Below are positions 1-64,000 of a stretch of DNA of 64,000 nt, piece by piece. Under the pieces are notes generated by a model. That model had not been told where the DNA came from and ran no database searches. It was given only the letters and a program-made list of their open reading frames with translations. This stretch comes from Methanocella paludicola SANAE. GTDB taxonomy: Archaea; Halobacteriota; Methanocellia; Methanocellales; Methanocellaceae. The position numbers and the translations under genes were made by a program. The stretch spans positions 372,001 to 436,000 of the forward strand of contig NC_013665.1 in NCBI RefSeq assembly GCF_000011005.1. Reading direction: 5' to 3'. Each line of letters begins with the position of its first letter. Within the stretch, counting starts at the first letter, position 1.

Positions 1-2304
1 ATCAAGACCATCAAGGACTTCGTCGCCGACTACAAGGACGAGATGGACAGCATCAAGGGCCTCATCGAGCAGTTCAAGAACGACGCGGAGCACGTCACGC
101 CCCAGGAGGCCAAGCTCATCAAGGCCGGCCAGTACCTGAAGGCCCAGATCGACCAGGTCAACAACACGTTCGGGGACCTGGACGAGCGGCTCTCGGCCGT
201 CCGAAAGGAATTCATCAATCTCAACAACATCGAATACCGCTACCGTGCGCTCGAGGATAACCTGAACGCCATGGAGCGGAACCTCGAGAACAAGATCGAG
301 GTGGAGATGATCACCCGCGTGCGCGAGGCGGAGAACGACCTCGTGGTGAAGATCAGCGGCGTGGAGGAGCGCGTGCTCCAGCAGAGCAAGGCGTCCCACG
401 AGACGATAAAAGCGCTACAGGACATGCAGACGGCCACAGTGGGCCTGCTAAGGCAGACCCAGTCCGACGTGCTCGGCTCCGTTACCGACGTCAAGTCGGA
501 CGCGGTCAAGTCGGTCACAGAGGCCGTGAACGAGGCCGCCGGCAACATCGAGGCAATGAAGGCCAGGGCCCAGGAGTTCATCCGGACCACCGAGTCCGAG
601 GCGACGTCCACCATCAGGTCGGTCGAGGCCGATGCCGTTGGCAACATCCAGAAGAAGCGCCAGGAATCGCTGGCCGAGCTCAACGAAAGCTCCGAACACG
701 TCGCGGGCGTTGCGAAGACCACCAGAGAAGTGGTCGAGGGAGCGCTCCGCGCTACTCGCGACGATACGCTCAAGTCCATCGACTCGGTCAAGGGCCAGTC
801 CGTGAACGAGATCACGGCGGTCAAGAGCCACGCGATGGAGGAGATGACCACCTTCAAGAACGACACCCTCCACGAGGCCAGCGCGCTGAAGGTGACCACG
901 CTGAGCGAGATCGCCGCGGCGAAGGAGCAGGTCACCGCCGATGTGGAGGCCATGAAGGCCGATTCGACCGGCCGGGTCAACGTGCTCAAGCAGGAAACTA
1001 TTAATGAAGTCCTGTCGCTGAAGCAGGGTACGATTAATGAGGTCACGTCCCTTAAGGAGGGCACGGTGAAGGACCTCGTCTCCCTCAGGAACGAGACATT
1101 CGCCGGAGTACAGTCGCTGAAGCAGGGTACGATTAATGAGGTCACGTCCCTTAAGGAGGGCACGGTGAAGGACCTCGTCTCCCTCAGGAACGAGACATTC
1201 GCCGGAGTAGAGTCGCTGAAGCAGGGCACTGTCAGTGAGGTCGCCGCGATGAAGGAGCAGGCCATCGCTGAAGTGAACGCCACGAAGGGCGACACGATCG
1301 ACCAGGTCCAGTCGCTGAAGCAGGGTACGATCAATGAAGTCCTGTCGCTGAAGCAGGGTACGATCAATGAGGTCATGTCCCTTAAACAGGGCACTGTCAG
1401 CGAGGTCACGTCCCTGAAGGACGGCACGATAAACGAGATCACGGAAACAAGGGACACTGCGGTCGCCACGATGAAAAAGAGCCGCGACGAGGTCCTGGAC
1501 GCGGTCGACGAGTCCAGGGAGAACGTGATGGAGACGGTAAAGACCCTGAACACGGTGTCGAAGCAGGCGGACGAGGAATACTCGAAGCTCTCGGCCAGGG
1601 TCGACCAGGAGGCCAAGTCGACCATGAACCAGATCAGGACCGAAGTCCTCGCCTCCATAAAGCAGGAGAAGGACGGGCTGTCCGGCGCGATCGAGGCCCA
1701 GAAGAAGGACGCCGTCGACGACATGTCGAAGTTCAAGGACGGGCTCATCGTAGCGCTCCGCCAGACCGAGTCCATAGTGCTGTCATCCACGGATAACGCG
1801 CGCATCGTCGCGGAGAAGTCGATGGCGAAGACCAGGGACGAGATCCTGGACACCATCCGGCACACCCGCGAAGATACCATCAAGAAGCTCCTGGACACCA
1901 GGGACGTGGTCATAGCGGCCTCGAATAACTCGAAGGAGGCCGCCCTGGAGGAGCTGTTCAGGTCCCGGGACGAGACCATCAAGGCCATGAAGGAGTCGAA
2001 GGCCGGCATGCTCGAGACCGCGAAGACCGCGAAGGCCACCACCGAGTCCTCGATCAAAGCGACCAGGGACGAGGCGATCAAGGCCATGAACGAGTCGAAG
2101 GCGAGCATGCTTGACACGGCGAAGACCACGAAGACGACGACCGAGTCCTCCATGCTCTCGACCAGGGACGAGGTGCTCAAGCAGCTGAAGGCCACGCAGA
2201 AGGAAGTCGAAGACTCGATCAACAAGAAGATCGACGCGGACAAGGAGAACACCGAAAAGATCAAGCAGATCATGAAGACGATGAACGAGCTCATCAAGGC
2301 GTGA
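1..2304 (+). CDS. Long alpha-helical protein built of 11-residue repeats (5'-truncated by window)
   Basis: The frame is open from base 1, so the gene begins upstream; the first ATG inside the window is at 43. No enzyme domain is recognised. From about residue 230 to the C-terminus the protein is almost entirely 11-residue units such as LKQGTINEVTS, LKEGTVKDLVS and LRNETFAGVQS, later TRDEAIKAMNE-like units. Such hendecads form right-handed coiled coils or long amphipathic helices. It has no signal peptide in view, no Cys and few aromatics. The next gene overlaps or abuts it and shares its C-terminal module, so they are probably co-transcribed partners. A structural, scaffold or membrane-surface role is inference only. 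Confidence 0.85.
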   Translation: MKTIKDFVADYKDEMDSIKGLIEQFKNDAEHVTPQEAKLIKAGQYLKAQIDQVNNTFGDLDERLSAVRKEFINLNNIEYRYRALEDNLNAMERNLENKIEVEMITRVREAENDLVVKISGVEERVLQQSKASHETIKALQDMQTATVGLLRQTQSDVLGSVTDVKSDAVKSVTEAVNEAAGNIEAMKARAQEFIRTTESEATSTIRSVEADAVGNIQKKRQESLAELNESSEHVAGVAKTTREVVEGALRATRDDTLKSIDSVKGQSVNEITAVKSHAMEEMTTFKNDTLHEASALKVTTLSEIAAAKEQVTADVEAMKADSTGRVNVLKQETINEVLSLKQGTINEVTSLKEGTVKDLVSLRNETFAGVQSLKQGTINEVTSLKEGTVKDLVSLRNETFAGVESLKQGTVSEVAAMKEQAIAEVNATKGDTIDQVQSLKQGTINEVLSLKQGTINEVMSLKQGTVSEVTSLKDGTINEITETRDTAVATMKKSRDEVLDAVDESRENVMETVKTLNTVSKQADEEYSKLSARVDQEAKSTMNQIRTEVLASIKQEKDGLSGAIEAQKKDAVDDMSKFKDGLIVALRQTESIVLSSTDNARIVAEKSMAKTRDEILDTIRHTREDTIKKLLDTRDVVIAASNNSKEAALEELFRSRDETIKAMKESKAGMLETAKTAKATTESSIKATRDEAIKAMNESKASMLDTAKTTKTTTESSMLSTRDEVLKQLKATQKEVEDSINKKIDADKENTEKIKQIMKTMNELIKA
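1014..1209 (+). repeat. Tandem direct repeat, 99-bp period, inside the hendecad gene
   Basis: Bases 1014-1110 and 1113-1209 are identical or nearly so. The 99-bp period equals 33 residues, that is three 11-residue units, so the reading frame and helix phase are kept. This indicates recent expansion by slippage or recombination. Confidence 0.9.
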
Positions 2305-2309
2305 TCCCC

Positions 2310-2936
2310 ATGGACTTCGAGAAGTACATAGGCAAGGAGAAGCCGCTCTTATCCCGGCTGGACCGGGACAGGGCGTCCCTGAACGCGTACGAGCGCAGGG
2401 GCAACGCGGGAACGCTCGACATCGCCGAGGACGAGCTCAAGCTGCTCGACACGCTGAAGCAGGTGAAGGAGCACATCGCGGCCGCCGAGGCGGCGTCGAA
2501 GGCCCTGGACGAGCGCGCCCAAAGATTAAAAGAGCTCGAGGAGTCCGTCAACAGGAAGGGCGCCCAGACCCAGAAGCGCATCGAGGAATGGGAAAGCTCG
2601 TTCGACGATAAGTACAACGTGCTGCTGAAGCGGGTCGAGGACGAGGTCGGGGCGCTGGAGCTTAGAAATAAGGAGCTCGTGGCGTTCATGAAGGCCCAGG
2701 AGGACATCTTCAACGCCCGCAGCGCCGAGCTCAGCAGCAGGGCGGACGCGTCCGAGGCGGGCATAAAGCAGGCCAGCGACAACGCCTACCAGGAGATGAG
2801 CGACATCCTCGTGTCCATGAAGAAGGCACAGAAGGAGTTCGAGACCTCCATAAGCGGCAAGCTCGACGAGGATAAGCAGACCATCGACCGCATCAAGTAC
2901 ATGCTGTCCACGATGAGTGACATTATTAAATCCTAG
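2310..2936 (+). CDS. Coiled-coil protein, partner of the upstream hendecad protein
   Basis: A helix-rich, charged protein of 208 residues from ATG 2310; a GTG at 2301 overlapping the upstream TGA is also possible. Its last ~38 residues (from KKAQKEFETSI to the end, TMSDIIKS) match the C-terminus of the upstream protein (from KATQKEVEDSI to TMNELIKA) in sequence and spacing, suggesting a shared association module. The middle is heptad-like coiled coil. No catalytic motif, signal peptide or membrane segment is seen. The tight junction with the upstream gene implies translational coupling. Function unknown; probably a heteromeric coiled-coil partner (inference). Confidence 0.8.
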   Translation: MDFEKYIGKEKPLLSRLDRDRASLNAYERRGNAGTLDIAEDELKLLDTLKQVKEHIAAAEAASKALDERAQRLKELEESVNRKGAQTQKRIEEWESSFDDKYNVLLKRVEDEVGALELRNKELVAFMKAQEDIFNARSAELSSRADASEAGIKQASDNAYQEMSDILVSMKKAQKEFETSISGKLDEDKQTIDRIKYMLSTMSDIIKS

Positions 2937-2943
2937 TCGTAAA

Positions 2944-2951
2944 GTTTATAA
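2944..2951 (+). promoter_or_regulatory. TATA box for L10e gene
   Basis: An AT-rich GTTTATAA element lies about 70 bp before the L10e ATG, so the transcript would carry a leader with the AGGAGA Shine-Dalgarno seen at 3007-3012. Confidence 0.5.
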
Positions 2952-3019
2952 GACACTAAGGCGTTTAAGAACTTCGTCTCGACGAAGCTCGAGCTTTTAC
3001 TTTAACAGGAGAATTGATC

Positions 3020-3538
3020 ATGGCGAGAAAACCAGGAAGGATGTATAAGAACTTCTCAGGCCCGGCCTACACCAGGAGAAAGTACATGGGCGGTGTGCCA
3101 GGCGTTAAGGTCACCCAGTTCGATATGGGCAACCTCACGGACGAGTTGCCAATTGCTGTCACGTTAGTCGTCAACGAGACCTGCCAGATAAGGCACGACG
3201 CCCTTGAGGCAGCCCGTATTTCGGCTAACAGGTACCTGATGAGCGATGTAGGCAAGCAGGATTACCGGTTCAAGGTAAGAGTTTACCCCCACCAGGTCCT
3301 CAGAGAGAACAAGCAGGCTACCGGCGCAGGCGCAGACCGTGTCTCGGATGGCATGAGGCGTGCTTTCGGCAAGGCCATCGGCACCGCAGCCCGCGTCTAC
3401 AGCGGCCAGGGTATCTTTACTATCTACACCAACAGGCCGAACTTCGAGAAGGCCAAGGAAGCGCTGCGCAGGGCCGGCCACAAGCTGCCGTCGCCGCACA
3501 GGCTGGTCGTCGAGAAGGGCGCCGAGCTGGTAAAGTAA
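3020..3538 (+). CDS. rpl10e: 50S ribosomal protein L10e (uL16)
   Basis: The N-terminus [14 protein letters not shown] and the segment [13 protein letters not shown] are the hallmark of archaeal L10e, the uL16 protein of the large subunit near the peptidyl-transferase centre and 5S rRNA. The 172-residue length is normal. ATG 3020 is chosen over TTG 3014 because the family starts with MARKPGRMY and the Shine-Dalgarno AGGAGA at 3007-3012 is well spaced. The gene stands alone here, with its own promoter and a downstream hairpin. Confidence 0.97.
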
Positions 3539-3546
3539 ATCAATAA

Positions 3547-3564
3547 GGCCGTAGTGATACGGCC
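3547..3564 (+). terminator. Hairpin terminator after L10e
   Basis: A perfect stem GGCCGTA / TACGGCC with a 4-nt loop, followed by a T-rich stretch (CTTCTTTT). It lies in the short gap between the convergent L10e and fasciclin genes and may serve both. Confidence 0.6.
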
Positions 3565-3592
3565 CTGACTTCTTTTATATTCTTGTTATTTA

Positions 3593-4240
3593 TTACGGCC
3601 CTTTTTTTTCCTCTACCCGGGGCTCCTCGCGATTCTTACGCCTGGTCATCAGGTATAGCGCACCCGCACCGATGACCAGGGCGGCAAGCAGCCACGGCAG
3701 CCAGCCCAGCGGGGATGACTGCGTCTTCTGGGCCATGGTGAATCCCGGCGGCATCATGACGCTATCGACCGGATATATTATCCCGTTCTTGCATTCGACG
3801 CCCTGGTTCAGGACCCTCGAGCCTCCGACCACGAGGCCTCCGTCCTTAATGTTAATGGGCAGCGTCTTGCCGTCGACGGTCTTGACGTCGGTCATCCTCG
3901 AGAGGTCCGCGAACGTCAGCCTGCCGGGCACGGCATGGTACTGCAGCAGGCTGCTCAGCCTCGGCTGGTCCTGCATCAGGGCATTGAGCTGGTTCTTCGG
4001 AAGCTTATCGAAGGCCGCGTTCGTCGGCGCGAACACCGTGAATTCCCCGGGCCCTTTCAGGACGTTGTCCAGGCCCGCCGCCCGCACGGCGCCCAGGAAC
4101 GTGGAAAACTGGCCTATGTTCGCCAGGTTTTCGAGCACAGTCCTCTGGCTCCCGACCTGCGCGTTAACGAAGGGGGCGGCCAGCCCGGCCGCCAGCGCCA
4201 GCAATAACAGTATCGTGATGTATTTCTTTATCCCACTCAT
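3593..4240 (-). CDS. Fasciclin (FAS1) domain surface protein with C-terminal membrane anchor
   Basis: Residues 1-27 form a signal peptide (KK, hydrophobic core, cleavage near VNA|Q). Residues about 34-165 are one FAS1 domain, with the typical segments FTVFAPTNAAFDKLP, LLQYHAVPGRL and NGIIYPVDSVMMPPG. Residues ~178-197 are a transmembrane helix followed by MTRRKN, giving an outside FAS1 domain anchored at its C-terminus. FAS1 domains mediate adhesion in other organisms; a cell-surface role is inferred. It converges with the L10e gene. Confidence 0.9.
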   Translation of the reverse strand: MSGIKKYITILLLLALAAGLAAPFVNAQVGSQRTVLENLANIGQFSTFLGAVRAAGLDNVLKGPGEFTVFAPTNAAFDKLPKNQLNALMQDQPRLSSLLQYHAVPGRLTFADLSRMTDVKTVDGKTLPINIKDGGLVVGGSRVLNQGVECKNGIIYPVDSVMMPPGFTMAQKTQSSPLGWLPWLLAALVIGAGALYLMTRRKNREEPRVEEKKGP

Positions 4241-4380
4241 GTCAACACCATAGAGAATAGCAGCTTCGAAATTTTATTTTTAATAGTCATTATGGCGCTA
4301 AAAAATCGTGATTTCCGCATGTTAGGGCGCACGGAAAGGGCGCTTTATCCCGAATCAATCGCTATCCCGGAACCACAACC

Positions 4381-4390
4381 TTTTTAAATA
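4381..4390 (+). promoter_or_regulatory. TATA box for aIF2-beta gene
   Basis: TTTTTAAATA lies about 45 bp before ATG 4434 in an otherwise plain, AT-rich divergent region (4241-4433) with no other structure that I can see. Confidence 0.5.
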
Positions 4391-4433
4391 ACGTGCAGAT
4401 AGTCTATTTAAATCGCATAATAGATGTGTAACA

Positions 4434-5051
4434 ATGGTTGATTACGATGCACTGTTAAACCGGGCAGTCTCGAAGACGCCCCAGCTGGAACTGACCGGCG
4501 AGCGCTTCCAGGTGCCACGCCCGAAGGTGTTTGCGGAGGGCCGCACCACCGTCTGGGATAATTACGAGGAGATACGGGAGAAGCTGAACCGCGACACCGA
4601 GCATTTCGGCAAGTTCATTCTTCGTGAGCTGGGCACGGCCGGCAAGGTCGAGGGCAACCGCATGATCCTGCAGGGCCACTTTACCTCCGACGCCATCAAC
4701 GCGCTCGTTAACGATTACGTTGCCGAGTACGTCAAGTGCGCCGAGTGCGGCAGGCCGGACACGAAGCTCATCAAGTACGACCGCGTCACGACGCTGAAGT
4801 GCGACGCGTGCGGCGCCCAGAGGTCCATCCAGAAGAGGCGCTCCAGGGCGATCAGCGAGAAGCCCGCGGCGGCCATCGAAGAGGGCAAGACCTACGAGCT
4901 CAAGATCGAGACCACCGGCAAGAAGGGCGACGGCATCGCCAAGGTCGATAAGTTCACCATATTCGTGAATGGTGCACGGCCGGGCGAGATCGTCAAGGCC
5001 AAGATCAACAAGGTCGACGGTACTCGCGCTTTCGCTGTGCGTGAGCACTAA
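4434..5051 (+). CDS. eif2b: Translation initiation factor aIF2 subunit beta with C-terminal TRAM domain
   Basis: Residues ~1-135 are the eIF2B_5 family fold: N-terminal MVDYDALLNRA, a mixed alpha/beta core, then a zinc ribbon CAECGRP...CDACG. Residues ~148-205 (GKTYELKIETTGKKGDGIAK...VNGARPGEIVKAKI) are a TRAM RNA-binding domain. aIF2-beta is part of the heterotrimer that delivers initiator tRNA to the small subunit. The TRAM fusion is, to my knowledge, seen in some methanogen aIF2-beta proteins, so the 205-residue length is not an error. The gene stands alone. Confidence 0.95.
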   Translation: MVDYDALLNRAVSKTPQLELTGERFQVPRPKVFAEGRTTVWDNYEEIREKLNRDTEHFGKFILRELGTAGKVEGNRMILQGHFTSDAINALVNDYVAEYVKCAECGRPDTKLIKYDRVTTLKCDACGAQRSIQKRRSRAISEKPAAAIEEGKTYELKIETTGKKGDGIAKVDKFTIFVNGARPGEIVKAKINKVDGTRAFAVREH

Positions 5052-5073
5052 CCTTTTTTCTTTTATCATTTAC

Positions 5074-5390
5074 TTAAGTTACAAAGGTCACAGAGGACAC
5101 TATTTCTCACCACAATGGCACGGAGTTCACAAAGGCTCACTAAGTCTTTTTTATAATTTAAGGGACAGAGTTCACAAAGCCCGGTTCATTGTCTTATAAG
5201 GCACAAAGGATACAATGGCACAATGAATGAACATGGGGCGCCATCGTGTCATTGTCCCCTTTGTGCCCTATTAACCCAAAAAGCATGCTCTGTGGCCTTA
5301 GTGGCCTCCATCTAAAAAAAGACTTTGTGAACTCAGTGGGCTTCGTGCCATTGTGGTGAAAATAGTGCCTCTGTAAGCTCAGTGCCTTAA
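5074..5390. repeat. 317-bp fold-back element (imperfect long inverted repeat)
   Basis: The left part (CAGAGGACACTATTTCTCAC, CACAATGGCACGGAG, TTCACAAAG) reappears as reverse complement in the right part up to 5390. A central pair GGCACAAAGG (5200-5209) / CCTTTGTGCC (5258-5267) continues the symmetry, so the whole segment folds on itself. It is built of CACAGAG/GGCAC-type words and has no convincing ORF. It occupies the convergent gap between aIF2-beta and the TatD-like gene. An element of the same size and word composition lies at 58234-58551. Confidence 0.8.
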
Positions 5391-5417
5391 AAATTTACAC
5401 GAGTAACGACTTCGTAT

Positions 5418-6251
5418 CTAGATTTCAATTTTAATCCCGTACGACTTCTCCGGGTTGTCCTTGTGTATCTTATAGAATGTCTCTTCCGGCACCCCGTTAC
5501 GTATGGCCTCCTTGGTCTTCCGGGGCACGGTCTTCGGCCCAAGCACGGCGCCCGGCCGGTTGGGGTCGTCGATGTAATCCGTCTCCAGCATGAACCGCGT
5601 GCCCTGCGAGAGAGCCTCCTCAAGGGCGCCCCTGGAGCATATCACCGACGGGAAGACGTTCAGCGACTCGCACTCCCTGACTAGGGGCGGCGAAAAGTGC
5701 TTGATGACCTTTGGGGGCTCCATGCGAGCCTGCTTCGCGATATCAGATATGCTCTCCATGGTGCCCGGCTCGCTCTCCGTGTGGAGCTGGATGGCGCAGT
5801 CCTCGTCCACGCAGAGGTCCATCGCATACCGCATCAGGGCGTTCGAGGTCTCCCATAGCTCCGGGGATACGGGATAGTGGGGCCGGCCGCTCTTGATGGC
5901 CACCGCCTTCCCTTCCGCCACGTACTTTGCGGCGATCTCCAGCCCTTCCTTGACGATGGAATACGCCCTCTCCATCCCCAGGGACTCTGCCAGCCCGATG
6001 TACTCGGCAGGGTGAACGCCCACGACGGCATAGGCCCTCACCAGCTCGTTAGCCCTCCGGGTCGCCTCTACCGTATCATCGAAAACGGCCCTGAAGTCCT
6101 CGCCTCGGGCAACGGTCCGGCCCACCTCACCCGCTGGAAGCGAAACTATGAACACGTGGGTGCCCCCGGCGTTCTTGAACTCCTTGACCGCCTCCACGCC
6201 CCTGCCGCCATTAAGATTAATGTGCATATGGTCGTCCGTGATGGGCAGCAT
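5418..6251 (-). CDS. TatD-family metal-dependent hydrolase
   Basis: A 277-residue TIM-barrel protein with metal ligands visible in order: DDHMH near residues 6-10, GVHPAEY near the middle of the barrel, QLHTESE, KHFSPP and LETDYIDDP near the C-terminus. This is the TatD/amidohydrolase arrangement. TatD enzymes act as DNases or phosphodiesterases; the substrate of this archaeal branch is not predictable here. ATG 6251 starts a normal family N-terminus. It is a single gene facing the fold-back element, with a divergent neighbour upstream. Confidence 0.85.
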   Translation of the reverse strand: MLPITDDHMHINLNGGRGVEAVKEFKNAGGTHVFIVSLPAGEVGRTVARGEDFRAVFDDTVEATRRANELVRAYAVVGVHPAEYIGLAESLGMERAYSIVKEGLEIAAKYVAEGKAVAIKSGRPHYPVSPELWETSNALMRYAMDLCVDEDCAIQLHTESEPGTMESISDIAKQARMEPPKVIKHFSPPLVRECESLNVFPSVICSRGALEEALSQGTRFMLETDYIDDPNRPGAVLGPKTVPRKTKEAIRNGVPEETFYKIHKDNPEKSYGIKIEI

Positions 6252-6360
6252 TAACTCATCCTCACGCTAGTGTTTAGCCCGGCGGAGCCCATAAAAATAA
6301 CCTTCACAAAAGCTATTTACGATACTTGATTATATTAGAGACTGGACTTCAAAAGGAAGA

Positions 6361-7488
6361 ATGATAAATTTGGCTCAAACGAACGAGAGCCTGGCCATCG
6401 ATAAGGGTAAGCTCATCTTTTTCGTCGTCTTCGACACGGGCGGAGAAGTGGACAAGGCCACGCTTTCGGGCATATTCAAGGTGCAGGCCGGGCCCGAGTA
6501 CAGCAAGCCCGTCGAGACGACGCTCGGGCAGATGACAGGCCTCATCGTATCCGATAATAATAAGATCTGCAAAGTGCTGGCCCAGGCGGAAGTCTTCGCC
6601 ATGGGCGTGGGCATCATCCGGGTCGAGTTCGAGTTAGCCGAGGGCATGCTCGTAAAGGAGATCATCACCGCTATGCACTCCAATGGCATATTCCTGGACG
6701 GCCTCGACCTGAACGCGTACGTCGCCCGGAAGATCGGCGAGATCCGGGAACAGCTAAAGGCATACGCGAAGTTGAAGATATACTACACTCCGACCCGCAA
6801 GTACAGCATGCTCAGGCTGGACCAGTACACGCCCCCGGTGGACCAGGGCGAGCTCAAGGTCCAGTACGGCGCCGAATTAACCCGTTTTCTATCGGGCGAG
6901 TCGTCTGCCCGGAGGCTCCACGGCAAAGAGATCGCGGACAAGCTATCCCATGATATATCGTACTACGACGAGGACCTGTTCCTGGTCTCCTACGAGGCGG
7001 CCTTCGTGAAGGGCTGCGACGATTATTTTAACGACCTCCGCCACTACCTGGAGCTGGGCCTGGCGCTGGCGTTCTTATACCAGATCTACGACTGGAAGAT
7101 GGACGCCGAGATCGGCGAGGCATTCAAGGCCATCCGGAATTACCAGACCCAGTCGACCATAGGGCAATTGTTCAGCCAGTCCACGAAGAGGCTTGAGAAG
7201 GCACTGCTCAAGGTGAGCGAGATCAAGCTCGACATCCTGGACAACCTCGAGGACCTGATGAACCCCCTGAAGGTCACGTCCGACTGGTACTACCAGGGCG
7301 CCTACGAGCACATCATCCGCCTCATAAAGGTCAGGGAATACGAGAGCATCGTCACCCAAAAAATAGACGCGTTAGAGGACCTCTACTCGACGGCCCAGGA
7401 GCTTTCATACAGCAAGATCGCCCTCATCACCGAAGTGGTCGTTATTTTGCTGATCGCCTTCGAGGTCATCGCCTTTCTGCCCCACTAG
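6361..7488 (+). CDS. RMD1/DUF155-like protein with C-terminal membrane helix
   Basis: 375 residues from ATG 6361, with AGGAAGA just before it. The N-terminal half is soluble alpha/beta (residues ~15-130), followed by a helical region. The last 25 residues are a single hydrophobic helix (SKIALITEVVVILLIAFEV) preceded by coiled-coil-like helices. This layout, with a helical LExLxxxxQE-type segment before a C-terminal membrane helix, resembles the RMD1/YagE (DUF155) family, whose biochemical function is poorly known. The match is by overall architecture, so family placement is moderate. The stop overlaps the convergent next gene by 23 bp. Confidence 0.55.
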   Translation: MINLAQTNESLAIDKGKLIFFVVFDTGGEVDKATLSGIFKVQAGPEYSKPVETTLGQMTGLIVSDNNKICKVLAQAEVFAMGVGIIRVEFELAEGMLVKEIITAMHSNGIFLDGLDLNAYVARKIGEIREQLKAYAKLKIYYTPTRKYSMLRLDQYTPPVDQGELKVQYGAELTRFLSGESSARRLHGKEIADKLSHDISYYDEDLFLVSYEAAFVKGCDDYFNDLRHYLELGLALAFLYQIYDWKMDAEIGEAFKAIRNYQTQSTIGQLFSQSTKRLEKALLKVSEIKLDILDNLEDLMNPLKVTSDWYYQGAYEHIIRLIKVREYESIVTQKIDALEDLYSTAQELSYSKIALITEVVVILLIAFEVIAFLPH

Positions 7489-7798
7489 CCAGAGAGGCGT
7501 CGATCTTTTTTACGGCGCTCTTCGCCCCCGGGGAGTCATCATCGTCAAGGCAGCTTCTTATCATCCGCAGGTCCTCCATCGTGATGAGGATGGTCTGCCC
7601 TGGCTTGAATATGTCGACGGTGCCTTTAATGAGAAGCATGTCGTCGGCCCGGCTCTCCTGCATCACCACGCCCTCCAGGGAGCCTCCGGCCGCCTCGTCC
7701 AGCATGCGGTCCTCGTGTCCGGACCGGATATCGCAGCCGCGGCGGATCGCCCCCAGCTCGTCCTCGTCGAACGAGACCTTATAAAATTCGGGCATCAA
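7466..7798 (-). CDS. Small conserved-looking hypothetical protein
   Basis: 110 acidic residues. It starts MMPEFYKVSF, and the centre (SLEGVVMQESRADDMLLIKGTVDIF) suggests a small beta domain; the rest is helical. No known motif is recognised. The start can be either of the first two ATGs (7798 or 7795). Its 3' end overlaps the RMD1-like gene on the other strand by 23 bp. An AT-rich stretch with TATAAAAAA lies just upstream on its own strand side, consistent with a separate promoter. Confidence 0.6.
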   Translation of the reverse strand: MMPEFYKVSFDEDELGAIRRGCDIRSGHEDRMLDEAAGGSLEGVVMQESRADDMLLIKGTVDIFKPGQTILITMEDLRMIRSCLDDDDSPGAKSAVKKIDASLASGAERR

Positions 7799-7844
7799 TG
7801 AAAGATATAAAAAATGTACTAATAAACTTATAGAACAAAAAGAG

Positions 7845-8303
7845 CTATTTGAGCTCCTTAAGCACCAGGTCCAGGACTTCGGGGATGGCGCCTTCGACCT
7901 CGGGCGTGAGCTCTTTGGTGAACTCGGCCACCCGCTTCACCTCGACCCCGATAATGACGATATCTTCGGGCATCTTCTGTACAACACGGCCCACGTTGAT
8001 CGTGTCCACCAGGTTGAGGTCGTGCAGGGACAGCATGAACATGTCCGAGGGCGGAAGCTCCTTGTCCGTGAACTCGTAAACGGTTCCCGGGGGCTCGTTC
8101 CCCGTCTGCACCGCATCGACTATAACGGCCTTGTCGGCGCCCTCGATCCAGCTCAGGATGGACATCCCGCCCACTCCGGCCTCGATGACCTCGACGTTCT
8201 CCGGCAATTTCATCCCCTGGAGGCGCTCGATGACGCGTATGCCGACGCCGTCGTCGCCCATGAGCGTGTTGCCGCATCCGAGGACTACGATCTTCTTCGT
8301 CAT
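7845..8303 (-). CDS. Hydrogenase maturation protease
   Basis: 152 residues with the HycI/HyaD/FrhD-type signature: GCGNTLMGDDGVG at the N-terminus, EAGVGGMSILSWI, VDAVQTG and the His segment LSLHDLNLV. The acidic residues after LMG and in VDA, plus the His, are the nickel-sensing positions of this peptidase family. These enzymes clip the C-terminus of the NiFe hydrogenase large subunit after metal insertion. Its ATG overlaps the upstream UMP kinase stop by 4 bp (ATGA), so translation is coupled. Which hydrogenase it matures cannot be told, as no hydrogenase gene is in the window. Confidence 0.92.
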   Translation of the reverse strand: MTKKIVVLGCGNTLMGDDGVGIRVIERLQGMKLPENVEVIEAGVGGMSILSWIEGADKAVIVDAVQTGNEPPGTVYEFTDKELPPSDMFMLSLHDLNLVDTINVGRVVQKMPEDIVIIGVEVKRVAEFTKELTPEVEGAIPEVLDLVLKELK

Positions 8304-8971
8304 TTGATGAGCGTCCCTATCTTTTTACCGTTGACCGCGTCGATGATATTGTGCGGGTCCTGGCCGCTGATGATCATCATGGGTATGTGGGACCGTTTTA
8401 TGATCTGTGCGCCCAGCATGTCGAAGATATTGTTCGCGCCCGCGGTCATCTCCATCTTGGCCACGAGCTCGAGCAGTTCCTGGGGAGTCATGTGGTCGAT
8501 CTTCTTAGCGTTCTTGTCCACACGGGGGTCCGCCGTATAGACGCCGTCAACGGACGTCGTGCGGATCAAAAGGTCGGCGTGGACGTACTCCGCCAGGATG
8601 GCCGCCACGGCATCGGTGGTCTGGCCGGGCTGTACGCCGCCCATGATGATGATCTTACCGGAATACATGGCCAGGCTGGCCTCCTGGTAATCGTGGGGAG
8701 GCTCAGGATAGGCCGCGTCGTTCATGGCCGAGATAAGAAGCCGGGCGTTCAGACGGGACACGCCGATGCCGATGAGGTCCCGCAGGGCGTTGCTCGCCTT
8801 CAGTTCCTTCGTGACATTGATATATTCCCGCGCGGGCGTGCCGCCCCCGACGACGACCAGGACCGTATGGTCCTTCGCCAGGGATCGAATGACCTGCGCA
8901 TACTCGCTAAATCGCTTTGCCTCCAGGCTCGGGGCAATGGCTGAGCCGCCGACTTTGATGACGATCCTCAT
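8300..8971 (-). CDS. pyrH: UMP kinase (archaeal type)
   Basis: From ATG 8971 the protein is 223 residues, the usual archaeal UMP kinase size, beginning MRIVIKVGGSAIA; the longer start at 8986 would add MPRDI, which the family lacks. Amino-acid-kinase motifs are present: KVGGS (phosphate loop), VVVGGGTPAREYI, TTSVDGVYTADPR and the C-terminal KKIGTLI. It phosphorylates UMP to UDP in pyrimidine nucleotide synthesis. It is followed with a 4-bp overlap by the hydrogenase protease gene. Confidence 0.95.
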   Translation of the reverse strand: MRIVIKVGGSAIAPSLEAKRFSEYAQVIRSLAKDHTVLVVVGGGTPAREYINVTKELKASNALRDLIGIGVSRLNARLLISAMNDAAYPEPPHDYQEASLAMYSGKIIIMGGVQPGQTTDAVAAILAEYVHADLLIRTTSVDGVYTADPRVDKNAKKIDHMTPQELLELVAKMEMTAGANNIFDMLGAQIIKRSHIPMMIISGQDPHNIIDAVNGKKIGTLIK

Positions 8972-9049
8972 GATATCCCGAGGCATAAATGGACCATTCA
9001 GTACTAAAACGTTTCGATTTTTTAGAAAAGCCGGCGCGTCGGGGTTTTA

Positions 9050-9075
9050 GCGGCCTCCCGGATGTGGGAGGCCGC
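9050..9075 (-). terminator. Strong 10-bp hairpin downstream of secreted protein gene
   Basis: GCGGCCTCCC / GGGAGGCCGC with a 6-nt loop. It lies about 90 bp past the stop of the 9167-9754 gene on the minus strand and about 80 bp before the UMP kinase start, so termination or a 5' leader structure are both possible. Confidence 0.5.
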
Positions 9076-9166
9076 ATTTCCCAACCTTATGTCAAATAGG
9101 GGCTTTTGTCGAAGACGCCGGCAGCATGATGTCCGGAGGCGATCCGCCGGCTGCCGGCTGGCCCGC

Positions 9167-9754
9167 CTATATCTTCATGGGCATCTGGCCGTACGAGCCG
9201 ATGCCGGCCCCGAGGCCCATGCCACCCATGCCAAGGCCTTTGCCCATGCCTCCGATGTCAGGGGTCATTCCCTTACCGAGGCCAGCGTTCGGCGCCATGC
9301 CCTTAGAGATGCCGCCATATGGCATGTTGGGCATCATCGAGGCCACTGCGCCGCTGCTCAGGGGAACCGTATAGCACTGCGGCACCATCGAGGTCACCGG
9401 CACCGAGCTCTGCACGGGCACGGTCACCGGCACGGTCATGCTGCTCAGAGCGGGCCGCACGTATGGCACGGGCACGGTCTGCGGTACGACAACGACCTTC
9501 GGGACCGTCACCGGGCACACGTCCTGGACGGGCACGGTGATGGGCACCGTCTGCGGTACGGTCGTGGTCGTCATGACCGGGACCTGGGTGGTGACCGGGA
9601 TGTTGCACGATACGGTCGCGATGCAGTCCTGGGGCGCTCCATAGGCCACCGGGCCTCCGCAGGCCGCAGGGCCGAACTGTGCGGCGGCCGGCGCTATGAG
9701 CGCCAGAGTAAGCAGTACGATGACTGCCGTTGATATCCTGTATGCCATTTTCAT
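9167..9754 (-). CDS. Secreted low-complexity protein (Val/Thr/Pro repeats and Gly/Met-rich tail)
   Basis: ATG 9754 is chosen because a GGGAG Shine-Dalgarno precedes it and it starts a clean signal peptide (MKMAYRISTAVIVLL...APAAAQ); an upstream in-frame start would add an unsuitable leader. The mature protein has a middle region of repeated TVPVTVPV/TVPQTVP units with four or five Cys, and a C-terminus of repeated MGKGLGMGG-like Gly/Met units. No known domain is recognised. Such composition fits an extracellular matrix, sheath or metal-binding coat component, but that is inference. It is monocistronic, with a hairpin on each side. Confidence 0.75.
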   Translation of the reverse strand: MKMAYRISTAVIVLLTLALIAPAAAQFGPAACGGPVAYGAPQDCIATVSCNIPVTTQVPVMTTTTVPQTVPITVPVQDVCPVTVPKVVVVPQTVPVPYVRPALSSMTVPVTVPVQSSVPVTSMVPQCYTVPLSSGAVASMMPNMPYGGISKGMAPNAGLGKGMTPDIGGMGKGLGMGGMGLGAGIGSYGQMPMKI

Positions 9755-9814
9755 AACTACACTCCCTTTTGTTACGTTAGAACCATCTTCCCGGATTATT
9801 ATAATAATTACCAT

Positions 9815-10056
9815 ATGAAAAAATGCCCTGAGGGCTTTTTTATGATAGAAAATAGTAAAATGGCCTTGAAATCGTTAATGAGGCCCATTTGTAAACCTGT
9901 ACGACGATTTGCTTCTATTAAGGCCCGTTAAGCTTTAGATAATCCCGAATAGGCGGGTAATTATCCATGGGCCGCCGACGCATTAAAAGTTAAATCCCGT
10001 CGGCGCTGAATGCATCAGGCGAATGCCGTATCGACCTTTTATACGGCCGACTAACC
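9815..10056. other. Divergent non-coding region with three inverted repeats
   Basis: No gene is seen. It contains GCCCTGAGGGC flanked by A6 and T6 runs (9817-9842), a GCCGACG/CGTCGGC pair (9974-9980 and 9998-10004), and a GCCGTAT/ATACGGC pair (about 10024-10046). The first looks like a bidirectional terminator although both flanking genes point away from it, so a small RNA in between is possible but unsupported otherwise. Confidence 0.4.
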
Positions 10057-10066
10057 TTTTTATACC
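10057..10066 (+). promoter_or_regulatory. TATA box for rhomboid gene
   Basis: TTTTTATACC ends 22 bp before the ATG at 10089, giving a leaderless or nearly leaderless transcript. Confidence 0.55.
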
Positions 10067-10088
10067 TACGCGCCACAAGTATCTCTAG

Positions 10089-10874
10089 ATGCCAGAGAAC
10101 CGATGTGACGTATGCAGCGCGTTTGAGCTACTGCCGTTCAAGTGTAAATATTGCGGCGGCACATTCTGCGGAGCCCACCGCCTCCCCGAGAGCCATAACT
10201 GCCCGGGGCTGCGGATGCTGAAGCAGAGGCCGGCTGCGGACTCCAGGGCGACCGTGAAGCGCAGGAGCGCTCTCAGGCTGCCGGCCGCGAAGCTGCCTTA
10301 CTCGGGCTATTACGCGTACGCCCTCATCGCTATCACCGTCATCGTGTACGTCCTTCAGGTGCTCTTCCCCGGGATCACGGACGCGCTAATACTCAGCTCG
10401 TCAAACCTGCTGTCGCACCCATGGGGTATCCTGACGAGCATTTTCTTACACAGCAGCCTCATGCATCTCTTCTTCAACATGCTCGCGCTCTTCTTCTTCG
10501 GCCCGCTCCTGGAGCGCCGCATCGGCAGCGGGCGGTTCCTGGGCCTATACTTCGGCACCGGCATCATCGCCGGCCTGGCCCAGATACTCGCGTTCCCGGG
10601 CTCCGCCGTCCTTGGGGCGAGCGGCGCCATCTTCGGCGTGCTCGGCACCCTTACCGTTCTTACGCCCGACCTTGTCGTCTATCTCTACTTCGTGCCGCTC
10701 AAGATGGTCTACGTCACCATCCTGTTCGCGGTCCTTGACCTGTTCCCCGTGCTCACCGGCACTTCGGACGGCGTGGCGCACATCGCGCACCTGGCGGGGC
10801 TGGCCATCGGCCTGGCCGCGGGCTTCTGGTACCGCCAGAAGAGCAAGATACGGAGCGTCCGGTGGCAGGTCTAG
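10089..10874 (+). CDS. Rhomboid intramembrane serine protease with N-terminal AN1 zinc finger
   Basis: Residues ~4-40 carry an AN1-type zinc finger (CDVCSAFELLPFKCKYC...FCGAHRLPESHNC). Residues ~75-250 are a six-helix rhomboid: HSSLMHLFFNMLALFFFG, the catalytic Ser motif GASGAIFG and the catalytic His in HIAHLAGLAIG. Rhomboids cleave transmembrane segments of membrane proteins; the zinc finger probably recruits substrate or a ubiquitin-like partner on the cytoplasmic side (inference). AN1-rhomboid fusions are known in euryarchaea. The TATA box ends 22 bp before ATG. Confidence 0.93.
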   Translation: MPENRCDVCSAFELLPFKCKYCGGTFCGAHRLPESHNCPGLRMLKQRPAADSRATVKRRSALRLPAAKLPYSGYYAYALIAITVIVYVLQVLFPGITDALILSSSNLLSHPWGILTSIFLHSSLMHLFFNMLALFFFGPLLERRIGSGRFLGLYFGTGIIAGLAQILAFPGSAVLGASGAIFGVLGTLTVLTPDLVVYLYFVPLKMVYVTILFAVLDLFPVLTGTSDGVAHIAHLAGLAIGLAAGFWYRQKSKIRSVRWQV

Positions 10875-10915
10875 AACGCTAAATTTATAGAATACCGGGA
10901 CTTCAGTGTTATGGG

Positions 10916-11878
10916 ATGACCAAGGAAGAGATATTAAATATCCTGCGCGAGGCGGGCGATTACGTCTCCGGCGAGTTCCTGGCGGAGAAGCTGGGCGTAT
11001 CGAGGGCCGCCGTTTGGAAGCACATCCACACTCTCATTAAAGAGGGATACGCCGTGGACGTGGCCCAGGGCAAGGGCTACAGGCTCATGAGCGTGCCCGA
11101 TAAGCTTTATCCCGCCGAGATCCGCCACGGCCTGCAGACAAAGCTCCTGGGCAGGAAGGTCATCCACCTGAACGTGACGGGCTCGACCAACACCGTCGCC
11201 AGGCAGGTCGCCGAGCGCGGAGTCGAGGAAGGCACGGTCGTCCTCGCCGAGACACAGTCCCACGGCAAGGGCAGGCTGGGCCGTAAGTGGGTAGCAAAGC
11301 CGGGAAGCCTGGCGATGTCCGTCATCCTCAAGCCGGCCATCGACCCCATGCACGCGTCGAGCATCACGCTCATGGCGGCCGTGTCAGTGACCAAGGCGCT
11401 CAGGGGCGCAGGCCTGGAGGCGGCCATCAAGTGGCCGAATGACGTCCTCGTGAACGGCAAAAAGATATGCGGCATACTTACGGAGATGAGCGCCGAGACC
11501 GACATCGTCAACTTCATCATCCTGGGCATCGGGGTGAACGTGAACAACGATGTCCCCCTGGAGACGGCGACCACGATGAAGGCAGAGCTGAGCCGGGAGG
11601 TTGACCGGGTGAAGTTTACGCAGTTGCTCCTGGAGATGCTGGAAGAGGACTACCTTACATTCAAGGAGGAGGGATTCACCCCAATCCTGTGGAGCTGGAG
11701 GCGCTATTCGGACACGCTCGGCAGGCTCGTCGAGGTCACGTACCAGGACGAGGTAGTCACCGGCGTGGCGCAGGACGTGGACGAGGACGGCTCGCTGCTC
11801 GTTAAGACCGCGGACGGCTCCATCCGCAAGATCGTATCCGGCGATTGCAAGCACCTGCGCGGCGCAAGAAAGCTATAA
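10916..11878 (+). CDS. birA: Bifunctional biotin operon repressor / biotin-protein ligase BirA
   Basis: Residues 1-60 are a winged helix (EEILNILREAGDYVSGEFLAEKLG, SRAAVWKHIH). The ligase domain follows, with GSTNTVARQ, the biotinyl-AMP loop GKGRLGRKW (GRGRRGR type) and KWPNDVLVNGKKICGIL, then the C-terminal beta domain ending SGDCKHLRGARKL. It charges biotin and transfers it to carboxylase carrier lysines; the HTH makes it a likely repressor as well. It is the first gene of birA-bioY-ecfA1-ecfA2-ecfT. TTTATAG about 30 bp before ATG 10916 is the likely TATA element. Confidence 0.96.
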   Translation: MTKEEILNILREAGDYVSGEFLAEKLGVSRAAVWKHIHTLIKEGYAVDVAQGKGYRLMSVPDKLYPAEIRHGLQTKLLGRKVIHLNVTGSTNTVARQVAERGVEEGTVVLAETQSHGKGRLGRKWVAKPGSLAMSVILKPAIDPMHASSITLMAAVSVTKALRGAGLEAAIKWPNDVLVNGKKICGILTEMSAETDIVNFIILGIGVNVNNDVPLETATTMKAELSREVDRVKFTQLLLEMLEEDYLTFKEEGFTPILWSWRRYSDTLGRLVEVTYQDEVVTGVAQDVDEDGSLLVKTADGSIRKIVSGDCKHLRGARKL

Positions 11879-11880
11879 AT
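11873..11880 (+). promoter_or_regulatory. TATA box for bioY
   Basis: CTATAAAT overlaps the birA stop codon and lies about 33 bp before the bioY ATG, so bioY can be transcribed separately from birA, with a start point inside the palindrome that follows. Confidence 0.6.
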
Positions 11881-11882
11881 AT

Positions 11883-11913
11883 TTGTAAACCCTGTTGTTT
11901 TTTGGGTTTACAA
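11883..11913 (+). promoter_or_regulatory. BirA-type operator at the bioY start
   Basis: A perfect palindrome, TTGTAAACCC (11883-11892) and GGGTTTACAA (11904-11913), with an 11-nt spacer. It matches the known BirA half-site TTGTAAACC/GGTTTACAA; measured between those 9-mers the spacer is 13 nt, slightly shorter than the 14-16 usual. It directly follows the TATA box and runs into the bioY start codon, an ideal place to block transcription when biotin is plentiful. Confidence 0.85.
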
Positions 11914-12446
11914 TGTCTTCCCGCGTTAAGAAGCTCGTGTACGCGGCGCTGTTCGCCGCGCTGACGGCCGTTTCGGCCTGGGCCGCGATACCGCTGCCCT
12001 ACGTGCCCATCACTCTCCAGACATTCTTCGTCATCCTTTCCGGCGGCGCCCTCGGCGCCTATTTCGGCGCCCTCTCCATGGTCGTCTACTTGCTCTTAGG
12101 ATTCATGGGCCTGCCCGTCTTCGCCCGCGGCCAGTCCGGGCTGGGAGTCCTGGCCGGGCCGACGGGCGGGTACCTCGTCGGCTTCGTGCTCTGCGCCATC
12201 GTGACCGGCCTCATCGTAAAAATGCGCAAGAACCCCGGGCTTCTATGGTACGTGCTGGCGATGGCCGCCGGCACTCTGGCGATATACGCCTGCGGCCTGG
12301 CACAGCTTACGCTAGTCCTGCATATGCCTTTAGAGACGGCGCTCATCATCGGCGTGCTGGCGTTCGTCCCTGGCGACATCATAAAGATCATCATCGCCGC
12401 CTTCGTGGCCAGAAAGCTGAACACCGGGGGTGAGGCCGGAAATTGA
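11913..12446 (+). CDS. bioY: BioY, biotin-binding S component of an ECF transporter
   Basis: 177 residues with six predicted membrane helices. BioY hallmarks are present: LTAVSAWAAIPLPYVPITLQ, GALGAYFGALSMVVYLLLG, GLPVFARGQSGLGVLAGPTGGYL. It is the substrate-capture subunit for biotin and works with EcfA1, EcfA2 and EcfT encoded just downstream. ATG 11913 lies inside the right half of the BirA palindrome; the upstream TTG at 11895 would fall in the operator spacer and is unlikely. The stop overlaps the TTG start of ecfA1 (TTGA). Confidence 0.96.
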   Translation: MSSRVKKLVYAALFAALTAVSAWAAIPLPYVPITLQTFFVILSGGALGAYFGALSMVVYLLLGFMGLPVFARGQSGLGVLAGPTGGYLVGFVLCAIVTGLIVKMRKNPGLLWYVLAMAAGTLAIYACGLAQLTLVLHMPLETALIIGVLAFVPGDIIKIIIAAFVARKLNTGGEAGN

Positions 12447-13195
12447 TATCCTTACGTGACGTATCCTTTTCTTATGGCTGCCTCAGTGCGCTGGACCATA
12501 TCTCACTTCAGGTGGAGAAAGGCGAGCACATGGCCCTTATCGGGCCGAACGCCTCGGGCAAGACCACGCTGGCCATGGTCATGAACGCCCTGCTCACGCC
12601 GGACAGAGGCGAGTGCCTGGTCGAAGGCATCGATACCAGGGACGACCCTATGTTCGCCCGCCGCACCGTCGGCATGGTCTTCCAGGACCCGGAGAGCCAG
12701 ACCGTGGCCAGGCGCGTATGGGATGACGTCGCCTTCGGGCCGATGAACCTGGGCCTGCCCGACGGCGAGGTTGAAAAGAGGGTACGCGAGTCCCTCGATC
12801 ATGTCGGGCTTGGCGCATTCTCCCGGCGTGAGGTCTCGTGCCTTTCCGGAGGCCAGAAGCAGCTCCTTGCCGTCGCCGGAATACTGGCCATGAAGCCTTC
12901 CTATATCGTGTTCGACGAGCCCACGGCGCTCCTCGACGGGCCTGGTTGCCGCATGGTCAATAAAGCAGTTGCGGGCCTCAAGAAAAACGGCATAGGCATT
13001 ATCACGATCACGCACGACATGGAAGAAGCGCTGACCGCTGACCGGATAGTTGCACTGGATACGGGGCGCATCGTGGCCGATATGCCTCCTGCCAGCCTTT
13101 TTTCCGATGAGGCCCTTATGGCTCGCATCGGTATCAAGCCGCCTTATACTTTTAATCTGGCCGTGCCCCGGGAGGTGGTCCGGGAATGCCGTTAG
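12443..13195 (+). CDS. ecfA1: ECF transporter ATPase EcfA1
   Basis: 250 residues with Walker A GPNASGKTT, Q-loop VFQDPESQ, signature LSGGQKQ, Walker B YIVFDEPTA and H-loop ITHDMEE. The extended C-terminus and the FQDPESQ Q-loop are typical of energising ATPases of ECF (cobalt/biotin type) importers. TTG 12443 overlaps the bioY stop by 4 bases, and no nearer ATG gives a complete N-terminus (ISLRDVSFSYG). It pairs with EcfA2 and EcfT to power BioY, and possibly other S components elsewhere in the genome. Confidence 0.93.
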   Translation: MISLRDVSFSYGCLSALDHISLQVEKGEHMALIGPNASGKTTLAMVMNALLTPDRGECLVEGIDTRDDPMFARRTVGMVFQDPESQTVARRVWDDVAFGPMNLGLPDGEVEKRVRESLDHVGLGAFSRREVSCLSGGQKQLLAVAGILAMKPSYIVFDEPTALLDGPGCRMVNKAVAGLKKNGIGIITITHDMEEALTADRIVALDTGRIVADMPPASLFSDEALMARIGIKPPYTFNLAVPREVVRECR

Positions 13196-13980
13196 TCGCG
13201 AACGGGGTCGGCCACGTATACCGCCGGGGCGAGCCGGGCGAGGCGCACGCCCTCGACGGCATTGACCTTACGATATCCGGGGGCGAGTTTACGCTTGTAG
13301 GGGGCGCCGGCGGCTCCGGTAAATCGACCTTACTGCATTGCCTTTCGGGCCTGCTTAGGCCGACGAAGGGCACTGTACGCATCGACGGCCCTGCGGCCCT
13401 ATCGATACAGTTCCCCGAACGGGCGCTGTTCGCTGACACCGTCCTCGACGATATCGCGTTCGGACCCCTTAATACCGGCCTTGAAAAGGGCGAGGCGAGA
13501 ACAAGGGCGCTCGAGGCGGCCGGAAAGGTGGGGCTCGATGCGGGCCTGCTCAGCCGCCTCCCCCGGACGTTGAGCCATGGCCAGCGCAGGCTCGCCGCCC
13601 TCGCCGGCGTGATCGCCATGAGGCCTCGCTATCTTTTCCTGGATGAGCCGACGGCGGGCCTGGATATGGCCGCTAAGGAACGGGTGGTCGAAACGCTCGT
13701 CCGCCTTAACCGGGAAGGCACGGCTGTGATCGTCGCTTCCCACGACCTGGCCCACTTCATGGACGCCTGCAGCAGGATGCTCGTCATGAGCCGGGGAAAG
13801 GTCGTATTCGACGACAGGCCGGACGGGCTTGTCTCGCTGGACGACACCATGGGCCTGGCGCTGCCCCCGTCGCTCATCGTGGCGAGATGGCTGAGAACAC
13901 GGGGCATCGAGGCTCCATGGAACATCGGCCCCTCGGAGGCCGCGGCCCACATCAGGAGGGCACATGAAGGCCTGGATTAA
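13186..13980 (+). CDS. ecfA2: ECF transporter ATPase EcfA2
   Basis: 264 residues; overlaps ecfA1 by 10 bp. Walker A is GGAGGSGKST, the signature is TLSHGQRRLAALAG (SHGQ rather than SGGQ), Walker B YLFLDEPTAGLD, H-loop ASHDLAHF. The second, slightly divergent ATPase of a heterodimer is typical of ECF modules. The Q-loop region reads IQFPERALFA, close to the family. Function: ATP-driven uptake with EcfT and BioY. Confidence 0.92.
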   Translation: MPLVANGVGHVYRRGEPGEAHALDGIDLTISGGEFTLVGGAGGSGKSTLLHCLSGLLRPTKGTVRIDGPAALSIQFPERALFADTVLDDIAFGPLNTGLEKGEARTRALEAAGKVGLDAGLLSRLPRTLSHGQRRLAALAGVIAMRPRYLFLDEPTAGLDMAAKERVVETLVRLNREGTAVIVASHDLAHFMDACSRMLVMSRGKVVFDDRPDGLVSLDDTMGLALPPSLIVARWLRTRGIEAPWNIGPSEAAAHIRRAHEGLD

Positions 13981-14523
13981 GATACTGGCGCTGGCCGCCA
14001 TGAGCGTGCTCATTGTCGCCCTGCCCCTGCCGTGGGTCTTTATCATGGCCCCCGCGATAGTCCTGTTCATCGCCATCCTGAAGGCCAGCCCGGTACTTCT
14101 CATCAGAATGCTCCTCCCCGCTCTGCCCTTCATCATCATCCTATCGACGCTCCAGGCCCTGCTACAGGGAGATATTACTCTGGCGGCGCTCTCTGCCCTG
14201 AGGATGCTGCTCCTGTACCTGGCGGGCTCGGCGGTCACGGCCACGACGGGCGAGTCGGAATTTTCCAGGGCCATCGAGCGGGCTCTCAGCCCGATGGACC
14301 GGCTGGCGGGTACCCGGATCGGCAAGGATATAGCCATCATGACGATGCTGGCCCTCGCTTTCATTCCCATCGTCCACGAAGAATACGTCTCAATAAAAAT
14401 TGCGCAGCAGGCCCGGGGCGTCCGCTACGGCGCCATCCGGGGCATCGTCGCCGTCATGATCCCCCTGATGTCCTCGCTATCCCGGCGGGCCGACGACATC
14501 GCCATGGCCATGGAAGCCCGCTG

Positions 14524-14542
<19 letters not shown>
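13964..14542 (+). CDS. ecfT: ECF transporter transmembrane subunit EcfT
   Basis: 192 residues with about four to five membrane helices and the two coupling motifs of EcfT proteins: QQARGVRYG (Ala-Arg-Gly) and the C-terminal MEARCYG, where the second ARG motif is ARC. These helices contact the ATPases. It is somewhat shorter than many EcfT proteins (usually ~230-260). It overlaps ecfA2 by 17 bp, and its 3' end overlaps the convergent DUF255 gene by 19 bp. It closes the biotin uptake operon. Confidence 0.92.
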
Positions 14543-16503
<1,961 letters not shown>

Positions 16504-16584
16504 ACATAAAAATAAGCCTGGATGGTGAAATAATCACCGCAATTGTGAGGCCGGCATAAATAGGGGCGGGGCAAAGAATTTAGC

Positions 16585-16731
16585 ATGATAGAGAAGGACC
16601 CCGTCTGCGGCAGGGACGTGCCCACCGACAAGGCCATCGTGATCTTTAAGCTGGGCGACGGCAAGCGATACCGCTATTTTTGCAGCGAGAAATGCGCCCG
16701 TATCTTTCAAAAGTCCCACCTGGGGCTTTAA
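16585..16731 (+). CDS. Small YHS-domain metal-binding protein
   Basis: A 48-residue protein reading MIEKDPVCGRDVP, then GKRYRYFCSEKCARIFQ and ending KSHLGL. The Cys pattern (C-G, then C-x3-C) and the YFCSEKC core define the YHS domain, a heavy-metal (copper/lead) binding module often found inside or next to copper ATPases. It lies 85 bp upstream of copA in the same direction, so it may hand copper to CopA (inference). Its 3' end is partly duplicated just downstream. A second single-domain YHS gene lies at 36913. Confidence 0.88.
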   Translation: MIEKDPVCGRDVPTDKAIVIFKLGDGKRYRYFCSEKCARIFQKSHLGL

Positions 16732-16773
16732 AGATACGACCGTATCTTTCAAAAGTCCCACCTCGGCCTTTAA
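16698..16773 (+). repeat. Tandem 42-bp-period duplication of the YHS gene 3' end
   Basis: The block CGTATCTTTCAAAAGTCC through CTTTAA occurs at about 16699-16731 and again at 16741-16773, with two base differences (GGGGC versus CGGCC). The second copy lies in the leader/promoter region between the YHS gene and copA, just before the TATA box. Confidence 0.85.
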
Positions 16774-16780
16774 GTACAAG

Positions 16781-16790
16781 TATATATAAA
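16781..16790 (+). promoter_or_regulatory. TATA box for copA
   Basis: TATATATAAA sits 25 bp before the copA ATG, implying a leaderless or nearly leaderless transcript independent of the YHS gene. Confidence 0.65.
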
Positions 16791-16815
16791 AATCAGGCCA
16801 ATTATTACGTGGTGA

Positions 16816-19269
<2,454 letters not shown>

Positions 19270-19278
19270 TTTTCATGT

Positions 19279-19590
19279 ATGGCTGAGTTCACGAAGCTTG
19301 TCAGGAAAAACGACGTTACGCCGGGGAAGATGAAGTCCGTCTATGTATCGGCCGTAAGCGCCAACATCACCGTCGCGAACATCGATGGCAAGTATTATGC
19401 GTTCAAGGACGAATGCCCCCACATGGGAGTCCGGCTCTCGAACGGCAGTATCGAGAACGGCATCATCACCTGCCCCGAGCACAGCTCGAAGTTCGACGTC
19501 ACAACCGGGAAGCCCTTGTCGACGCAGAACGACCCGCTCGTGACCTACGAGGTCAAGATCGAGGGCGACGACGTGCTCGTAAAAGTATGA
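19279..19590 (+). CDS. Rieske [2Fe-2S] ferredoxin-like protein
   Basis: 103 residues, a single Rieske fold with both cluster motifs: CPHMG and CPEHSSKFD (C-x-H and C-x2-H). It lacks a membrane anchor, so it is a soluble NirD/biphenyl-dioxygenase-ferredoxin type protein. These shuttle electrons to an oxidoreductase; no partner is encoded next door, and it follows copA by only 9 bp, so it is probably in that transcript. Whether it has a copper-stress role is unknown. Confidence 0.92.
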   Translation: MAEFTKLVRKNDVTPGKMKSVYVSAVSANITVANIDGKYYAFKDECPHMGVRLSNGSIENGIITCPEHSSKFDVTTGKPLSTQNDPLVTYEVKIEGDDVLVKV

Positions 19591-19591
19591 C

Positions 19592-20179
19592 TTATTTTGC
19601 GTCCAGGGGCACCTTGACCAGGGCCTGAACTTCCTCGTCGAAGACGACCGTGTAGAAGTCGAACTCGACATATGACGGCTTGCCGGGCTCGTAGTCGTCG
19701 GTGAGCTTCATCACGGCCGCAAGGTAGGCGTGATCATACAATAGGCGCTCCAGCACGATGACGTCCCCGACCACGTTGCAGTGGCCGCCCAGCGTGCGCA
19801 TGGCGTTCTCCTTCAGGCTTGCCACCGACAGCGTCCATATATCGCCCCCCCGGGACGAGACCTCGAACCTGCCCTCGTACTTCGGCAGGAGCGGCAGAAT
19901 GTCCACCTTCATGTCGGCCAGGAAGTTCTCGATAATGTACGAGGGCTGGTAAGCCTCCACCGCTGACAATCGAAGGTCCGCGATATCGTTCTGCTGCCCG
20001 GCGTCGTCCACGTCCATTCTCAGGTACGCCTCGCGCTCCTTTTTTATGATGGGCTCCAGCCGGGAGTACTCCTCCTTCAGCATGGCCTCGATGAGTATGA
20101 CGGCCTCGTCGTGAGAATGATCCCTTTTAATATCGAAGAGCCTTTTTCGCAATTCCGGGGTAGAAGCTACATCGGCCAT
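19592..20179 (-). CDS. Hypothetical protein
   Basis: 195 residues from ATG 20179 (MADVASTPELRKRLF); a TTG at 20206 would extend it but falls at a CCTATAAGG element that looks like the TATA box. The N-terminal half is helical and charged (RDHSHDEAVILIEAML), the C-terminal half more beta-like (WTLSVASLKENAM, YVEFDFYTVVFDEEV). No motif recognised. It converges with the Rieske gene, stop codons 1 bp apart. Soluble, probably cytoplasmic. Confidence 0.65.
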   Translation of the reverse strand: MADVASTPELRKRLFDIKRDHSHDEAVILIEAMLKEEYSRLEPIIKKEREAYLRMDVDDAGQQNDIADLRLSAVEAYQPSYIIENFLADMKVDILPLLPKYEGRFEVSSRGGDIWTLSVASLKENAMRTLGGHCNVVGDVIVLERLLYDHAYLAAVMKLTDDYEPGKPSYVEFDFYTVVFDEEVQALVKVPLDAK

Positions 20180-20235
20180 GTATGGTACATGCGCCTTATA
20201 GGTCAATTAATTTTGCGTAAAAAAGAGGTACGGGC

Positions 20236-20916
20236 TTACAGCCCGTAGAGCGTTCTCATTAAAATTAAGCTGCCGAAAGTCATCCCCACGCTCAGCACAA
20301 TGTAGAATATAGCCGGCACAAAGACCGCGATGAGCGAGGACGTCCGGGAAACATTATCCCCGTGCTGGACCGCGATCGAGCCCAGGTAGCAGGACCATAG
20401 CAGGCCCAGGTACATGACGACCTGGCTCAGTATGAAGAGCGGGTTCGTGTAATAGCGCTCCATCTCTGTGACCATCTGCCTCATGGCGTCCATGATCTGG
20501 TCCTGGGACATGGTCGGAGTGACCTGAAATGCGGCCGTATTCATCGCGGGCACGAAGAACAGGATGGCCATGCTGATGAGCATCGGTATGTACTTTACGA
20601 TGTACGTGTACCCGATGGCGTTCAGCATCTCGGGATTATATTTTCCCTGTCCGCCGAGGAATAAGGCCATGACGTGTACCACTCCCGTGGCGATCGGCCA
20701 GCCGATGAGCACGACGACCACGCTGATCAGTAGCGATAGGATGGTCATGCTTCCGCCTCCAAGGCTGCCCGCCGAGATGTAGCCCGATATCATGACCAAG
20801 AGCGCAAAGACGCCGACGATGACCAGCGGCTCCTCCGTCCTCGGCTCCTTAAGAATGTCCTTGATTGTCTCCCCGGGCTTCGTGAACATGCCCATTACTC
20901 TTTCCACGAACTTCAT
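20236..20916 (-). CDS. Yip1-domain membrane protein
   Basis: 226 residues. The N-terminus (KFVERVMGMFTKPGETIKDIL) followed by five hydrophobic segments fits the Yip1 family: membrane proteins with a short cytoplasmic head and about five helices. The GWPIATGVVHVMALFLGG segment is characteristic. In archaea its role is unknown. It lies 2 bp downstream of the mptD stop, so the two are one transcript. Confidence 0.85.
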   Translation of the reverse strand: MKFVERVMGMFTKPGETIKDILKEPRTEEPLVIVGVFALLVMISGYISAGSLGGGSMTILSLLISVVVVLIGWPIATGVVHVMALFLGGQGKYNPEMLNAIGYTYIVKYIPMLISMAILFFVPAMNTAAFQVTPTMSQDQIMDAMRQMVTEMERYYTNPLFILSQVVMYLGLLWSCYLGSIAVQHGDNVSRTSSLIAVFVPAIFYIVLSVGMTFGSLILMRTLYGL

Positions 20917-20918
20917 AA

Positions 20919-21263
20919 TTAAACCTCCTTAACGTCTTTAACATGCATCAGCGGGTACCCGTCCTTCAGGGCCATCCCGACTGACACTTCGTAATTCTCA
21001 TACTTTATTACCGCATCCACCGTGAGCATCGGGCCCTTTAGCTCGGTGTAGCCAAAAGCGCTTAAATTCTGTTTTACCATTTCCCTGTCGATCTGCACCG
21101 TGATGCTCCTGACGAAGGGCTGGACCGATATGCTCTGAGCTATGGCCTTTTCCAGGCTGTCGACCGTCTTCAGGCTGATCGGCGAGCCGACGAACTGGTG
21201 GTAGAGGGCCCCGAGCTTGATCCCGGCCTCGAAGACCGCCTTATCCCTTGGTGTTACTGACAT
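20919..21263 (-). CDS. mptD: Archaeal dihydroneopterin aldolase MptD
   Basis: 114 residues. The segments FEAGIKLGALYHQFVGSP, LEKAIAQSISVQPFV and the strand YENYEVSVGMAL match the DUF372/MptD family, which converts 7,8-dihydroneopterin to 6-hydroxymethyl-dihydropterin on the way to tetrahydromethanopterin. It is an archaeal enzyme unrelated to bacterial FolB. It heads a two-gene unit with the Yip1 gene. Identification is by motif recall, strong but not searched. Confidence 0.85.
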   Translation of the reverse strand: MSVTPRDKAVFEAGIKLGALYHQFVGSPISLKTVDSLEKAIAQSISVQPFVRSITVQIDREMVKQNLSAFGYTELKGPMLTVDAVIKYENYEVSVGMALKDGYPLMHVKDVKEV

Positions 21264-21307
21264 GTGGATGCCTCGCGTATTGAACGTGTAATTAGGCCGT
21301 TGAAAGC

Positions 21308-22474
21308 TTAAATCTGACCTTTGAGCGGCGTCATGACGGCTCCTGGCGGCCTGTCAGATAGCGGCACCATCGAGCTACATTCTTTGATGGGTAAAGGCTT
21401 TCCAAGCAGGAAGACGCTCATCTCCTCCGCCTGCCGCCTTATCTCTCGAAGAACGCTCTCCGGGGCTTCTTCGAAAAGATACACTCCGATCGCCTTTTCA
21501 TCGATGTCCCAGACCCCGGCGATCCTGCCGTCGACCATTATACATGTCGTTGCGTTGCCCGAGCGGTCGTATACGCAGCCGTAATGCTTCTTGTCCAGAT
21601 ACCGGTCCCTGTCCTTGTAGCCCATCAGGTATGGGTCGAGCGACGGCAGCAGGCGCACTGCGGGCTTCTTCGGGGCCCTGGCGCCTTGTATCGACCTTAT
21701 GTCGACGTAATCGACGATCATGTCATTCCCGAGCCCCGAAACGTCGATGCGATCCGTCCGCGCCTCCAGGCTCTCAATAGCTTCCCTGATATCCGACCTT
21801 CTCAGGCCTGTCCACCACGCGATGTCCGCCTCTGTTGCCGGGCCGAAGGCCTTCAGGTAGTGAAGGGCCAGCGAAGCGGTCGCCAATTTTTCTTCCATCT
21901 CCAGGTCGACATCGGGATAATAGTCGCCGAACAGGTGGTATGTATGCAGGTTGCTCTTCCAGCTCCCCTTCGGCATGCCCTTTGCCAGCAGCCCGGTATC
22001 GCACATGGCGTTCAGGACCTGGAACAGGCTCGTGTCGACCCCCAGAGCTTTTTTTATTTCGGCCGCCGTCTTACCCCCATCCCGGAGCAGCGCGAGGATG
22101 GATCTCTCCAGGCGCTCGTACTCTTTTTCGGGCATGGCGACGCGCTTCAGCCGGCTCAGGTAGCCCGTCTCAAAGGTGCGCTTCATCGCCGAATGGTACA
22201 TCGCGAACGCGCCCGTCGGCTGGATGTACATCGTGAACCGCATACAGCGCAGCTGCCCAAGGCTTTTATTGACGTAAAGCTCCCGGTCCAGGTCTTCCCT
22301 GCGGAAATCCTTACACCTCAAGAACGCGGATATGTACGGCCCGATGGCGCTGGTCGCGTGGAGGCCGCCGATATCCCATACCATCTCCACAAGGCGTTCG
22401 GCCCTGGAATCATCCGATAAATGCTGCTTGCGCAGGACGAGCCGGTTCACGTCCTCGACACTGACGGGCTTCAT
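21308..22474 (-). CDS. Winged-helix protein of the AlkZ/HTH_42 family
   Basis: 388 residues. The N-terminal segment [11 protein letters not shown], the middle winged-helix modules, and the family hallmark [19 protein letters not shown] near residue 270 place it in the HTH_42 (YcaQ/AlkZ-like) family. Studied members are DNA glycosylases for interstrand crosslinks or bulky alkyl adducts; activity here is inferred. Its start overlaps the stop of the XRE regulator gene by 4 bp, so it is the last gene of the DUF2178 operon. Confidence 0.85.
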
Positions 22475-22692
22475 CGCTCCTCCACGATATCGGCCTCCGC
22501 CTCGTCGAAGAGGAACAGCTCGTCGATCGAGGAGTGCAGGGCATTCGCCACGTCGTGGGCCAGCTTTAGCGACGGGTTATACTTGCCCTTCTCGAGGAAC
22601 ACGATGGTCTCCCGGCGCACGCCCACGAGGTTCGCCAGGTCCTCCTGCGTCAGGTTATAGCGGGCCCGGAACTCCTTGATGCGCGTCCTCAT
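22471..22692 (-). CDS. XRE-family HTH regulator
   Basis: 73 residues, essentially one Cro/C1-type [41 protein letters not shown], then a short acidic tail. This small form (YozG/YgzD-like) is typically found beside DUF2178 membrane proteins. Overlaps of 4 bp with both neighbours show tight translational coupling. It probably binds the palindrome before the first DUF2178 gene (24383-24404), controlling its own operon (inference). Confidence 0.93.
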
Positions 22693-23102
22693 TCGACGTC
22701 TCCCTTGGCGTTAAAATAGACAATAAACGCCACCATGCTCACGACCATGACGAATAATATTATGCCGAATATTTGCCCGGCATCCAGCATCACCCTGAAG
22801 GGCGAGGCATAGTAGATCATGACCAGTATGCAGATGGCGATCATCGTGGCGTACCACGAGTAGGTCATGGCGATCGTGCCGATCTTCCTTGTGCGCTCGT
22901 CCAGCACGGGCTTCCGCATGCCTAAGAAATAGAACAGGTTACCGCCGAACGTGATCAGGCCGATGGCCGCCACCAGGGCGATCGCATCGTACTCGGGAAA
23001 GTTCGCGCTGCTCCGCATGATGAGTATGGCCGCCAGCATCAGCAGCTCGAAGATGCCGATCAGCATGGTTAGGTTATAATTCTTTACCGGATCCTGGACC
23101 AT
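22689..23102 (-). CDS. DUF2178-family membrane protein, copy 4
   Basis: 137 residues with four predicted membrane helices. It shares with its three upstream neighbours a cytoplasmic motif after helix 2 ([21 protein letters not shown]) and a C-terminal GDVE. Function of the family is unknown. It lies directly before the XRE regulator, overlapping it by 4 bp. Confidence 0.85.
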
Positions 23103-23114
23103 ACGATCCCACTC

Positions 23115-23504
23115 CTATGCTATGTCCCCTCTGGACGAGTAGTAGATATACCACCCGTAATAGGTCAACAGCAGCACTGCGATGGTCAGGCATATGACCT
23201 GAAGGCCGCTCAGCACATAGCGCCACCAGTTTAAGTACTGCATGACCAGCAGCATGGCCAGGAGCGTGACGCCCGACACCCAGGAGTTCATCATGGAGAA
23301 GGCGGCCACTTTCCGCATGCGCTCATCCTCAGGGCTATTGCACTGGTTATAACGCGAGAGCGTGCCAACGACCAGGACAATGCCGACGGCGAATAATACC
23401 AGCGCGATGAGGTCGATGCGGTTCAGGAAGAACATCCAGCCCAGCGATACGAACACGACGGCCGAGCTCAGCCAGAGTACATACTTGTAGAAGGAGGTAT
23501 TCAT
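23115..23504 (-). CDS. DUF2178-family membrane protein, copy 3
   Basis: 129 residues, four predicted membrane helices. The conserved DER motif reads SPEDERMRKVAAFSMMNSW, and the C-terminus is RGDIA. It is the most divergent of the four paralogues (NQCNSPEDER instead of the KxxxDER of the others). It overlaps copy 2 by 4 bp and lies 12 bp before copy 4. Confidence 0.85.
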   Translation of the reverse strand: MNTSFYKYVLWLSSAVVFVSLGWMFFLNRIDLIALVLFAVGIVLVVGTLSRYNQCNSPEDERMRKVAAFSMMNSWVSGVTLLAMLLVMQYLNWWRYVLSGLQVICLTIAVLLLTYYGWYIYYSSRGDIA

Positions 23505-23908
23505 TCCACGTCCCCCCTATGCGCCTTATAGACGTTGATGAGCATCATCGACACCACCATGACGAGCAACGTGATGCCCAGGAAACGAGCCACGCTCATA
23601 TGCATGTTAAAGGCCACGTCCCAGATGAACAGGAAGCACATCGCCACCAGCGTGATGAACCAGGAATAGGTAGCCGCGTAGGTGCCGATCTTCCTGGCCC
23701 TCTCGTCCTGCGAGCCCTTCTCCATTCCAAGGTACCCGAAGAAGTTCCCTGTAAAGATGACCACGCAGAATATCATGGCCAGCGTCGCGTTCCCGTCGCT
23801 CCACTCGAACACGGCCAGGGCCAGCCCCAGGCCGATCATGACCAGATATCCCAGCCACATGCTGAGCTTCACGATGCCCAGGCGCGTCTCATCCGTAACT
23901 ATACTCAT
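23501..23908 (-). CDS. DUF2178-family membrane protein, copy 2
   Basis: 135 residues, four predicted membrane helices, motif GSQDERARKIGTYAATYSWF and C-terminal HRGDVE. Closest to copy 1 by eye in the motif and in the helix that follows it (WFITL). The gene is 15 bp downstream of copy 1 and overlaps copy 3, so all four are one transcript. Confidence 0.85.
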   Translation of the reverse strand: MSIVTDETRLGIVKLSMWLGYLVMIGLGLALAVFEWSDGNATLAMIFCVVIFTGNFFGYLGMEKGSQDERARKIGTYAATYSWFITLVAMCFLFIWDVAFNMHMSVARFLGITLLVMVVSMMLINVYKAHRGDVE

Positions 23909-23923
23909 ACTATCACCCTTTTC

Positions 23924-24331
23924 CTATTCGACATCCGCCTTGCCGCCGAGGTATGCGTTGATAACAAGCATGCTGAGGAGCATTACCACGAAGATCAACC
24001 CGAACAGTTCCTCCGGCGTAAACACGCGATGGCTCCAGTAGCCCGATATCAGCAGGAAGCCCATGAACGCGAGGGTAATGAACCACGAGTACGTCGCGGA
24101 GATCGTGCCGATCTTTTTCACTCGCTCGTCCTTCAGGGGCTTCTCCATGCCGATGTAGGCGAAAAAATTCGACAGCAGGACCAGTATACCGCTCAGCACC
24201 ACGATGGCGAGCACATCGTCCATCGATTTCCAGATGATCAATACGATGCCCGCGATGACCAGGGCCGCCGAGCCGAGCCACAGGCTGACCCTGTAAAGCC
24301 ATGGATCAGCCGGTTTATTTTTATCGCTCAT
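23924..24331 (-). CDS. DUF2178-family membrane protein, copy 1
   Basis: 135 residues, first gene of the operon. Four predicted membrane helices; motif PLKDERVKKIGTISATYSWF; C-terminus KADVE. A Shine-Dalgarno AAAGGAG precedes ATG 24331. The upstream AT-rich region holds a palindrome and a TATA box. No enzymatic motif; role unknown. Confidence 0.87.
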   Translation of the reverse strand: MSDKNKPADPWLYRVSLWLGSAALVIAGIVLIIWKSMDDVLAIVVLSGILVLLSNFFAYIGMEKPLKDERVKKIGTISATYSWFITLAFMGFLLISGYWSHRVFTPEELFGLIFVVMLLSMLVINAYLGGKADVE

Positions 24332-24382
24332 TTTATCTCCTTTGTTATTTCGTGCTCACAATATGTTATAATTAAACAACTT

Positions 24383-24404
24383 AATGTTAAAAATACATAA
24401 CATT
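24383..24404 (-). promoter_or_regulatory. Palindrome AATGTTA-N8-TAACATT before the DUF2178 operon
   Basis: A perfect 7-bp inverted repeat with an 8-nt spacer, about 50-70 bp before the first gene. A TATATAG element follows on the far side (about 24410-24417). The position is that of an operator near the transcription start, probably for the operon's own XRE regulator (inference). Confidence 0.6.
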
Positions 24405-24481
24405 TTAAACTATATAAGCCTTTCTAAACGTAGGAGGTACAGAGAGGACGATAATAAAAAAGGGGGGGGATAAGCCCCGTA

Positions 24482-26062
24482 TTATAGTTTGACGTAGCGG
24501 GCGTCGTACAGCCCGGCCTTCTCGATCATTTCCTTCAACACGGGCTGGGGCACTGCATCGTCCACGTTAAGGATCATGATGGCCTCGCCCCGTACGGCCT
24601 CGCGGCCCACGACCATCCCGGCGATGTTGATGTCGTTCTTGCCCAGGATGGTGCCGACGTTACCGATCACGCCCGGCCTGTCCTTGTGCATGGTCACGAT
24701 CATGTATCCGGCGGGGTTGGCCTCGATGCGATAGTTGTCGATGCCAACGATGCGGGCGTCCTTGTTGCCGAAGATGGTGCCCTGGACCTTCCGCTGCATG
24801 CTGTCGGTCTTGATCGTGACGGTGATCAGGTTCGTGTAGTCGCCTACCTCGCCCGACTTGGACTCCACGACCTTGATGCCATAGTCCTTGGCGATCGCCT
24901 TGGCGTTAACGTAATTGACCAGCTCGCCCTTCTTGAAGTCCAGGATGCCCTTGATGGCGGCGATGGTGATGAGCGACACGTCCTTCTGCGTGATGTCGCC
25001 GCTGTAGGTGATGTCGACCTCCTGGATGCGGCCGTCGACCATCTGGGCCGTGAACTTTCCTAAATTCTCGGCCAGCGGCAGGAACGGCTTGATCTTCTCC
25101 ATGGTCTCGGGCTTCATGATGGGTATGTTGAGCGCCGTGGTGACCGGCAGGCCCTTGAATGCGTTCAGCACCTGCTCGGCGATGATGACGGCAACGCTGA
25201 TCTGGGCCTCCTTGGTGGACGCTCCCAGGTGAGGAGTAACGATGACGTTGGGCTGCTCCAGCAGCGGGCTGCCCACGGGCGGCTCCTTCTCGAACACGTC
25301 GAGAGCCGCTCCGGCGACCTTGCCCGACTTCAGCGCCTCCAATAAAGCGGCCTCGTCGATGATGCCGCCGCGGGCGCAATTAATGACCCGGACGCCCTTC
25401 TTCATCATGTCGAACTGGGGCGTGGATATCATGTGCCTGGTCTCGGGTATGAGGGGCGTGTGGACCGTGATATAATCGGCCTTCTGGTAGATCTCTTCCC
25501 GGGTCGTCAGCTTCGCGCCCAGGTCCCTCGCCCTCTCGGGGGTGGTGAACGGGTCCTGCGCGAGCACTTCCATGCCCATGCACCTGGCCCTCTTCGTCAC
25601 TTCGCCGCCGATGCGGCCCATGCCGATGATGCCGAGCGTCTTGCCAAGCACCTCGACGCCCATGAACTTGCTGCGCTCCCACTTGCCGCCCTTGAGCGAC
25701 GAGTTCGCCTGCGGGATGTTGCGGGACATGGCGAACATCATGGCGATGGTGTGCTCACAGGCAGCTATCGTGTTGCCCTCGGGAGCATTGGCGACGATGA
25801 TGCCCTTTGCCGTGGCAGCGGGAACATCGACATTGTCGATGCCGACGCCGGCGCGGCCGATGATCTTCAAAGAGTCCGCAGCCTCGATGACCTCTTTAGT
25901 GACCTGCGTCTCGCTTCTGATAATTAGAGCTTCGTAGCCCTTGATCTTCTCTAAAAGCTGTTCCTTCGTGAGCTTCGTCTCAACGTCCACCTGGACGCCG
26001 GGCTCGGCCTTAAGTATCTTGATGCCTTCGTCGGAAATGGGATCGGTTATGAGGACCTTCAT
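24482..26062 (-). CDS. serA: D-3-phosphoglycerate dehydrogenase
   Basis: 526 residues from ATG 26062, which has AGGTGG well placed; the longer reading adds a poor leader. Motifs: GRAGVGIDNVDVPAAT, NAD-binding GIIGMGRIGGEVTKRA, NCARGGIIDEAAL with the catalytic Arg, and TPHLGAST with the catalytic His. Residues ~310-440 are the intervening (ASB) domain of the long form and ~450-526 a C-terminal ACT domain (HKDRPGVIGNVGTILGKNDINI) that usually senses serine. It oxidises 3-phosphoglycerate in serine synthesis. Divergent from thrS. Confidence 0.97.
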   Translation of the reverse strand: MKVLITDPISDEGIKILKAEPGVQVDVETKLTKEQLLEKIKGYEALIIRSETQVTKEVIEAADSLKIIGRAGVGIDNVDVPAATAKGIIVANAPEGNTIAACEHTIAMMFAMSRNIPQANSSLKGGKWERSKFMGVEVLGKTLGIIGMGRIGGEVTKRARCMGMEVLAQDPFTTPERARDLGAKLTTREEIYQKADYITVHTPLIPETRHMISTPQFDMMKKGVRVINCARGGIIDEAALLEALKSGKVAGAALDVFEKEPPVGSPLLEQPNVIVTPHLGASTKEAQISVAVIIAEQVLNAFKGLPVTTALNIPIMKPETMEKIKPFLPLAENLGKFTAQMVDGRIQEVDITYSGDITQKDVSLITIAAIKGILDFKKGELVNYVNAKAIAKDYGIKVVESKSGEVGDYTNLITVTIKTDSMQRKVQGTIFGNKDARIVGIDNYRIEANPAGYMIVTMHKDRPGVIGNVGTILGKNDINIAGMVVGREAVRGEAIMILNVDDAVPQPVLKEMIEKAGLYDARYVKL

Positions 26063-26158
26063 TGTAAATTCCACCTTGACAGCGGTAGTGTTGTGACTAT
26101 GGATGCTCAATACTCTTAAGTCTTTGGATATTCACGTTATGAGGCACCCTTAACCCCA

Positions 26159-26168
26159 ACTTTTATAA
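26159..26168 (+). promoter_or_regulatory. TATA box for thrS
   Basis: ACTTTTATAA-type element about 40-50 bp before ATG 26208, leaving a short leader with the AGGTGG Shine-Dalgarno. Confidence 0.5.
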
Positions 26169-26207
26169 CTGTATATGTTGTTTATCTACTACCATCAAGG
26201 TGGAAGA

Positions 26208-28118
26208 ATGCAGTTATTACTCATACATTCCGACTTCATCGAGTACGAGGTCAAGAAAAGCACGCCGGTCGCGGAGAAGATCGGCGACGACCTGAAGTCG
26301 GGCAGGATGGAGGACGCGCTGGCGGCCTTCATCACGGTCGAAAAGCCCGACGAGGCCAACCCGCAATACGTCATCGACAGGGGCGTCGAGTCCATCGTAA
26401 AGATGGCGGAGCAGGTCAAGGCGACCCGCGTCATGCTCTACCCTTACGCTCATTTAAGCTCTAACCTTTCATCCCCGAAAACGGCCATCGAGGTCCTGAC
26501 CGGGCTCGAGGCGGCGCTGAAGGCAAAGAACTTTGAAGTAAAGCGCTCTCCCTTCGGCTGGTACAAGGCGTTCACCGTCAAGTGCAAGGGCCACCCGCTC
26601 TCCGAGCTTTCGAGGAACATCGTGCCCGAAGGCTCTACGATCAACATCTGCGCGGGCGAGAAGCCCGAGGTGGTCTCCGAGGCGGTCAAGAACGAGGAAA
26701 AGCTCAAGAGCTACTTCTACGTGATGGACGTCGACGGCACCCTGAAGGACCCGAAGACGTTCGACTACAAGGGCCACGAGAAGCTCAAGGCCTTCGTGGA
26801 CTACGAGATGGCCAAGAAGCGGGCCGTCGACCGGGTGCCCCCGCACGTAGAATTAATGCGCCGCCTGGAGCTGGCCGATTATGAGCCTGGGAGCGATCCC
26901 GGCAACATGCGCTTCTACCCGAAAGGCCGCATGGTCAAGAACCTTTTAGAGAATTACGTGCTCATGGAGGCCGCGAAGAAGGGCGCCATGGAAGTCGAGA
27001 CGCCCATCATGTACGACATGGAGCACCCCACCTTGAAGAAGTACCTGGACCGGTTCCCGGCCAGGCAGTACACGGTCATCGCCGACAAGAAGAACCTCTT
27101 CTTAAGGTTCGCCGCCTGCTTCGGCCAGTTCTTGATGAGCCACGACATGACCATCTCCTACAAGAACTTACCGTTAAAGATGATCGAGCTCACGAGGTAC
27201 TCCTTCCGTAAGGAGCAGCGCGGAGAGCTCGTCGGCCTGAGGCGCCTGCGGGCCTTCACCATGCCTGACATGCACACACTGTGCGCCGACATGGCCGGAG
27301 CGACAAGCGAGTTCAGGGACCAGTACGAGATGTGCATCAACACCCTGGACACGATCGGCCTCACCCTTAAGGACTACGAGGTGGCCATTCGATTCACCCG
27401 GGACTTCTACGACCAGAACAAGGGCTTCATCAAAGGCCTCGTAAAGCGGGCCGGCAAGCCCGTGGTCATCGAGATGTGGGACCAGCGGTTCTTCTACTTC
27501 GTCCTCAAGTTCGAGTTCAACTTCATCGACTCGCTGGACAAGGCCAGCGCGCTCTCCACCGTCCAGATCGACGTGGAGAACGCCGAGCGGTACGACATCA
27601 CGTACGTCGACCAGGACGGCTCGAAGAAGTACCCGACGATATTGCACTGCTCGCCCTCCGGGGCCATCGAGCGCTGCATCTATGCCCAGTTAGAGAAACA
27701 GTTCATGGAGAGCGAGAAGGGCCAGGTGCCCATGCTCCCGGTGTGGCTCTCGCCCACGCAGGTGCGGATCATATCGCTGAGCGACAGGCATGCCGACTAC
27801 TGCCGCAGGCTCGCCGGGGAATTAAGGCCGAACAGGGTGGACATCGACGACCGCGAGGAGACCGTGAGCAAGAAGGTCAGGGACGCGGGCAAGGAGTGGA
27901 TACCCTACGTGGTCACGATCGGCGACGCCGAAATAGGCAAGGACAAGTTCCCCGTCGTGGTCCGTAGTGAGTCCCAGCCTAACAAGCCTCTCAAGGTCGA
28001 GATGACCGTCGAGGAGCTAAAGGCCCGGCTGGCAAAGGACACGGACGCGCTCCCCGCGAGGCCTCTGCCCATCGCGGAGAGCCTGGCGAAGCGCCCCAAG
28101 TTCGTCGGAAGCATATAA
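26208..28118 (+). CDS. thrS: Threonyl-tRNA synthetase, archaeal type
   Basis: 636 residues. ATG 26208 is preceded by AGGTGG and begins [13 protein letters not shown], the family start; the further upstream start is unlikely. Residues 1-~145 are the archaeal editing domain (DTD-like; [24 protein letters not shown]) that removes serine from tRNA-Thr. The class II core follows (PIMYDMEHP motif-1 region, [12 protein letters not shown] motif 2, [10 protein letters not shown] motif 3) and the anticodon domain ([15 protein letters not shown]). A free-standing paralogue of the editing domain lies at 38368. Confidence 0.97.
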
Positions 28119-28123
28119 GCATG

Positions 28124-28143
28124 ATTGGCGTATGGGCGCCAAT
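28124..28143 (+). terminator. Hairpin terminator after thrS
   Basis: ATTGGCG / CGCCAAT stem with a 6-nt loop, followed by CCTTTTCATTTT, six bases past the thrS stop. A second hairpin, CTGCC-GAA-GGCAG, follows near 28198-28210. Confidence 0.65.
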
Positions 28144-28233
28144 CCTTTTCATTTTAATAGATAACAAGGCTGTATTGGGCGATTATGCTAAAAATGTCTG
28201 CCGAAGGCAGCTAACATTTATTTTATTGTGTCA

Positions 28234-28245
28234 ATATTTATAAAT
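28234..28245 (+). promoter_or_regulatory. TATA box of a possible non-coding RNA gene
   Basis: ATATTTATAAAT in an AT-rich stretch with no gene for the next ~340 bp, followed by a GC-richer structured segment. Confidence 0.45.
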
Positions 28246-28261
28246 CTAAGAGTTTAATGTT

Positions 28262-28460
28262 CATCTGTGACCTCATGCACCCGAAGCATCTCGCCGCCTA
28301 TCGTGATGTTTTACAAGGCATGGGGTTATGACCGCGCCTTTCTTCGATAGAAAGTAGCATACGTAAGACCTGTGTAGCAGATCAGTGTGGGTTTGAGGAA
28401 GGATGGAACAAGCCCCGGGCTGGTTTGGGCAGTGCCGCCTGTCCAGCCCGGAACCCTAAC
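28262..28460 (+). ncRNA. Possible structured non-coding RNA
   Basis: A GC-richer block without any sizeable ORF, between the TATA element at 28234 and the separate promoter of the HTH gene. It holds CTTTCT-TCGAT-AGAAAG and a 9-bp perfect stem CCGGGCTGG (28415-28423) / CCAGCCCGG (28443-28451) with a structured loop. The GAGGAA core is not followed by the GUCC box of RNase P RNA, and the helix-8 motif of SRP RNA is absent. Identity unknown; a leader peptide or simple spacer cannot be excluded. Confidence 0.35.
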
Positions 28461-28471
28461 TAATTTTGATA

Positions 28472-28492
28472 ATGTGACGTGTAACGTCACAT
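28472..28492 (+). promoter_or_regulatory. Palindromic operator 1 (ATGTGACG-N5-CGTCACAT)
   Basis: A perfect 8+5+8 inverted repeat immediately upstream of the TATA box (TTATATATA, 28499-28506) of the HTH-ppsA unit. Confidence 0.7.
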
Positions 28493-28534
28493 AACGGTTA
28501 TATATATTCGAAGCCTAATTTTGCTCAAATAGAA

Positions 28535-28555
28535 ATGTTACATCACACGTAACAT
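28535..28555 (+). promoter_or_regulatory. Palindromic operator 2 (ATGTTAC-N7-GTAACAT)
   Basis: A perfect 7+7+7 inverted repeat downstream of the TATA box and 30 bp before the HTH gene ATG, thus near the expected transcription start. Together with operator 1 it brackets the promoter, a layout expected for autoregulation by the HTH protein. Confidence 0.7.
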
Positions 28556-28584
28556 GCTTCTATTCTCACGGAAGGTTTCTATTA

Positions 28585-28989
28585 ATGTATGCGCCGGAAT
28601 GGATGTTCGATAATGCCAAGATCATCGCGGGCGAGATAGTCAACGCGCAGGACAGGGGCACGATCATCCAGATACACCGGGGAAAGATGGACCTCACACA
28701 GGAGGAGCTGAGCCGGATCATGCGGCTGCGGAGAGAGACGATCTCCCGCATAGAGCACGGCAAGGTCACGCCCACGCTCTCGTTCATCCACACCTTCTCG
28801 GGCATTGCGACGCTGATGGAAGCCGTTAGATCGTACAGGTCGATGAACCGGGCCGTCGAATACCTCTATTTTATCCGCATCGGGGCCGAGCTCGGGGTGC
28901 CCCGGGACTATGTCGTATCCATCGTGGATACGGCCGTCAAGAACTATGACAGGAAACGCAAGAAAGCGATACGATATCTGGAGAGATGA
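28585..28989 (+). CDS. HTH (XRE-like) regulator coupled to ppsA
   Basis: 134 residues. Residues ~30-75 are an HTH: HRGKMDLTQEELSRIMRLRRETISRIEHGKVTPTLSFI. The C-terminal part is helical and basic at the end (KNYDRKRKKAIRYLER). The stop overlaps the ppsA start by 4 bp (ATGA), so the pair is translationally coupled, and two palindromes flank the promoter. It probably controls the glycolysis/gluconeogenesis switch at PEP synthase in response to a metabolite or energy signal; this is inference from the operon. Confidence 0.88.
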   Translation: MYAPEWMFDNAKIIAGEIVNAQDRGTIIQIHRGKMDLTQEELSRIMRLRRETISRIEHGKVTPTLSFIHTFSGIATLMEAVRSYRSMNRAVEYLYFIRIGAELGVPRDYVVSIVDTAVKNYDRKRKKAIRYLER

Positions 28990-31316
28990 TCGTGGCAGCG
29001 AAGACTAAATCAGTATCCAAAGAGGCCGTAAGGCCGTCGAACAGGCTGGTCGTATGGTTAGAAGATGTCCGTAATTCTGATATTCCCATCGTTGGCGGCA
29101 AGGGCGCCAGCCTGGGCGAGATGATCAACGCCGAGCTCCCGGTACCCCGGGGATTCGTGGTGACGGCGCAGGCGTTCAGGGAGTTCATCGAGGTGACGGG
29201 CATCATGGACCGGCTGTTCAAGATGCTCGAGGTCAACGTCGACGACCCGAAGGCGCTCGACAGGGCCTCCGCTGACGCGAAGAAGCTGATAATGGATACG
29301 CCGATGCCGAAGAACATCGAGAAGGCGATACGCGATTATTATGCTACCCTATGCAAGCGCGAGGGCGAGGAAGTCTACGTGGCCGCCCGGTCCAGCGCGA
29401 CCGCCGAGGATCTGCCCGAGGCGAGCTTTGCCGGCCAGCAGGAGACGTTCCTGAACGTCAAGGGCGCGGACGACCTGGTCAGGGATGTCCAGAAGTGCTG
29501 GGCGTCGCTCTACGGAGCCAGGGCCATCTATTATCGTGTTGAGCAAAAGTTCCCCCACGAGCAGGTAAGCATCGCCGTCGTGGTGCAGAAGATGGTCGAC
29601 GCCGAGGAAGCGGGCGTCATGTTCACCAACCACATGACCACGGGCGAGGACGTCACCATCATCGAGGCCGCGTGGGGCCTGGGCGAGTCGGTGGTCTCTG
29701 GCGCCGTGTCGCCGGATACCTATCTCGTCGATAACAAGACCTTCGAGATCAGGCAGAAGAAGATCGCCACGAAGCAGACCATGATAACAAGGGACAAGAA
29801 GAGCCGGAAGAGCAAGCAGATCGCCGTGCCCGAGGCGAAGAAGAACGTCCAGGTGCTTCCCGACGACGTCATCGTGAAGCTGGCAAAGCTGGGCCAGATC
29901 GTGCTGGACCACTATGGCAAGCCCCAGGACATCGAGTGGGCGGTCAAGGACGGCGAATTATACTTACTGCAGTCCAGGCCCATCACGACCATCCAGAAGC
30001 GCGAGGCCAAGGAAGGCCTGGCTTCCGGCGAGGTCATCCTGGAGGGCCTGGGAGCATCGCCCGGCGTAGTAAGCGGCACCGTGAAGATCATCCACGGCAG
30101 GGACGAGCTGGACAAGGTGCTCGAGGGCGATATCCTGGTCACGAAGATGACCGAGCCCGACATGGTGCCCGCCATGAAGCGCTCCGCGGCCATCGTCACG
30201 GACGAGGGCGGCATGACCTGCCACGCGGCCATCGTCTCGAGGGAGCTCGGCACGCCTGCGGTCGTAGGCACGAGAGAGGCCACAAGGCTGCTGAAGGACG
30301 GCCAGATGGTCACCGTCGACGGCCAGAAGGGCCACGTGCTGCTCGGCGCCCTGAAGACAACGGAGGAAAAGCCATCCGAGGAAGCTAAAGTGACGGCGGT
30401 CGCTGTGGCCACGAAGCCCATCACGGCCACCGAAGTGAAGGTCAACGTGTCCATCCCCGAGGCGGCCGAGAGGGCGAAGGCGACGATGGCGGACGGCGTG
30501 GGCTTATTACGGATCGAGCACATGATCCTGGGCCTGAACACCCACCCGCAGGTCTACATCAAGGGCGGCCGCTCGGACGAGTACGTGAACGAGCTCGTAA
30601 AGGGCATCCGCACCGTGGCCGACGCCTTCTACCCGAAGCCGGTCTGGGTAAGGACGCTGGACGCCCCGACGGACGAGTTCCGGGCCATGAAGGGCGGCGA
30701 GGGCGAGCCGTACGAGCACAACCCGATGCTCGGCATGAGAGGCATCCGCAGAGACCTCCGCGAGACGGAGCACTTCAAGCTGGAGATGGCGGCCTTCAAG
30801 AAGCTCTTCGACCTGGGCTATGATAACATCGGCATCATGCTCCCGCTGGTGCAGCACCCCGTCGAGCTTAAGAGGGCGAAGCAGATGATGCTGGAGTGTG
30901 GCATCGACATCGAGAAGGTCGACGTCGGCATCATGGTCGAGATACCCGCGTCCGCCCTCATCATCGATGACTTTATTAAGGAGGGCATCGATTTCGTATC
31001 GTTCGGCACGAACGACCTGACCCAGTACACGCTGGCCGTGGACCGGAATAACGAGCTGGTCGCCGACCTCTATAACGAGCTGCACCCGGCGGTGCTCAAG
31101 CTCATCGAGTACGTGATCGAGCGGTGCAACAAGGCCGGCGTGAAGACGTCCATCTGCGGCCAGGCGGGCAGCAGGCCCGAGGTCGCAAGGCGGCTGGTCG
31201 GCATGGGCATCACCAGCATCTCCGCCAACATCGACGCCGTCGAGGCTGTCAGGGAGATGGTCGCCAGGACCGAGCACGAGATCATCCTGGACGCGGCCAG
31301 GAAACGAGTGGTGTAA
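28986..31316 (+). CDS. ppsA: Phosphoenolpyruvate synthase
   Basis: 776 residues. The ATP-grasp N-terminal domain has VGGKGASLGEM and ARSSATAEDLPEASFAGQQET; the swivelling phosphohistidine domain has GGMTCHAAIVSRELG with the catalytic His; the C-terminal PEP-binding barrel has FGTNDLTQYTLAVDRNN and a Cys in TSICGQAGSRPE. It makes PEP from pyruvate, ATP and water, the first gluconeogenic step from acetyl-CoA-derived pyruvate in methanogens. It is coupled to the upstream regulator and followed 3 bp later by mfnA. Confidence 0.97.
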   Translation: MIVAAKTKSVSKEAVRPSNRLVVWLEDVRNSDIPIVGGKGASLGEMINAELPVPRGFVVTAQAFREFIEVTGIMDRLFKMLEVNVDDPKALDRASADAKKLIMDTPMPKNIEKAIRDYYATLCKREGEEVYVAARSSATAEDLPEASFAGQQETFLNVKGADDLVRDVQKCWASLYGARAIYYRVEQKFPHEQVSIAVVVQKMVDAEEAGVMFTNHMTTGEDVTIIEAAWGLGESVVSGAVSPDTYLVDNKTFEIRQKKIATKQTMITRDKKSRKSKQIAVPEAKKNVQVLPDDVIVKLAKLGQIVLDHYGKPQDIEWAVKDGELYLLQSRPITTIQKREAKEGLASGEVILEGLGASPGVVSGTVKIIHGRDELDKVLEGDILVTKMTEPDMVPAMKRSAAIVTDEGGMTCHAAIVSRELGTPAVVGTREATRLLKDGQMVTVDGQKGHVLLGALKTTEEKPSEEAKVTAVAVATKPITATEVKVNVSIPEAAERAKATMADGVGLLRIEHMILGLNTHPQVYIKGGRSDEYVNELVKGIRTVADAFYPKPVWVRTLDAPTDEFRAMKGGEGEPYEHNPMLGMRGIRRDLRETEHFKLEMAAFKKLFDLGYDNIGIMLPLVQHPVELKRAKQMMLECGIDIEKVDVGIMVEIPASALIIDDFIKEGIDFVSFGTNDLTQYTLAVDRNNELVADLYNELHPAVLKLIEYVIERCNKAGVKTSICGQAGSRPEVARRLVGMGITSISANIDAVEAVREMVARTEHEIILDAARKRVV

Positions 31317-31319
31317 ATT

Positions 31320-32453
31320 TTGAGGGAGCATGGGGTCGACGAAGATACGATAATACGGGAGCTAAAGGGCGCCTGTGCGAGGAACGTCCCGTACGAGCGC
31401 GTGCTCAGCTCCATGTGCACGACCCCGCATCCCATCGCCATTAAAGCCCATAAAGAGTTCATCGTCTCTAACCTGGGCGACCCCAGGCTTTTTCCGGGTA
31501 CGGCCTCGCTCGAGCATGCCTGTATCGGCATGCTGGGCGAGCTTTTGCATTTGCCATCCGCCGTGGGCTATATCACTACCGGGGGCACCGAGAGCAATAT
31601 TCAGGCCCTTCGTACGGCCCGTCAGTTAAAACACGTCGACCCGGGCAAGGCCAACATCGTGCTGCCCGAGTCCGCACATTATTCGTTTGATAAGGCGGCC
31701 CAGATGCTGGGCGTATCCCTCCGGCGCACACCGCTTGACGACGAAATGAAAGCCGACATGGACGCCATGGCCGGCCTCGTCGATAAAAACACCATCGCCC
31801 TCGTGGCCGTCGCCGGCACCACGGAGTTCGGGCAGGTCGACCCCATACCGGCCATCAGTAAGCTGGCGCTCGATGAGAACATCTTTTTACACGTCGACGC
31901 CGCCTTCGGCGGCTTCGTCATACCGTTCATGAAAGACCCGTCGAAGTACAGGTTCGACTTCGAGCTCCCCGGCGTCATGTCCATCGCCATCGACCCCCAC
32001 AAGATGGGCATGAGCACGATACCCTCCGGAGGGCTGCTTTACCGGGACGAGCGCCACATGAAGTCGCTTGAGATCAGCGCCCAGTACCTTACTTCCCAGG
32101 TCCAGTCGTCCCTTGCCGGCACCCGCACCGGCGCCTCCGCTGCGGCGACCTATGCGGTCATGCGCCACCTGGGGATGGACGGCTACCGCCGGGTCGTGTC
32201 AGAGTGCATGGATAACACCATGTTCCTCCGGGACAGCCTGGTCGACATGGACATTGAGCTGGCCCTCGAGCCCATTATGAACATAGTGACGGCGAAGCTG
32301 CCCGATGCGCAGTCGACCCGCAAGAAGCTCTGCGACATGGGCTGGTTCGTCTCCACGACGTCGAGGCCCGAAGCGCTCCGCATGGTCGTCATGCCCCACG
32401 TCACCAGGGACGTCATCGAGGCGTTCATGGCCGACCTCAAAAAAATATCGTAG
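31320..32453 (+). CDS. mfnA: Tyrosine decarboxylase MfnA (or aspartate decarboxylase)
   Basis: 377 residues from TTG 31320 ([12 protein letters not shown]), 3 bp after ppsA; no ATG lies nearby. PLP-fold group II decarboxylase motifs: [22 protein letters not shown] and the PLP lysine in [15 protein letters not shown]. Archaeal MfnA makes tyramine for methanofuran; homologues also make beta-alanine from aspartate for coenzyme A, and the sequence does not separate these. Being next to ppsA suggests one transcript. Confidence 0.92.
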
Positions 32454-32533
32454 CCATCGTCTCAGGGAAATCGTTACCTTTAATACATAGCGAACCAACA
32501 GGTGCAAAACGCCAGCCAGGAGGACGTGGTGTG

Positions 32534-33109
32534 ATGCTCAAAAATCTGAGAGAGACAATGAGGACCGCCCCCATCGTGAGGCGGGGCACATACAACTATT
32601 TTATTCATCCCATATCGGACGGCGTGCCCGTCGTGAAGCCCGAGCTCCTGAGGGAGGTCATCGCCTGCATGGTGAAGAACGCCGACCTCGACGTCGATAA
32701 GATCGTCACCATCGAGGCCATGGGCCTGCCCCTGGGCGCCGCCCTGTCGACCATGACCGACATACCGTTCATCATCATTAGAAAGAGAAAGTACGAGCTT
32801 CCCGGGGAGATCGCGGTCCACCAGACGACCGGCTACTCCAGGGGTGAGCTGTACCTGAACGGCATCAACAAGGGCGACCGTGTACTTATTATCGACGACG
32901 TCATCAGCACGGGCGGCACGATGAAGGCCGTCATCAAGGCACTGGAGAAGGCCGGCGCCGTCATCAAGGACATCGTCGTCGTCATCGAGAGGGGCGATGG
33001 CAAGAAGTCCATCGAGGAGCTGGGCTACGACGTGCAGACGCTCATCAAGATCGACGTGGATGAGAACGGCGTCAAGATACTGGGCTGTATCGATGAGGAG
33101 TGCCAGTGA
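32534..33109 (+). CDS. hpt: Hypoxanthine/adenine phosphoribosyltransferase (archaeal Hpt)
   Basis: 191 residues from ATG 32534 (a GTG precedes it in frame). The PRPP-binding motif [18 protein letters not shown] is clear, with [14 protein letters not shown] and [10 protein letters not shown] upstream. This is the type I PRTase of archaeal purine salvage, close in arrangement to Apt/Hpt. It converts hypoxanthine (or guanine/adenine) and PRPP to the nucleotide. Separated from mfnA by 80 bp. Confidence 0.93.
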
Positions 33110-33131
33110 CTCTTTTTTTATTTTTCAACAT

Positions 33132-33139
33132 CTATAAAA
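33132..33139 (+). promoter_or_regulatory. TATA box for the binding-fold gene
   Basis: CTATAAAA lies about 25 bp before ATG 33164, consistent with a leaderless transcript. Confidence 0.55.
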
Positions 33140-33163
33140 GCTATTAAGTGTTATTTTTAATAG

Positions 33164-34084
33164 ATGACCTCGCCTTTGAACATCGGCCACCTCTCTACCG
33201 TATACCACACGTCCTTCATCCTTGAGGGCACCGACTGGCTCCGGAAGGCCGGCATCGAGGCGAACTGGAGGCTATTCGCCTCCGGCCCCGACATAGTGAA
33301 GGCTTTCGAAAACCGGGAGATCGACATGGGCTACATAGGCCTGCCGCCGGTCATCATCGGGGTCGCCAGGGGCATACCGTTCAAGTGCATCGCAGGCGGC
33401 CACGTGGAGGGCACAGTCATGCTCGCCCAGAAGCAGTATAAGACCCTGGATGAGCTGGGCGATGTCGGCCTTGTCTTGAAGCAGTTCGAGGGCTCCGCCA
33501 TCGGCACGCCGCCGAAGGGCTCCATCCACGACGTCATCGCCCGGGACCTTGTGGAGCGCCTGGGCCTGAGCATCGAGGTGAAGAACTACCCATGGGCCGA
33601 CTTCGTGCTCGACGCCCTGGTGGACGGCGAAATACCGGCAGCGGCGGGCACTCCGCCCCTTGCGGTGGCCGCACGCCGCTTCTCAGGAGCCCGTATCGTG
33701 ATACCGCCTCACCGGCTCTGGCCGAACAACCCCAGCTATGGCATCGTGGCCAGGGAGGAGCTTTTCGACAGCCCCGGTATTGTCATGAAGTTCCTGGAGA
33801 TGCACGAGAGGGCCTGTAACTTCATCCGGGAAAAGCCCGCCGAAGCCTCGAAGATCGTGGCCGGGCTCACGGAGATCGTCGACCCCGAGTTCGTGCGGGA
33901 AGCCTACCGCATCTCGCCAAAATATTGCAGTGCCCTGTCTCCGGAATACGTGGCCTCCACCATGCGTTTCGTGGACGTGCTCCGCAGGATGGGCTATATC
34001 TCCCGGCCCGTACAGGAAGAGGAGATATTCGATTTTCGCTTTATAAGGAAAGCCCATCCGGGCCCCCCGCACTACGATCTGTAG
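33164..34084 (+). CDS. Periplasmic-binding-protein-like protein without signal peptide
   Basis: 306 residues with the SsuA/TauA/ThiY-type fold: N-terminal strand LNIGHLSTVYHTSFIL, DMGYIGLPPVIIGVARG, then LVLKQFEGSAIGTPPKGS and PPHRLWPNNPSYGIVAREE. These proteins usually bind sulfonates, nitrate or thiamine precursors outside the cell, but this one starts directly with the first strand and has neither signal peptide nor lipobox. No permease or ATPase is adjacent. It may be a cytoplasmic ligand-binding or biosynthetic protein (as in the THI5-like fold). It precedes methanogenesis marker 8 by ~80 bp. Confidence 0.8.
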   Translation: MTSPLNIGHLSTVYHTSFILEGTDWLRKAGIEANWRLFASGPDIVKAFENREIDMGYIGLPPVIIGVARGIPFKCIAGGHVEGTVMLAQKQYKTLDELGDVGLVLKQFEGSAIGTPPKGSIHDVIARDLVERLGLSIEVKNYPWADFVLDALVDGEIPAAAGTPPLAVAARRFSGARIVIPPHRLWPNNPSYGIVAREELFDSPGIVMKFLEMHERACNFIREKPAEASKIVAGLTEIVDPEFVREAYRISPKYCSALSPEYVASTMRFVDVLRRMGYISRPVQEEEIFDFRFIRKAHPGPPHYDL

Positions 34085-34165
34085 CGGCGGCAAACGCGGG
34101 GCCGAAAGTTTATCTGGATTAACATACGTTAATTACCCAGAATTCAAAGCAAACGAGTGATAACT

Positions 34166-34999
34166 ATGGATGAACACGTCATAGAGGGCCTGGGCAAGGC
34201 CCGCATAGTCGTCAGGGATGGCAAGGTCGTGGAGGTCGGCGAGCCCATGATCAGCTACTGCCCGATCTTCGACAAGCACAGGGGCATCAAGAAGTTCGAC
34301 CGCGAGGTCATCGCTAACAACATCGAGTTCAGGATCAAGGATTTCGGCATGTGCACCCCCGACCGGGTGCTGACCATGAAGGACTTCCTCTCGTTCGGTG
34401 TCTCCGAGATCATCTGCACTGCCATCCGCCAGAAGAAGGTCGACGCGGCCGTGATGGTGTGCGAGGGCTGCGGCACCCTGGTCGTCACCGACCCGGACAT
34501 GGTCCAGGGCATCGGCGGCCGTGTCTCAGGCCTCGTCAGCACTACTCCCATACCTGCTCTCATAGAAAAGGTCGGGGCGAAGAACGTCCTCGACCCGAAG
34601 ACCGCGAAGATCGACCAGGCGGCCGGAGTCAAAAAGGCCATCGCCATGGGCTATAAGAATATCGCCGTCTCCATCATCGACGGCACCATGGCAAAGCAGA
34701 TGAGGGACATCGAAAAGCAGCACCCCGGCGTGAACGTCTACACGTTCGTAGTCCACGTCACCGCCATGCCGAAGGAGGAGGCCAGGCTGGTCTTCGAGTA
34801 CGCGGACGTGGCAACGGGCTGTGCCTCGAAGTACATCCGGGAAGAGGGTACGAAGAAGGCGGTCTGCAAGGTCGGCGACTCCGTGCCCATATTCGGCGTT
34901 ACCCCGCGGGGCCAGGCGCTCATCGAGGAACGCATCAAGTTCATGGGCAAGCCCATCGTCCCGAAGCCCAACGCGCCTCAGCCCGATAAGCTTATTTAA
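34166..34999 (+). CDS. Methanogenesis marker protein 8 (DUF2099)
   Basis: 277 residues from ATG 34166; a GTG 9 bp earlier is possible. Family features: ISYCPIFDKHRGIKKFDRE, FGMCTPDRVL, VCEGCGTLVVTDPDMVQGIGGRVSGL and VATGCASKYIREEG, with several conserved Cys. Methanogenesis marker 8 occurs almost only in methanogens; its reaction is not known to me. The conserved Cys (YCP, MCT, CEGCG) may bind a metal or cluster (inference). Strong evidence that the genome is a methanogen's. Confidence 0.93.
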   Translation: MDEHVIEGLGKARIVVRDGKVVEVGEPMISYCPIFDKHRGIKKFDREVIANNIEFRIKDFGMCTPDRVLTMKDFLSFGVSEIICTAIRQKKVDAAVMVCEGCGTLVVTDPDMVQGIGGRVSGLVSTTPIPALIEKVGAKNVLDPKTAKIDQAAGVKKAIAMGYKNIAVSIIDGTMAKQMRDIEKQHPGVNVYTFVVHVTAMPKEEARLVFEYADVATGCASKYIREEGTKKAVCKVGDSVPIFGVTPRGQALIEERIKFMGKPIVPKPNAPQPDKLI

Positions 35000-35011
35000 A
35001 TTTTTAGTTCA

Positions 35012-35030
35012 TCCCCCTGCTTCAGGGGGA
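35012..35030 (+). terminator. Hairpin terminator after marker 8
   Basis: TCCCCCTG / CAGGGGGA with a 3-nt loop, then CATTTTTAAT; located 13 bp after the stop. Confidence 0.75.
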
Positions 35031-35188
35031 CATTTTTAATAGCCTGCTTAACAAGGCTCAATTTCGTACTCGATTGACTCTAAAATATCAATTAATAGCT
35101 AATTTTACTAATCATTAGCTAATTTCAGTTAAAAATTGAATTACAGTTATAATAGATTCTATTTGTGATTTATATGCCTAATTTGGAA

Positions 35189-35199
35189 AGTATTTATAC
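35189..35199 (+). promoter_or_regulatory. TATA box of the subtilase gene, with upstream direct repeats
   Basis: GTATTTATACT lies about 45-55 bp before the proposed start. Upstream, 35090-35125 contains the near-identical words ATAGCTAATTTTACT and TTAGCTAATTTCAGT, possible regulator sites in an unusually AT-rich stretch. Confidence 0.5.
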
Positions 35200-35242
35200 T
35201 ATAGAGTTATGTCTAGGCTTACTAGAGAAGGAGGAGTAAGCA

Positions 35243-36781
35243 ATTAAAAAACGAATATTCCTAGTCGCTGCAGTATGCGTCGTGCTACTGGCCAGCGCAT
35301 TGTTGGTAAATGCGAGCATACCGCTGACTAAGCCCTCCACGGATCTCAGCAGCGGCACCTATATTGTCGTTTTTAATGACAGCCAGGGCATGGCTGGCGC
35401 GCTGAGCGACCAGGTCTCTGCCTTCGCCGTCGAGAATAACGCGACGGTCAAATACAGGTATGACCTCATCAACGGCATGGCCATCGACGTCCCGACCGCC
35501 GACGCGGCCGCGAAGCTGAGCACTCTCAAGGGCGTGAAATACGTCGAGAAGAACATCGTATTCCACGTCACGCTCGACACGGGCAGGTCCATCGTCGGCG
35601 CCCCGCAGGTCTGGGACCTCGGGTACACCGGCAAGGGCATGAAGGTCGCCGTCGTCGACACCGGCATCGACGGCACCCATCCCGACCTCAAGGGCAGGAT
35701 CGTCGACTTCAAGGACTACGTTTCAGGCAAGACCACCGCCTACGATGACTTCGGCCACGGCACCCACTGCGCCGGCATCATCGGCGGCAGCGGCGCCGCC
35801 TCGAACGGCAAGTACAAGGGCGTTGCCCCCGAAGTCCAGTTCATCGGCGTCAAGGTGCTCGGCAAGGACGGCTCCGGAAGCCTGGACGCCATCATCGCCG
35901 GCCTGAACTATGCGGCCAAGAGCGACGCTAAAGTGATCTCGATGTCGCTCGGCTCGGACGAGCACTCGCAGTCCATGGACGACGCCGTTAACAACGCCGT
36001 AAAAGCCGGCAAGGTCGTCGTCTGCGCGGCAGGCAACAGCGGCCCTGGCTCGAAGACCATCGGCTGCCCCGCGGATACCCCCTCGGCCCTGACGGTCGGC
36101 GCCACCGACAAGAGCGATGCCATCGCTTCGTTCAGCTCCAGGGGCCCCAACAGGGACGGCACCGTCAAGCCCGACGTCAGCGCCCCTGGCAAGGACATCA
36201 TATCCTGCAGGGCCACGGGCACCAACGACCAGAAGGCCATCGACACCTACTACCTGTCGATGAGCGGCACCTCCATGGCCACCCCCATGGTATCGGGCTC
36301 CGTCATTCTGCTGCTGCAGAAGAAGCCGGACCTGACGCCCGCCGAGGTCAAGGACATCATGGAGAAGACCGCGAAGCAGCTCGGCTCCGGCGTCCCGAAC
36401 AATAACTTCGGCTACGGCAGGATCAGCATCGTCAACGCGATCAACTACCTGGACGGCAAGTATACGCCTCCGACCACCCCGTCGCCGACGCCAACCCCGA
36501 GCCCGAGCCCGTCTCCCTCCCCGTCGCCGAACCCCGGCAACCCGGGCAACCCCGGCTACCCTGGCTACCCGTACCCTGGATATCCGTATCCTGGCTACCC
36601 GTACCCCGGACAGCCGACCCCGACGCCTACGCCGACGCCCACGCCTGACCCGGGCAACCCCGGCTACCCTGGCTACCCGTACCCTGGATATCCGTATCCT
36701 GGCTACCCGTACCCGAGCTACCCCGGCTACCCGTACCCTGGTTACCCTTACCCGGGCTACTACGGCATTAGCGACGAATAA
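35243..36781 (+). CDS. Secreted subtilisin-like serine protease with Pro/Gly/Tyr-rich tail (ATT start)
   Basis: 512 residues. No ATG/GTG/TTG lies between the in-frame TAA at 35237 and GTG 35282, but ATT 35243 is 8 nt after a strong GGAGG and gives a textbook signal peptide (KKRIFLVAAVCVVLLASALL); GTG 35282 would cut it in half. A propeptide-inhibitor (I9) domain spans ~35-115. The S8 catalytic triad is D139 (VVDTGIDGTHPD), H172 (GHGTHCAG) and S344 (SGTSMATP). After residue ~410 comes a Pro/Ser/Thr linker and a PGYPYPGYP-repeat tail ending ISDE. Probably an exported or cell-wall-bound protease. Confidence 0.92.
   Translation: MKKRIFLVAAVCVVLLASALLVNASIPLTKPSTDLSSGTYIVVFNDSQGMAGALSDQVSAFAVENNATVKYRYDLINGMAIDVPTADAAAKLSTLKGVKYVEKNIVFHVTLDTGRSIVGAPQVWDLGYTGKGMKVAVVDTGIDGTHPDLKGRIVDFKDYVSGKTTAYDDFGHGTHCAGIIGGSGAASNGKYKGVAPEVQFIGVKVLGKDGSGSLDAIIAGLNYAAKSDAKVISMSLGSDEHSQSMDDAVNNAVKAGKVVVCAAGNSGPGSKTIGCPADTPSALTVGATDKSDAIASFSSRGPNRDGTVKPDVSAPGKDIISCRATGTNDQKAIDTYYLSMSGTSMATPMVSGSVILLLQKKPDLTPAEVKDIMEKTAKQLGSGVPNNNFGYGRISIVNAINYLDGKYTPPTTPSPTPTPSPSPSPSPSPNPGNPGNPGYPGYPYPGYPYPGYPYPGQPTPTPTPTPTPDPGNPGYPGYPYPGYPYPGYPYPSYPGYPYPGYPYPGYYGISDE
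36541..36714 (+). repeat. 66-bp direct repeat coding for PGY repeats in the subtilase tail
   Basis: Bases 36541-36606 recur at 36649-36714 (108-bp period, identical by eye), separated by a segment coding for PTPTPTPTP. The repeat codes for NPGYPGYPYPGYPYPGYPYP-type sequence, so tail length probably varies between strains. Confidence 0.85.
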
Positions 36782-36788
36782 GCACATG

Positions 36789-36810
36789 ATCAGGCCAGCA
36801 ACGGCCTGAT
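36789..36810 (+). terminator. Hairpin terminator after subtilase
   Basis: ATCAGGCC / GGCCTGAT with a 6-nt loop, followed by ATCCTCTTTTTTT. Confidence 0.8.
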
Positions 36811-36912
36811 ATCCTCTTTTTTTAATAAAAAATCGGCACCTATTGCGGAGCAGTTGCCCTGATAACAGGTCACGCTTATCATTCTTTCCGTCAAAACTCC
36901 GGTAAGGTGATA

Positions 36913-37065
36913 ATGATGGTGAAAGACCCCGTATGCCACATGAACGTAAACGAGGAGAAGCCGGGCGCCAAAGAGAACTTCCACGGAAAAACGTACTTCT
37001 TCTGCAGCAACAAGTGCAAGGCAACGTTCGACAAGAACAGGGACCGGTTCGCAAAGGAAGAATGA
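36913..37065 (+). CDS. Small YHS-domain metal-binding protein, second copy
   Basis: 50 residues: MMVKDPVCHMNVN, then HGKTYFFCSNKCKATFDKN, ending RFAKEE. It has the YHS Cys pattern (C-H-M, then C-x3-C) and the KTYFFCSNKC core. AGGTGA precedes the ATG by 4-8 nt. It is a stand-alone domain, not beside an ATPase here; the other copy is next to copA at 16585. Likely a small copper or heavy-metal binding protein. Confidence 0.9.
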   Translation: MMVKDPVCHMNVNEEKPGAKENFHGKTYFFCSNKCKATFDKNRDRFAKEE

Positions 37066-37151
37066 ATGGCCATAGCTTCCGCGAGACAGGCGTGACTTAA
37101 CGCCGTTAAGCTTAAATAAAAACGTAACAATTGTTTAGCACGGGAGTAATG

Positions 37152-37523
37152 ATGAGGCCTCCATGCGAACTTACCGTCTGGTACGTCATACCGACCATCC
37201 GCGCCGAGCTCTCGAAGGAGCTGATCAAGCTGGGCCTGTCGCAGAAGGAAGTATCCGAGCGGCTGGGCATCACACAGTCGGCAGTGTCCCAGTATGTCAA
37301 GGATAAGCGGGGCAAGGGCGTACCGGTAAACAAGGAAGTCCGGAAGGCCATCAAGGCGCTCGCCCGGGACATCGCCGCGGGCAACGCCGGGAAGGGCGTC
37401 ATACCGGGCATCTGCGCCGTCTGCGCCATCGTTAAGCAGAGCGGCTCGCTGTGCGACCTCCACCGGCAGGAGGACGCGGACCTCGAGGGCTGCGACATGT
37501 GCCTGAACATCTCCGGCGGATAA
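37152..37523 (+). CDS. HTH regulator with Cys-rich C-terminus
   Basis: 123 residues from ATG 37152; ATG 37149 is equally possible. The HTH is LIKLGLSQKEVSERLGITQSAVSQYV (residues ~22-50), then a basic linker. The C-terminus has five Cys (ICAVCAIV, LCDLH, GCDMCLN), plus one near the N-terminus (RPPC). The spacing suits an Fe-S cluster or zinc. This layout is found in a group of archaeal regulators (COG2522-like). Sensing redox or metal is a reasonable inference. Its location after a YHS gene suggests metal response but the genes are only ~85 bp apart without overlap. Confidence 0.88.
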   Translation: MRPPCELTVWYVIPTIRAELSKELIKLGLSQKEVSERLGITQSAVSQYVKDKRGKGVPVNKEVRKAIKALARDIAAGNAGKGVIPGICAVCAIVKQSGSLCDLHRQEDADLEGCDMCLNISGG

Positions 37524-37617
37524 GCCTCCGCTGTTTCATTCCTTTTTACGTTAAACGTTGCTCTTATTTTTAAACATAATTATAAAAATATAAACGTATT
37601 CTTCACCGGGTAAAGGT

Positions 37618-38283
37618 ATGAGGTTGAGGGTAATTGCTATACTGGCGCTGCTTTTAGCGTCGCTGACCGTGCTGAGCGCCGCACAGACGCCAGACTACGG
37701 GGGAAAGGCGAAAGTAGTCCTGAAGCTGACGAAGATGCCGGACATGCCGGCGATGCCTCAGAACGAGGCCTCGGGCTCCACGGCGACTTTTGGCCTGGCT
37801 ACGGCCGATCTGGCCACTCCGGAGGTGCCGCAGGGCACCATGGCCCAGGGCGAGGTGCTCTACTCGGGCGATCCTGCGGTAAAGGCAGGGCAGGCTTACA
37901 CGCTTTACATTAACTACGACTCCGGCCATGCGCCTGCCGGATTCCTGGCGGGGCTCATCGACAACCTGAAGTCGGGCGCCGTCATAGGCGTTAATGACTA
38001 TGCCCTGAGCGGGAACATTATTACCGTCACTGTCGGCCCTTCTGACGACTGGAGTAAAAAGATATTCATACTGGACCTGTCGGGCACGGACGGGAGCAAG
38101 AACCCCTTCCTGATCGACCTGAGCGGGTTCCGGCAGTTCAGCGCGTTCCCGGCCTTCAACTACACCACGGAGTTAAAGCCGATGTTAAATATGTCCATCC
38201 CTGGTATGGGCTTGAATACCAGTTTCCCGGGATTCCAGCAGACGTCCGGCCTTTTCAGCATGTTCAGCCACTTCTTTGGCTGA
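37618..38283 (+). CDS. Secreted hypothetical protein
   Basis: 221 residues with a signal peptide at 1-22 (MRLRVIAILALLLASLTVLSAA, cleavage near SAA|Q). The mature part has a beta-rich centre (GEVLYSGDPAVKAGQAYTLYINY, GNIITVTVGPSDDWSKKIFILD) and a Met/Phe/Pro-rich C-terminus (GFQQTSGLFSMFSHFFG). It lacks Cys and any recognised domain. Monocistronic, preceded by TATAAAAATATAAACG-like AT-rich DNA. Confidence 0.8.
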   Translation: MRLRVIAILALLLASLTVLSAAQTPDYGGKAKVVLKLTKMPDMPAMPQNEASGSTATFGLATADLATPEVPQGTMAQGEVLYSGDPAVKAGQAYTLYINYDSGHAPAGFLAGLIDNLKSGAVIGVNDYALSGNIITVTVGPSDDWSKKIFILDLSGTDGSKNPFLIDLSGFRQFSAFPAFNYTTELKPMLNMSIPGMGLNTSFPGFQQTSGLFSMFSHFFG

Positions 38284-38367
38284 TCTTTTATTAATTTCCC
38301 TTGCCGAAGACTTTATTATTCAAGCCCGTTAATTAACAATTGTTAATTATATCATGAAGGTCTTTGC

Positions 38368-38877
38368 ATGAGGATCCTTGCGATACATGCCAGCCACATA
38401 AGCTGGAGGGCGACGAAGAAGGCGAAGTTCGCCGAGGAGATCACGAAAAAGGACGGCTCGATGGACGGCTGCGTCGTACTTTTCAGCTGTGTCGAGAAAC
38501 AGGATGAGGTGGAGCCCGCCAGAGTCGTGGAGGGAGCTACGCGCGAAATCCGGAAGCGCCTCGGCATGTTGAAAGTGAACAAGGTAGTCGTGTTCCCGTT
38601 CGCGCACCTCACCAGCGCCCTGGGCAGGCCAGAGATAGCTCTCCAGGTATTGAAAGACCTGGAAAAAAGCCTGGCAGGGCACGGCTACGAGGTGGAGCGC
38701 GCTCCATTCGGCTGGTACAAGGAGTATGACCTCAAGAGCACAGGCCACCCGCTCTCGGAGCTTTCCATGAGCATCTGCCCGTACGAAGGCAAGAGCTGCG
38801 ACGCGTCATGCCCATATTGCTCGCATCCCATCAACATCAGCGAGCTGTCGAAGGTCGCCCCAACGGAAGATATATGA
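38368..38877 (+). CDS. Free-standing threonyl-tRNA synthetase editing domain
   Basis: 169 residues. It aligns with residues 1-145 of the thrS product in this window: RILAIHASHISW, VVVFPFAHLTSALGRPEIAL, APFGWYKEYDLKSTGHPLSEL. The His of PFAHLTS and Lys of FGWYKEY, known as functional in archaeal ThrRS editing domains, are kept, so Ser-tRNA-Thr hydrolysis is plausible. It adds a C-terminal Cys-rich tail, CPYEGKSCDASCPYC, absent from ThrRS, which could bind zinc or a cluster. It lies 31-40 bp before nifS in the same direction. Role inferred: extra proofreading in trans, or a repurposed domain. Confidence 0.9.
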   Translation: MRILAIHASHISWRATKKAKFAEEITKKDGSMDGCVVLFSCVEKQDEVEPARVVEGATREIRKRLGMLKVNKVVVFPFAHLTSALGRPEIALQVLKDLEKSLAGHGYEVERAPFGWYKEYDLKSTGHPLSELSMSICPYEGKSCDASCPYCSHPINISELSKVAPTEDI

Positions 38878-38917
38878 TGCTTGTTCCTGAAAACAACAAC
38901 TGCTAGAAGTGACACTG

Positions 38918-40093
38918 ATGAAGAGGATATACCTGGATAACAGCGCGACGACGAAGGTCAGCCCGGAAGTCCTGGACGCCATGCTGCCCTTTTTTACGGA
39001 GAACTACGGCAACCCGTCCAGCCTGCACACGATGGGCCAGGAGGCCAACGTGGCGGTACAGGCCGCCCGGGAGCAGGTGGCTAAGGCCATCGGCGCGGAC
39101 GCGGGAGAGATCATTTTCACGTCGTGCGGCACCGAGGCCGATAACCTGGCGCTCGTGGGCACGGCCTACGCTAACAGGAAGAAGGGAGACCACATCATTA
39201 CCTCCAGTGTCGAGCATCCCGCCATCCTGCGGACCTGCGAGTACCTGGAGAAAGAGGGCTTTAAAGTGACCTACCTGCCCGTGGATAATTACGGCATGGT
39301 AAGCCCTGCCTCTGTCGAGGCCGCCATCACCCCACAAACTACACTTATCAGCGTCATGGCCGTCAACAACGAAATAGGCACCATCCAGCCAATCAAAGAG
39401 ATCGGTAATATCGCGAAGGACCACAAGATATACTTCCACACGGATGCCGTGCAGGGAGTCGGGAAGATACCGCTCAACGTTAAAAATGATAACATCGACA
39501 TGCTCTCGCTGGCCGGCCACAAGATTCATGCGCCCAAGGGCGTTGGCGCCCTGTACGTTAAGAAGGGCACCAGGATACAGGCGCTGATCCACGGCGGCGG
39601 CCAGGAGCGGAACATGAAGAGCGGCACGGAGAACGTGCCGGGCATCGTCGGGCTGGGCAAGGCATGCGAGGTCGGCATCCGCGACTTCGATAAGAACGTG
39701 GCCCACATGACGAAGCTCAGGAACAAGCTCATGGAAGGCATCCTGAAGATCGACCACGTCCACCTGAACGGCCATCCCACCATACGCTCTCCGAACAACG
39801 TGAACGCCAGCTTCAACTTCATCGAGGGCGAATCACTCGTGCTCTTCCTGGACATGGCGGGCATCGAGGCCTCAACGGGCTCCGCCTGCTCGTCTAAGAA
39901 CCTGAAGGCTTCCCACGTGCTCCTTGCCTGCGGCATGAACCCCGAGGAGGCCCACGGCTCTCTCCGGTTCACGAACAGCGAGCTTAACACGGGGGAGGAG
40001 ATCGACTACGTGCTCGAGACGCTCCCCGGCATCGTCGACCGCTTGAGGGCGATGTCTCCTTTATATAAGAAGGCAGCAAAAACTGTTACATGA
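38918..40093 (+). CDS. nifS: Cysteine desulfurase NifS/IscS
   Basis: 391 residues from ATG 38918; a GTG at 38909 is possible. Class V aminotransferase features: YLDNSATTKVSPEVLDAM, HTDAVQGVGKIPL, the PLP lysine in SLAGHKIHAPKGVG, and the catalytic loop STGSACSSKNLKASHVL with the persulfide Cys. It mobilises sulfur from cysteine for Fe-S clusters and passes it to the scaffold encoded next. Not all methanogens have this enzyme, so its presence is informative. Confidence 0.96.
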   Translation: MKRIYLDNSATTKVSPEVLDAMLPFFTENYGNPSSLHTMGQEANVAVQAAREQVAKAIGADAGEIIFTSCGTEADNLALVGTAYANRKKGDHIITSSVEHPAILRTCEYLEKEGFKVTYLPVDNYGMVSPASVEAAITPQTTLISVMAVNNEIGTIQPIKEIGNIAKDHKIYFHTDAVQGVGKIPLNVKNDNIDMLSLAGHKIHAPKGVGALYVKKGTRIQALIHGGGQERNMKSGTENVPGIVGLGKACEVGIRDFDKNVAHMTKLRNKLMEGILKIDHVHLNGHPTIRSPNNVNASFNFIEGESLVLFLDMAGIEASTGSACSSKNLKASHVLLACGMNPEEAHGSLRFTNSELNTGEEIDYVLETLPGIVDRLRAMSPLYKKAAKTVT

Positions 40094-40105
40094 GGATGAT
40101 GCGCG

Positions 40106-40561
40106 ATGATGTACTCTCCCAAAGTAATGCAGCACTTCTCTAACCCGCAGAACGTCGGCGAGATACCCGACGCCGACGGCGTCGGCGAGGTCGGCAACCC
40201 CGTCTGCGGGGACCTGATGACCATATACATAAAAGTCAAGGATAACAAGCTCTCCGACATTAAGTTCAAGACCTTCGGCTGCGCCGCGGCCATCGCCACG
40301 AGCAGCATCATAACGACCATGGCGAAGGGAATGACCCTCGAGGACGCGGTGAAGATCAGCCGCAACGACGTGGCGAAGGAGCTCGGCGGCCTGCCTCCCC
40401 AGAAGATGCACTGCTCGAACCTGGCCGCGGACGCTTTGAAGCTGGCCATCGAGAACTACCGCCGGAAACTGCAGGGCCTGCCCCCCCGGACGGGCGTCAC
40501 CGAGGGCGAGGAAGAGCACGCCGAAGACGGCGCCTCGTGCCCGCCGGAAGAGCATAAATAA
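40106..40561 (+). CDS. iscU: Fe-S cluster scaffold IscU/NifU-like
   Basis: 151 residues with the three scaffold Cys: NPVCGDLM, TFGCAAAIATSS and QKMHCSNLAA. The order and spacing are those of IscU; the start MMYSPKVMQHFSNPQNVGEI is typical. After residue ~130 there is an acidic C-terminal extension (TEGEEEHAEDGASCPPEEH) with an extra Cys. It receives sulfur from NifS 12 bp upstream and assembles [2Fe-2S]/[4Fe-4S] clusters. Probably one transcript with nifS and the editing-domain gene. Confidence 0.95.
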   Translation: MMYSPKVMQHFSNPQNVGEIPDADGVGEVGNPVCGDLMTIYIKVKDNKLSDIKFKTFGCAAAIATSSIITTMAKGMTLEDAVKISRNDVAKELGGLPPQKMHCSNLAADALKLAIENYRRKLQGLPPRTGVTEGEEEHAEDGASCPPEEHK

Positions 40562-40602
40562 AAAAGATATTCGAGGGATATTTCCCCTCAGCTTCATTTG
40601 TT

Positions 40603-41835
40603 TTACATCATCGACTGCTCGCCCAGGTCGATCGTCTTCTTGATCTCGGCCTGGAGCTCGGGCGGCAGCCCGTGAATGTCCACGTCCAGGAAACCCCGGA
40701 CGATGAGCGCCGTCGCGGTGTCCGAGTCCACGCCTCTCGACATGAGGTACTGGATCTCCTCCTCGGCGATCTTGCCGACCGCAGCCTCGTGGCTCAGGTC
40801 GACGCCGGGCACGGTCCCCAGCAGCTCGGGCACGGCATAGATGGTACCGTCGCCCGACAGGAGTAATCCCCTGCACTCTAAGTGAGCCTTTATGTCTGGC
40901 ACGTCGCCCTGAATGAGGCCTCTGGAAGCGATGTACCCGCCCTTGCTGATGGTGCGGGCGATGAGCTCGGCCTTGCAGCCTTTCGCCTTCAGGACGGCCT
41001 TCGAGCCCAGGTCGAGATGGGAGCCCTTTGGCGCGTAGACGACCGTGTTGAACCTCGCCACGCCGTTTTCTCCCTGCATGGTGCAGCCCGGGTACATCTG
41101 GGCGTCCTTTACGGGCGTCATCGATACGTAGTTACTCAAGAATACGGAATTCTTGCCCATGACCGTGTTCGTTCTGGGACGCACGACCACTTCGGGCGCC
41201 CAGTTATGGATCATGGTGTAGGTGAGCTTGGCGTTGTCTTTGATGAAGAACTCCGAGACACCGATGTGCAGTCCCTGGCTGACATGCGTGTCGGTCGTGC
41301 AGCCGGTGATGACATGCAGCTCGCTGCCCTCCTCGGCGATGAGGATGTTATGGACGTTCTGGATCATGCCCTCGCGGCCTATGTACATGCACGCCTGGAG
41401 CGGGAAGGTCACCTTGGCGCCCGGCAGGGCTCTTATAAAGTAGCCGCCGAACGGGTGGGTGGCGCCGTACGCCGTGAACTTGTCCTGGTCAGGCTGTATG
41501 AGCTTGAAGAAGTAGTCCTGGAGCCAGTCGTACTTTTCAAGGGCCGCGTTGATGTCCATGAGCTCGACGCCCTCCATGGACGTGGCCGTATGCACCACGC
41601 TCTGGTCGAGCTGGAAGTAGGAGCCGGAGCGCTGCCGCATCGACGCGTCGACGCCCGCATGGAGCGCCCTTTCTTTGACCGACGAGGAAAGCTGGTCAAG
41701 GGACGTGATCTTTTCCCTGACCGGGACTGCCTTCTCGTACTTTTCCAGGTCTATGTCGTTGCCGTAGGCGGGCCTCTTGTTCATGGCCGCCTCCGCCTTC
41801 TTCTTGATCTCGCTCAGCCTTACCGGTTCAAGCAT
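40603..41835 (-). CDS. SufB/SufD-family Fe-S assembly protein
   Basis: 410 residues from ATG 41835 (a GTG at 41844 is possible). The beta-helix core has HNILIAEEGSELHVITGC, GVSEFFIKDNAKLTYTMIHNW, GENGVARFNTVVYAPKGSHLDLGSKAVL and the C-terminal HEAAVGKIAEEEIQYLMSRG. Archaea often have a single SufBD-type protein working with SufC, as here. The protein forms the platform on which SufC drives cluster assembly. It starts inside the sufC 3' end (16-bp overlap), so the two are coupled. Confidence 0.94.
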   Translation of the reverse strand: MLEPVRLSEIKKKAEAAMNKRPAYGNDIDLEKYEKAVPVREKITSLDQLSSSVKERALHAGVDASMRQRSGSYFQLDQSVVHTATSMEGVELMDINAALEKYDWLQDYFFKLIQPDQDKFTAYGATHPFGGYFIRALPGAKVTFPLQACMYIGREGMIQNVHNILIAEEGSELHVITGCTTDTHVSQGLHIGVSEFFIKDNAKLTYTMIHNWAPEVVVRPRTNTVMGKNSVFLSNYVSMTPVKDAQMYPGCTMQGENGVARFNTVVYAPKGSHLDLGSKAVLKAKGCKAELIARTISKGGYIASRGLIQGDVPDIKAHLECRGLLLSGDGTIYAVPELLGTVPGVDLSHEAAVGKIAEEEIQYLMSRGVDSDTATALIVRGFLDVDIHGLPPELQAEIKKTIDLGEQSMM

Positions 41836-42569
41836 GATAAACACTCCGAGTAGCCGCGGTGCCTGATATCATCTAATAGCTCGACCGGGTTACCCTGGCA
41901 GAGCACGGTGCCCTTCATCATGACGTAGGCCTTATCGGCCTTGACGTAGTCTAAAATGTTACCGAAGTGGGTGATAATCAAGCCGGACTTGGAACGATGT
42001 ACCGTCTTCTTATCCTTCTGTAGTAATTCGTTGATGGTGTTGCCCACCAGCCCGATATTGACCAGATCGACGCCGCTGTCGGGCTCGTCCAGCAGCACAA
42101 GGTCCGGCCTCTGAGCAAGAAGCTGCAGCAGTTCCGACCGCTTGATCTCGCCTCCAGAAAATCCTAAATTTACGTCTCGGGACAGGAAGTTCTCGAGGTT
42201 GAGCTTCCTGGCGAGCTCGGCGACATCCTGGTCGGACACCTTCTTGTGGTTAAGCTGCTCCATGCTGACCTTGACCATGTCGTTCAGCTTTACTCCCCGA
42301 AGCACGGGCGGGTGCTGGAACAGGATGCCGATGCCCATCTTCGCGCGCTCGTCCATGGGGGCATCGGTGATGTCCTTGCCCTTGAAGGTGATCTTGCCGG
42401 ACTTTACCTTGTACTTGGGCACCCCGGCCATCGTGAACAGCAGGGAGCTCTTCCCCGACCCGTTGGGGCCGAAGAGAGCGTGCGTCTCCCCTTCCCCGAT
42501 GAACATGTTCACGTCGTTGAGGATGCGCTTATCGTCGACCTCGACGGTTAAGTGTTCGATGCTTAGCAT
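41820..42569 (-). CDS. sufC: SufC, Fe-S assembly ATPase
   Basis: 249 residues from ATG 42569, preceded by GGTGTG; the open frame continues 29 codons upstream but without family sequence. ABC motifs: Walker A GPNGSGKSS, Q-loop LFQHPPV, signature LGFSGGEIKRSE, Walker B LVLLDEPDSGVD, H-loop ITHFGNIL. SufC ATPases energise SufB/D during Fe-S assembly and are not transporters. Two Cys lie in the C-terminal SECLSCLNR. The nifS-iscU genes converge on this operon, so both ISC-like and SUF-like machinery sit within 4.2 kb. Confidence 0.95.
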   Translation of the reverse strand: MLSIEHLTVEVDDKRILNDVNMFIGEGETHALFGPNGSGKSSLLFTMAGVPKYKVKSGKITFKGKDITDAPMDERAKMGIGILFQHPPVLRGVKLNDMVKVSMEQLNHKKVSDQDVAELARKLNLENFLSRDVNLGFSGGEIKRSELLQLLAQRPDLVLLDEPDSGVDLVNIGLVGNTINELLQKDKKTVHRSKSGLIITHFGNILDYVKADKAYVMMKGTVLCQGNPVELLDDIRHRGYSECLSCLNR

Positions 42570-42685
42570 GAGAGTCACACCGTAAAATGTGGCATTATCT
42601 GCCCTTTTATCAACTATGAATATGCAACAATATCTAAAAACATTTTGGCTTAACAATCTTTAAGTGATGGGCGGGATAAAAAAGT

Positions 42686-42703
42686 AGCCGGCATGTGCCG
42701 GCT
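42686..42703 (-). terminator. Hairpin terminator after argD
   Basis: AGCCGGC / GCCGGCT with a 4-nt loop, directly beyond the argD stop on the minus strand, followed by ACTTTTTTATC in that direction. Confidence 0.75.
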
Positions 42704-42705
42704 TT

Positions 42706-43896
42706 TTATAGTGCCAATTCGCTGACCACGCCGACCACGCGGTCGACCTCTTCCTTCGTGATGACGAAGGGCGGGACGAACCGGATGACCGTGTCGGAGG
42801 CGACGTTGATGAGCACGCCCTTCTCCCGGGCCTTGTCCACGAGGGCGTTACCGTCCTTGTTCATCTGGACGCCCACCATCATGCCCACGCCCCTGACGTG
42901 GTCGACGAAGTCCTGCTTGCAGCGGATGGACAGCTCCTTCTTGAGGTAATCGCCCATTTCTCGAGAGCGCTCCAGGAGGTGCTCGCCCTCGATGGCCTTG
43001 ATGGTGGCGAGCGCCGCGGCGCATCCCAGGGCGTTGCCGCCGAACGTGGACGCGTGGTCGCCCTTCCTGAAGGCGCTGGCAATGCCCTCCTGGGCGGCCA
43101 TGATGCCCATGGGGAAGCCGCCCGCGATGCCCTTGGCGACGCACATGATGTCGGGTTCAACGCCGGAGTGCTCCTTAGCGAACCACTTTCCGGTACGGCC
43201 CATGCCCGTCTGCACCTCGTCGAAGATGAGCAGCGTGCCCGCCTTGTCGCAGATCTCCCTGACTTCCGCCAGGTAGTCTTTAGGCGGTATCTGCACGCCT
43301 CCCTCGCCCTGTATGGGCTCGAGCACCACAGCCGCTACGTCCCCGTTCAGGGCGCGGCGAATGGCATCCGCGTCCCCGTACGGCACGAATCTGGCGCCCG
43401 GCACCAGCGGCTCGAAGGGCTCCCTGTACTTCGACTTGTGCGTGATACTTAACGCTCCCATGGTCCGGCCGTGGAAGCAGTGCTCGGCCGCGATGAACCC
43501 CTTCTTCCCGGTCCTCTTCCGGGCGAGCTTCATGGCCGCCTCGATGGACTCGGTGCCCGAGTTGGCGAAGAAGATGCGGTCCATCTTCGTTATCTGCGCG
43601 AGGCGCTCGGCCAGCTCCGGCTGGATGTCCGTATAGTAGAGGTTCGAGGTGTGCATGAGCTTCGCCGCCTGTTCCTGGATGGCCGCGACCACCTTCGGGT
43701 GGCAGTGGCCCAGGTTGTTGACGGCAATGCCCGCAACGCAGTCGATGTACTCCCTGCCGTTCACGTCCCATACCAGCGCGCCCTTGCCCTTTGTGAGGAC
43801 GATGGGCTGGCGCCCGTACGTCTGTACGACGTACCGGGCGTCCTTCGCGATGGCCTCCTCCTCGGAGAGCCTTACTTTTGCTTTTGTTTGTGCCAT
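42706..43896 (-). CDS. argD: Acetylornithine aminotransferase
   Basis: 396 residues, class III PLP aminotransferase: DCVAGIAVNNLGHCHPKV, GTESIEAAMKLARK, FDEVQTGMGRTGKWF and the PLP lysine in CVAKGIAGGFPMG; C-terminal DTVIRFVPPFVITKEEVD. ArgD makes N-acetylornithine in arginine synthesis and can also serve lysine synthesis. No other arg genes are adjacent. The start MAQTKAKVRLSEEEA follows an AAAGAATGG region; the gene is monocistronic. Confidence 0.94.
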   Translation of the reverse strand: MAQTKAKVRLSEEEAIAKDARYVVQTYGRQPIVLTKGKGALVWDVNGREYIDCVAGIAVNNLGHCHPKVVAAIQEQAAKLMHTSNLYYTDIQPELAERLAQITKMDRIFFANSGTESIEAAMKLARKRTGKKGFIAAEHCFHGRTMGALSITHKSKYREPFEPLVPGARFVPYGDADAIRRALNGDVAAVVLEPIQGEGGVQIPPKDYLAEVREICDKAGTLLIFDEVQTGMGRTGKWFAKEHSGVEPDIMCVAKGIAGGFPMGIMAAQEGIASAFRKGDHASTFGGNALGCAAALATIKAIEGEHLLERSREMGDYLKKELSIRCKQDFVDHVRGVGMMVGVQMNKDGNALVDKAREKGVLINVASDTVIRFVPPFVITKEEVDRVVGVVSELAL

Positions 43897-43997
43897 TCTT
43901 TCTCACTCTATGTGGTTAGACAGTTTTTATTCTCTAGTTATAAAAAATCATTGTAAAAATATACCATTAAGTTCGGGCCGGTCGTGATACGAGCGGC

Positions 43998-44912
43998 TTA
44001 CTCGAACTCAATGGTCGCCGGCGGCTTCGGGGTGATGTCGTAGACGACCCTGGCCACCGACGGTATCTCAGAAGTAATTCTCGAGGAGATCCGGTTGAGC
44101 GTTTCCCAGGGCAGCTCCATGTGGTTCGCCGTCATGGCGTCCCGTGATTCGACGGCCCGCACGGCGACGATCCAGCCGTGGCAGCGGTTATCGCCCTTGA
44201 CGCCGGTGCCTTTTTCGAGCAGCGCCGCCAGGCACTGCCAGGGGTGGAACTGCTGTACCAGCTCTTCTTCAACGATGGCGTTGGCTTCCCTGACGATGGC
44301 GACCTTCTCGGGGGTCACTTCGCCGATGACCCTGACGGACAGGCCGGGGCCGGGGAAGGGCATGCGCTCGGATATCTCCAGGGGCAGCCCCAGGGCGCGG
44401 GCGACCTCGCGCACCTCGTCCTTGTAGAGGTCGCCGATGGGCTCCACGACGCCCTTGAATTCCATGACGGAGGGCATGCCGCCCACGTTGTGGTGGGACT
44501 TGATGCCTCCCTCGGACTCGATGCGGTCCGGGTAGATGGTGCCCTGGATGAGGTAATCGGCGTTTATGTCCCTGGCTACCTGCTCAAAAACGCGGATGAA
44601 CGTCTCGCCTACCGCCTTGCGCTTCTTCTCGGGGTCGGTGGCGCCCTTTAAAGCATTAAAGAACTGGCCGCTGGCATCCACGATCCTCGGGTTCATAAAG
44701 CTAAAAATGTCCCGGATGCGGTCGGTCTCGCCCTTCCGCATGAGCCCGGTGTCCACGTATACGGGCACCAGGCGCTCTCCCAGCGCACGGTGGGCCAGTA
44801 TGGCGCAGACGCTGCTGTCCACGCCCCCTGACAGCGCGATGAGCGCCCTGCCGTCCTTCACCTTACTCTTGATGTCGGCGACGGCGTCCGTAATGAAAGA
44901 ATCAACATCCAC
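43998..44912 (-). CDS. guaA: GMP synthase, ATP-pyrophosphatase (synthetase) subunit
   Basis: 304 residues. The N-type ATP pyrophosphatase P-loop is [49 protein letters not shown] and the C-terminal dimerisation part ([38 protein letters not shown]) follow. This is the archaeal split form (GuaAb), which takes ammonia from a separate amidotransferase (GuaAa) not encoded nearby, and converts XMP to GMP. Confidence 0.96.
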
Positions 44913-44974
44913 TCTCGATCATGCTCCGTGTGCGTCAAATTGGGGCATTCACTATTTAAAAGTATCTGCGAGCC

Positions 44975-45442
44975 TTAGTTAAGCTCGGCGGCAAGCTGTT
45001 TGACCTTTTCCGCGTAGTCGCCTGCCCGGGCCTCGTCCTGGGTTACCCATATGGAGTCTATGAACGTCATCTTTTTCTTTTCGAGCGCCGCCATGATCTG
45101 GCCGGAGACCCGGTTCTGGCCCGTGCTCCCGTACGTGACGATAATGCCGAACTTCTTGCCCTCGCAGCCCTTCAGCTCGTCGATGTACTGGTTGATGGCG
45201 GCGGGGACGCTGTCCGCCCATACGGGTGAGCACACGATGACCGCATCGTAACCCTTCAGGTCCGTGGCACAGGGCTTGATGGGCGTCCGCCTCTTGAATA
45301 GTGCGCTCAGGCATTTCATCAGGTAGTTAGCGTCCTTGACGGGCTCTATGCGGGTAAAGTCGGCACCTGTGGCCTCCTTCAGGCTCTCGGCCACCTTGGA
45401 GGTATTACCGGTAAATGAATAGCAGGCGATGAGGGTCTTCAT
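44975..45442 (-). CDS. Flavodoxin-family protein
   Basis: 155 residues from ATG 45442 (MKTLIACYSFTGNTSKVAESL); the frame is open upstream but the extension is not flavodoxin-like. The FMN phosphate loop is YSFTGNTSKV, and IVCSPVWADSVPAAINQYI forms the second FMN-contact loop. It probably carries electrons at low potential, or acts as a flavodoxin-type oxidoreductase. Transcribed divergently from the small membrane protein at 45540, with which it shares a ~100-bp promoter region. Confidence 0.9.
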   Translation of the reverse strand: MKTLIACYSFTGNTSKVAESLKEATGADFTRIEPVKDANYLMKCLSALFKRRTPIKPCATDLKGYDAVIVCSPVWADSVPAAINQYIDELKGCEGKKFGIIVTYGSTGQNRVSGQIMAALEKKKMTFIDSIWVTQDEARAGDYAEKVKQLAAELN

Positions 45443-45539
45443 CAATTCACCAATATATAAACGTCCTGATAAGCGCTTAAGTATTTTTATGGCGGCCGAA
45501 GTTAGCCTTTTATATGGGCGGCGCTTTTTAGGCTGTACG

Positions 45540-45785
45540 ATGAAGCTAAAAATGAGTGACCGCATGCTGCGGCTCGTCAGGCTGCTGTGGCTGCCCGTAT
45601 TACTTGTCATACTGATCGTGGCCGACTCCTACCTTAAAATATCGGAATCGTCCTATTCGTGGGCTTTTATCGGATTACAGATAGCGCTCTTCCTGGTATA
45701 CACGTATTTCCTTTTCAAGGACCGGCAGAAGTACGTGGCACCGGCAAATAGAGTGATGAAAGGAAAAAGAAAGACTAAAAAATAA
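45540..45785 (+). CDS. Small two-helix membrane protein
   Basis: 81 residues from ATG 45540; CTTTTATATG about 25 bp upstream is the likely TATA box, so the transcript is leaderless and the long upstream extension of the frame is not real. Two membrane helices (RLLWLPVLLVILIVADSYL and WAFIGLQIALFLVYTYFLF) and a basic tail (KGKRKTKK). No family recognised. Confidence 0.7.
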   Translation: MKLKMSDRMLRLVRLLWLPVLLVILIVADSYLKISESSYSWAFIGLQIALFLVYTYFLFKDRQKYVAPANRVMKGKRKTKK

Positions 45786-45800
45786 AAAAAGTATGGCGGA

Positions 45801-46400
45801 TTATACCTGGTAGTCCACCAGTTCCATCGTCATCGTTTCTTTGCCGTTCTCAGACTGGGTCATCTTGATGGGCAGGGGCACATTATTGGCGATCCAGTAT
45901 GTGCTTACTGCGTTGCCATCCGTAACGGTGTATTTCGTGCAGGTGTACTGGCCCTTGGGCACGGTGACGACATCGGGGCCCGCGTTAACCAGCGTTGTCG
46001 AGAAGTCATCCGACATCGCATCGCCCAGCGCGCCGCTTCCCTCAGTGCCTGACGCCTGGTCCCTGGGGACCGTCATGTCCATGACCGTCATTCCCTCGGA
46101 CGTGATCTTCATGCGGACATCGGAGGCCCCGAACTCCCATCTCATGTTCATCGAGGTCGACTGCCCGTCGACGTCTGACGTGATCTTATATTCCAGGACC
46201 TTGAGGCTGTTGAAGTCCAGGGTGGGCATGCTCGATGCCGGAGTGGTCGCGCTCGCCGTCGCCGTTGCGCTCGTGGCCGGCGCCTGAGATGCTGCGGGAG
46301 TGGCCGTCGCTGCCGGGCTCGTAGTGGTGCATCCGGCGGCCGCCATTGCTGTCAATACAACTAAAATTGCTAATATTACAGAATATTTACTGTTCATCAT
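45801..46400 (-). CDS. Secreted lipoprotein, hypothetical
   Basis: 199 residues from ATG 46400, with GAGGAGGG well placed. The signal peptide ends in a lipobox (TAMAAAGC), so Cys at ~23 is probably lipid-modified. A ~40-residue Ala/Thr/Ser/Pro linker follows, typical of archaeal surface proteins, then a beta-rich domain (KVLEYKITSDVDGQS, RWEFGASDVRMKITSEGMTV, GQYTCTKYTVTD, STYWIANNVPLPI). The domain looks like a LolA/outer-surface lipid-binding type or a DUF4412-like fold, but I cannot assign it firmly. Confidence 0.8.
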   Translation of the reverse strand: MMNSKYSVILAILVVLTAMAAAGCTTTSPAATATPAASQAPATSATATASATTPASSMPTLDFNSLKVLEYKITSDVDGQSTSMNMRWEFGASDVRMKITSEGMTVMDMTVPRDQASGTEGSGALGDAMSDDFSTTLVNAGPDVVTVPKGQYTCTKYTVTDGNAVSTYWIANNVPLPIKMTQSENGKETMTMELVDYQV

Positions 46401-46520
46401 GTCCCTCCTCATTTTTCGCTCTTCATGCAACGCATGTGGGACACAGATCCCTTGAGCAAAATTTCTTTACCATATAAGGGTTTGAAATTACTTAAACCTA
46501 TTTGGCGGTCGGTAAAAAAG

Positions 46521-47042
46521 TTAAGTTTTCCCGGCGATGATATTTTTTCTTCCCATGCTGCAGGCGTAAGCGACTCCCGCGTCCCCCAGCTTCCTCCCGA
46601 TGGCCTTCGCCTGCCGGATGGCGCCCTCGTCGGGCCTGCCCTGAACGGCGAGGCCTGCAGAAAGTATGTCGGACCTCTGGACGAAGCTCACTTCGAAGAG
46701 CTCGAGGATGCCCTCGATGCTCTGGATGCACTTGAGCTGCCCGCCCTCTCCCGTCGCGAAGGCTACGGCGGGCTTTCTGTAAAACGAGTTTTTGAACGGG
46801 AGGGCGATATCGAAGAGCGCCTTCAGTTCGCCGCTCATGTAGCTGTAGTACGTGGGCGAGCCGAACGCGACCGCCGAGGCGCTCTCTATGTCGGAGCGCT
46901 TTGTATCGCGGGCCCGCTTCACGGTGACGTCCACGTTACCGTTCCCGGCGCCCTTCGCCCCCTCGGCGATGGCTTCGGCGAGCGCCCTGGTGTTGCCGCT
47001 CCACGATGTGAAGACGATCAAAATGTTCGGTCTGTCGGCCAT
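46521..47042 (-). CDS. Flavodoxin-like protein (WrbA-type fold)
   Basis: 173 residues. The N-terminal loop is VFTSWSGNTRALAEAIAEGA (FMN phosphate site), with ASAVAFGSPTYYSYMSGELKALFD as the second flavin loop, then KPAVAFATGEGGQLKCIQSIEGIL. The length and the insertion resemble the NAD(P)H:quinone/flavodoxin group rather than short electron-carrier flavodoxins. C-terminus has YACSMGRKN. Isolated gene; substrate unknown. Confidence 0.88.
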   Translation of the reverse strand: MADRPNILIVFTSWSGNTRALAEAIAEGAKGAGNGNVDVTVKRARDTKRSDIESASAVAFGSPTYYSYMSGELKALFDIALPFKNSFYRKPAVAFATGEGGQLKCIQSIEGILELFEVSFVQRSDILSAGLAVQGRPDEGAIRQAKAIGRKLGDAGVAYACSMGRKNIIAGKT

Positions 47043-47095
47043 GGTGGTAATTATCGGGGCCGGGGTGATAATCGTAGCCTAAAAATAATGCGCAG

Positions 47096-47449
47096 CTACG
47101 AGTAGTTGAATAGCTTAGTGACCAGGGGGATCTTCAGGTTGAACCGCCGGTCGAGCACGGCCAGCGTGCACCAGGGAATGATGTCCACTATCGGTAACAG
47201 GTCGACGCCGCTCATGGCAAGCCACTTGACCACCGGCACGCCGAGGTACGACAGGTACGCTGCCTCGACGACCGATACGCCCGACTCTATTCCCATGGCG
47301 ACGGGCGGGAGGCCGATCAGGAATAAAAGCTCCGACGGCACGGCATCCGTAAAGTCGATGGCCAGCGCCAGGCCCAGCGCCGCGAGGTTCTGCATCGTCA
47401 TGACGGACGCAGGTTTCTGTACTGGTATCGCTTCGGCGGCCTGTTCCAT
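47096..47449 (-). CDS. Small membrane protein, hypothetical
   Basis: 117 residues, with about three hydrophobic segments (NLAALGLALAIDFTDAVP, LLFLIGLPPVAMGIESGVSV, WLAMSGVDLLPIVDIIPWC). Starts MEQAAEAIPVQKPAS. No known domain. It is divergent from the acetyl-CoA synthetase gene. Confidence 0.7.
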   Translation of the reverse strand: MEQAAEAIPVQKPASVMTMQNLAALGLALAIDFTDAVPSELLFLIGLPPVAMGIESGVSVVEAAYLSYLGVPVVKWLAMSGVDLLPIVDIIPWCTLAVLDRRFNLKIPLVTKLFNYS

Positions 47450-47626
47450 ACTATTCCTCTATCACGCATTTACGCTTAAACTGTTAAATATTTTCATCTT
47501 ACATTATTTTATAAAAACTTTTATGCAGCTCCGGGCAAATTAGTTATAAATAATCATTAACAATCACAACCTTTATTTGTAACGATTGATAATTAATAAT
47601 TGTGAGCTAGCTCAGGAGGGTCAGCC

Positions 47627-49435
47627 ATCGATACAGCGCTAAACTATGACAAAGGTATTCCAACCATAAAACAGGGTAAGAACTGGCGAGCTAAGGCAGA
47701 GAACGGCGTTGAGATCGTCGAGATGATCGGCGATTGCAACGTCTGCTACGACGAGGCCTGCGGCAGCGGCTTCTGCTTTGACGACGTCAGGAAAGAGTTC
47801 GACTGGTACACTACGGGCAAGGTCAACATCGGCTACGAGGCCATCGACCGCCACGCGAAGTCCTGGCGCAAGAACAAAGTGGCCCTTTACTGGGAAGGCG
47901 CCGACGGGAGCGACCGGAAGTACACGTTCCAGGAGTTCAAGATACGCACCGATAAGTTCGCGAACGTGCTCCGGAAAGCGGGCGTCAAGAAAGGCGACCG
48001 CATCTTCGTCTACCTGCCCCGGATCCCTGAACTATACGCCAGCGCCATCTCGATCGCCAAGCTGGGCGCGATCTTCGCCCCGCTGTTCGGCGGCTTCAGG
48101 GCGGAGGCGGTGAGGGACCGCATCAACGATGCGGAGGCCTGCATGGTCATCACCACGCCCGAGATGAAGCGGCTGGGCATCGACCCCATACGGAAGGACA
48201 TTCCGTCCGTCAAGACCGTCGTGCTCTGCAACATCCCCCGGAACTACGACCTGGAGCCGGGCGACCTGAGCTACGACGCCGAGATGATCTACGCCTCGGA
48301 GGAGTTCGAGCCCGAGTGGTGCGACCTTGAAGATCCGGTGATCATGCACTACACGTCGGGCACGACCGGCAAGTCGAAGGGCGTCGTCCACGTCCACAAC
48401 GCCATGATCGGGCACTACATTACCACGAAATGGGTGCAGGACCTGAGGGACGACGACGTGTACTGGTGCACGGCTGACCCCGGCTGGGTTACGGGCACTT
48501 CATACGGCATATTCGGGCCCTGGCTGAACGGCGCCTCGCAGGTAGTGTATGCAGGCCGGTTCTCGCCCGAGGCCTGGTACTGGATCATCGACAAGTACAA
48601 GGTGACCGTCTGGTATACGGCCCCCACGGCGCTCCGCATGCTCATGAAGGGCGGCGAGGACGTCGTGAAGAAGTACCACCTGGACAGCTTAAGGTATATC
48701 ACGAGCGTCGGCGAGCCCCTGAACCCGGAGGTCATCCGCTGGGGCATGCGGGTCTACGGCCTGCCCATCCACGAGAACTACTGGATGACGGAGACCGGCT
48801 GTAACGTCATCGCCAACTTCTACGGCATGCCCCTGAAGATAGGCTCCATGGGTAAGCCCTTCCCGGGCATCGAGGCGGCGGTCATCGACGATAAGGGCAA
48901 AGTGCTGCCCCCCGGCGTGCCCGGCAACATCGCCATAAAGCCCGGATGGCCCTCCATGATGCGGAGCATCTGGAACAACCCTGCCAAGTACAACGAGTAC
49001 TTCCGCATTTCGGGCTGGTACATCACGGGGGACAGCGCGTTCATGGATGCGGACGGATACTTCTGGTTCACCGGCCGCATCGACGACGTCATCAAGACGT
49101 CGGGGGAGCGCGTCGGGCCCTTCGAGGTGGAGAGCGCGCTGCTCGAGCATCCGGCCGTGGCCGAGGCGGGCGTTATCGGCAAGCCCGATCCGCTGTACGG
49201 TAACGTCATCAAGGCCTTCATATCCCTGAAGCCCGGCTACGATGGCACGGAGGAGCTGAAGCGCGAGATCTCCGAGTCGGTAAAGAAATCCCTCGCGGCC
49301 CACGCGTTCCCCCGGGAGATCGAGTTCAAGGCGAGCCTTCCGAAGACCCGGAGCGGCAAGATCATGCGCCGCGTGCTGAAGGCGATGGAGCTGGGCCAGC
49401 CTCTGGGAGACCTGGCCACGCTCGACGACGAGTAA
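47627..49435 (+). CDS. acs: Acetyl-CoA synthetase (AMP-forming), ATC start
   Basis: 602 residues if started at ATC 47627. An in-frame TGA (47603) precedes, and no ATG/GTG/TTG occurs until ATG 47723, inside the protein. A perfect AGGAGG (47614-47619) lies 7 nt before ATC 47627, so this codon is the best start (alternative: ATG 47723, with no Shine-Dalgarno). AMP-binding motifs: HYTSGTTGKSKGVVHVH, WCTADPGWVTGTSYGIFGPW, WWMTETG-like YWMTETGCN, SGWYITGDSAFMD, RIDDVIKTSGERVGPFE, LPKTRSGKIMRRVLK with the acetylatable Lys. It makes acetyl-CoA from acetate. Confidence 0.93.
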   Translation: MDTALNYDKGIPTIKQGKNWRAKAENGVEIVEMIGDCNVCYDEACGSGFCFDDVRKEFDWYTTGKVNIGYEAIDRHAKSWRKNKVALYWEGADGSDRKYTFQEFKIRTDKFANVLRKAGVKKGDRIFVYLPRIPELYASAISIAKLGAIFAPLFGGFRAEAVRDRINDAEACMVITTPEMKRLGIDPIRKDIPSVKTVVLCNIPRNYDLEPGDLSYDAEMIYASEEFEPEWCDLEDPVIMHYTSGTTGKSKGVVHVHNAMIGHYITTKWVQDLRDDDVYWCTADPGWVTGTSYGIFGPWLNGASQVVYAGRFSPEAWYWIIDKYKVTVWYTAPTALRMLMKGGEDVVKKYHLDSLRYITSVGEPLNPEVIRWGMRVYGLPIHENYWMTETGCNVIANFYGMPLKIGSMGKPFPGIEAAVIDDKGKVLPPGVPGNIAIKPGWPSMMRSIWNNPAKYNEYFRISGWYITGDSAFMDADGYFWFTGRIDDVIKTSGERVGPFEVESALLEHPAVAEAGVIGKPDPLYGNVIKAFISLKPGYDGTEELKREISESVKKSLAAHAFPREIEFKASLPKTRSGKIMRRVLKAMELGQPLGDLATLDDE

Positions 49436-49470
49436 GGGGGTGATACGAAAGCGCTTTTGCTATATGGATC

Positions 49471-49490
49471 CCGGGGCCTTCGGGCCCCGG
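49471..49490 (+). terminator. UUCG-tetraloop terminator after acs
   Basis: CCGGGGCC-TTCG-GGCCCCGG, a perfect stem with a UUCG loop, followed by CATATCGCCTTTCT, ~35 bp past the stop. Confidence 0.75.
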
Positions 49491-49549
49491 CATATCGCCT
49501 TTCTATAAACCAATAACGTTTTATCGGCCCACGCCATACGCTATTTATC

Positions 49550-50326
49550 ATGATCACCGACGATTTCGACTATCTCGCCCCGGGGGGCCGCTCCTATACC
49601 CTGGCCTCCGGCCGCCTGTCCGGCATTAAGAAGAACTCGCGGGTGCTGGAGATCGCCTGCGGGAGGGGCGCGGCCGCCTGCGCGCTCGCCGAGGCGTATA
49701 AGTGCCGCGTGGACGCGTTCGATATCGACCCGGTGATGGTCGAGCACTCGATGGAGACGTCCAATAAGCTGGGGTTCGGCGAGTTCACGAACTTTTTCGT
49801 AAAGGACGGCCGGGACATGGACTTCGGCGAGGGCAAGTATGACCTGGTGCTCGCGGAGGGCGGAGCGCTTACGTACATAGGCCGTGAGGAGGGCATCGCC
49901 CGTGCCGCCGACCTGCTCAAGGAAGGCAAGTGCCTGGCCCTGACGGATCTGATCTACCTCAGGGACGACGTGCCTCAGCCGGTAAGGGATGCTTACGAAG
50001 AGGGCGTCTATACGTATCTTACCGAGATCCGCTACCGGAAGCTCCTGGAGGCTTACGACTTCGAGGTCGTGTTCGCCTCCATGCTGCCCCAGTCCGCCTG
50101 GGACCGGTACTACGCCCAGATGCGGCGGCAGGTCATGAACCCGAAGAATAGGTTCACCAAGGATTTCAAGGATTCCATGATGCGGGAGATCGACGTGTAT
50201 TATAATTATGGCGGGATGTTCAGTGTCGGGTACTTCTACGCGGTGGCCCGGCTGTCAAGAAATAAGCGGGTGAAGCCCGCGGGCGAGGGGCTCCGGATCC
50301 CGCTGGCCTTCAGCTATGGCCATTGA
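49550..50326 (+). CDS. SAM-dependent methyltransferase
   Basis: 258 residues. Class I Rossmann fold: VLEIACGRGAAACALAEAY (SAM motif I), VDAFDIDPVMVEH (motif II), DLVLAEGGALTYI (motif for acidic/aromatic contact) and CLALTDLIYL. It resembles the cyclopropane/sarcosine-type small-molecule methyltransferases (methyltransf_25/UbiE-like), but the substrate cannot be named. It is monocistronic, ~80 bp before tRNA-Glu. Confidence 0.88.
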   Translation: MITDDFDYLAPGGRSYTLASGRLSGIKKNSRVLEIACGRGAAACALAEAYKCRVDAFDIDPVMVEHSMETSNKLGFGEFTNFFVKDGRDMDFGEGKYDLVLAEGGALTYIGREEGIARAADLLKEGKCLALTDLIYLRDDVPQPVRDAYEEGVYTYLTEIRYRKLLEAYDFEVVFASMLPQSAWDRYYAQMRRQVMNPKNRFTKDFKDSMMREIDVYYNYGGMFSVGYFYAVARLSRNKRVKPAGEGLRIPLAFSYGH

Positions 50327-50404
50327 AGTCAGAAATACCGATTAGGCCCTCACGTTATACGGAAAATTTAAGTACATGGATGCTCATGTAAGCTACGCTT
50401 TTCT

Positions 50405-50479
50405 GCTCCGGTAGTGTAGCGCGGCCAATCATGCCGGCCTTTCGAGCCGGCGACTCGGGTTCAAATCCCGACCGGAGCA
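50405..50479 (+). tRNA. tRNA-Glu (anticodon TTC)
   Basis: 75 nt. Acceptor GCTCCGG / CCGGAGC with discriminator A; anticodon stem CCGGC / GCCGG around loop CTTTCGA, so anticodon TTC; T-arm CTCGGGTTCAAATCCCGA-like (CGGGT...TTCAAATC). The D-arm TAGTGTAGCGCGGCCAATCA fits archaeal tRNA-Glu. No intron. A TTTAAG element ~35 bp upstream may be the TATA box. Confidence 0.95.
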
Positions 50480-50511
50480 CGTTCTATTAATATTTAATGG
50501 GTTACTTAGCG

Positions 50512-50723
50512 GGTCGACGCCTTGCCTGATGGCAAGGCTACTCGGCTTTTCGGGTGCTTCGATGTCCGGGCCGGGCTTGCACCCTACTCGCATGGCCGCT
50601 GATGCGGCATGCTCGTACGCAAGCCCTAAGCGATGCGGCGATAAAACGCCGCATCCATTACCCGGCCATCTTCGCATCGGCCTGATGGCCGACTGATGCC
50701 CGAAAAGCCTCGACGACCGCTGG
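50512..50723. repeat. Highly structured non-coding repeat downstream of tRNA-Glu
   Basis: About 210 bp containing nested perfect stems: CCTTGCC/GGCAAGG (50520-50537), GGGCTTGC/GCAAGCCC (50573-50580 and 50619-50626), GATGCGGCG/CGCCGCATC (50632-50640 and 50647-50655). Its right-hand 50 bp (50673-50722) recurs with 43/50 identity at 52828-52877. It lacks a plausible ORF. It may be a mobile repeat or a structured RNA. Confidence 0.75.
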
Positions 50724-50805
50724 CAGTTAATAATGTAAACTAAGCGAGCGTCCTTGCAAAATAGGTCATTATGTAAAAAAATTATTATCTAAACTTAACG
50801 TTATT

Positions 50806-51195
50806 TTAAAATAAACTACCATCTTTTAAATAATAATAGGACTGCGGCGGCGTGAAATTTTCAATCTTTACATATGGATCGATAGGCACGTCAAGTGGCT
50901 CAACTTTTTTAATCGTAATCGCAAACCCAACTTCTTTTTCCGCATAATAGCTAAAGAATTCTTCTTTCGATATCCCAGAGTGTTTTTCGCATCGTTTCCA
51001 AAGCCGTTCTGGCGAGTCTTCGATGATGTCCCCTATAGCAATCTTAGCTATGATTTTTTTTACAGGCGATGTCGAGTAAATGTATATATGTCCGATTTTT
51101 CGCTTATCCAGCTTTATCTTCCGGAATTCAAACTTCTTTTCTCCATCGATAATTTTGTTGGCGTACTTCGGTTTAATCGAAAGTAAAACGTCCAT
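50806..51195 (-). CDS. ASCH-domain (PUA-like) protein
   Basis: 129 residues. The ASCH start MDVLLSIKPKYANKIIDGEKK and FEFRKIKLDKRKIGHIYIYSTSP, then IGDIIEDSPERLW, are typical; the Lys/Arg (EFRK) and Ser-Pro positions of the binding cleft are present. ASCH domains bind nucleic acids or modified bases; some are nucleases. It overlaps the upstream PIN-GNAT-EVE gene by 23 bp, so it was co-transcribed. AT-rich codon use unlike neighbours. Confidence 0.88.
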   Translation of the reverse strand: MDVLLSIKPKYANKIIDGEKKFEFRKIKLDKRKIGHIYIYSTSPVKKIIAKIAIGDIIEDSPERLWKRCEKHSGISKEEFFSYYAEKEVGFAITIKKVEPLDVPIDPYVKIENFTPPQSYYYLKDGSLF

Positions 51196-52683
51196 CTATG
51201 CCACCGTTTCTTTTGATGTAATCGTATTGGTCAGGGGTTAATGTACTTATTGACTGTGGATGGGCTGAAAGTATTCCGTGTTTTATTAATTCTTTTATAC
51301 CTAATGGCTTTTTAAGGTTAAAATAATGGCGGAAAATAATAACAGTTGCAGGCTTTTTAAATCCTTTGACTTCATCGTAGGTGTAGACGCTTCTGTTATA
51401 TTCAACTGTGTACCATATCTTATCCGTATCATCAAGCTGATAATAGACCTGTTCGACAACGCCGATTGATGTTATTTGATGTTGATCTTTTGAGCGGTAG
51501 AATAGTAATAAATCGCCTGGCTTAATCTTTTTAATATGGGAATTTGTTAGATATGCCTTCCTGATCGTATTACCCTGCGGAATGTCAGTTGAAAAATCAC
51601 TTAACAATGTCTGCCTTTTCTTGTAATCTTGGAATAATCTATCGTGATACTCTGGCTGGATTGGTACAATATACTTATTCACTCTTATGGAATCTATAAA
51701 ACTTGGATAAAATCTTTTATTGACCTCTGCAGGATCATAATTGATAGCATTGTCAGGGAATAAGCTTTTTAAAAAGACTTTTTCATACTCTCCTTTTTGG
51801 TCTATACAGTTCCGTTCTCCAATATACTCAAAGCCATGTTTGGTAATTAGTTTTAATAAATCGTCATTCTCCCTGACAAAGTGCGTAAGATAGATTTCGT
51901 CATAGTTATGATCAATACTGTACCCTATCGCAAGCTTAAGCAATAATTCGCCGACACGATAACCTTTACAAGCCACCTTTAATGTAGCTATTTTAAGACG
52001 AGGTTTTCGTCGTAATGGGGCTTTGTTAATTAACGCGATTTCTTCATCTTCATCTTTCAATATTAAAATCGCCTTTAACTTATGATTCGTCCTATGTACC
52101 CAGCACTTTCTTCCATCTCTTGATTTTTTAAGAAACCAATCGTTAAACTTAACTATACCATAATCTTCGCGCAATGAATCGAAAAATGGATCAAGGTAAT
52201 CAATGTTGTACATAAAATCCGGCTTAATACGGAAGTGATCGTGCATTCTGGCGGCTTTATTATCGAAGTCCGCAAGAGCAGTAACAATATCAAGAACTCT
52301 GTTTTCAATACCTAACTTCGATGCAAAACGATGTATCTCCTTATCTTCGGTAATAAAGACATGGACAGCATTTTTATAAACCGCATTTAGTAATTGGGCG
52401 TCAATTATTGAATGTGAATCTAACTGTGGATTGCCAATCAATTGGTAAAAATTACTATCTGGGATGGGGGATTTTCAAGTCGGGGATACGCGGCTATTTT
52501 CGATAGGATTACATTCCTACGATCCGTATTTTTATCATTATTTATATCTCGAAATGATGCAGGATGGATAAGTGTTTGATGGCCGTTTTCATGAATGATT
52601 TTAAGTAATTTTCATAAGTTATCAGATACCACTTTAGGATCTTCTCTATGTATCAACACATTTGTATCAAGTAATATCCGCAT
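51173..52683 (-). pseudogene. PIN-GNAT-EVE fusion protein, disrupted
   Basis: Original start ATG 52683: MRILLDTNVLIHREDPKVV, a PIN nuclease start with its first acidic residue. An in-frame TGA follows at codon ~24 (SDNL*KLLK), and a shift by one base near 52470 (CCCCC run) moves the frame into the 422-residue open frame ending at 51173. That frame carries the PIN C-terminus (SHSIIDAQLLNAVY, FITEDKEIHRFA), a GNAT-like domain (RKPRLKIATLKVACKGYRVGELLLKLAI) and a C-terminal EVE/PUA-like domain (KPGDLLLFYRSKDQHQITSIGVVEQVY). As it stands the PIN half is not made whole. It resembles RNA-targeting toxins; inactive or split here. Confidence 0.8.
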
Positions 52684-52883
52684 ATGCTCCTAGCCCTACC
52701 AATTATTAAGATTACTTTAATTAATTTACATAAATGTTTCTATAAATTGAAAAAAATGGGACGAATTAAAGTTATATCAAGTTATCCAAGAAATAAATGG
52801 TATAACGTCGATTACCCCATCATAATTCGCACGGGCCTGATGGTCGACTGACGCCCGAAAAGCTTCACCGACCGCTGTTGCTT

Positions 52884-53135
52884 TCTGTTAGTGGCCTCTC
52901 GTAGTGATTAGTTTTGCCGGCAATCGCCGGCCAGTTTCTTTCATAGTTTTTATCGAAACGTGCTTCGGGATAGTCAGCGGACGGCATTACATAGAGCTGC
53001 TTGACTTTGCCGATGCGAAGCCCGGCATGGGCTTCTGACAGACTTCCGGAAGTGAGGAAACCCAGTAGTACAGGTGGACTATTATCTTAGCATCTTTTAC
53101 CGCCTTGGGGGTATACGACAAAATGTTTTTCATTT
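52884..53135. other. Intergenic stretch without gene
   Basis: GC content is back to normal. Only a GCCGGCAATCGCCGGC palindrome (about 52917-52933) stands out. No ORF, tRNA or repeat copy is recognised. Confidence 0.5.
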
Positions 53136-53162
53136 AGTTCCTGCTATTCTATTCTTGTATGG
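53136..53162 (+). promoter_or_regulatory. Conserved leader/promoter shared by the two MarR genes (copy 1)
   Basis: The 27 bp AGTTCCTGCTATTC through the start codon are identical to 55262-55288 before the second marR. Similarity extends ~20 bp upstream (GACAAAATGTTTTT here, GACAAAACGTTTTT there). No Shine-Dalgarno is visible, so the mRNA is probably leaderless. Confidence 0.75.
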
Positions 53163-53614
53163 TCGGAAAAGTGAAGCGGGATACCCTATCATTAAATTTA
53201 AAAAAGCTGGAGGAAAGTCCCGGGGGTTACCTGATGCATGTGGCTCAAAAATGGGAGCGGGAAGTCGATAATGTCCTCGACGGTTTCGACACCACCTGTA
53301 CTCAGATCGAGCTTCTGTCGTGTCTTGTGAAGCTTATGAAGGAGGGAAACCCCGTTACGCAGAAAGACATAGCCGAGTATCTCCGCCGGGATAAAAATAC
53401 GGTTTCCGAGGTTATGAGGTCTATGGAGAAGAAAGGCTACATTACCCGGTCGGTAAGCGAGAACGACATGCGTGCGAAGTACATCCTCCTCACCGACAAA
53501 GGATACGATCTGCTTGAAAAGGCCGTCAGTGAAATTGTACGGATGGATGAGCGTTTTTTCACCGATTACAACGAAAATCATGAGTTAAGAAAGCTGTTGG
53601 AGAAGTATCTTTAA
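53159..53614 (+). CDS. MarR-family regulator, cassette 1
   Basis: 151 residues. Winged helix: VTQKDIAEYLRRDKNTVSEVMRSMEKKGYITRSVSENDMRAKYILLTDKG; dimerisation helices flank it (SLNLKKLEESPGGYLMHVA; ELRKLLEKYL). Closely related to the protein at 55285 in layout and wing sequence. It stands before a DUF4386 membrane gene whose promoter is full of GTACG palindromes, its probable operator. The ligand is unknown; the family typically senses phenolics, drugs or oxidants. Confidence 0.95.
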   Translation: MVGKVKRDTLSLNLKKLEESPGGYLMHVAQKWEREVDNVLDGFDTTCTQIELLSCLVKLMKEGNPVTQKDIAEYLRRDKNTVSEVMRSMEKKGYITRSVSENDMRAKYILLTDKGYDLLEKAVSEIVRMDERFFTDYNENHELRKLLEKYL

Positions 53615-53641
53615 CGGCAGGTATCCATTTTGAATCCGTAA

Positions 53642-53650
53642 AGTATAAAT
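53642..53650 (+). promoter_or_regulatory. TATA box for DUF4386 gene 1
   Basis: AGTATAAAT, ~100 bp before ATG 53746; transcription would start about 25 bp on, at the edge of the palindromic array. Confidence 0.6.
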
Positions 53651-53668
53651 AGCTCGTACTATATTACA

Positions 53669-53735
53669 TATAGTACGCATACGTACAATAATAGTACGTA
53701 CAATAATTATACGTACAGTACGTATGCGTACTATA
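53669..53735 (+). promoter_or_regulatory. Palindromic operator array (GTACG motifs)
   Basis: An 18-bp perfect inverted repeat, with core arms TAGTACGCATACGTAC (53671-53686) and GTACGTATGCGTACTA (53718-53733), plus an inner AGTACGTAC and TACGTAC. At least four GTACG/CGTAC words fall in 67 bp. The array covers the expected transcription start and leader of the DUF4386 gene, a typical MarR repressor target. Confidence 0.85.
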
Positions 53736-53745
53736 AGGTGATATA

Positions 53746-54519
53746 ATGAGCTTTGATACTGGTCATATTAATGGATTTATAAGGAGAAAAACAGGGGATT
53801 TTGAAACTATCGTCATTTCGAACCCGAACAAGAACCTCGCCAGAGCAGCAGGGATCCTGTACCTGGTAATGATCGTGTGCGGAATGGCCGCTCAGTTGAT
53901 CCGTGGCAGTCTTATCGTGCCCGGAAACGGCGTGGTAACGACAGGTAACATCGTGGCTTCCGAGTCGTTATTCCGGGTCGCCTTTATTAGCGATCTGTTC
54001 ATGGCGACGGGCTTTCTGCTGTTTGCCTGGGCGTTATACGTGCTGCTCAAGCCTGTTAATAAAAACATAGCTTTATTGTTCGTGCTATTGGCTACGGCTA
54101 GTGTCGCGATCCTTTGCCTCAACCTGCTCAACCAGTTTGCGATCCTCATCTTAGTGAACGATGCCGGCTACCTGGCGGCGTTCGGGGCTGTTCACTTGAA
54201 TGCCCTGGTGATGCTATTCGCTGATCTGCATTACTATGGATATTACATAGCCCAGATCTCATTTGGCCTCTGGCTAGCTCCTCTTGGGTATCTGGTGATC
54301 AAGTCAGGTTTCCTCCCGAGGATACTGGGCATTTTATTGATCATTGCCACGTTCGGCCATCTGTTTGGATTTCTCGCGGCATTCCTTCTCCCGGGCTACG
54401 AATCGTTTGGTGATCTGCCTGCGTTCCTGGAAATCCCGTTCGGTCTGTGGTTGCTGGTCAAGGGCGTGCAGGGCCAGCAGCCGGTAAAAAATCCTAACCA
54501 ACAGGCGGCGATAAGTTAA
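53746..54519 (+). CDS. DUF4386-family membrane protein, cassette 1
   Basis: 257 residues. After a 25-residue N-terminal extension, the protein has six predicted membrane helices with the DUF4386 landmarks: NLARAAGILYLVMIVCGMAAQ, FRVAFISDLFMATGFLLFAWALYVLL, SFGLWLAPLGYLVIKSGFLPRILG and GHLFGFLAAFLLPG. Family function unknown. AAGGTGA precedes ATG 53746. It lies behind a palindromic operator and next to a MarR gene, suggesting inducible expression. Confidence 0.9.
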   Translation: MSFDTGHINGFIRRKTGDFETIVISNPNKNLARAAGILYLVMIVCGMAAQLIRGSLIVPGNGVVTTGNIVASESLFRVAFISDLFMATGFLLFAWALYVLLKPVNKNIALLFVLLATASVAILCLNLLNQFAILILVNDAGYLAAFGAVHLNALVMLFADLHYYGYYIAQISFGLWLAPLGYLVIKSGFLPRILGILLIIATFGHLFGFLAAFLLPGYESFGDLPAFLEIPFGLWLLVKGVQGQQPVKNPNQQAAIS

Positions 54520-54683
54520 AGGCATGAGAATGATGAAAAGGAGAGGCACACGAATGAAGGCGGTAGTTTGCATAAAAACAGTCCGGCGGAAATCCTTCGG
54601 ATAGCCTCCCTTCATCTTAAATACCGGGATCGGCCAAAAAGTGCTGGCATGTGGCTTCAGGAAATGTAGCAAGAGGTGATAGA

Positions 54684-55196
54684 ATGGTGCAGAACGGGAA
54701 TGATCTCAAGGATCGGCTACCAGAAAAAACTCTTCTGGTCGTCTTTTCGTATCACCACATGAATACCGAGAAAGTCGCCAAAGTCTTCGCGAACGTGCTC
54801 GATGCACAGGTGAAAACACCACGGCAGGTAAATCCTGGAGAACTCGGTGACTATGATCTCATAGGCTTTGGTTCTGGCATTGACAGCGGAAGGCATTATA
54901 AAGAATTGCTCGATTTTGCCGATGCTCTGCCCCGGGTCGCCGGGAAGAAAGCGTTCATATTTTCCACGAGCGCTATCGTGGGGGCTGATAAAGTCTGGAA
55001 AGACCACTCGGCGCTCAGGGAAAAGCTACAGGCGAAGGGGTACGTGATCGTCGACGAGTTCGCCTGCAAGGGGTACAATACGAACAGCTTCCTCAAGTAC
55101 ATCGGCGGGATGAACAAGGGGAGGCCCAACGCGGAAGACCTCAAGCAGGCGGAAGAGTTCGCCCTGGGCCTGAAGCAGAAACTGAAAGAAATGTGA
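54684..55196 (+). CDS. Flavodoxin-family protein
   Basis: 170 residues from ATG 54684 (GAGGTGA upstream); a GTG at 54651 would add a poor extension. FMN loop: VVFSYHHMNTEKVAKVFANVL (SYHHMNT in place of the usual SxTGNT), with LIGFGSGIDSGRHYKELLDF and the later IFSTSAIVGADKVWKDHSALREKL and ACKGYNTNSFLKYIGGMNKGRPN. The long form resembles flavodoxins that act as menaquinone-type oxidoreductases (FldW/protoporphyrinogen-oxidase HemG-like). Part of cassette 1 (marR, DUF4386, flavodoxin). Confidence 0.88.
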   Translation: MVQNGNDLKDRLPEKTLLVVFSYHHMNTEKVAKVFANVLDAQVKTPRQVNPGELGDYDLIGFGSGIDSGRHYKELLDFADALPRVAGKKAFIFSTSAIVGADKVWKDHSALREKLQAKGYVIVDEFACKGYNTNSFLKYIGGMNKGRPNAEDLKQAEEFALGLKQKLKEM

Positions 55197-55261
55197 ACAC
55201 CGGCCGGCCAGGCCCTGTCATTTTTAGGCCGGTAGCCGGTGCGACAAAACGTTTTTTTAAA

Positions 55262-55288
55262 AGTTCCTGCTATTCTATTCTTGTATGG
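55262..55288 (+). promoter_or_regulatory. Conserved leader/promoter shared by the two MarR genes (copy 2)
   Basis: Identical to 53136-53162 and ending in the marR start. An upstream TTTTTTTAAAAG element may be the TATA box, about 28 bp before the start. Confidence 0.75.
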
Positions 55289-55740
55289 CCGAAAAAGTCG
55301 ACTGGGAATCCCTGTCATTACGGTATGACAGGATGGGTGAACGACCCTGGCGCTACCTCACAGTAGTGATAAAAAAATGGGAAAGGGAGGTCGGCGTAGT
55401 CCTAGAAAGCTTCGAAACGACGAGGGCACAGTTGGAGTTCCTGATGTGCATCGCGAAGTTCATGAAGGAGGGAAGGACCGTCACCCAGAAGGACGTGGCC
55501 AATGCCCTCGGCCGGCCCAAAAACACTGCTTCCGGGGTCTTCAAGAGCCTGGAGAAAAAGGGCTACATCGTCAGGTCGGTGAGCGAGGACGACCTGCGCT
55601 CGAAACACATCGTCCTCACAGAAAAAGGGCTTCTCCTGGTCGAAAAGGCGCTCAGCGCGGTCATGGTCGTCGACGAACGCTTTTTTCCCGATGCTCGTGA
55701 TAACGCAGAGCTGATCAAGCTGCTGAAGAAATACTTTTGA
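55285..55740 (+). CDS. MarR-family regulator, cassette 2
   Basis: 151 residues, same length and layout as the protein at 53159. Winged helix VTQKDVANALGRPKNTASGVFKSLEKKGYIVRSVSEDDLRSKHIVLTEKG; same flanking helices (KWEREVGVVLESFETTRAQLEFLMCIAKFMKEG). The recognition region differs (GRPKNTASGVF versus RRDKNTVSEVM), which fits the different palindrome in front of its DUF4386 partner. Downstream gene is separated by ~107 bp holding that palindrome. Confidence 0.95.
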   Translation: MAEKVDWESLSLRYDRMGERPWRYLTVVIKKWEREVGVVLESFETTRAQLEFLMCIAKFMKEGRTVTQKDVANALGRPKNTASGVFKSLEKKGYIVRSVSEDDLRSKHIVLTEKGLLLVEKALSAVMVVDERFFPDARDNAELIKLLKKYF

Positions 55741-55796
55741 AGTCGGGCACCCTTATTCCAGGCCATAAATTATTTATAGTGATTGCCCTATTAACA

Positions 55797-55818
55797 AATA
55801 GTTCTATAATGAACTATT
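55797..55818 (+). promoter_or_regulatory. Palindromic operator AATAGTTC-N6-GAACTATT
   Basis: A perfect 8-bp inverted repeat with a 6-nt spacer, 30 bp before ATG 55848 and downstream of a TATA-like AAATTATTTATAG. A further half-site CGAACTAA lies at ~55825. Probable site of MarR cassette 2. Confidence 0.8.
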
Positions 55819-55847
55819 CATATACGAACTAATTGAAGGGAATCGTC

Positions 55848-56579
55848 ATGGATACTGAAATACGGGCGGAGAGCCCTGTAAAATACGCCCCCCGGCTTCT
55901 GGGGGCAGCGTTTCTGTTTGTGATACTAACCAGCCTGGCAGGCGGTCTCCTGCTGAAGTCGGCGGCCGGCTCGGGTAGCATAGCGGACGTGCTGGTCAAC
56001 GTTTCGCAAAATCCCACCCTGTTCCGCATCGACATTCTGGACGGGTTGCTGAATAGCACGGGGATCGTGGCACTGGCAGGCCTTCTTTACGTGGTCTTGA
56101 GGCAACAGAACAAGCCGCTGGCGCGCATCGCCCTGGGATTGTGGCTGGCGGAAGCGATATTCTATGCCATTATCCAGATGGGGCTTCTGGCACTGATACC
56201 CCTGAGCGCGGAGTTCGTCGCCGCGGGCGCGCCCGCCGGATCGTTCTATCTGACGCTGGGCGATTTCCTGTACAACGGCGTGTATGCCCAGGGTATGACC
56301 ATACACATGTGGTTCTATTGCATGGGCGGCCTGATATGGTATTACCTGTTTTACCGGTCGAACTATATCCCGCGTGCCATATCCCTCTTCGGCCTGCTGG
56401 CGGTAATTTTAGGACTGGGAAGCGTCGTATTTCAACTACTCGGCTATGAGGTCCCGATCCTGGTATCCCTGCCGCTCCTGCCATTCGAATTAGCCATCGG
56501 GGCATGGCTCCTGTTCCTAGGCATAAGGGAGCAGGCGACGGCCGTGAACCCGTCCCGGCAGCCGGCAGTACAGGGATAG
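55848..56579 (+). CDS. DUF4386-family membrane protein, cassette 2
   Basis: 243 residues from ATG 55848 (AAGGGA upstream). Six predicted membrane helices; family landmarks are APRLLGAAFLFVILTSLAGG, FRIDILDGLLNSTGIVALAGLLYVVL and GQGMTIHMWFYCMGG-like segments. It is a paralogue of the 53746 protein but quite diverged. It is paired with its own MarR and operator. Function unknown. Confidence 0.88.
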   Translation: MDTEIRAESPVKYAPRLLGAAFLFVILTSLAGGLLLKSAAGSGSIADVLVNVSQNPTLFRIDILDGLLNSTGIVALAGLLYVVLRQQNKPLARIALGLWLAEAIFYAIIQMGLLALIPLSAEFVAAGAPAGSFYLTLGDFLYNGVYAQGMTIHMWFYCMGGLIWYYLFYRSNYIPRAISLFGLLAVILGLGSVVFQLLGYEVPILVSLPLLPFELAIGAWLLFLGIREQATAVNPSRQPAVQG

Positions 56580-56681
56580 GCCGACCAGCATGGGAGAGGA
56601 ACATGAGAGCCGCGGTATCTGTGACGTCAAGCTACTGCATCGTCCGCCGCGGCCAGGGAAGTATATGGAGGAAGAAAATAG

Positions 56682-57095
56682 ATGACCCGGTCAAAAGAGA
56701 TCTGGAGAAAGGCGTTTATACTGGCTATCGCGGGAGGAGCGGCGTTCTGGGTAGCAAACCTCGCGATTTCTCTGACCCCCATCGCTGCGGAGTATAGAGC
56801 TGCCCTTTCAATTTCCTATCTTCCAATGCTTCTTGAAGCCCTGGTCGGTGGCCTGATCATCGGATTCTGCATCAGCTATTTCTTGCTTCGTTATTTTGAC
56901 AAAATCCCGACGATGAGCCCGATTTTCAAATCCGTGATCCTGAGCTTCGCTGCCCTATGCATTATTGAAGCCTTTACAATTTTTGTTAATCTCAATAATG
57001 CCCCCGTGTACCTTTTCCTTTTAATCGGCGCAGGGATGAACGTGCCAAGGTTTCTCGCCCTTGGACTAGTTATTGGCTATCTATACAAAAGATAG
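56682..57095 (+). CDS. Small four-helix membrane protein, hypothetical
   Basis: 137 residues with four membrane segments (ILAIAGGAAFWVANLAISL, LLEALVGGLIIGFCISYFLL, VILSFAALCIIEAFTIFV, YLFLLIGAGMNVPRFLALG). GGAGGAAG precedes the ATG. It lies ~100 bp after DUF4386 cassette 2 and may be in that transcript. No family recognised. Confidence 0.7.
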   Translation: MTRSKEIWRKAFILAIAGGAAFWVANLAISLTPIAAEYRAALSISYLPMLLEALVGGLIIGFCISYFLLRYFDKIPTMSPIFKSVILSFAALCIIEAFTIFVNLNNAPVYLFLLIGAGMNVPRFLALGLVIGYLYKR

Positions 57096-57282
57096 CTGTA
57101 CGATCAGAAGTGGATAATAAAAGATAATGTGGAATGGATGAAGGTCAAGTGGCCCCGGTTCACGCCGAAGGGGGCCGTCGTGGTTGAAGATCACCGCCGC
57201 CTACGTGCCCAAGGCCGGGCCCGACGCCGGGAAGAAGCCGCTGTAACTTGTCCCACTTTTATTTCAGGGTATACGTTATCTT
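57096..57282. other. Intergenic stretch with a possible coding remnant
   Basis: A GC-rich piece (57140-57245) reads ITAAYVPKAGPDAGKKPL and then stop in one frame, with normal host codon use but no start or continuation upstream. It may be the leftover 3' end of a deleted gene; I cannot assign it. Confidence 0.3.
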
Positions 57283-57561
57283 TTAAAAGTTAGACAAATG
57301 AGGGCTACCGCCAAAATTGAGGCCACCATGGATCACTCCATAAGGGTATCCAAAAGGGAACAGCTGGGCGCCGTACGTGGGCTGTAATGCCCATTCGGGC
57401 GTGCCCGGCAATATCGGGCTAGGCCCGCCGACGAAGGGGGAGCCAGGGCACGGGCCCGCATCGCCAATGATGGGCCAGAACCATGCGAAGGCCGGTGCCA
57501 CGGCCGACGAAAACAACATAAAATAAATAGCTGCCATAATGAAAGCTCGCATAAGCTTCAT
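57283..57561 (-). CDS. Small secreted protein, hypothetical
   Basis: 92 residues from ATG 57561; further upstream in-frame starts would place charged sequence before the signal peptide. Signal peptide MKLMRAFIMAAIYFMLFSSA, cleavage near AFA|W. The mature ~65 residues are rich in Pro/Gly/Phe (GPCPGSPFVGGPSPILPGTPE, FPFGYPYGVIHGG) with a single Cys. No known domain; one of three small secreted proteins in 2 kb. Confidence 0.7.
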   Translation of the reverse strand: MKLMRAFIMAAIYFMLFSSAVAPAFAWFWPIIGDAGPCPGSPFVGGPSPILPGTPEWALQPTYGAQLFPFGYPYGVIHGGLNFGGSPHLSNF

Positions 57562-57779
57562 GAATCCATCTCCAGTAAAACCTCTCTGCGGGAGAATTAT
57601 ATATGTTACCTGTCTCAAAAGCGAAATATTACCATAAAAACGCCCGGGTAATAAGATTCACAATAATTCATAAAAACGCTTTAACATCGACCGAATTTAT
57701 AATATAACTATTAATCTATAATAACCTATTTTAGCATATACCCGATAATAACTTAATATTGTGAGGAGGGTATTATCCG

Positions 57780-58154
57780 GTGAGGGTATCCATAGCATTA
57801 GCGATGGTCATATTTACGTTGGCCGCCACGGCCCAGCCTGCAATGGCTTTTTCAGAGATATCATTCCCGTTCTTTACGACGGATAGCGTTGCCTTCGGGT
57901 TTCCCAACGCGAACACGGCATTGACGATAATGGAGTTTAACAGCGCCAGCATGTCCGTAATAAGCTCGGAAAAGTTCAATATGGATTTCCCGCTATTCGA
58001 GGACGGCATCGTCGCCGGGCCCACGAAGGCCATGGATACATCGGCGAACGTCGTTCCTTTCGGCCCCGTAAACCTCGCGCTGCCCTCGATCGCCCAGTCT
58101 GTGAACGAGACCATTGCATGCCAGCGGACGTACTTTTTTACGGACACATTTTGA
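57780..58154 (+). CDS. Small secreted protein, hypothetical
   Basis: 124 residues from GTG 57780, with GAGGAGG ~10 nt upstream. Signal peptide MRVSIALAMVIFTLAATAQ, cleavage near AMA|F. The mature part has hydrophobic strands (FSEISFPFFTTDSVAFGFP, NVVPFGPVNLALP) and a lone Cys near the C-terminus. The same stretch is open on the opposite strand, but that frame has no signal peptide or Shine-Dalgarno. No family recognised. Confidence 0.65.
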   Translation: MRVSIALAMVIFTLAATAQPAMAFSEISFPFFTTDSVAFGFPNANTALTIMEFNSASMSVISSEKFNMDFPLFEDGIVAGPTKAMDTSANVVPFGPVNLALPSIAQSVNETIACQRTYFFTDTF

Positions 58155-58233
58155 GAAGACTTTTAAATTTTTTGGTTCTTGTGCGTTTTTGGGATGATAT
58201 ATTGCTTTGGCTGATGCCTTCGCTCGTTTTTAT

Positions 58234-58551
58234 GTTATGCCGTCGTTGAGTGGTCCAACCACAGGGGCACGGAGAGCGCTGAGTTTCACGGAGTTTTCTT
58301 ATAAATGGAGACCCAGAGGCCACGGAGTACGGGTTTATAACTTTCCCGGGGCACGGAGTTGAAAGAGGCACTGCCGAGGATAAACCGCATTATTGTTTAT
58401 TGGTCAACCGAGCCTCAATAAACTCTGTGCCCCAGGCAAACTAATAAACCGGCCTCTGAGCTCTCTGAGTCTCAAATTATTAAAATAAAACTCTGTGTAA
58501 CTCCCGTGCGCTCCGTGCCCCTGTGGTTGGACCACTCAACGACGGCATAAC
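58234..58551. repeat. 318-bp fold-back element with perfect 41-bp terminal inverted repeats
   Basis: The outer arms, 58234-58274 and 58511-58551, are perfect reverse complements (starting GTTATGCCGTCGTTGAGTGG). Further in, imperfect symmetry continues with words such as CACGGAG, CTCAGAG and GGGGCACAGAG. It has no ORF and sits between two convergent genes. Same size and vocabulary as 5074-5390. No target-site duplication is obvious. Confidence 0.85.
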
Positions 58552-58608
58552 TAGAAAAGGATAAAAAAATATTCACCCCAAAACCGCGGAAGAGTCAATT
58601 TTTTATTC

Positions 58609-59265
58609 TTAGTATCCATAGCCCAGGCACTTTACTCCCATGTTCAAGCAAGAGCCGCCCGGCATCCTCAATCCCAGCAGCCTGGCATACATGTTAATGG
58701 GCGTGGCCAGGGGATATTCGTACAACAGGTCATCCACGGGCCTCCCCATGAGAATCGGATGATATGGGTCGCTGAGGGGCCTATTGAAGTTTATACTGCT
58801 AGACTCCGTGACATTGCCCACCGTCTCGTTGGTAGCATTGCCAGTTTCATTAACTACTGCCTGTGTGGCATTAGTAGTACCGGCCAGTGGATTCAAGGCC
58901 GTTAGCCGGCCCGGATCCCATGGTGCCATGGAGATGTCGGCGGCCATGAAGTTATTATCCGTGTAATTTACGTCGCGGTTACTGGTGTCGTTGAGCGTTC
59001 GCACGCTGCCGTCGCCGATGCCAAGGTTACCCATGATCCTCGTGTTGCTCCAGTTGAGCGTGTGCGTGATAAAATATGGGGCCGTGCCGGTCATATTATA
59101 TCCCATTGGCTCCCAGCTGTTCGGAGGAACTGTTTTATATGCCGTAAGGTTGGCATTGGCCTCGGCCTTCTCTGCCTGCATGCCGGCAAACATGGCGGAT
59201 GAAAACACTATTAATGTAAAAACCATAGCTATCGCTTTTAACTGGCGCCCAATATTTACACCCAT
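58609..59265 (-). CDS. Secreted glycoprotein-like hypothetical protein
   Basis: 218 residues with a signal peptide (IAMVFTLIVFSSAMFAGMQ, cleavage near EANA|N). The mature protein carries at least nine N-x-S/T sequons (NLT, NMT, NWS, NDT, NYT, NAT, NET, NVT), clustered at residues ~35-165, so it may be heavily N-glycosylated. The C-terminus (PGGSCLNMGVKCLGYGY) has two Cys. No domain recognised. The GC is lower than the genome average. Confidence 0.75.
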   Translation of the reverse strand: MGVNIGRQLKAIAMVFTLIVFSSAMFAGMQAEKAEANANLTAYKTVPPNSWEPMGYNMTGTAPYFITHTLNWSNTRIMGNLGIGDGSVRTLNDTSNRDVNYTDNNFMAADISMAPWDPGRLTALNPLAGTTNATQAVVNETGNATNETVGNVTESSSINFNRPLSDPYHPILMGRPVDDLLYEYPLATPINMYARLLGLRMPGGSCLNMGVKCLGYGY

Positions 59266-59421
59266 ATTAGGTCAGTTGGTATGCGAATTATTATGCTTGA
59301 TTACCATTTAGAACGGCAAAAATGCGTTTTCATAAACGATAGACAGAAAAATCATAAATTTTTACACATTTTTAAACTTTTATGATGATTAAAATACATA
59401 AAATTATAATTATGTAAACTA

Positions 59422-59435
59422 GGAAATAAATATCC
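59422..59435 (+). promoter_or_regulatory. Possible degenerate NrpR site before the P-II gene
   Basis: GGAA-N6-ATCC resembles the euryarchaeal NrpR operator GGAA-N6-TTCC with one mismatch, ~25 bp before a TTATTATAAAG TATA-like element. A separate palindrome ATCGCAG-N17-CTGCGAT (59471-59501) lies between TATA and ATG. Both are tentative. Confidence 0.35.
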
Positions 59436-59514
59436 TGCTAGACATAATGTATTATTATAAAGCTCGCACTATCGCAGTTGAGAAGACACATTTTCTGCGA
59501 TCGAGCGAAAATAG

Positions 59515-59853
<339 letters not shown>

Positions 59854-60133
59854 GCCTGGAAAGCCCATGCGCCGGGCGGCCTCTGCTTGACCAGGATACT
59901 CGAACATGACCATCAGGGATAATTCCGGGTCGGAGACGGTATGCCAGGCGACCATGCCGGCGGGCGGCCTCAGGCGTCGATGACGGTGTGATGGAGCCGC
60001 CGGCAGATAGCGATATAATTAGAATTAGGCAAGTGATGAGCCCTGATATTTTGATGTGGCCGTCATTGTTTTTTCATCCTTGATGCCATCAAAAATTAAA
60101 ATAAAGGGGGTGTCATCGACCGCCTCTCCACGT
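59854..60133. other. Intergenic stretch without gene
   Basis: Between convergent P-II and ATPase genes. It contains no convincing ORF or hairpin. Confidence 0.5.
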
Positions 60134-62566
60134 TTACCAGGCTGGCGTGAGGCCGCCCTGCGCGTCCACCCAGTACGGCGCCCAGGCGAGCGCGACGAGC
60201 TGGACGCTGATATCGGCCTTCTTCGGCTTGACCGATATGGCCTCTAGCGCCTCAGTCATCGGGTCGATCTTCTCCGCAAGGGCGTTGGCCTCTTCCTTGA
60301 ACTGCGCCTGCAGGTCGTTGAGCTGCTGCTGGACGGCCTCGGCCGTCTCGCCGGCCCTTTCCACGTCCTTGCCCTCCTCCATTGCCCTGCCCGCGCGGCC
60401 GGCGGCCGTGGAAGCCCGGCTTATCGTCCCGGTGCTTAAAGCTTTACGGCCGGTGAACGCGCCCAGGATAGTCGCTCCCACTGACAGTGCCGTGTTCATC
60501 TGGGCCTGGCGTGCCTGTGACTGCTGCTTTTCTACGTTGGCCTGCGCCTTGCGGAGTCGCTCCTGGAGCGTGGCGATCTTCGGGCCGTACTTCTTGCGTA
60601 GGGCTTCGACCTTCTCGTCACGGCTCTCGCGGGCTTTCTGCTGCAGGCGGATGCGGAAGTCCCGCTCGGCTTCGCCCGGCTGCGATACCTCGCCCAGGCT
60701 CGGGCTGCGGAAGAGTTCCAGCCTCTGGGTGCCATACACCCAGCTCGTGAAGTCCTTCGTCCAGGACGCATAGCTCTTCTCCCGGCTGGCGGCCGGGGCC
60801 AGCTCGCCGAACTGCCCCCCGTTCTGCCCGGACTTCTCCAGTTCTGCCGCGGGGACCGCGATCTCCTCTGCGCTCTCCCAGGATACCGGAATTGCGCCGT
60901 TCGTCACCGGAGTGATGAACACCTGGCTCCTCGCGGTATTGATCTTCGTCTTAGAGTCGGCAAAGCTGATCTTCGCCGCCCCGACGATCTTCGGCTGGTA
61001 TACCAGCCTGCTTCCGCTTTTCATTCCGCCTCTCAGGGGCAGGAAGAAAGCCTGGATGCCCGGGGGAAGCGTGGGCTGCCCCGATGCCGCGGGCACTGTC
61101 GGGCTCGCCGCTTCGGGCGCCGCAGTAGCCTGTGCCACGGGCGCAGCGGATGGTGCCTCGCGGAACGGGTCCATCAGGACCTTGATCTGGTCCCTGGTCA
61201 GGGGCCCCCGCAAATACGACAGGGCCCAGCGAGCCTGGAACAGCTCAGGAGCGTCCTCGTGAGTATTATTCATCAGGAACACGCGGTTACCCAGGCTGGA
61301 CAGCACCTTCTCGATGGCCTGGCGGTCGAACTTAGCGCCGGCCGTGGCGCTCTCGAGCCCGTCGAGCAGGCGGGCCTTGTCCCTCTCTGTCTGCAGGCGG
61401 CCGATGAACCAGGTGCCCATATTCGAAAGCGCCTTATAGTCCAGGTCGACCGGGTTCTGCGTCGCCAGGACCATGCCGATGCCGAAGGCCCTGGCCTGCT
61501 TAAGCAATGTCAACATAGGAAGCTTCGAGGGAGGGTTCGCCAGCGGGGGCAAATACCCGAATATCTCGTCCATGTAGACGATAGCCCGGAGGCTGGTGGT
61601 GCCCGGCTGGGCGCGCATCCACCCTAAGACCTGGTTCATAAGCAGCGAGACGAAGAACATGCGCTCGGAATCGCTGAGGTGAGATATCGAGAATATGGCG
61701 ATCCGGGGCTTTCCGGCAGGCGTGTAGAGGATCTGGCCGATGTCGAGCGGGACGCCCTGCATCCAGGCGTTGAACCCCGGAGATGCGAGCAGGTTGTTCA
61801 GCGCCATGACCAGTCCGAAACGGTCCTTCGCCGGGTAGAACGACTCCAGGTCGAGGACTCCTATTTTATTCATCGGAGGAGTTTGTACCTGCTGGATGAG
61901 GCGGGCAAGGTCCATGTCCTGCCCCTGCCTCCACGCGTTATCCAGGATCGTCGAGAGCAGAATGTGCTCCCGGCTCTGCATCGGGTCGGCGTTGATGCCC
62001 GCCAGTCCGAGGAGGCTCATGACCGTAGTGCCGATGCGCTCGCGGAACAGGTCGTTATCGTCCCGGATGGCGGGCCCGGGGGCGGCGAACGACTTCAAAA
62101 TGGACACGGGGATGCCCGCGTTGCTGCCCGGCGTGTATATGCGCATCTCCGCCGCATCTCGTAAGCGCTGGATGCGCTCTCCGCCCTGGCCCCAGCTTGC
62201 CAGCCCGTTCTTCCACATATCCGCCTGCTTAGCGGCATAATCCTCGGGCGACATGCCCTTCTGGCGGGCATCATCCACATTGATCCAGGGCAAAAAGTCC
62301 TGGCCCCGAAGCTGAGGGAAAGTAAGCAATAAATTACACAGGTCGCCCTTAGGGTCGATGAGGATAGCAGGCACCCCATCGATGGCCGCCTCCTCGATCA
62401 AAGAGATGCACAGCCCGGTCTTGCCGCTGCCCGTCATGCCTACGCACATGGCATGGGTCACCAGGTCTTTAGAATCATACAGCAGAAGCTCATCTTTCGC
62501 TTTCTGGGCGCTCAGGTCGTAGGCCTTCCCCAGGTAAAAAGAACCTAATTTTTCGTAATCCTCCAT
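60134..62566 (-). CDS. HerA/FtsK-type ATPase with C-terminal coiled coil
   Basis: 810 residues. The ATPase core has Walker A VGMTGSGKTGLCISL (residue ~42), ILIDPKGD, Walker B AIVYMDEIFGYLPP, ATQNPVDLDYKALSNMGTWFIGRLQ and an arginine-finger-like RD segment, as in helicase-HerA/VirB4-like (DUF87/DUF853) proteins. After ~480 comes a Pro/Ala-rich linker, then a domain of unknown type (~510-620), and a long basic coiled coil (~620-790) with FTGRKALSTGTISRASTAAGRAGRAME. HerA-type pumps translocate DNA or remodel complexes. No nuclease partner (NurA) is adjacent. Confidence 0.85.
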   Translation of the reverse strand: MEDYEKLGSFYLGKAYDLSAQKAKDELLLYDSKDLVTHAMCVGMTGSGKTGLCISLIEEAAIDGVPAILIDPKGDLCNLLLTFPQLRGQDFLPWINVDDARQKGMSPEDYAAKQADMWKNGLASWGQGGERIQRLRDAAEMRIYTPGSNAGIPVSILKSFAAPGPAIRDDNDLFRERIGTTVMSLLGLAGINADPMQSREHILLSTILDNAWRQGQDMDLARLIQQVQTPPMNKIGVLDLESFYPAKDRFGLVMALNNLLASPGFNAWMQGVPLDIGQILYTPAGKPRIAIFSISHLSDSERMFFVSLLMNQVLGWMRAQPGTTSLRAIVYMDEIFGYLPPLANPPSKLPMLTLLKQARAFGIGMVLATQNPVDLDYKALSNMGTWFIGRLQTERDKARLLDGLESATAGAKFDRQAIEKVLSSLGNRVFLMNNTHEDAPELFQARWALSYLRGPLTRDQIKVLMDPFREAPSAAPVAQATAAPEAASPTVPAASGQPTLPPGIQAFFLPLRGGMKSGSRLVYQPKIVGAAKISFADSKTKINTARSQVFITPVTNGAIPVSWESAEEIAVPAAELEKSGQNGGQFGELAPAASREKSYASWTKDFTSWVYGTQRLELFRSPSLGEVSQPGEAERDFRIRLQQKARESRDEKVEALRKKYGPKIATLQERLRKAQANVEKQQSQARQAQMNTALSVGATILGAFTGRKALSTGTISRASTAAGRAGRAMEEGKDVERAGETAEAVQQQLNDLQAQFKEEANALAEKIDPMTEALEAISVKPKKADISVQLVALAWAPYWVDAQGGLTPAW

Positions 62567-62715
62567 AACGCAAACACCCGCGCACGATGCTAGAGGAAGA
62601 GTTAGAAGCGTATCCTATTAGTAGATTTTTATTTAGCTACAGCTCGCCCCTTATGGCAAAATATATCGTATCTGCAACGGTTCAGGCACTTACTCATAGA
62701 TAAAAGGGCTGCAAC

Positions 62716-63417
62716 ATGAAAACAATAGGACTAATAGGCGGCATGAGCTGGGAATCGTCCATCGAGTATTATCGCATCATCAACGAGGCGGTCAGGGAAC
62801 AAATGGGCGGTCTCCATTCCGCGCCCATCGTCATGCACTCGGTCGAGTTCGAGGACATAAGGGCGCTCCAGGATAAGGGGGAGTGGGCCGAACTTACGAA
62901 TATCATGGCCGACATGGCCCGGGGCCTGAAGTGGGCCGGGGCGGACTTTATTCTTATATGCACGAACACCATGCACATCATGGCCGACGACGTCCAGAGG
63001 CGTGCGGGCATCGACGTTCTCCACATCGCCGACGCCACGGGCTTGGAAATACGGCGCGCCGGCCTCAAGAAGGTAGGGCTCCTGGGCACGAGGTTCACGA
63101 TGGAGAAGGACTTCTATACGGGGCGGCTTAAGGACGGGTTCGGCATCGAGGCCATCATCCCGGAAGAGGCCGAACGGCAGGAAGTCCACGACATCATCTT
63201 CAAAGAGCTGTGCGCCGGCGTCATCCGCCCTGAGTCTAAAGCGCGGCTAAAGGAGATCATCGCGGGCCTTAGCTCGAGGGGCGCCGAGGGCATTATCCTC
63301 GGGTGCACCGAGATACCCCTCATCATCGGCCAGGGCGACGTGCCACTGCCCGTTTTCGATACCACCCGCATTCACGCCATGGCCGCCGTCGGGCGAGCGA
63401 TGCCGCAGGCCGGGTAA
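62716..63417 (+). CDS. Aspartate/glutamate racemase family protein
   Basis: 233 residues. GLIGGMSWESSIEYYRIINE at the start, ILICTNTMHIMAD with the first catalytic Cys and GIILGCTEIPLII with the second. This is the two-Cys racemase fold; the enzyme probably racemises aspartate or another amino acid. GCAACATGA precedes the ATG and a ~150-bp promoter region separates it from the divergent ATPase gene. Confidence 0.93.
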   Translation: MKTIGLIGGMSWESSIEYYRIINEAVREQMGGLHSAPIVMHSVEFEDIRALQDKGEWAELTNIMADMARGLKWAGADFILICTNTMHIMADDVQRRAGIDVLHIADATGLEIRRAGLKKVGLLGTRFTMEKDFYTGRLKDGFGIEAIIPEEAERQEVHDIIFKELCAGVIRPESKARLKEIIAGLSSRGAEGIILGCTEIPLIIGQGDVPLPVFDTTRIHAMAAVGRAMPQAG

Positions 63418-63493
63418 ACCCCCGCACGGGATTTTCCGGCACGGTTAAAACCCGCATAACCTTTTATAAGAAAGCGGATACATAGGGGCCAAC

Positions 63494-63712
63494 ATGGATA
63501 ATCTCACGCAAAGGCGCATCATCGCAGTCATCGGCATCATCATCGCGTTCGGAGGCCTCTGCTCATTCCTCTGGGGCATGCTTAATAAAGACTCAGTCCT
63601 CCAGCTCATCGGCTTCTTCTCCATCATCATCGCTTACGTGCTCATGCTGGCCGTCAAGAAGATACGGGAAAAGGGCATGGCTGAAAAGCAGCAGGAATCA
63701 AAAGTCGAATAG
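63494..63712 (+). CDS. Small two-helix membrane protein
   Basis: 72 residues, two hydrophobic helices (RIIAVIGIIIAFGGLCSFLW and LIGFFSIIIAYVLMLAV) and a charged tail. Preceded by a CCTTTTATAAG TATA-like element ~30 bp upstream. The stop overlaps the convergent PIP-box gene by 15 bp. No family recognised. Confidence 0.7.
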   Translation: MDNLTQRRIIAVIGIIIAFGGLCSFLWGMLNKDSVLQLIGFFSIIIAYVLMLAVKKIREKGMAEKQQESKVE

Positions 63713-64000
63713 TGTGCGCTGTCTTTTTGGCTCGGAAGGCGCTTCTTCTTTTTTTGGCTCTTCCACTAGAGGCTCGACGACTATGGCCGGGGCCGGTACC
63801 TCGCCGCCGTCCCTCGCCGTCTTGCGCTTCCGCTTCGGCTTAGGGGCCGGCTCCGCCGCGGGCTCTGCTGCCGTCTCTTCCACCTTATGGGCTGACGGCT
63901 CCTTCGGTGCAAAACGCGCGAAAACATCGATCTCGTGCTCGACCTCCTTCTCGATGAGGTCCCGGGACTTTTCGTATACCTTACCCACCTTTTTCGAGGA
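63698..64000 (-). CDS. C-terminus of a PIP-box protein, probably replication factor C large subunit (partial)
   Basis: The frame is open to the window edge, so only the last ~100 residues are present. They read KKVGKVYEKSRDLIEKEVEHE, then a long Pro/Glu/Lys-rich linker and end KRQRTLFDF. The last motif (Q-x-x-L-x-x-F) is a PCNA-interacting PIP box at the very C-terminus. In archaea RFC large subunits end this way after a similar charged linker; other PCNA-binding proteins are possible. Confidence 0.6.
   Translation of the reverse strand, partial: SSKKVGKVYEKSRDLIEKEVEHEIDVFARFAPKEPSAHKVEETAAEPAAEPAPKPKRKRKTARDGGEVPAPAIVVEPLVEEPKKEEAPSEPKRQRTLFDF

Follow-up and report, generated by a model that had tools for sequence, protein, structure and literature searches.

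Among described systems, long cytosolic coiled-coil rods are represented by Scy of Streptomyces, a protein of 1326 amino acids with a non-canonical coil based on a 51-residue repeat (PMC3718342, PMC9858780). FilP is a shorter paralogue of Scy and self-assembles into striated filaments (PMC6599971). Hendecad (11-residue) coiled coils supercoil only slightly, and they put one core residue at the axis, a position that calls for either a small side chain or a higher oligomeric state (PMC9858780). Families such as MACH, in which proteins are predominantly made of hendecads, come from the survey of Martinez-Goikoetxea and Lupas (2023, J Struct Biol 215:108007), as it is cited in PMC11676326.

Here, we describe a two-gene locus of Methanocella paludicola SANAE that encodes a very long hendecad protein and a short paralogue of it. 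The window, i.e. the whole stretch of 64,000 nucleotides that was analysed, covers positions 372001-436000 of a genome that consists of one contig of 2,957,635 bp. The window protein may already figure in the hendecad survey. No assigned function was found for the two-gene unit.

Architecture of the long protein

The long gene runs off the left end of the window, which holds the last 767 of the 1494 residues of the intact product. The complete gene (L002:11820-16304) starts about 2180 bp upstream of the window, and its product begins with MGLFDRKPKK. Within the window the following features are found, all on the plus strand:

1-2304, plus strand: long rod protein, C-terminal 767 residues; the frame stays open upstream in its own genome
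85-342, plus strand: core module (EHVTPQEAKLIKAGQYLKAQIDQ...EMITRVREAE), 86 residues, 87-97% identical across the four orthologues
385-1530, plus strand: hendecad run 1, 34.7 repeats without interruption (circular HMM/Viterbi and spectral test)
1014-1226, plus strand: tandem duplication of a 99-bp unit (three hendecads), 99% matching
1531-1623, plus strand: slip zone with shifts of the 11-residue frame (circular HMM/Viterbi)
1624-2223, plus strand: hendecad run 2, 18.2 repeats (circular HMM/Viterbi)
1762-1953, plus strand: conserved C-module within run 2 (QTESIVLSSTDNARIVAEKSMAKTRDEIL...TRDVVIAASNN), 64 residues, 81-92% identical across orthologues
2161-2301, plus strand: tail module (EVEDSINKKIDADKENTEKIKQIMKTMNELI), common to the short partner and the ANME-2 homologues
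2301-2936, plus strand: short partner, 211 amino acids, paralogue of core and tail; it starts with a GTG that overlaps the long gene's stop codon

The layout is the same in all four orthologues. A short start motif (MGLFDRKxKK) is followed by a flexible, proline-rich tether in which QKPILKP (QKPILKPNI) is conserved, a coil of 536-686 residues, the core module, the hendecad rod and the tail. The core module is the border between the heptad-like N-terminal coil, where periods near 3.5-3.6 dominate, and the rod, where a period of 3.667 sets in just past the module (4/4 orthologues). Homologues of the core module are found in ANME-2 proteins and in the short partner.

The modules evolve at very different rates. 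Between orthologues, the tail is 77-84% identical and, like the core and the C-module, highly conserved (80-91% for the three modules taken together), while the identity is only 19-40% (about 27%) in the rod and 29-36% (about 32%) in the N-terminal coil. The rods of the four orthologues, 636-732 residues long, are free of proline and acidic, with net charges from -19 to -37; if fully helical, they would measure about 94-108 nm. We found neither a TM segment (the highest 19-residue hydropathy mean is 1.21) nor a Walker A motif in the long proteins, and no hydrophobic signal stretch in the long protein. For the 767-residue window part, AlphaFold2 gives only a low-confidence helix (pLDDT 53), a model of too little quality for use. 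The MGLFDRK start motif was also searched for as DNA, as a lead to partners; it occurs once in the genome and gave no candidate.

In NCBIfam, the N-terminal coil is most similar to SMC, Rad50 and an archaea-specific SMC-related protein (ASRP), which could point to a nucleoid or SMC-like DNA organiser with long coiled coils but no ATPase head. However, these scores lie far under the cut-offs (54-113 against 300 bits for the archaea-specific model) and involve coiled-coil parts only. The Walker A motif that marks the ATPase head of SMC, Rad50 and ASRP proteins is absent, their curated scores are not reached, and the net charge is -43 to -80, so that we regard a DNA organiser as improbable.

An exact 11-residue period

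The sequence-only reading of the window had described about 45 consecutive 11-residue repeats that begin near nucleotide 680. The repeat itself is real and the example 11-mers sit where they had been placed, but the array is longer and begins earlier, at about nucleotide 385, and contains some 55 repeats by circular HMM/Viterbi. In full-length numbering, 34.7 hendecads (amino acids 856-1237) are followed by a slip zone of 31 residues and another 18.2 hendecads (amino acids 1269-1468). In the orthologue G003 the two runs have 42.3 and 19.0 hendecads, and both the frame and the switch of periodicity at the core are seen in 4/4 orthologues.

The spectral power of hydrophobic residues over amino acids 856-1468 is 56.5 at 11/3 (3.667) and 1.0 at 3.6, and the maximum among 20,000 shuffles is 10.1. 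Hydrophobic residues do fall at fixed positions of the unit, as had been read from the letters. A heptad period had been named beforehand as the result that would overturn this reading; the power at 3.5 is 0.1. When a circular HMM is trained on the rods of the four orthologues, 11 states bring a gain of 1222 log units, compared with 359 for 7 states and 829 for 18. With 22 states, i.e. two hendecads, the gain is 1356 at the price of doubled parameters.

In the hendecad profile, position 0 is I/L/V/M, position 3 T/A/V, position 4 K/R, position 7 V/T/A and position 8 I/L/V. Two positions are strongly hydrophobic (87% and 69% I/L/V/M/F). The fixed basic position that had been proposed exists as a preference, with K/R in 70%. 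The small T/A residues at two positions of the core agree with the published rule on the packing of hendecad cores, and with the slight supercoil of hendecads a nearly straight rod is expected (PMC9858780). The period and the hydrophobic pattern together support, at the level of sequence, the proposed long hendecad coiled coil. Strict conservation of length modulo 11 was considered and rejected, as the spacing between anchors is not constant modulo 11 (489 and 507 residues in two species), which slip zones can explain.

The 11-residue repeats are rich in T, A, E and K, as would be expected of a group-3 LEA-like stress protectant that is disordered until dried, and Methanocella inhabit soils that can dry. 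Such a protectant is nevertheless very improbable here, given the two strongly hydrophobic positions, the conservation of the core and tail modules, the existence of homologues in ANME-2 and the absence of LEA families from the Pfam matches up to E 0.1.

The same exact period could also belong to an amphipathic 11/3 helix that lies on a membrane or lipid surface, as in apolipoproteins, perilipins and synucleins, which the sequence-only reading had offered as its second option. Such a helix is expected to have basic residues beside the non-polar face and is usually neutral or positive. Here the rod is acidic, and the main K/R stripe runs inside the non-polar face, about 33 degrees off its centre, and does not flank it. 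The HeliQuest-type discrimination factor is about 0 in 4/4 orthologues, below the cut-off of 0.68, and the proline punctuation of lipid-binding repeats is absent. One orthologue, G001, does score above the gathering threshold of 90 bits for Pfam Apolipoprotein (PF01442; 121.3 bits, L013:4539-9422, residues 998-1184). However, the full-length protein of the window genome reaches 32.2 bits, and G003 has no match at 0.001. A database would therefore label G001 as an apolipoprotein. As the score varies among the orthologues from no match up to 121 bits while the rod sequence changes, we read the hit, as a matter of judgement, as shared periodicity and not common descent; the label of G001 would then likely be a mislabel by periodicity. 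The lipid-surface helix is thus disfavoured, and we consider it quite improbable.

Growth of the rod by whole hendecads

The DNA of the rods contains tandem repeats with periods of 33, 66, 99, 132 and 165 bp, all of which are whole hendecads, and these repeats differ in place and sequence from species to species. The 2.2 copies of the 99-bp unit in the window rod are a recent growth of the rod by three hendecads. The rod DNA has been amplified independently in each lineage in multiples of 33 bp, and it follows that selection acts to keep the 11-residue phase and not the sequence. In two species the short partner has a 33-bp array of its own, and a hendecad spectrum too.

In the N-terminal coil, the tandem units are 21, 42 and 75 bp (7, 14 and 25 residues), and the coiled-coil phase is likewise kept. 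The 75-bp repeats are found in the G002 orthologue (L014:10711-11102, gene on the minus strand), where they match at 85-96%; the unit of 25 residues (7+7+11) is another amplification unit that preserves phase. Elsewhere in the window, an ORF that by eye is a subtilisin-like protease (35282-36781) ends in a YPGYP run made of 15-bp tandem repeats.

A short paralogue in an adjacent gene

The long and the short gene are adjacent in 4/4 Methanocellales genomes, which belong to three genera. The start of the short partner that is aligned in its relatives is the ATG at 2310. Its similarity to the tail of the long protein scores 24-28 bits, with 11.4 as the best of 2000 shuffles, and it aligns with the core at the common ...EDEIKLLKAGxYV... 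motif (hhalign E 2e-5). AlphaFold2 models the short partner as a single helix (residues 6-210) with pLDDT of at least 90 for 155 of its 211 residues. This model fits a rod and is silent on what the helix would pair with. A sequence search of the PDB gave coiled-coil matches at E 0.02-0.04 only for the partner and none for the rod.

Upstream of the long gene, a conserved promoter-like, TATA-like element, ACAAA(A/G)TATATAT, is present at -75 to -92 in 4/4 Methanocellales (L002:11720-11820; L013, L014, L015), and a leader GGT(T/C)GGGA at -14, also in 4/4. The pair lies between apparent coenzyme F430 synthesis (cfb) genes on its 5' side and a ribosomal protein gene on its 3' side, both named by eye. 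Since gene order is conserved across the entire region, and the long and short genes have a promoter-like element of their own, adjacency to the cfb genes is weak evidence of a functional link. Further downstream (3593-4240, minus strand), an ORF was noted that by eye resembles a fasciclin-domain protein, with a signal peptide and, at its C-terminus, a membrane anchor.

Relatives and distribution

Profiles of the core and of the tail were run separately on 394 genomes of the phylum, and both recovered the same set, the four Methanocellales genomes plus two from a single ANME-2 genus. A denser search with the core found six genomes of that genus among 186 genomes of its order. The E-values of the profiles are not independent, because the profiles were made from the very sequences that they recovered; a single-sequence match to ANME-2 (E 1e-10) is independent of the profiles. 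Six other genomes gave weak matches to the core profile (E about 4e-4 to 1e-3), which we ascribed to coiled-coil noise; the tail profile had no match in the four of these genomes that its sample included. No relative was found in the viral contigs searched. In a wider scan of 84,980 species genomes, the distribution among the matches listed covers at least Methanocellales, sampled here by four genomes, and the one ANME-2 genus.

The complete ANME-2 homologues, which are distant, have a MxLFKK start, a proline-rich tether and the core, and then a very short rod before the tail; no second gene was seen adjoining them. From this comparison of sequences, the long hendecad rod looks like an elaboration in Methanocellales, although the rod may instead have been shortened in ANME-2. 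As the core and tail are kept there, neither the long rod nor the pair would be essential to the basic function. At two ANME-2 loci (L023:3110-4701 and L036:997-2636) the homologue adjoins two genes that look coiled-coil by eye, with a MCM-like helicase near, which is a possible functional neighbourhood.

Conserved ends joined by a fast-evolving rod of little-varying length could also mean a passive spacer or tether, which without polymerising would keep two machines some 100-200 nm apart, the first held through the N-terminal motif and the second through the tail or core. The very short rod of the ANME-2 homologues is compatible with such a role. On the other hand, the length of the N-terminal coil varies as well, the short paralogue suggests co-assembly and no candidate machine was identified; we therefore think a spacer rather unlikely.

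A candidate two-component scaffold

We suggest, with a probability of roughly 0.55, that the products of the two genes form a two-component coiled-coil scaffold in the cytosol, in which (i) long chains would associate through their hendecad core, (ii) long and short proteins would co-assemble, or cap each other, through the common core and tail modules, and (iii) the N-terminal motif and tether would fasten the rod to a partner. By analogy with Scy/FilP, the assembly might act in the cell as a filament, a bundle or an organising scaffold. This appears to be the best reading of the switch of phase at the core, the conserved ends against a fast rod, the amplification by whole hendecads and the steady rod length. 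The adjacent paralogous partner, the promoter-like element, the absence of TM segments and Walker A, the proline-free rod and the existence of an analogue in Scy/FilP fit it as well. The K/R stripe within the non-polar face counts against it, as this is unusual for a simple dimeric core. So do the low confidence of the AlphaFold2 helix for the window part and the ANME-2 homologues, in which core and tail persist with hardly any rod and no second gene was seen beside them.

More tentatively, the pair may represent an archaeal cytoskeletal system of long and short paralogues that arose independently of Scy/FilP from a short, ANME-2-like ancestor. In such a system the invariant ends would drive co-assembly, and the rod would be a self-renewing hendecad ruler, replaced repeatedly by amplification of whole repeats in the DNA while its phase and most of its length are kept.

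To our knowledge, only a few coiled-coil scaffolds with a structural role have been described in archaea. If the scaffold model holds, the pair would be an independently evolved archaeal counterpart of intermediate-filament-like or polarity scaffolds. The short rods of ANME-2 and the long, sequence-divergent rods of Methanocellales also form a natural series for testing how a rod grows with phase and length kept.

Comparison with known systems

The sequence-only reading recognised no described archaeal family. This agrees with the window protein, which stays under every Pfam and NCBIfam cut-off, but does not extend to its G001 orthologue, which passes that of Pfam Apolipoprotein. Apolipoproteins share the 11/22-residue amphipathic helical repeats, and differ in charge pattern and in the proline that the rod lacks. 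SpiroCoCo (NF047514/NF047515) are long prokaryotic coiled coils too; the scores are under the cut-offs (27.3 against 75 and 43.6 against 125 bits) and the matches are confined to the N-terminal coil. MACH-type families, compared here by their description alone, resemble the long protein in their predominantly hendecad make-up. Tetrabrachion of Staphylothermus marinus, as cited in PMC11676326, is an archaeal coiled-coil stalk with a non-heptad, right-handed periodicity; it is a surface-layer protein, whereas the long protein here has neither membrane segment nor signal stretch.

The long hendecad rod that characterises the DivIVA-like group (Scy, FilP, DivIVA, GpsB) is seen here in the period and the hydrophobic pattern, which predict a coiled coil. 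DivIVA itself gave no Pfam match up to E 0.1 in the protein of the window genome and none at 0.001 in the orthologues, and a simple GY....VD pattern for the DivIVA motif is absent from the long proteins. As the N-terminal DivIVA-like motif that precedes the coiled coil and defines the family was not detected, the pair is not classed as a member of the DivIVA-like family.

By design, and with no claim of descent, we take Scy/FilP as the nearest working analogue. Both systems have a very long cytosolic rod of mostly hendecad-type repeats with a heptad N-terminal part, a shorter paralogue and no enzymatic domain (PMC9858780, PMC3718342). However, the archaeal pair has a pure 11-residue period instead of a 51-residue repeat, the archaeal protein has a long proline-rich tether, and the archaeal paralogues have the core and tail in common and not the N-terminus.

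Follow-up and report, generated by a model that had tools for sequence, protein, structure and literature searches.

The window analysed in this study is a 64,000-nucleotide stretch of the single-contig Methanocella paludicola genome (C1:372001-436000 of 2,957,635 bp), and it includes on its forward strand a subtilase gene of 512 codons plus stop (35243-36781). To judge by its sequence, the gene encodes a secreted S8 subtilase precursor of ordinary type. Its Peptidase_S8 domain (PF00082) covers residues 130-392 (E 6e-71, 239.5 bits against a cut-off of 21.8), and residues 39-108 form an Inhibitor_I9-like propeptide that, at 20.7 bits, lies just under the Pfam cut-off of 21.2. D139, H172 and S344, which we take to be the subtilase catalytic Asp/His/Ser triad, are invariant in an alignment of eight subtilase proteins. 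In these D/H/S residues and, apparently, in the layout of a putative signal peptide and an I9-like propeptide the protein resembles subtilase family S8 with I9 propeptide, whereas it differs from that family in its start codon and in its Pro/Gly/Tyr-rich C-terminal tail. The tail, encoded at 36463-36778, is made of repeated Pro/Gly/Tyr units (PGYPYPGYPYP) and is possibly a cell-surface or wall-spanning stalk.

At the 5′ end of the gene a Shine-Dalgarno (SD) sequence, AAGGAGGAG (35228-35236), is followed after a gap of 6 nt by the proposed start codon, AUU (35243-35245). The frame is closed upstream by an in-frame TAA at 35237-35239, found at the same 6-nt offset before the corresponding codon of three related subtilase genes (L002, L006 and L007), and the sequence reads GCA (35240-35242) between this stop and the ATT and AAA AAA CGA directly after it. 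Here and below AUH (ATH in DNA) stands for AUU, AUA or AUC, and ordinary start for ATG, GTG or TTG. The first ordinary start of the frame is GTG at codon 14 (35282-35284). When the ATT is taken as the start, the protein would begin with the putative signal peptide IKKRIFLVAAVCVVLLASALLVNAS (35243-35317), whose first residue is expected to be Met and whose pattern is conserved in relatives; a basic n-region, a hydrophobic core and a cleavage-like site are visible by eye, and only with AUH as the start. An earlier note on this DNA had described the strong SD, the nearby in-frame TAA and the loss of basic signal residues (KKR) that a start at the GTG would entail, and all three descriptions proved accurate. 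RNA structure around the start (35220-35290) is ordinary (z -0.05). Taken with the comparisons that follow, these features make AUU 35243 very probably the start codon of the subtilase.

Probable AUU and AUA starts in related subtilases

We compared the starts of 12 subtilase genes in four Methanocellaceae genomes, that of M. paludicola itself (G000) and G001, G002 and G003; about three further S8 places (G001:C1:149183, G002:C1:1800926 and G003:C29) lie outside this comparison. The earlier note had proposed initiation at the ATT and had raised the question of whether relatives carry ATG there. Indeed, 10 of the 12 genes, from all four genomes, have ATT (six) or ATA (four) at the same place instead of ATG, which supports initiation at this codon. 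Group A comprises the window gene (L001, ATT), its paralogue in the same genome (L002, 68%, ATT), L007 of G002 (ATT), L008 of G001 (ATT) and L006 of G003 (ATA). Group B comprises L003 of M. paludicola (ATA), L032 of G003 (ATA), L033 of G001 (ATA) and L116 of G002 (ATT), and a distant paralogue in G002, L118, also starts with ATT. The two genes with an ATG start are both paralogues from M. paludicola (L119, which is the same gene as L004, and L005).

The surroundings of these codons are similarly constant. GGAGG precedes the AUH codon in nine of the ten AUH subtilases, L118 having GGGGGT instead, and the spacing between SD and AUH is 6-8 nt in all ten. Between the upstream stop and the AUH codon, eight of them have no ATG, GTG or TTG; the exceptions are L033, with an ATG two codons before its ATA and merely 2 nt after GGAGG, and L116, where TTG, TTG and GTG occur in frame upstream of the ATT, without an obvious SD. 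Codons 2-13 show an excess of differences at the third position, with 51, 34 and 63 differences at positions 1, 2 and 3 in group A and 29, 13 and 39 in group B. The corresponding pN/pS values are 0.55 in frame versus 0.63 and 0.70 in the shifted frames for group A, and 0.46 versus 0.65 and 1.14 for group B. Together these figures give modest support to the translation of codons 2-13, the stretch being only 12 codons long and the contrast small in group A. Among outgroup subtilases, 13 of the 14 inspected (out of 80 loci) have an ATG, GTG or TTG either ahead of the signal-like segment or near its beginning, and the frame of the remaining one runs to a contig edge.

Probable AUH starts in other genes

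The earlier note had also called starts other than AUG, GUG and UUG very rare, a statement that needs qualifying for this genome, where we found further AUH starts, including one in the same window. This is the gene for an AMP-forming acetyl-CoA synthetase (acs; 47603-49435, forward strand), in which a TGA (47603-47605) and AGGAGG (47614-47619) precede a putative ATC start at 47627, the first ordinary start being ATG 47723; RNA structure at this start is likewise ordinary (z 0.32). In exact register with this ATC, and with a common Asn-Tyr at codons 6-7, the acs of G001 has ATT (L166) and that of G003 has ATG; the G002 gene also starts with ATG. The G001 gene has, in addition, in-frame TTG and GTG codons upstream. 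A HAD phosphatase gene of M. paludicola (L190:10235, minus strand) similarly has GGAGG before an apparent ATT start, as does its G001 orthologue (L214), in which the first ordinary start lies after the catalytic DIDGT; the orthologues in G002 and G003 start with ATG. A gene for a BKACE enzyme is present in two of the four genomes (L172 and L217) and in both lacks any ordinary start ahead of its Pfam domain; in the M. paludicola copy the candidate start at L172:6411 reads GGAGGTATCGTT-ATA.

Two other candidates were set aside, the ATC of L144, where a TTG 18 codons further along is a suitable start, and the ATT at L143:15823, whose frame scores poorly as coding sequence ahead of its first ordinary start. 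In G001, a 647-codon membrane protein (L230:18307, minus strand) may start at an ATC behind GAGGT.

Genome-wide enrichment

We searched 864 kb of the M. paludicola genome, consisting of the window and 40 further stretches with 712 ORF-genes called by codon usage, for codons with GGAGG 5-9 nt upstream, a stop close upstream and no ordinary start with a good SD. This strict filter retained 5 of 183 ATH codons versus 12 of 2447 other codons (Fisher p 0.0048), and three of those 12 share the SD of an ATH match. The five ATH codons are the putative starts of the window subtilase, of L003, of acs (ATC 47627), of the HAD phosphatase (ATT) and of BKACE (ATA). The same filter also picked out a CTG, the likely start of the presenilin-type SPP protease gene described below. 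A looser filter gave no enrichment of ATH after an SD in this genome (p 0.47) and nothing significant in the other genomes; because the strict filter was chosen after such looser ones, the genome statistic is supportive only. In 400-kb samples of G001 (316 genes) and G002 (318 genes) the strict filter found no ATH match. Of the known AUH genes of these two genomes, L007 is cut by the end of its sampled stretch, the acs of G001 misses the strict filter because of its in-frame upstream TTG and GTG, and the others fall outside the samples. Of two control genomes, G038 gave no ATH match among 299 genes and G020 gave one among 305, with an ordinary ATG ten codons later. A scan of the four Methanocellaceae genomes for GGAGGN{5,9}ATHAARAAR yielded, in that of M. 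paludicola, six matches versus four for the reversed pattern; just two of the six were identified as starts, those of the subtilases.

The case for AUH starts thus appears strong by virtue of orthologues and paralogues, not of the genome test. Extrapolation from the five ATH genes, found in a sample of 29% of the genome, suggests a number on the order of 15-20 in M. paludicola, with wide error.

A putative weak start behind a strong Shine-Dalgarno sequence

We infer that ribosomes initiate at AUU 35243, and propose the following mechanism. The strong SD would dock the 30S subunit so as to set AUU in the P site, where the ordinary CAU initiator tRNA would pair with the A and U of the codon and mismatch its third base, and the protein would then begin Met-KKRIFLV..., at reduced efficiency. 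The mismatch would lower the yield several-fold, perhaps with modulation by aIF1, a factor described as destabilising initiation complexes on non-AUG mRNA (PMC6237735). By analogy with bacterial cases it is plausible, as the earlier note suggested, that the AUU start keeps subtilase expression low; that a low yield from AUU has been selected in this protease family seems to us to have not quite an even chance.

Alternatively, the AUU may be a genuine start without regulatory meaning, if Methanocellaceae, given a strong SD, tolerate drift in the third base of AUG, so that ATT, ATA and ATC are near-neutral. Such drift fits the finding of AUH starts in the genes for acs, the HAD phosphatase and BKACE, which are housekeeping genes of unrelated kinds, and since the orthologues of acs and the phosphatase in G002 and G003 have ATG, both states evidently occur. 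The subtilases themselves argue otherwise, for AUG stands at this place in none of the nine group A and group B genes of the four genomes, and across the subtilase tree the third base of the start shifts between T and A, never via G. Because AUG is absent although T and A interchange, the comparison suggests that AUG is disfavoured at the subtilase start in both groups; these changes, numbering about three, do not suffice to establish selection against it. We therefore regard drift as a serious contender that nonetheless falls below an even prospect.

A broader extension of the proposed weak start can be offered only tentatively. In Methanocellaceae, AUU, AUA and AUC might constitute an inherited class of deliberately weak starts behind strong SD sequences, used by secreted proteases and some metabolic genes. 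All of them would respond jointly to the start-codon stringency that aIF1 imposes, which would be the archaeal equivalent of IF3/AUU control in bacteria. In that reading, the class would have escaped notice since gene finders as a rule accept no starts other than ATG, GTG and TTG.

Alternative initiation sites

Translation could instead begin at the downstream GTG 35282, with the stretch upstream of it untranslated. GTG is a standard start and the one that annotation programs would pick; it is, however, without an SD of at least 4 bases, and its product, MLLASALLVNAS, would lose the basic n-region. The position of the first downstream ordinary codon also varies among relatives, from codons 14 (L001), 10 (L002), 11 (L006), 26 (L007) and 14 (L008) in group A to codons 13 (L032), 7 (L033), 14 (L003) and 6 (L116) in group B, in every case past the basic signal residues and, for the ATG of L007, past the whole signal peptide. 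In group A, by contrast, the SD spacing and the AAA AAA codons are conserved at the ATT or ATA. A start at the GTG accordingly strikes us as improbable.

Upstream of the gene, a TATA-box-like sequence, TATTTATA (35191-35198), follows a purine-rich GGAAAG. Four of the five group A genes (L001, L002, L007 and L008) share a TATTTA-type box at -53 to -51; it is absent from L006 and from the same place in group B genes. The usual spacing between an archaeal box and the transcript start is about 25 nt. The subtilase mRNA would thus start at about 35220, with a predicted leader of some 20-25 nt that holds only the SD before the ATT. This arrangement bears on an out-of-frame ATG at 35209, the first codon of a 12-codon ORF ending in TAA 35245-35247, which might feed ribosomes to the subtilase by frameshift or by termination-reinitiation. 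Inspection by eye showed same-frame ATG ORFs that cross the SD in L001, L002 and L007, as such coupling might lead one to expect, but L006 is without one and the ORF of L008 stops at a TAG before the ATT, in another register. Furthermore, with the box at about -52 and a spacing of 25 nt, ATG 35209 is placed upstream of the expected transcript start and would therefore fall outside the mRNA. A contribution from this ORF is very improbable.

Initiation machinery

The use of all three AUH codons would be explained if the genome encoded a special initiator tRNA bearing an isoleucine anticodon. RF00005 gave 48 tRNA matches in the M. paludicola genome; ARAGORN assigned a type to 47, one of which was reassigned by eye, and L324 looks degenerate. 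Three tRNAs have a CAT anticodon (L286, L295 and L313), and the single tRNA of initiator type is L295, with anticodon CAU, an A1-U72 end and three G-C pairs, the latter two features being what we take as initiator marks. No initiator tRNA with an anticodon other than CAU was found among the 48 matches, and the tRNA-Ile(GAU), L301, is elongator-like and without initiator marks, so that a dedicated AUH initiator is highly improbable. The ATT differs by a single base from ATG, but an error in sequencing, or a mutation of this strain, that hides a true ATG can in practice be excluded, because genomes assembled independently of one another, and paralogues too, have ATT or ATA at this position.

The D-arm region of L301 (G000:C1:2032990-2033089, minus strand) is interrupted by about 30 inserted nt, and ARAGORN miscalled this tRNA as Ala(CGC). 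Each of the four genomes has two SUI1/aIF1 genes (L135-L138 and L139-L142). One copy opens in every genome with GTG or TTG, a possible self-limiting start, whereas its companion opens with ATG.

Relation to known non-AUG starts

M. paludicola is a methane-making archaeon from rice paddies, and it apparently shares AUU and AUA starts with the secreted protease genes of its relatives. The non-AUG start, conserved across this family of archaeal proteases in the genomes compared, is apparently a variation on the known combination of a weak start and a strong SD. Documented AUU and AUA starts have so far amounted to a handful of bacterial genes. In Staphylococcus aureus, cvfC1 (AUU), ccpN (AUA) and citZ (AUA) are reported to be expressed at about 10% of the AUG level in poor medium, ccpN reaching up to 30% in rich medium; the unusual start and extended SD of cvfC1 and ccpN are conserved among relatives, and both starts were mapped with retapamulin-arrested ribosomes (PMC13009471). 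These genes and the subtilase alike have AUU or AUA behind a strong SD. They differ in that S. aureus is a bacterium with IF3, that other genes are concerned and that its starts were measured, whereas the archaeal start is deduced. Similarly, the AUU starts of Escherichia coli infC and pcnB, a feature they have in common with the subtilase, have been tied to low or regulated expression (PMC9410913). The product of infC is the very factor that discriminates against AUU, while the subtilase is a protease outside the initiation machinery, and therefore no direct feedback loop of the infC type is expected; the subtilase start may nonetheless work like infC-type control, though not a member of it.

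For archaea, a review names AUG, GUG and UUG as start codons (PMC7531240). Some databases annotate prokaryotic AUA, AUU and AUC starts (PMC5397173), and single annotated AUH cases may therefore exist. According to the genome paper of M. paludicola, GLIMMER and GeneMarkS were used to predict proteins, and the start sites were checked manually (PMC3146512); its main text uses none of the terms subtilase, protease and start codon. We found no report of AUU, AUA or AUC starts in Methanocella in an open-access library that lacks most subscription papers. If a conserved archaeal AUH set is real, it would imply that the aIF1/aIF1A/aIF2 machinery accepts third-base mismatches in natural genes with a strong SD, and it would provide natural substrates on which archaeal start-codon fidelity can be tested. 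The N-termini of proteins with AUH starts are probably mis-annotated; standard gene finders would shorten the secreted proteases, which would then seem to be without export signals.

Non-standard starts of another kind are known from a methanogen, Methanosarcina mazei, for which Ribo-seq assigned CTG starts to 5% of unannotated small ORFs; in the accessible part of that report the start codons given are ATG, TTG, GTG and CTG, not ATT or ATA (PMC11456600). In M. paludicola, the gene for a presenilin-type SPP protease (signal-peptide peptidase, PF06550) likely starts at a CTG behind GGAGG (L143:13850, minus strand), and its orthologues L168-L170 appear to start with TTG, TTG and GTG.
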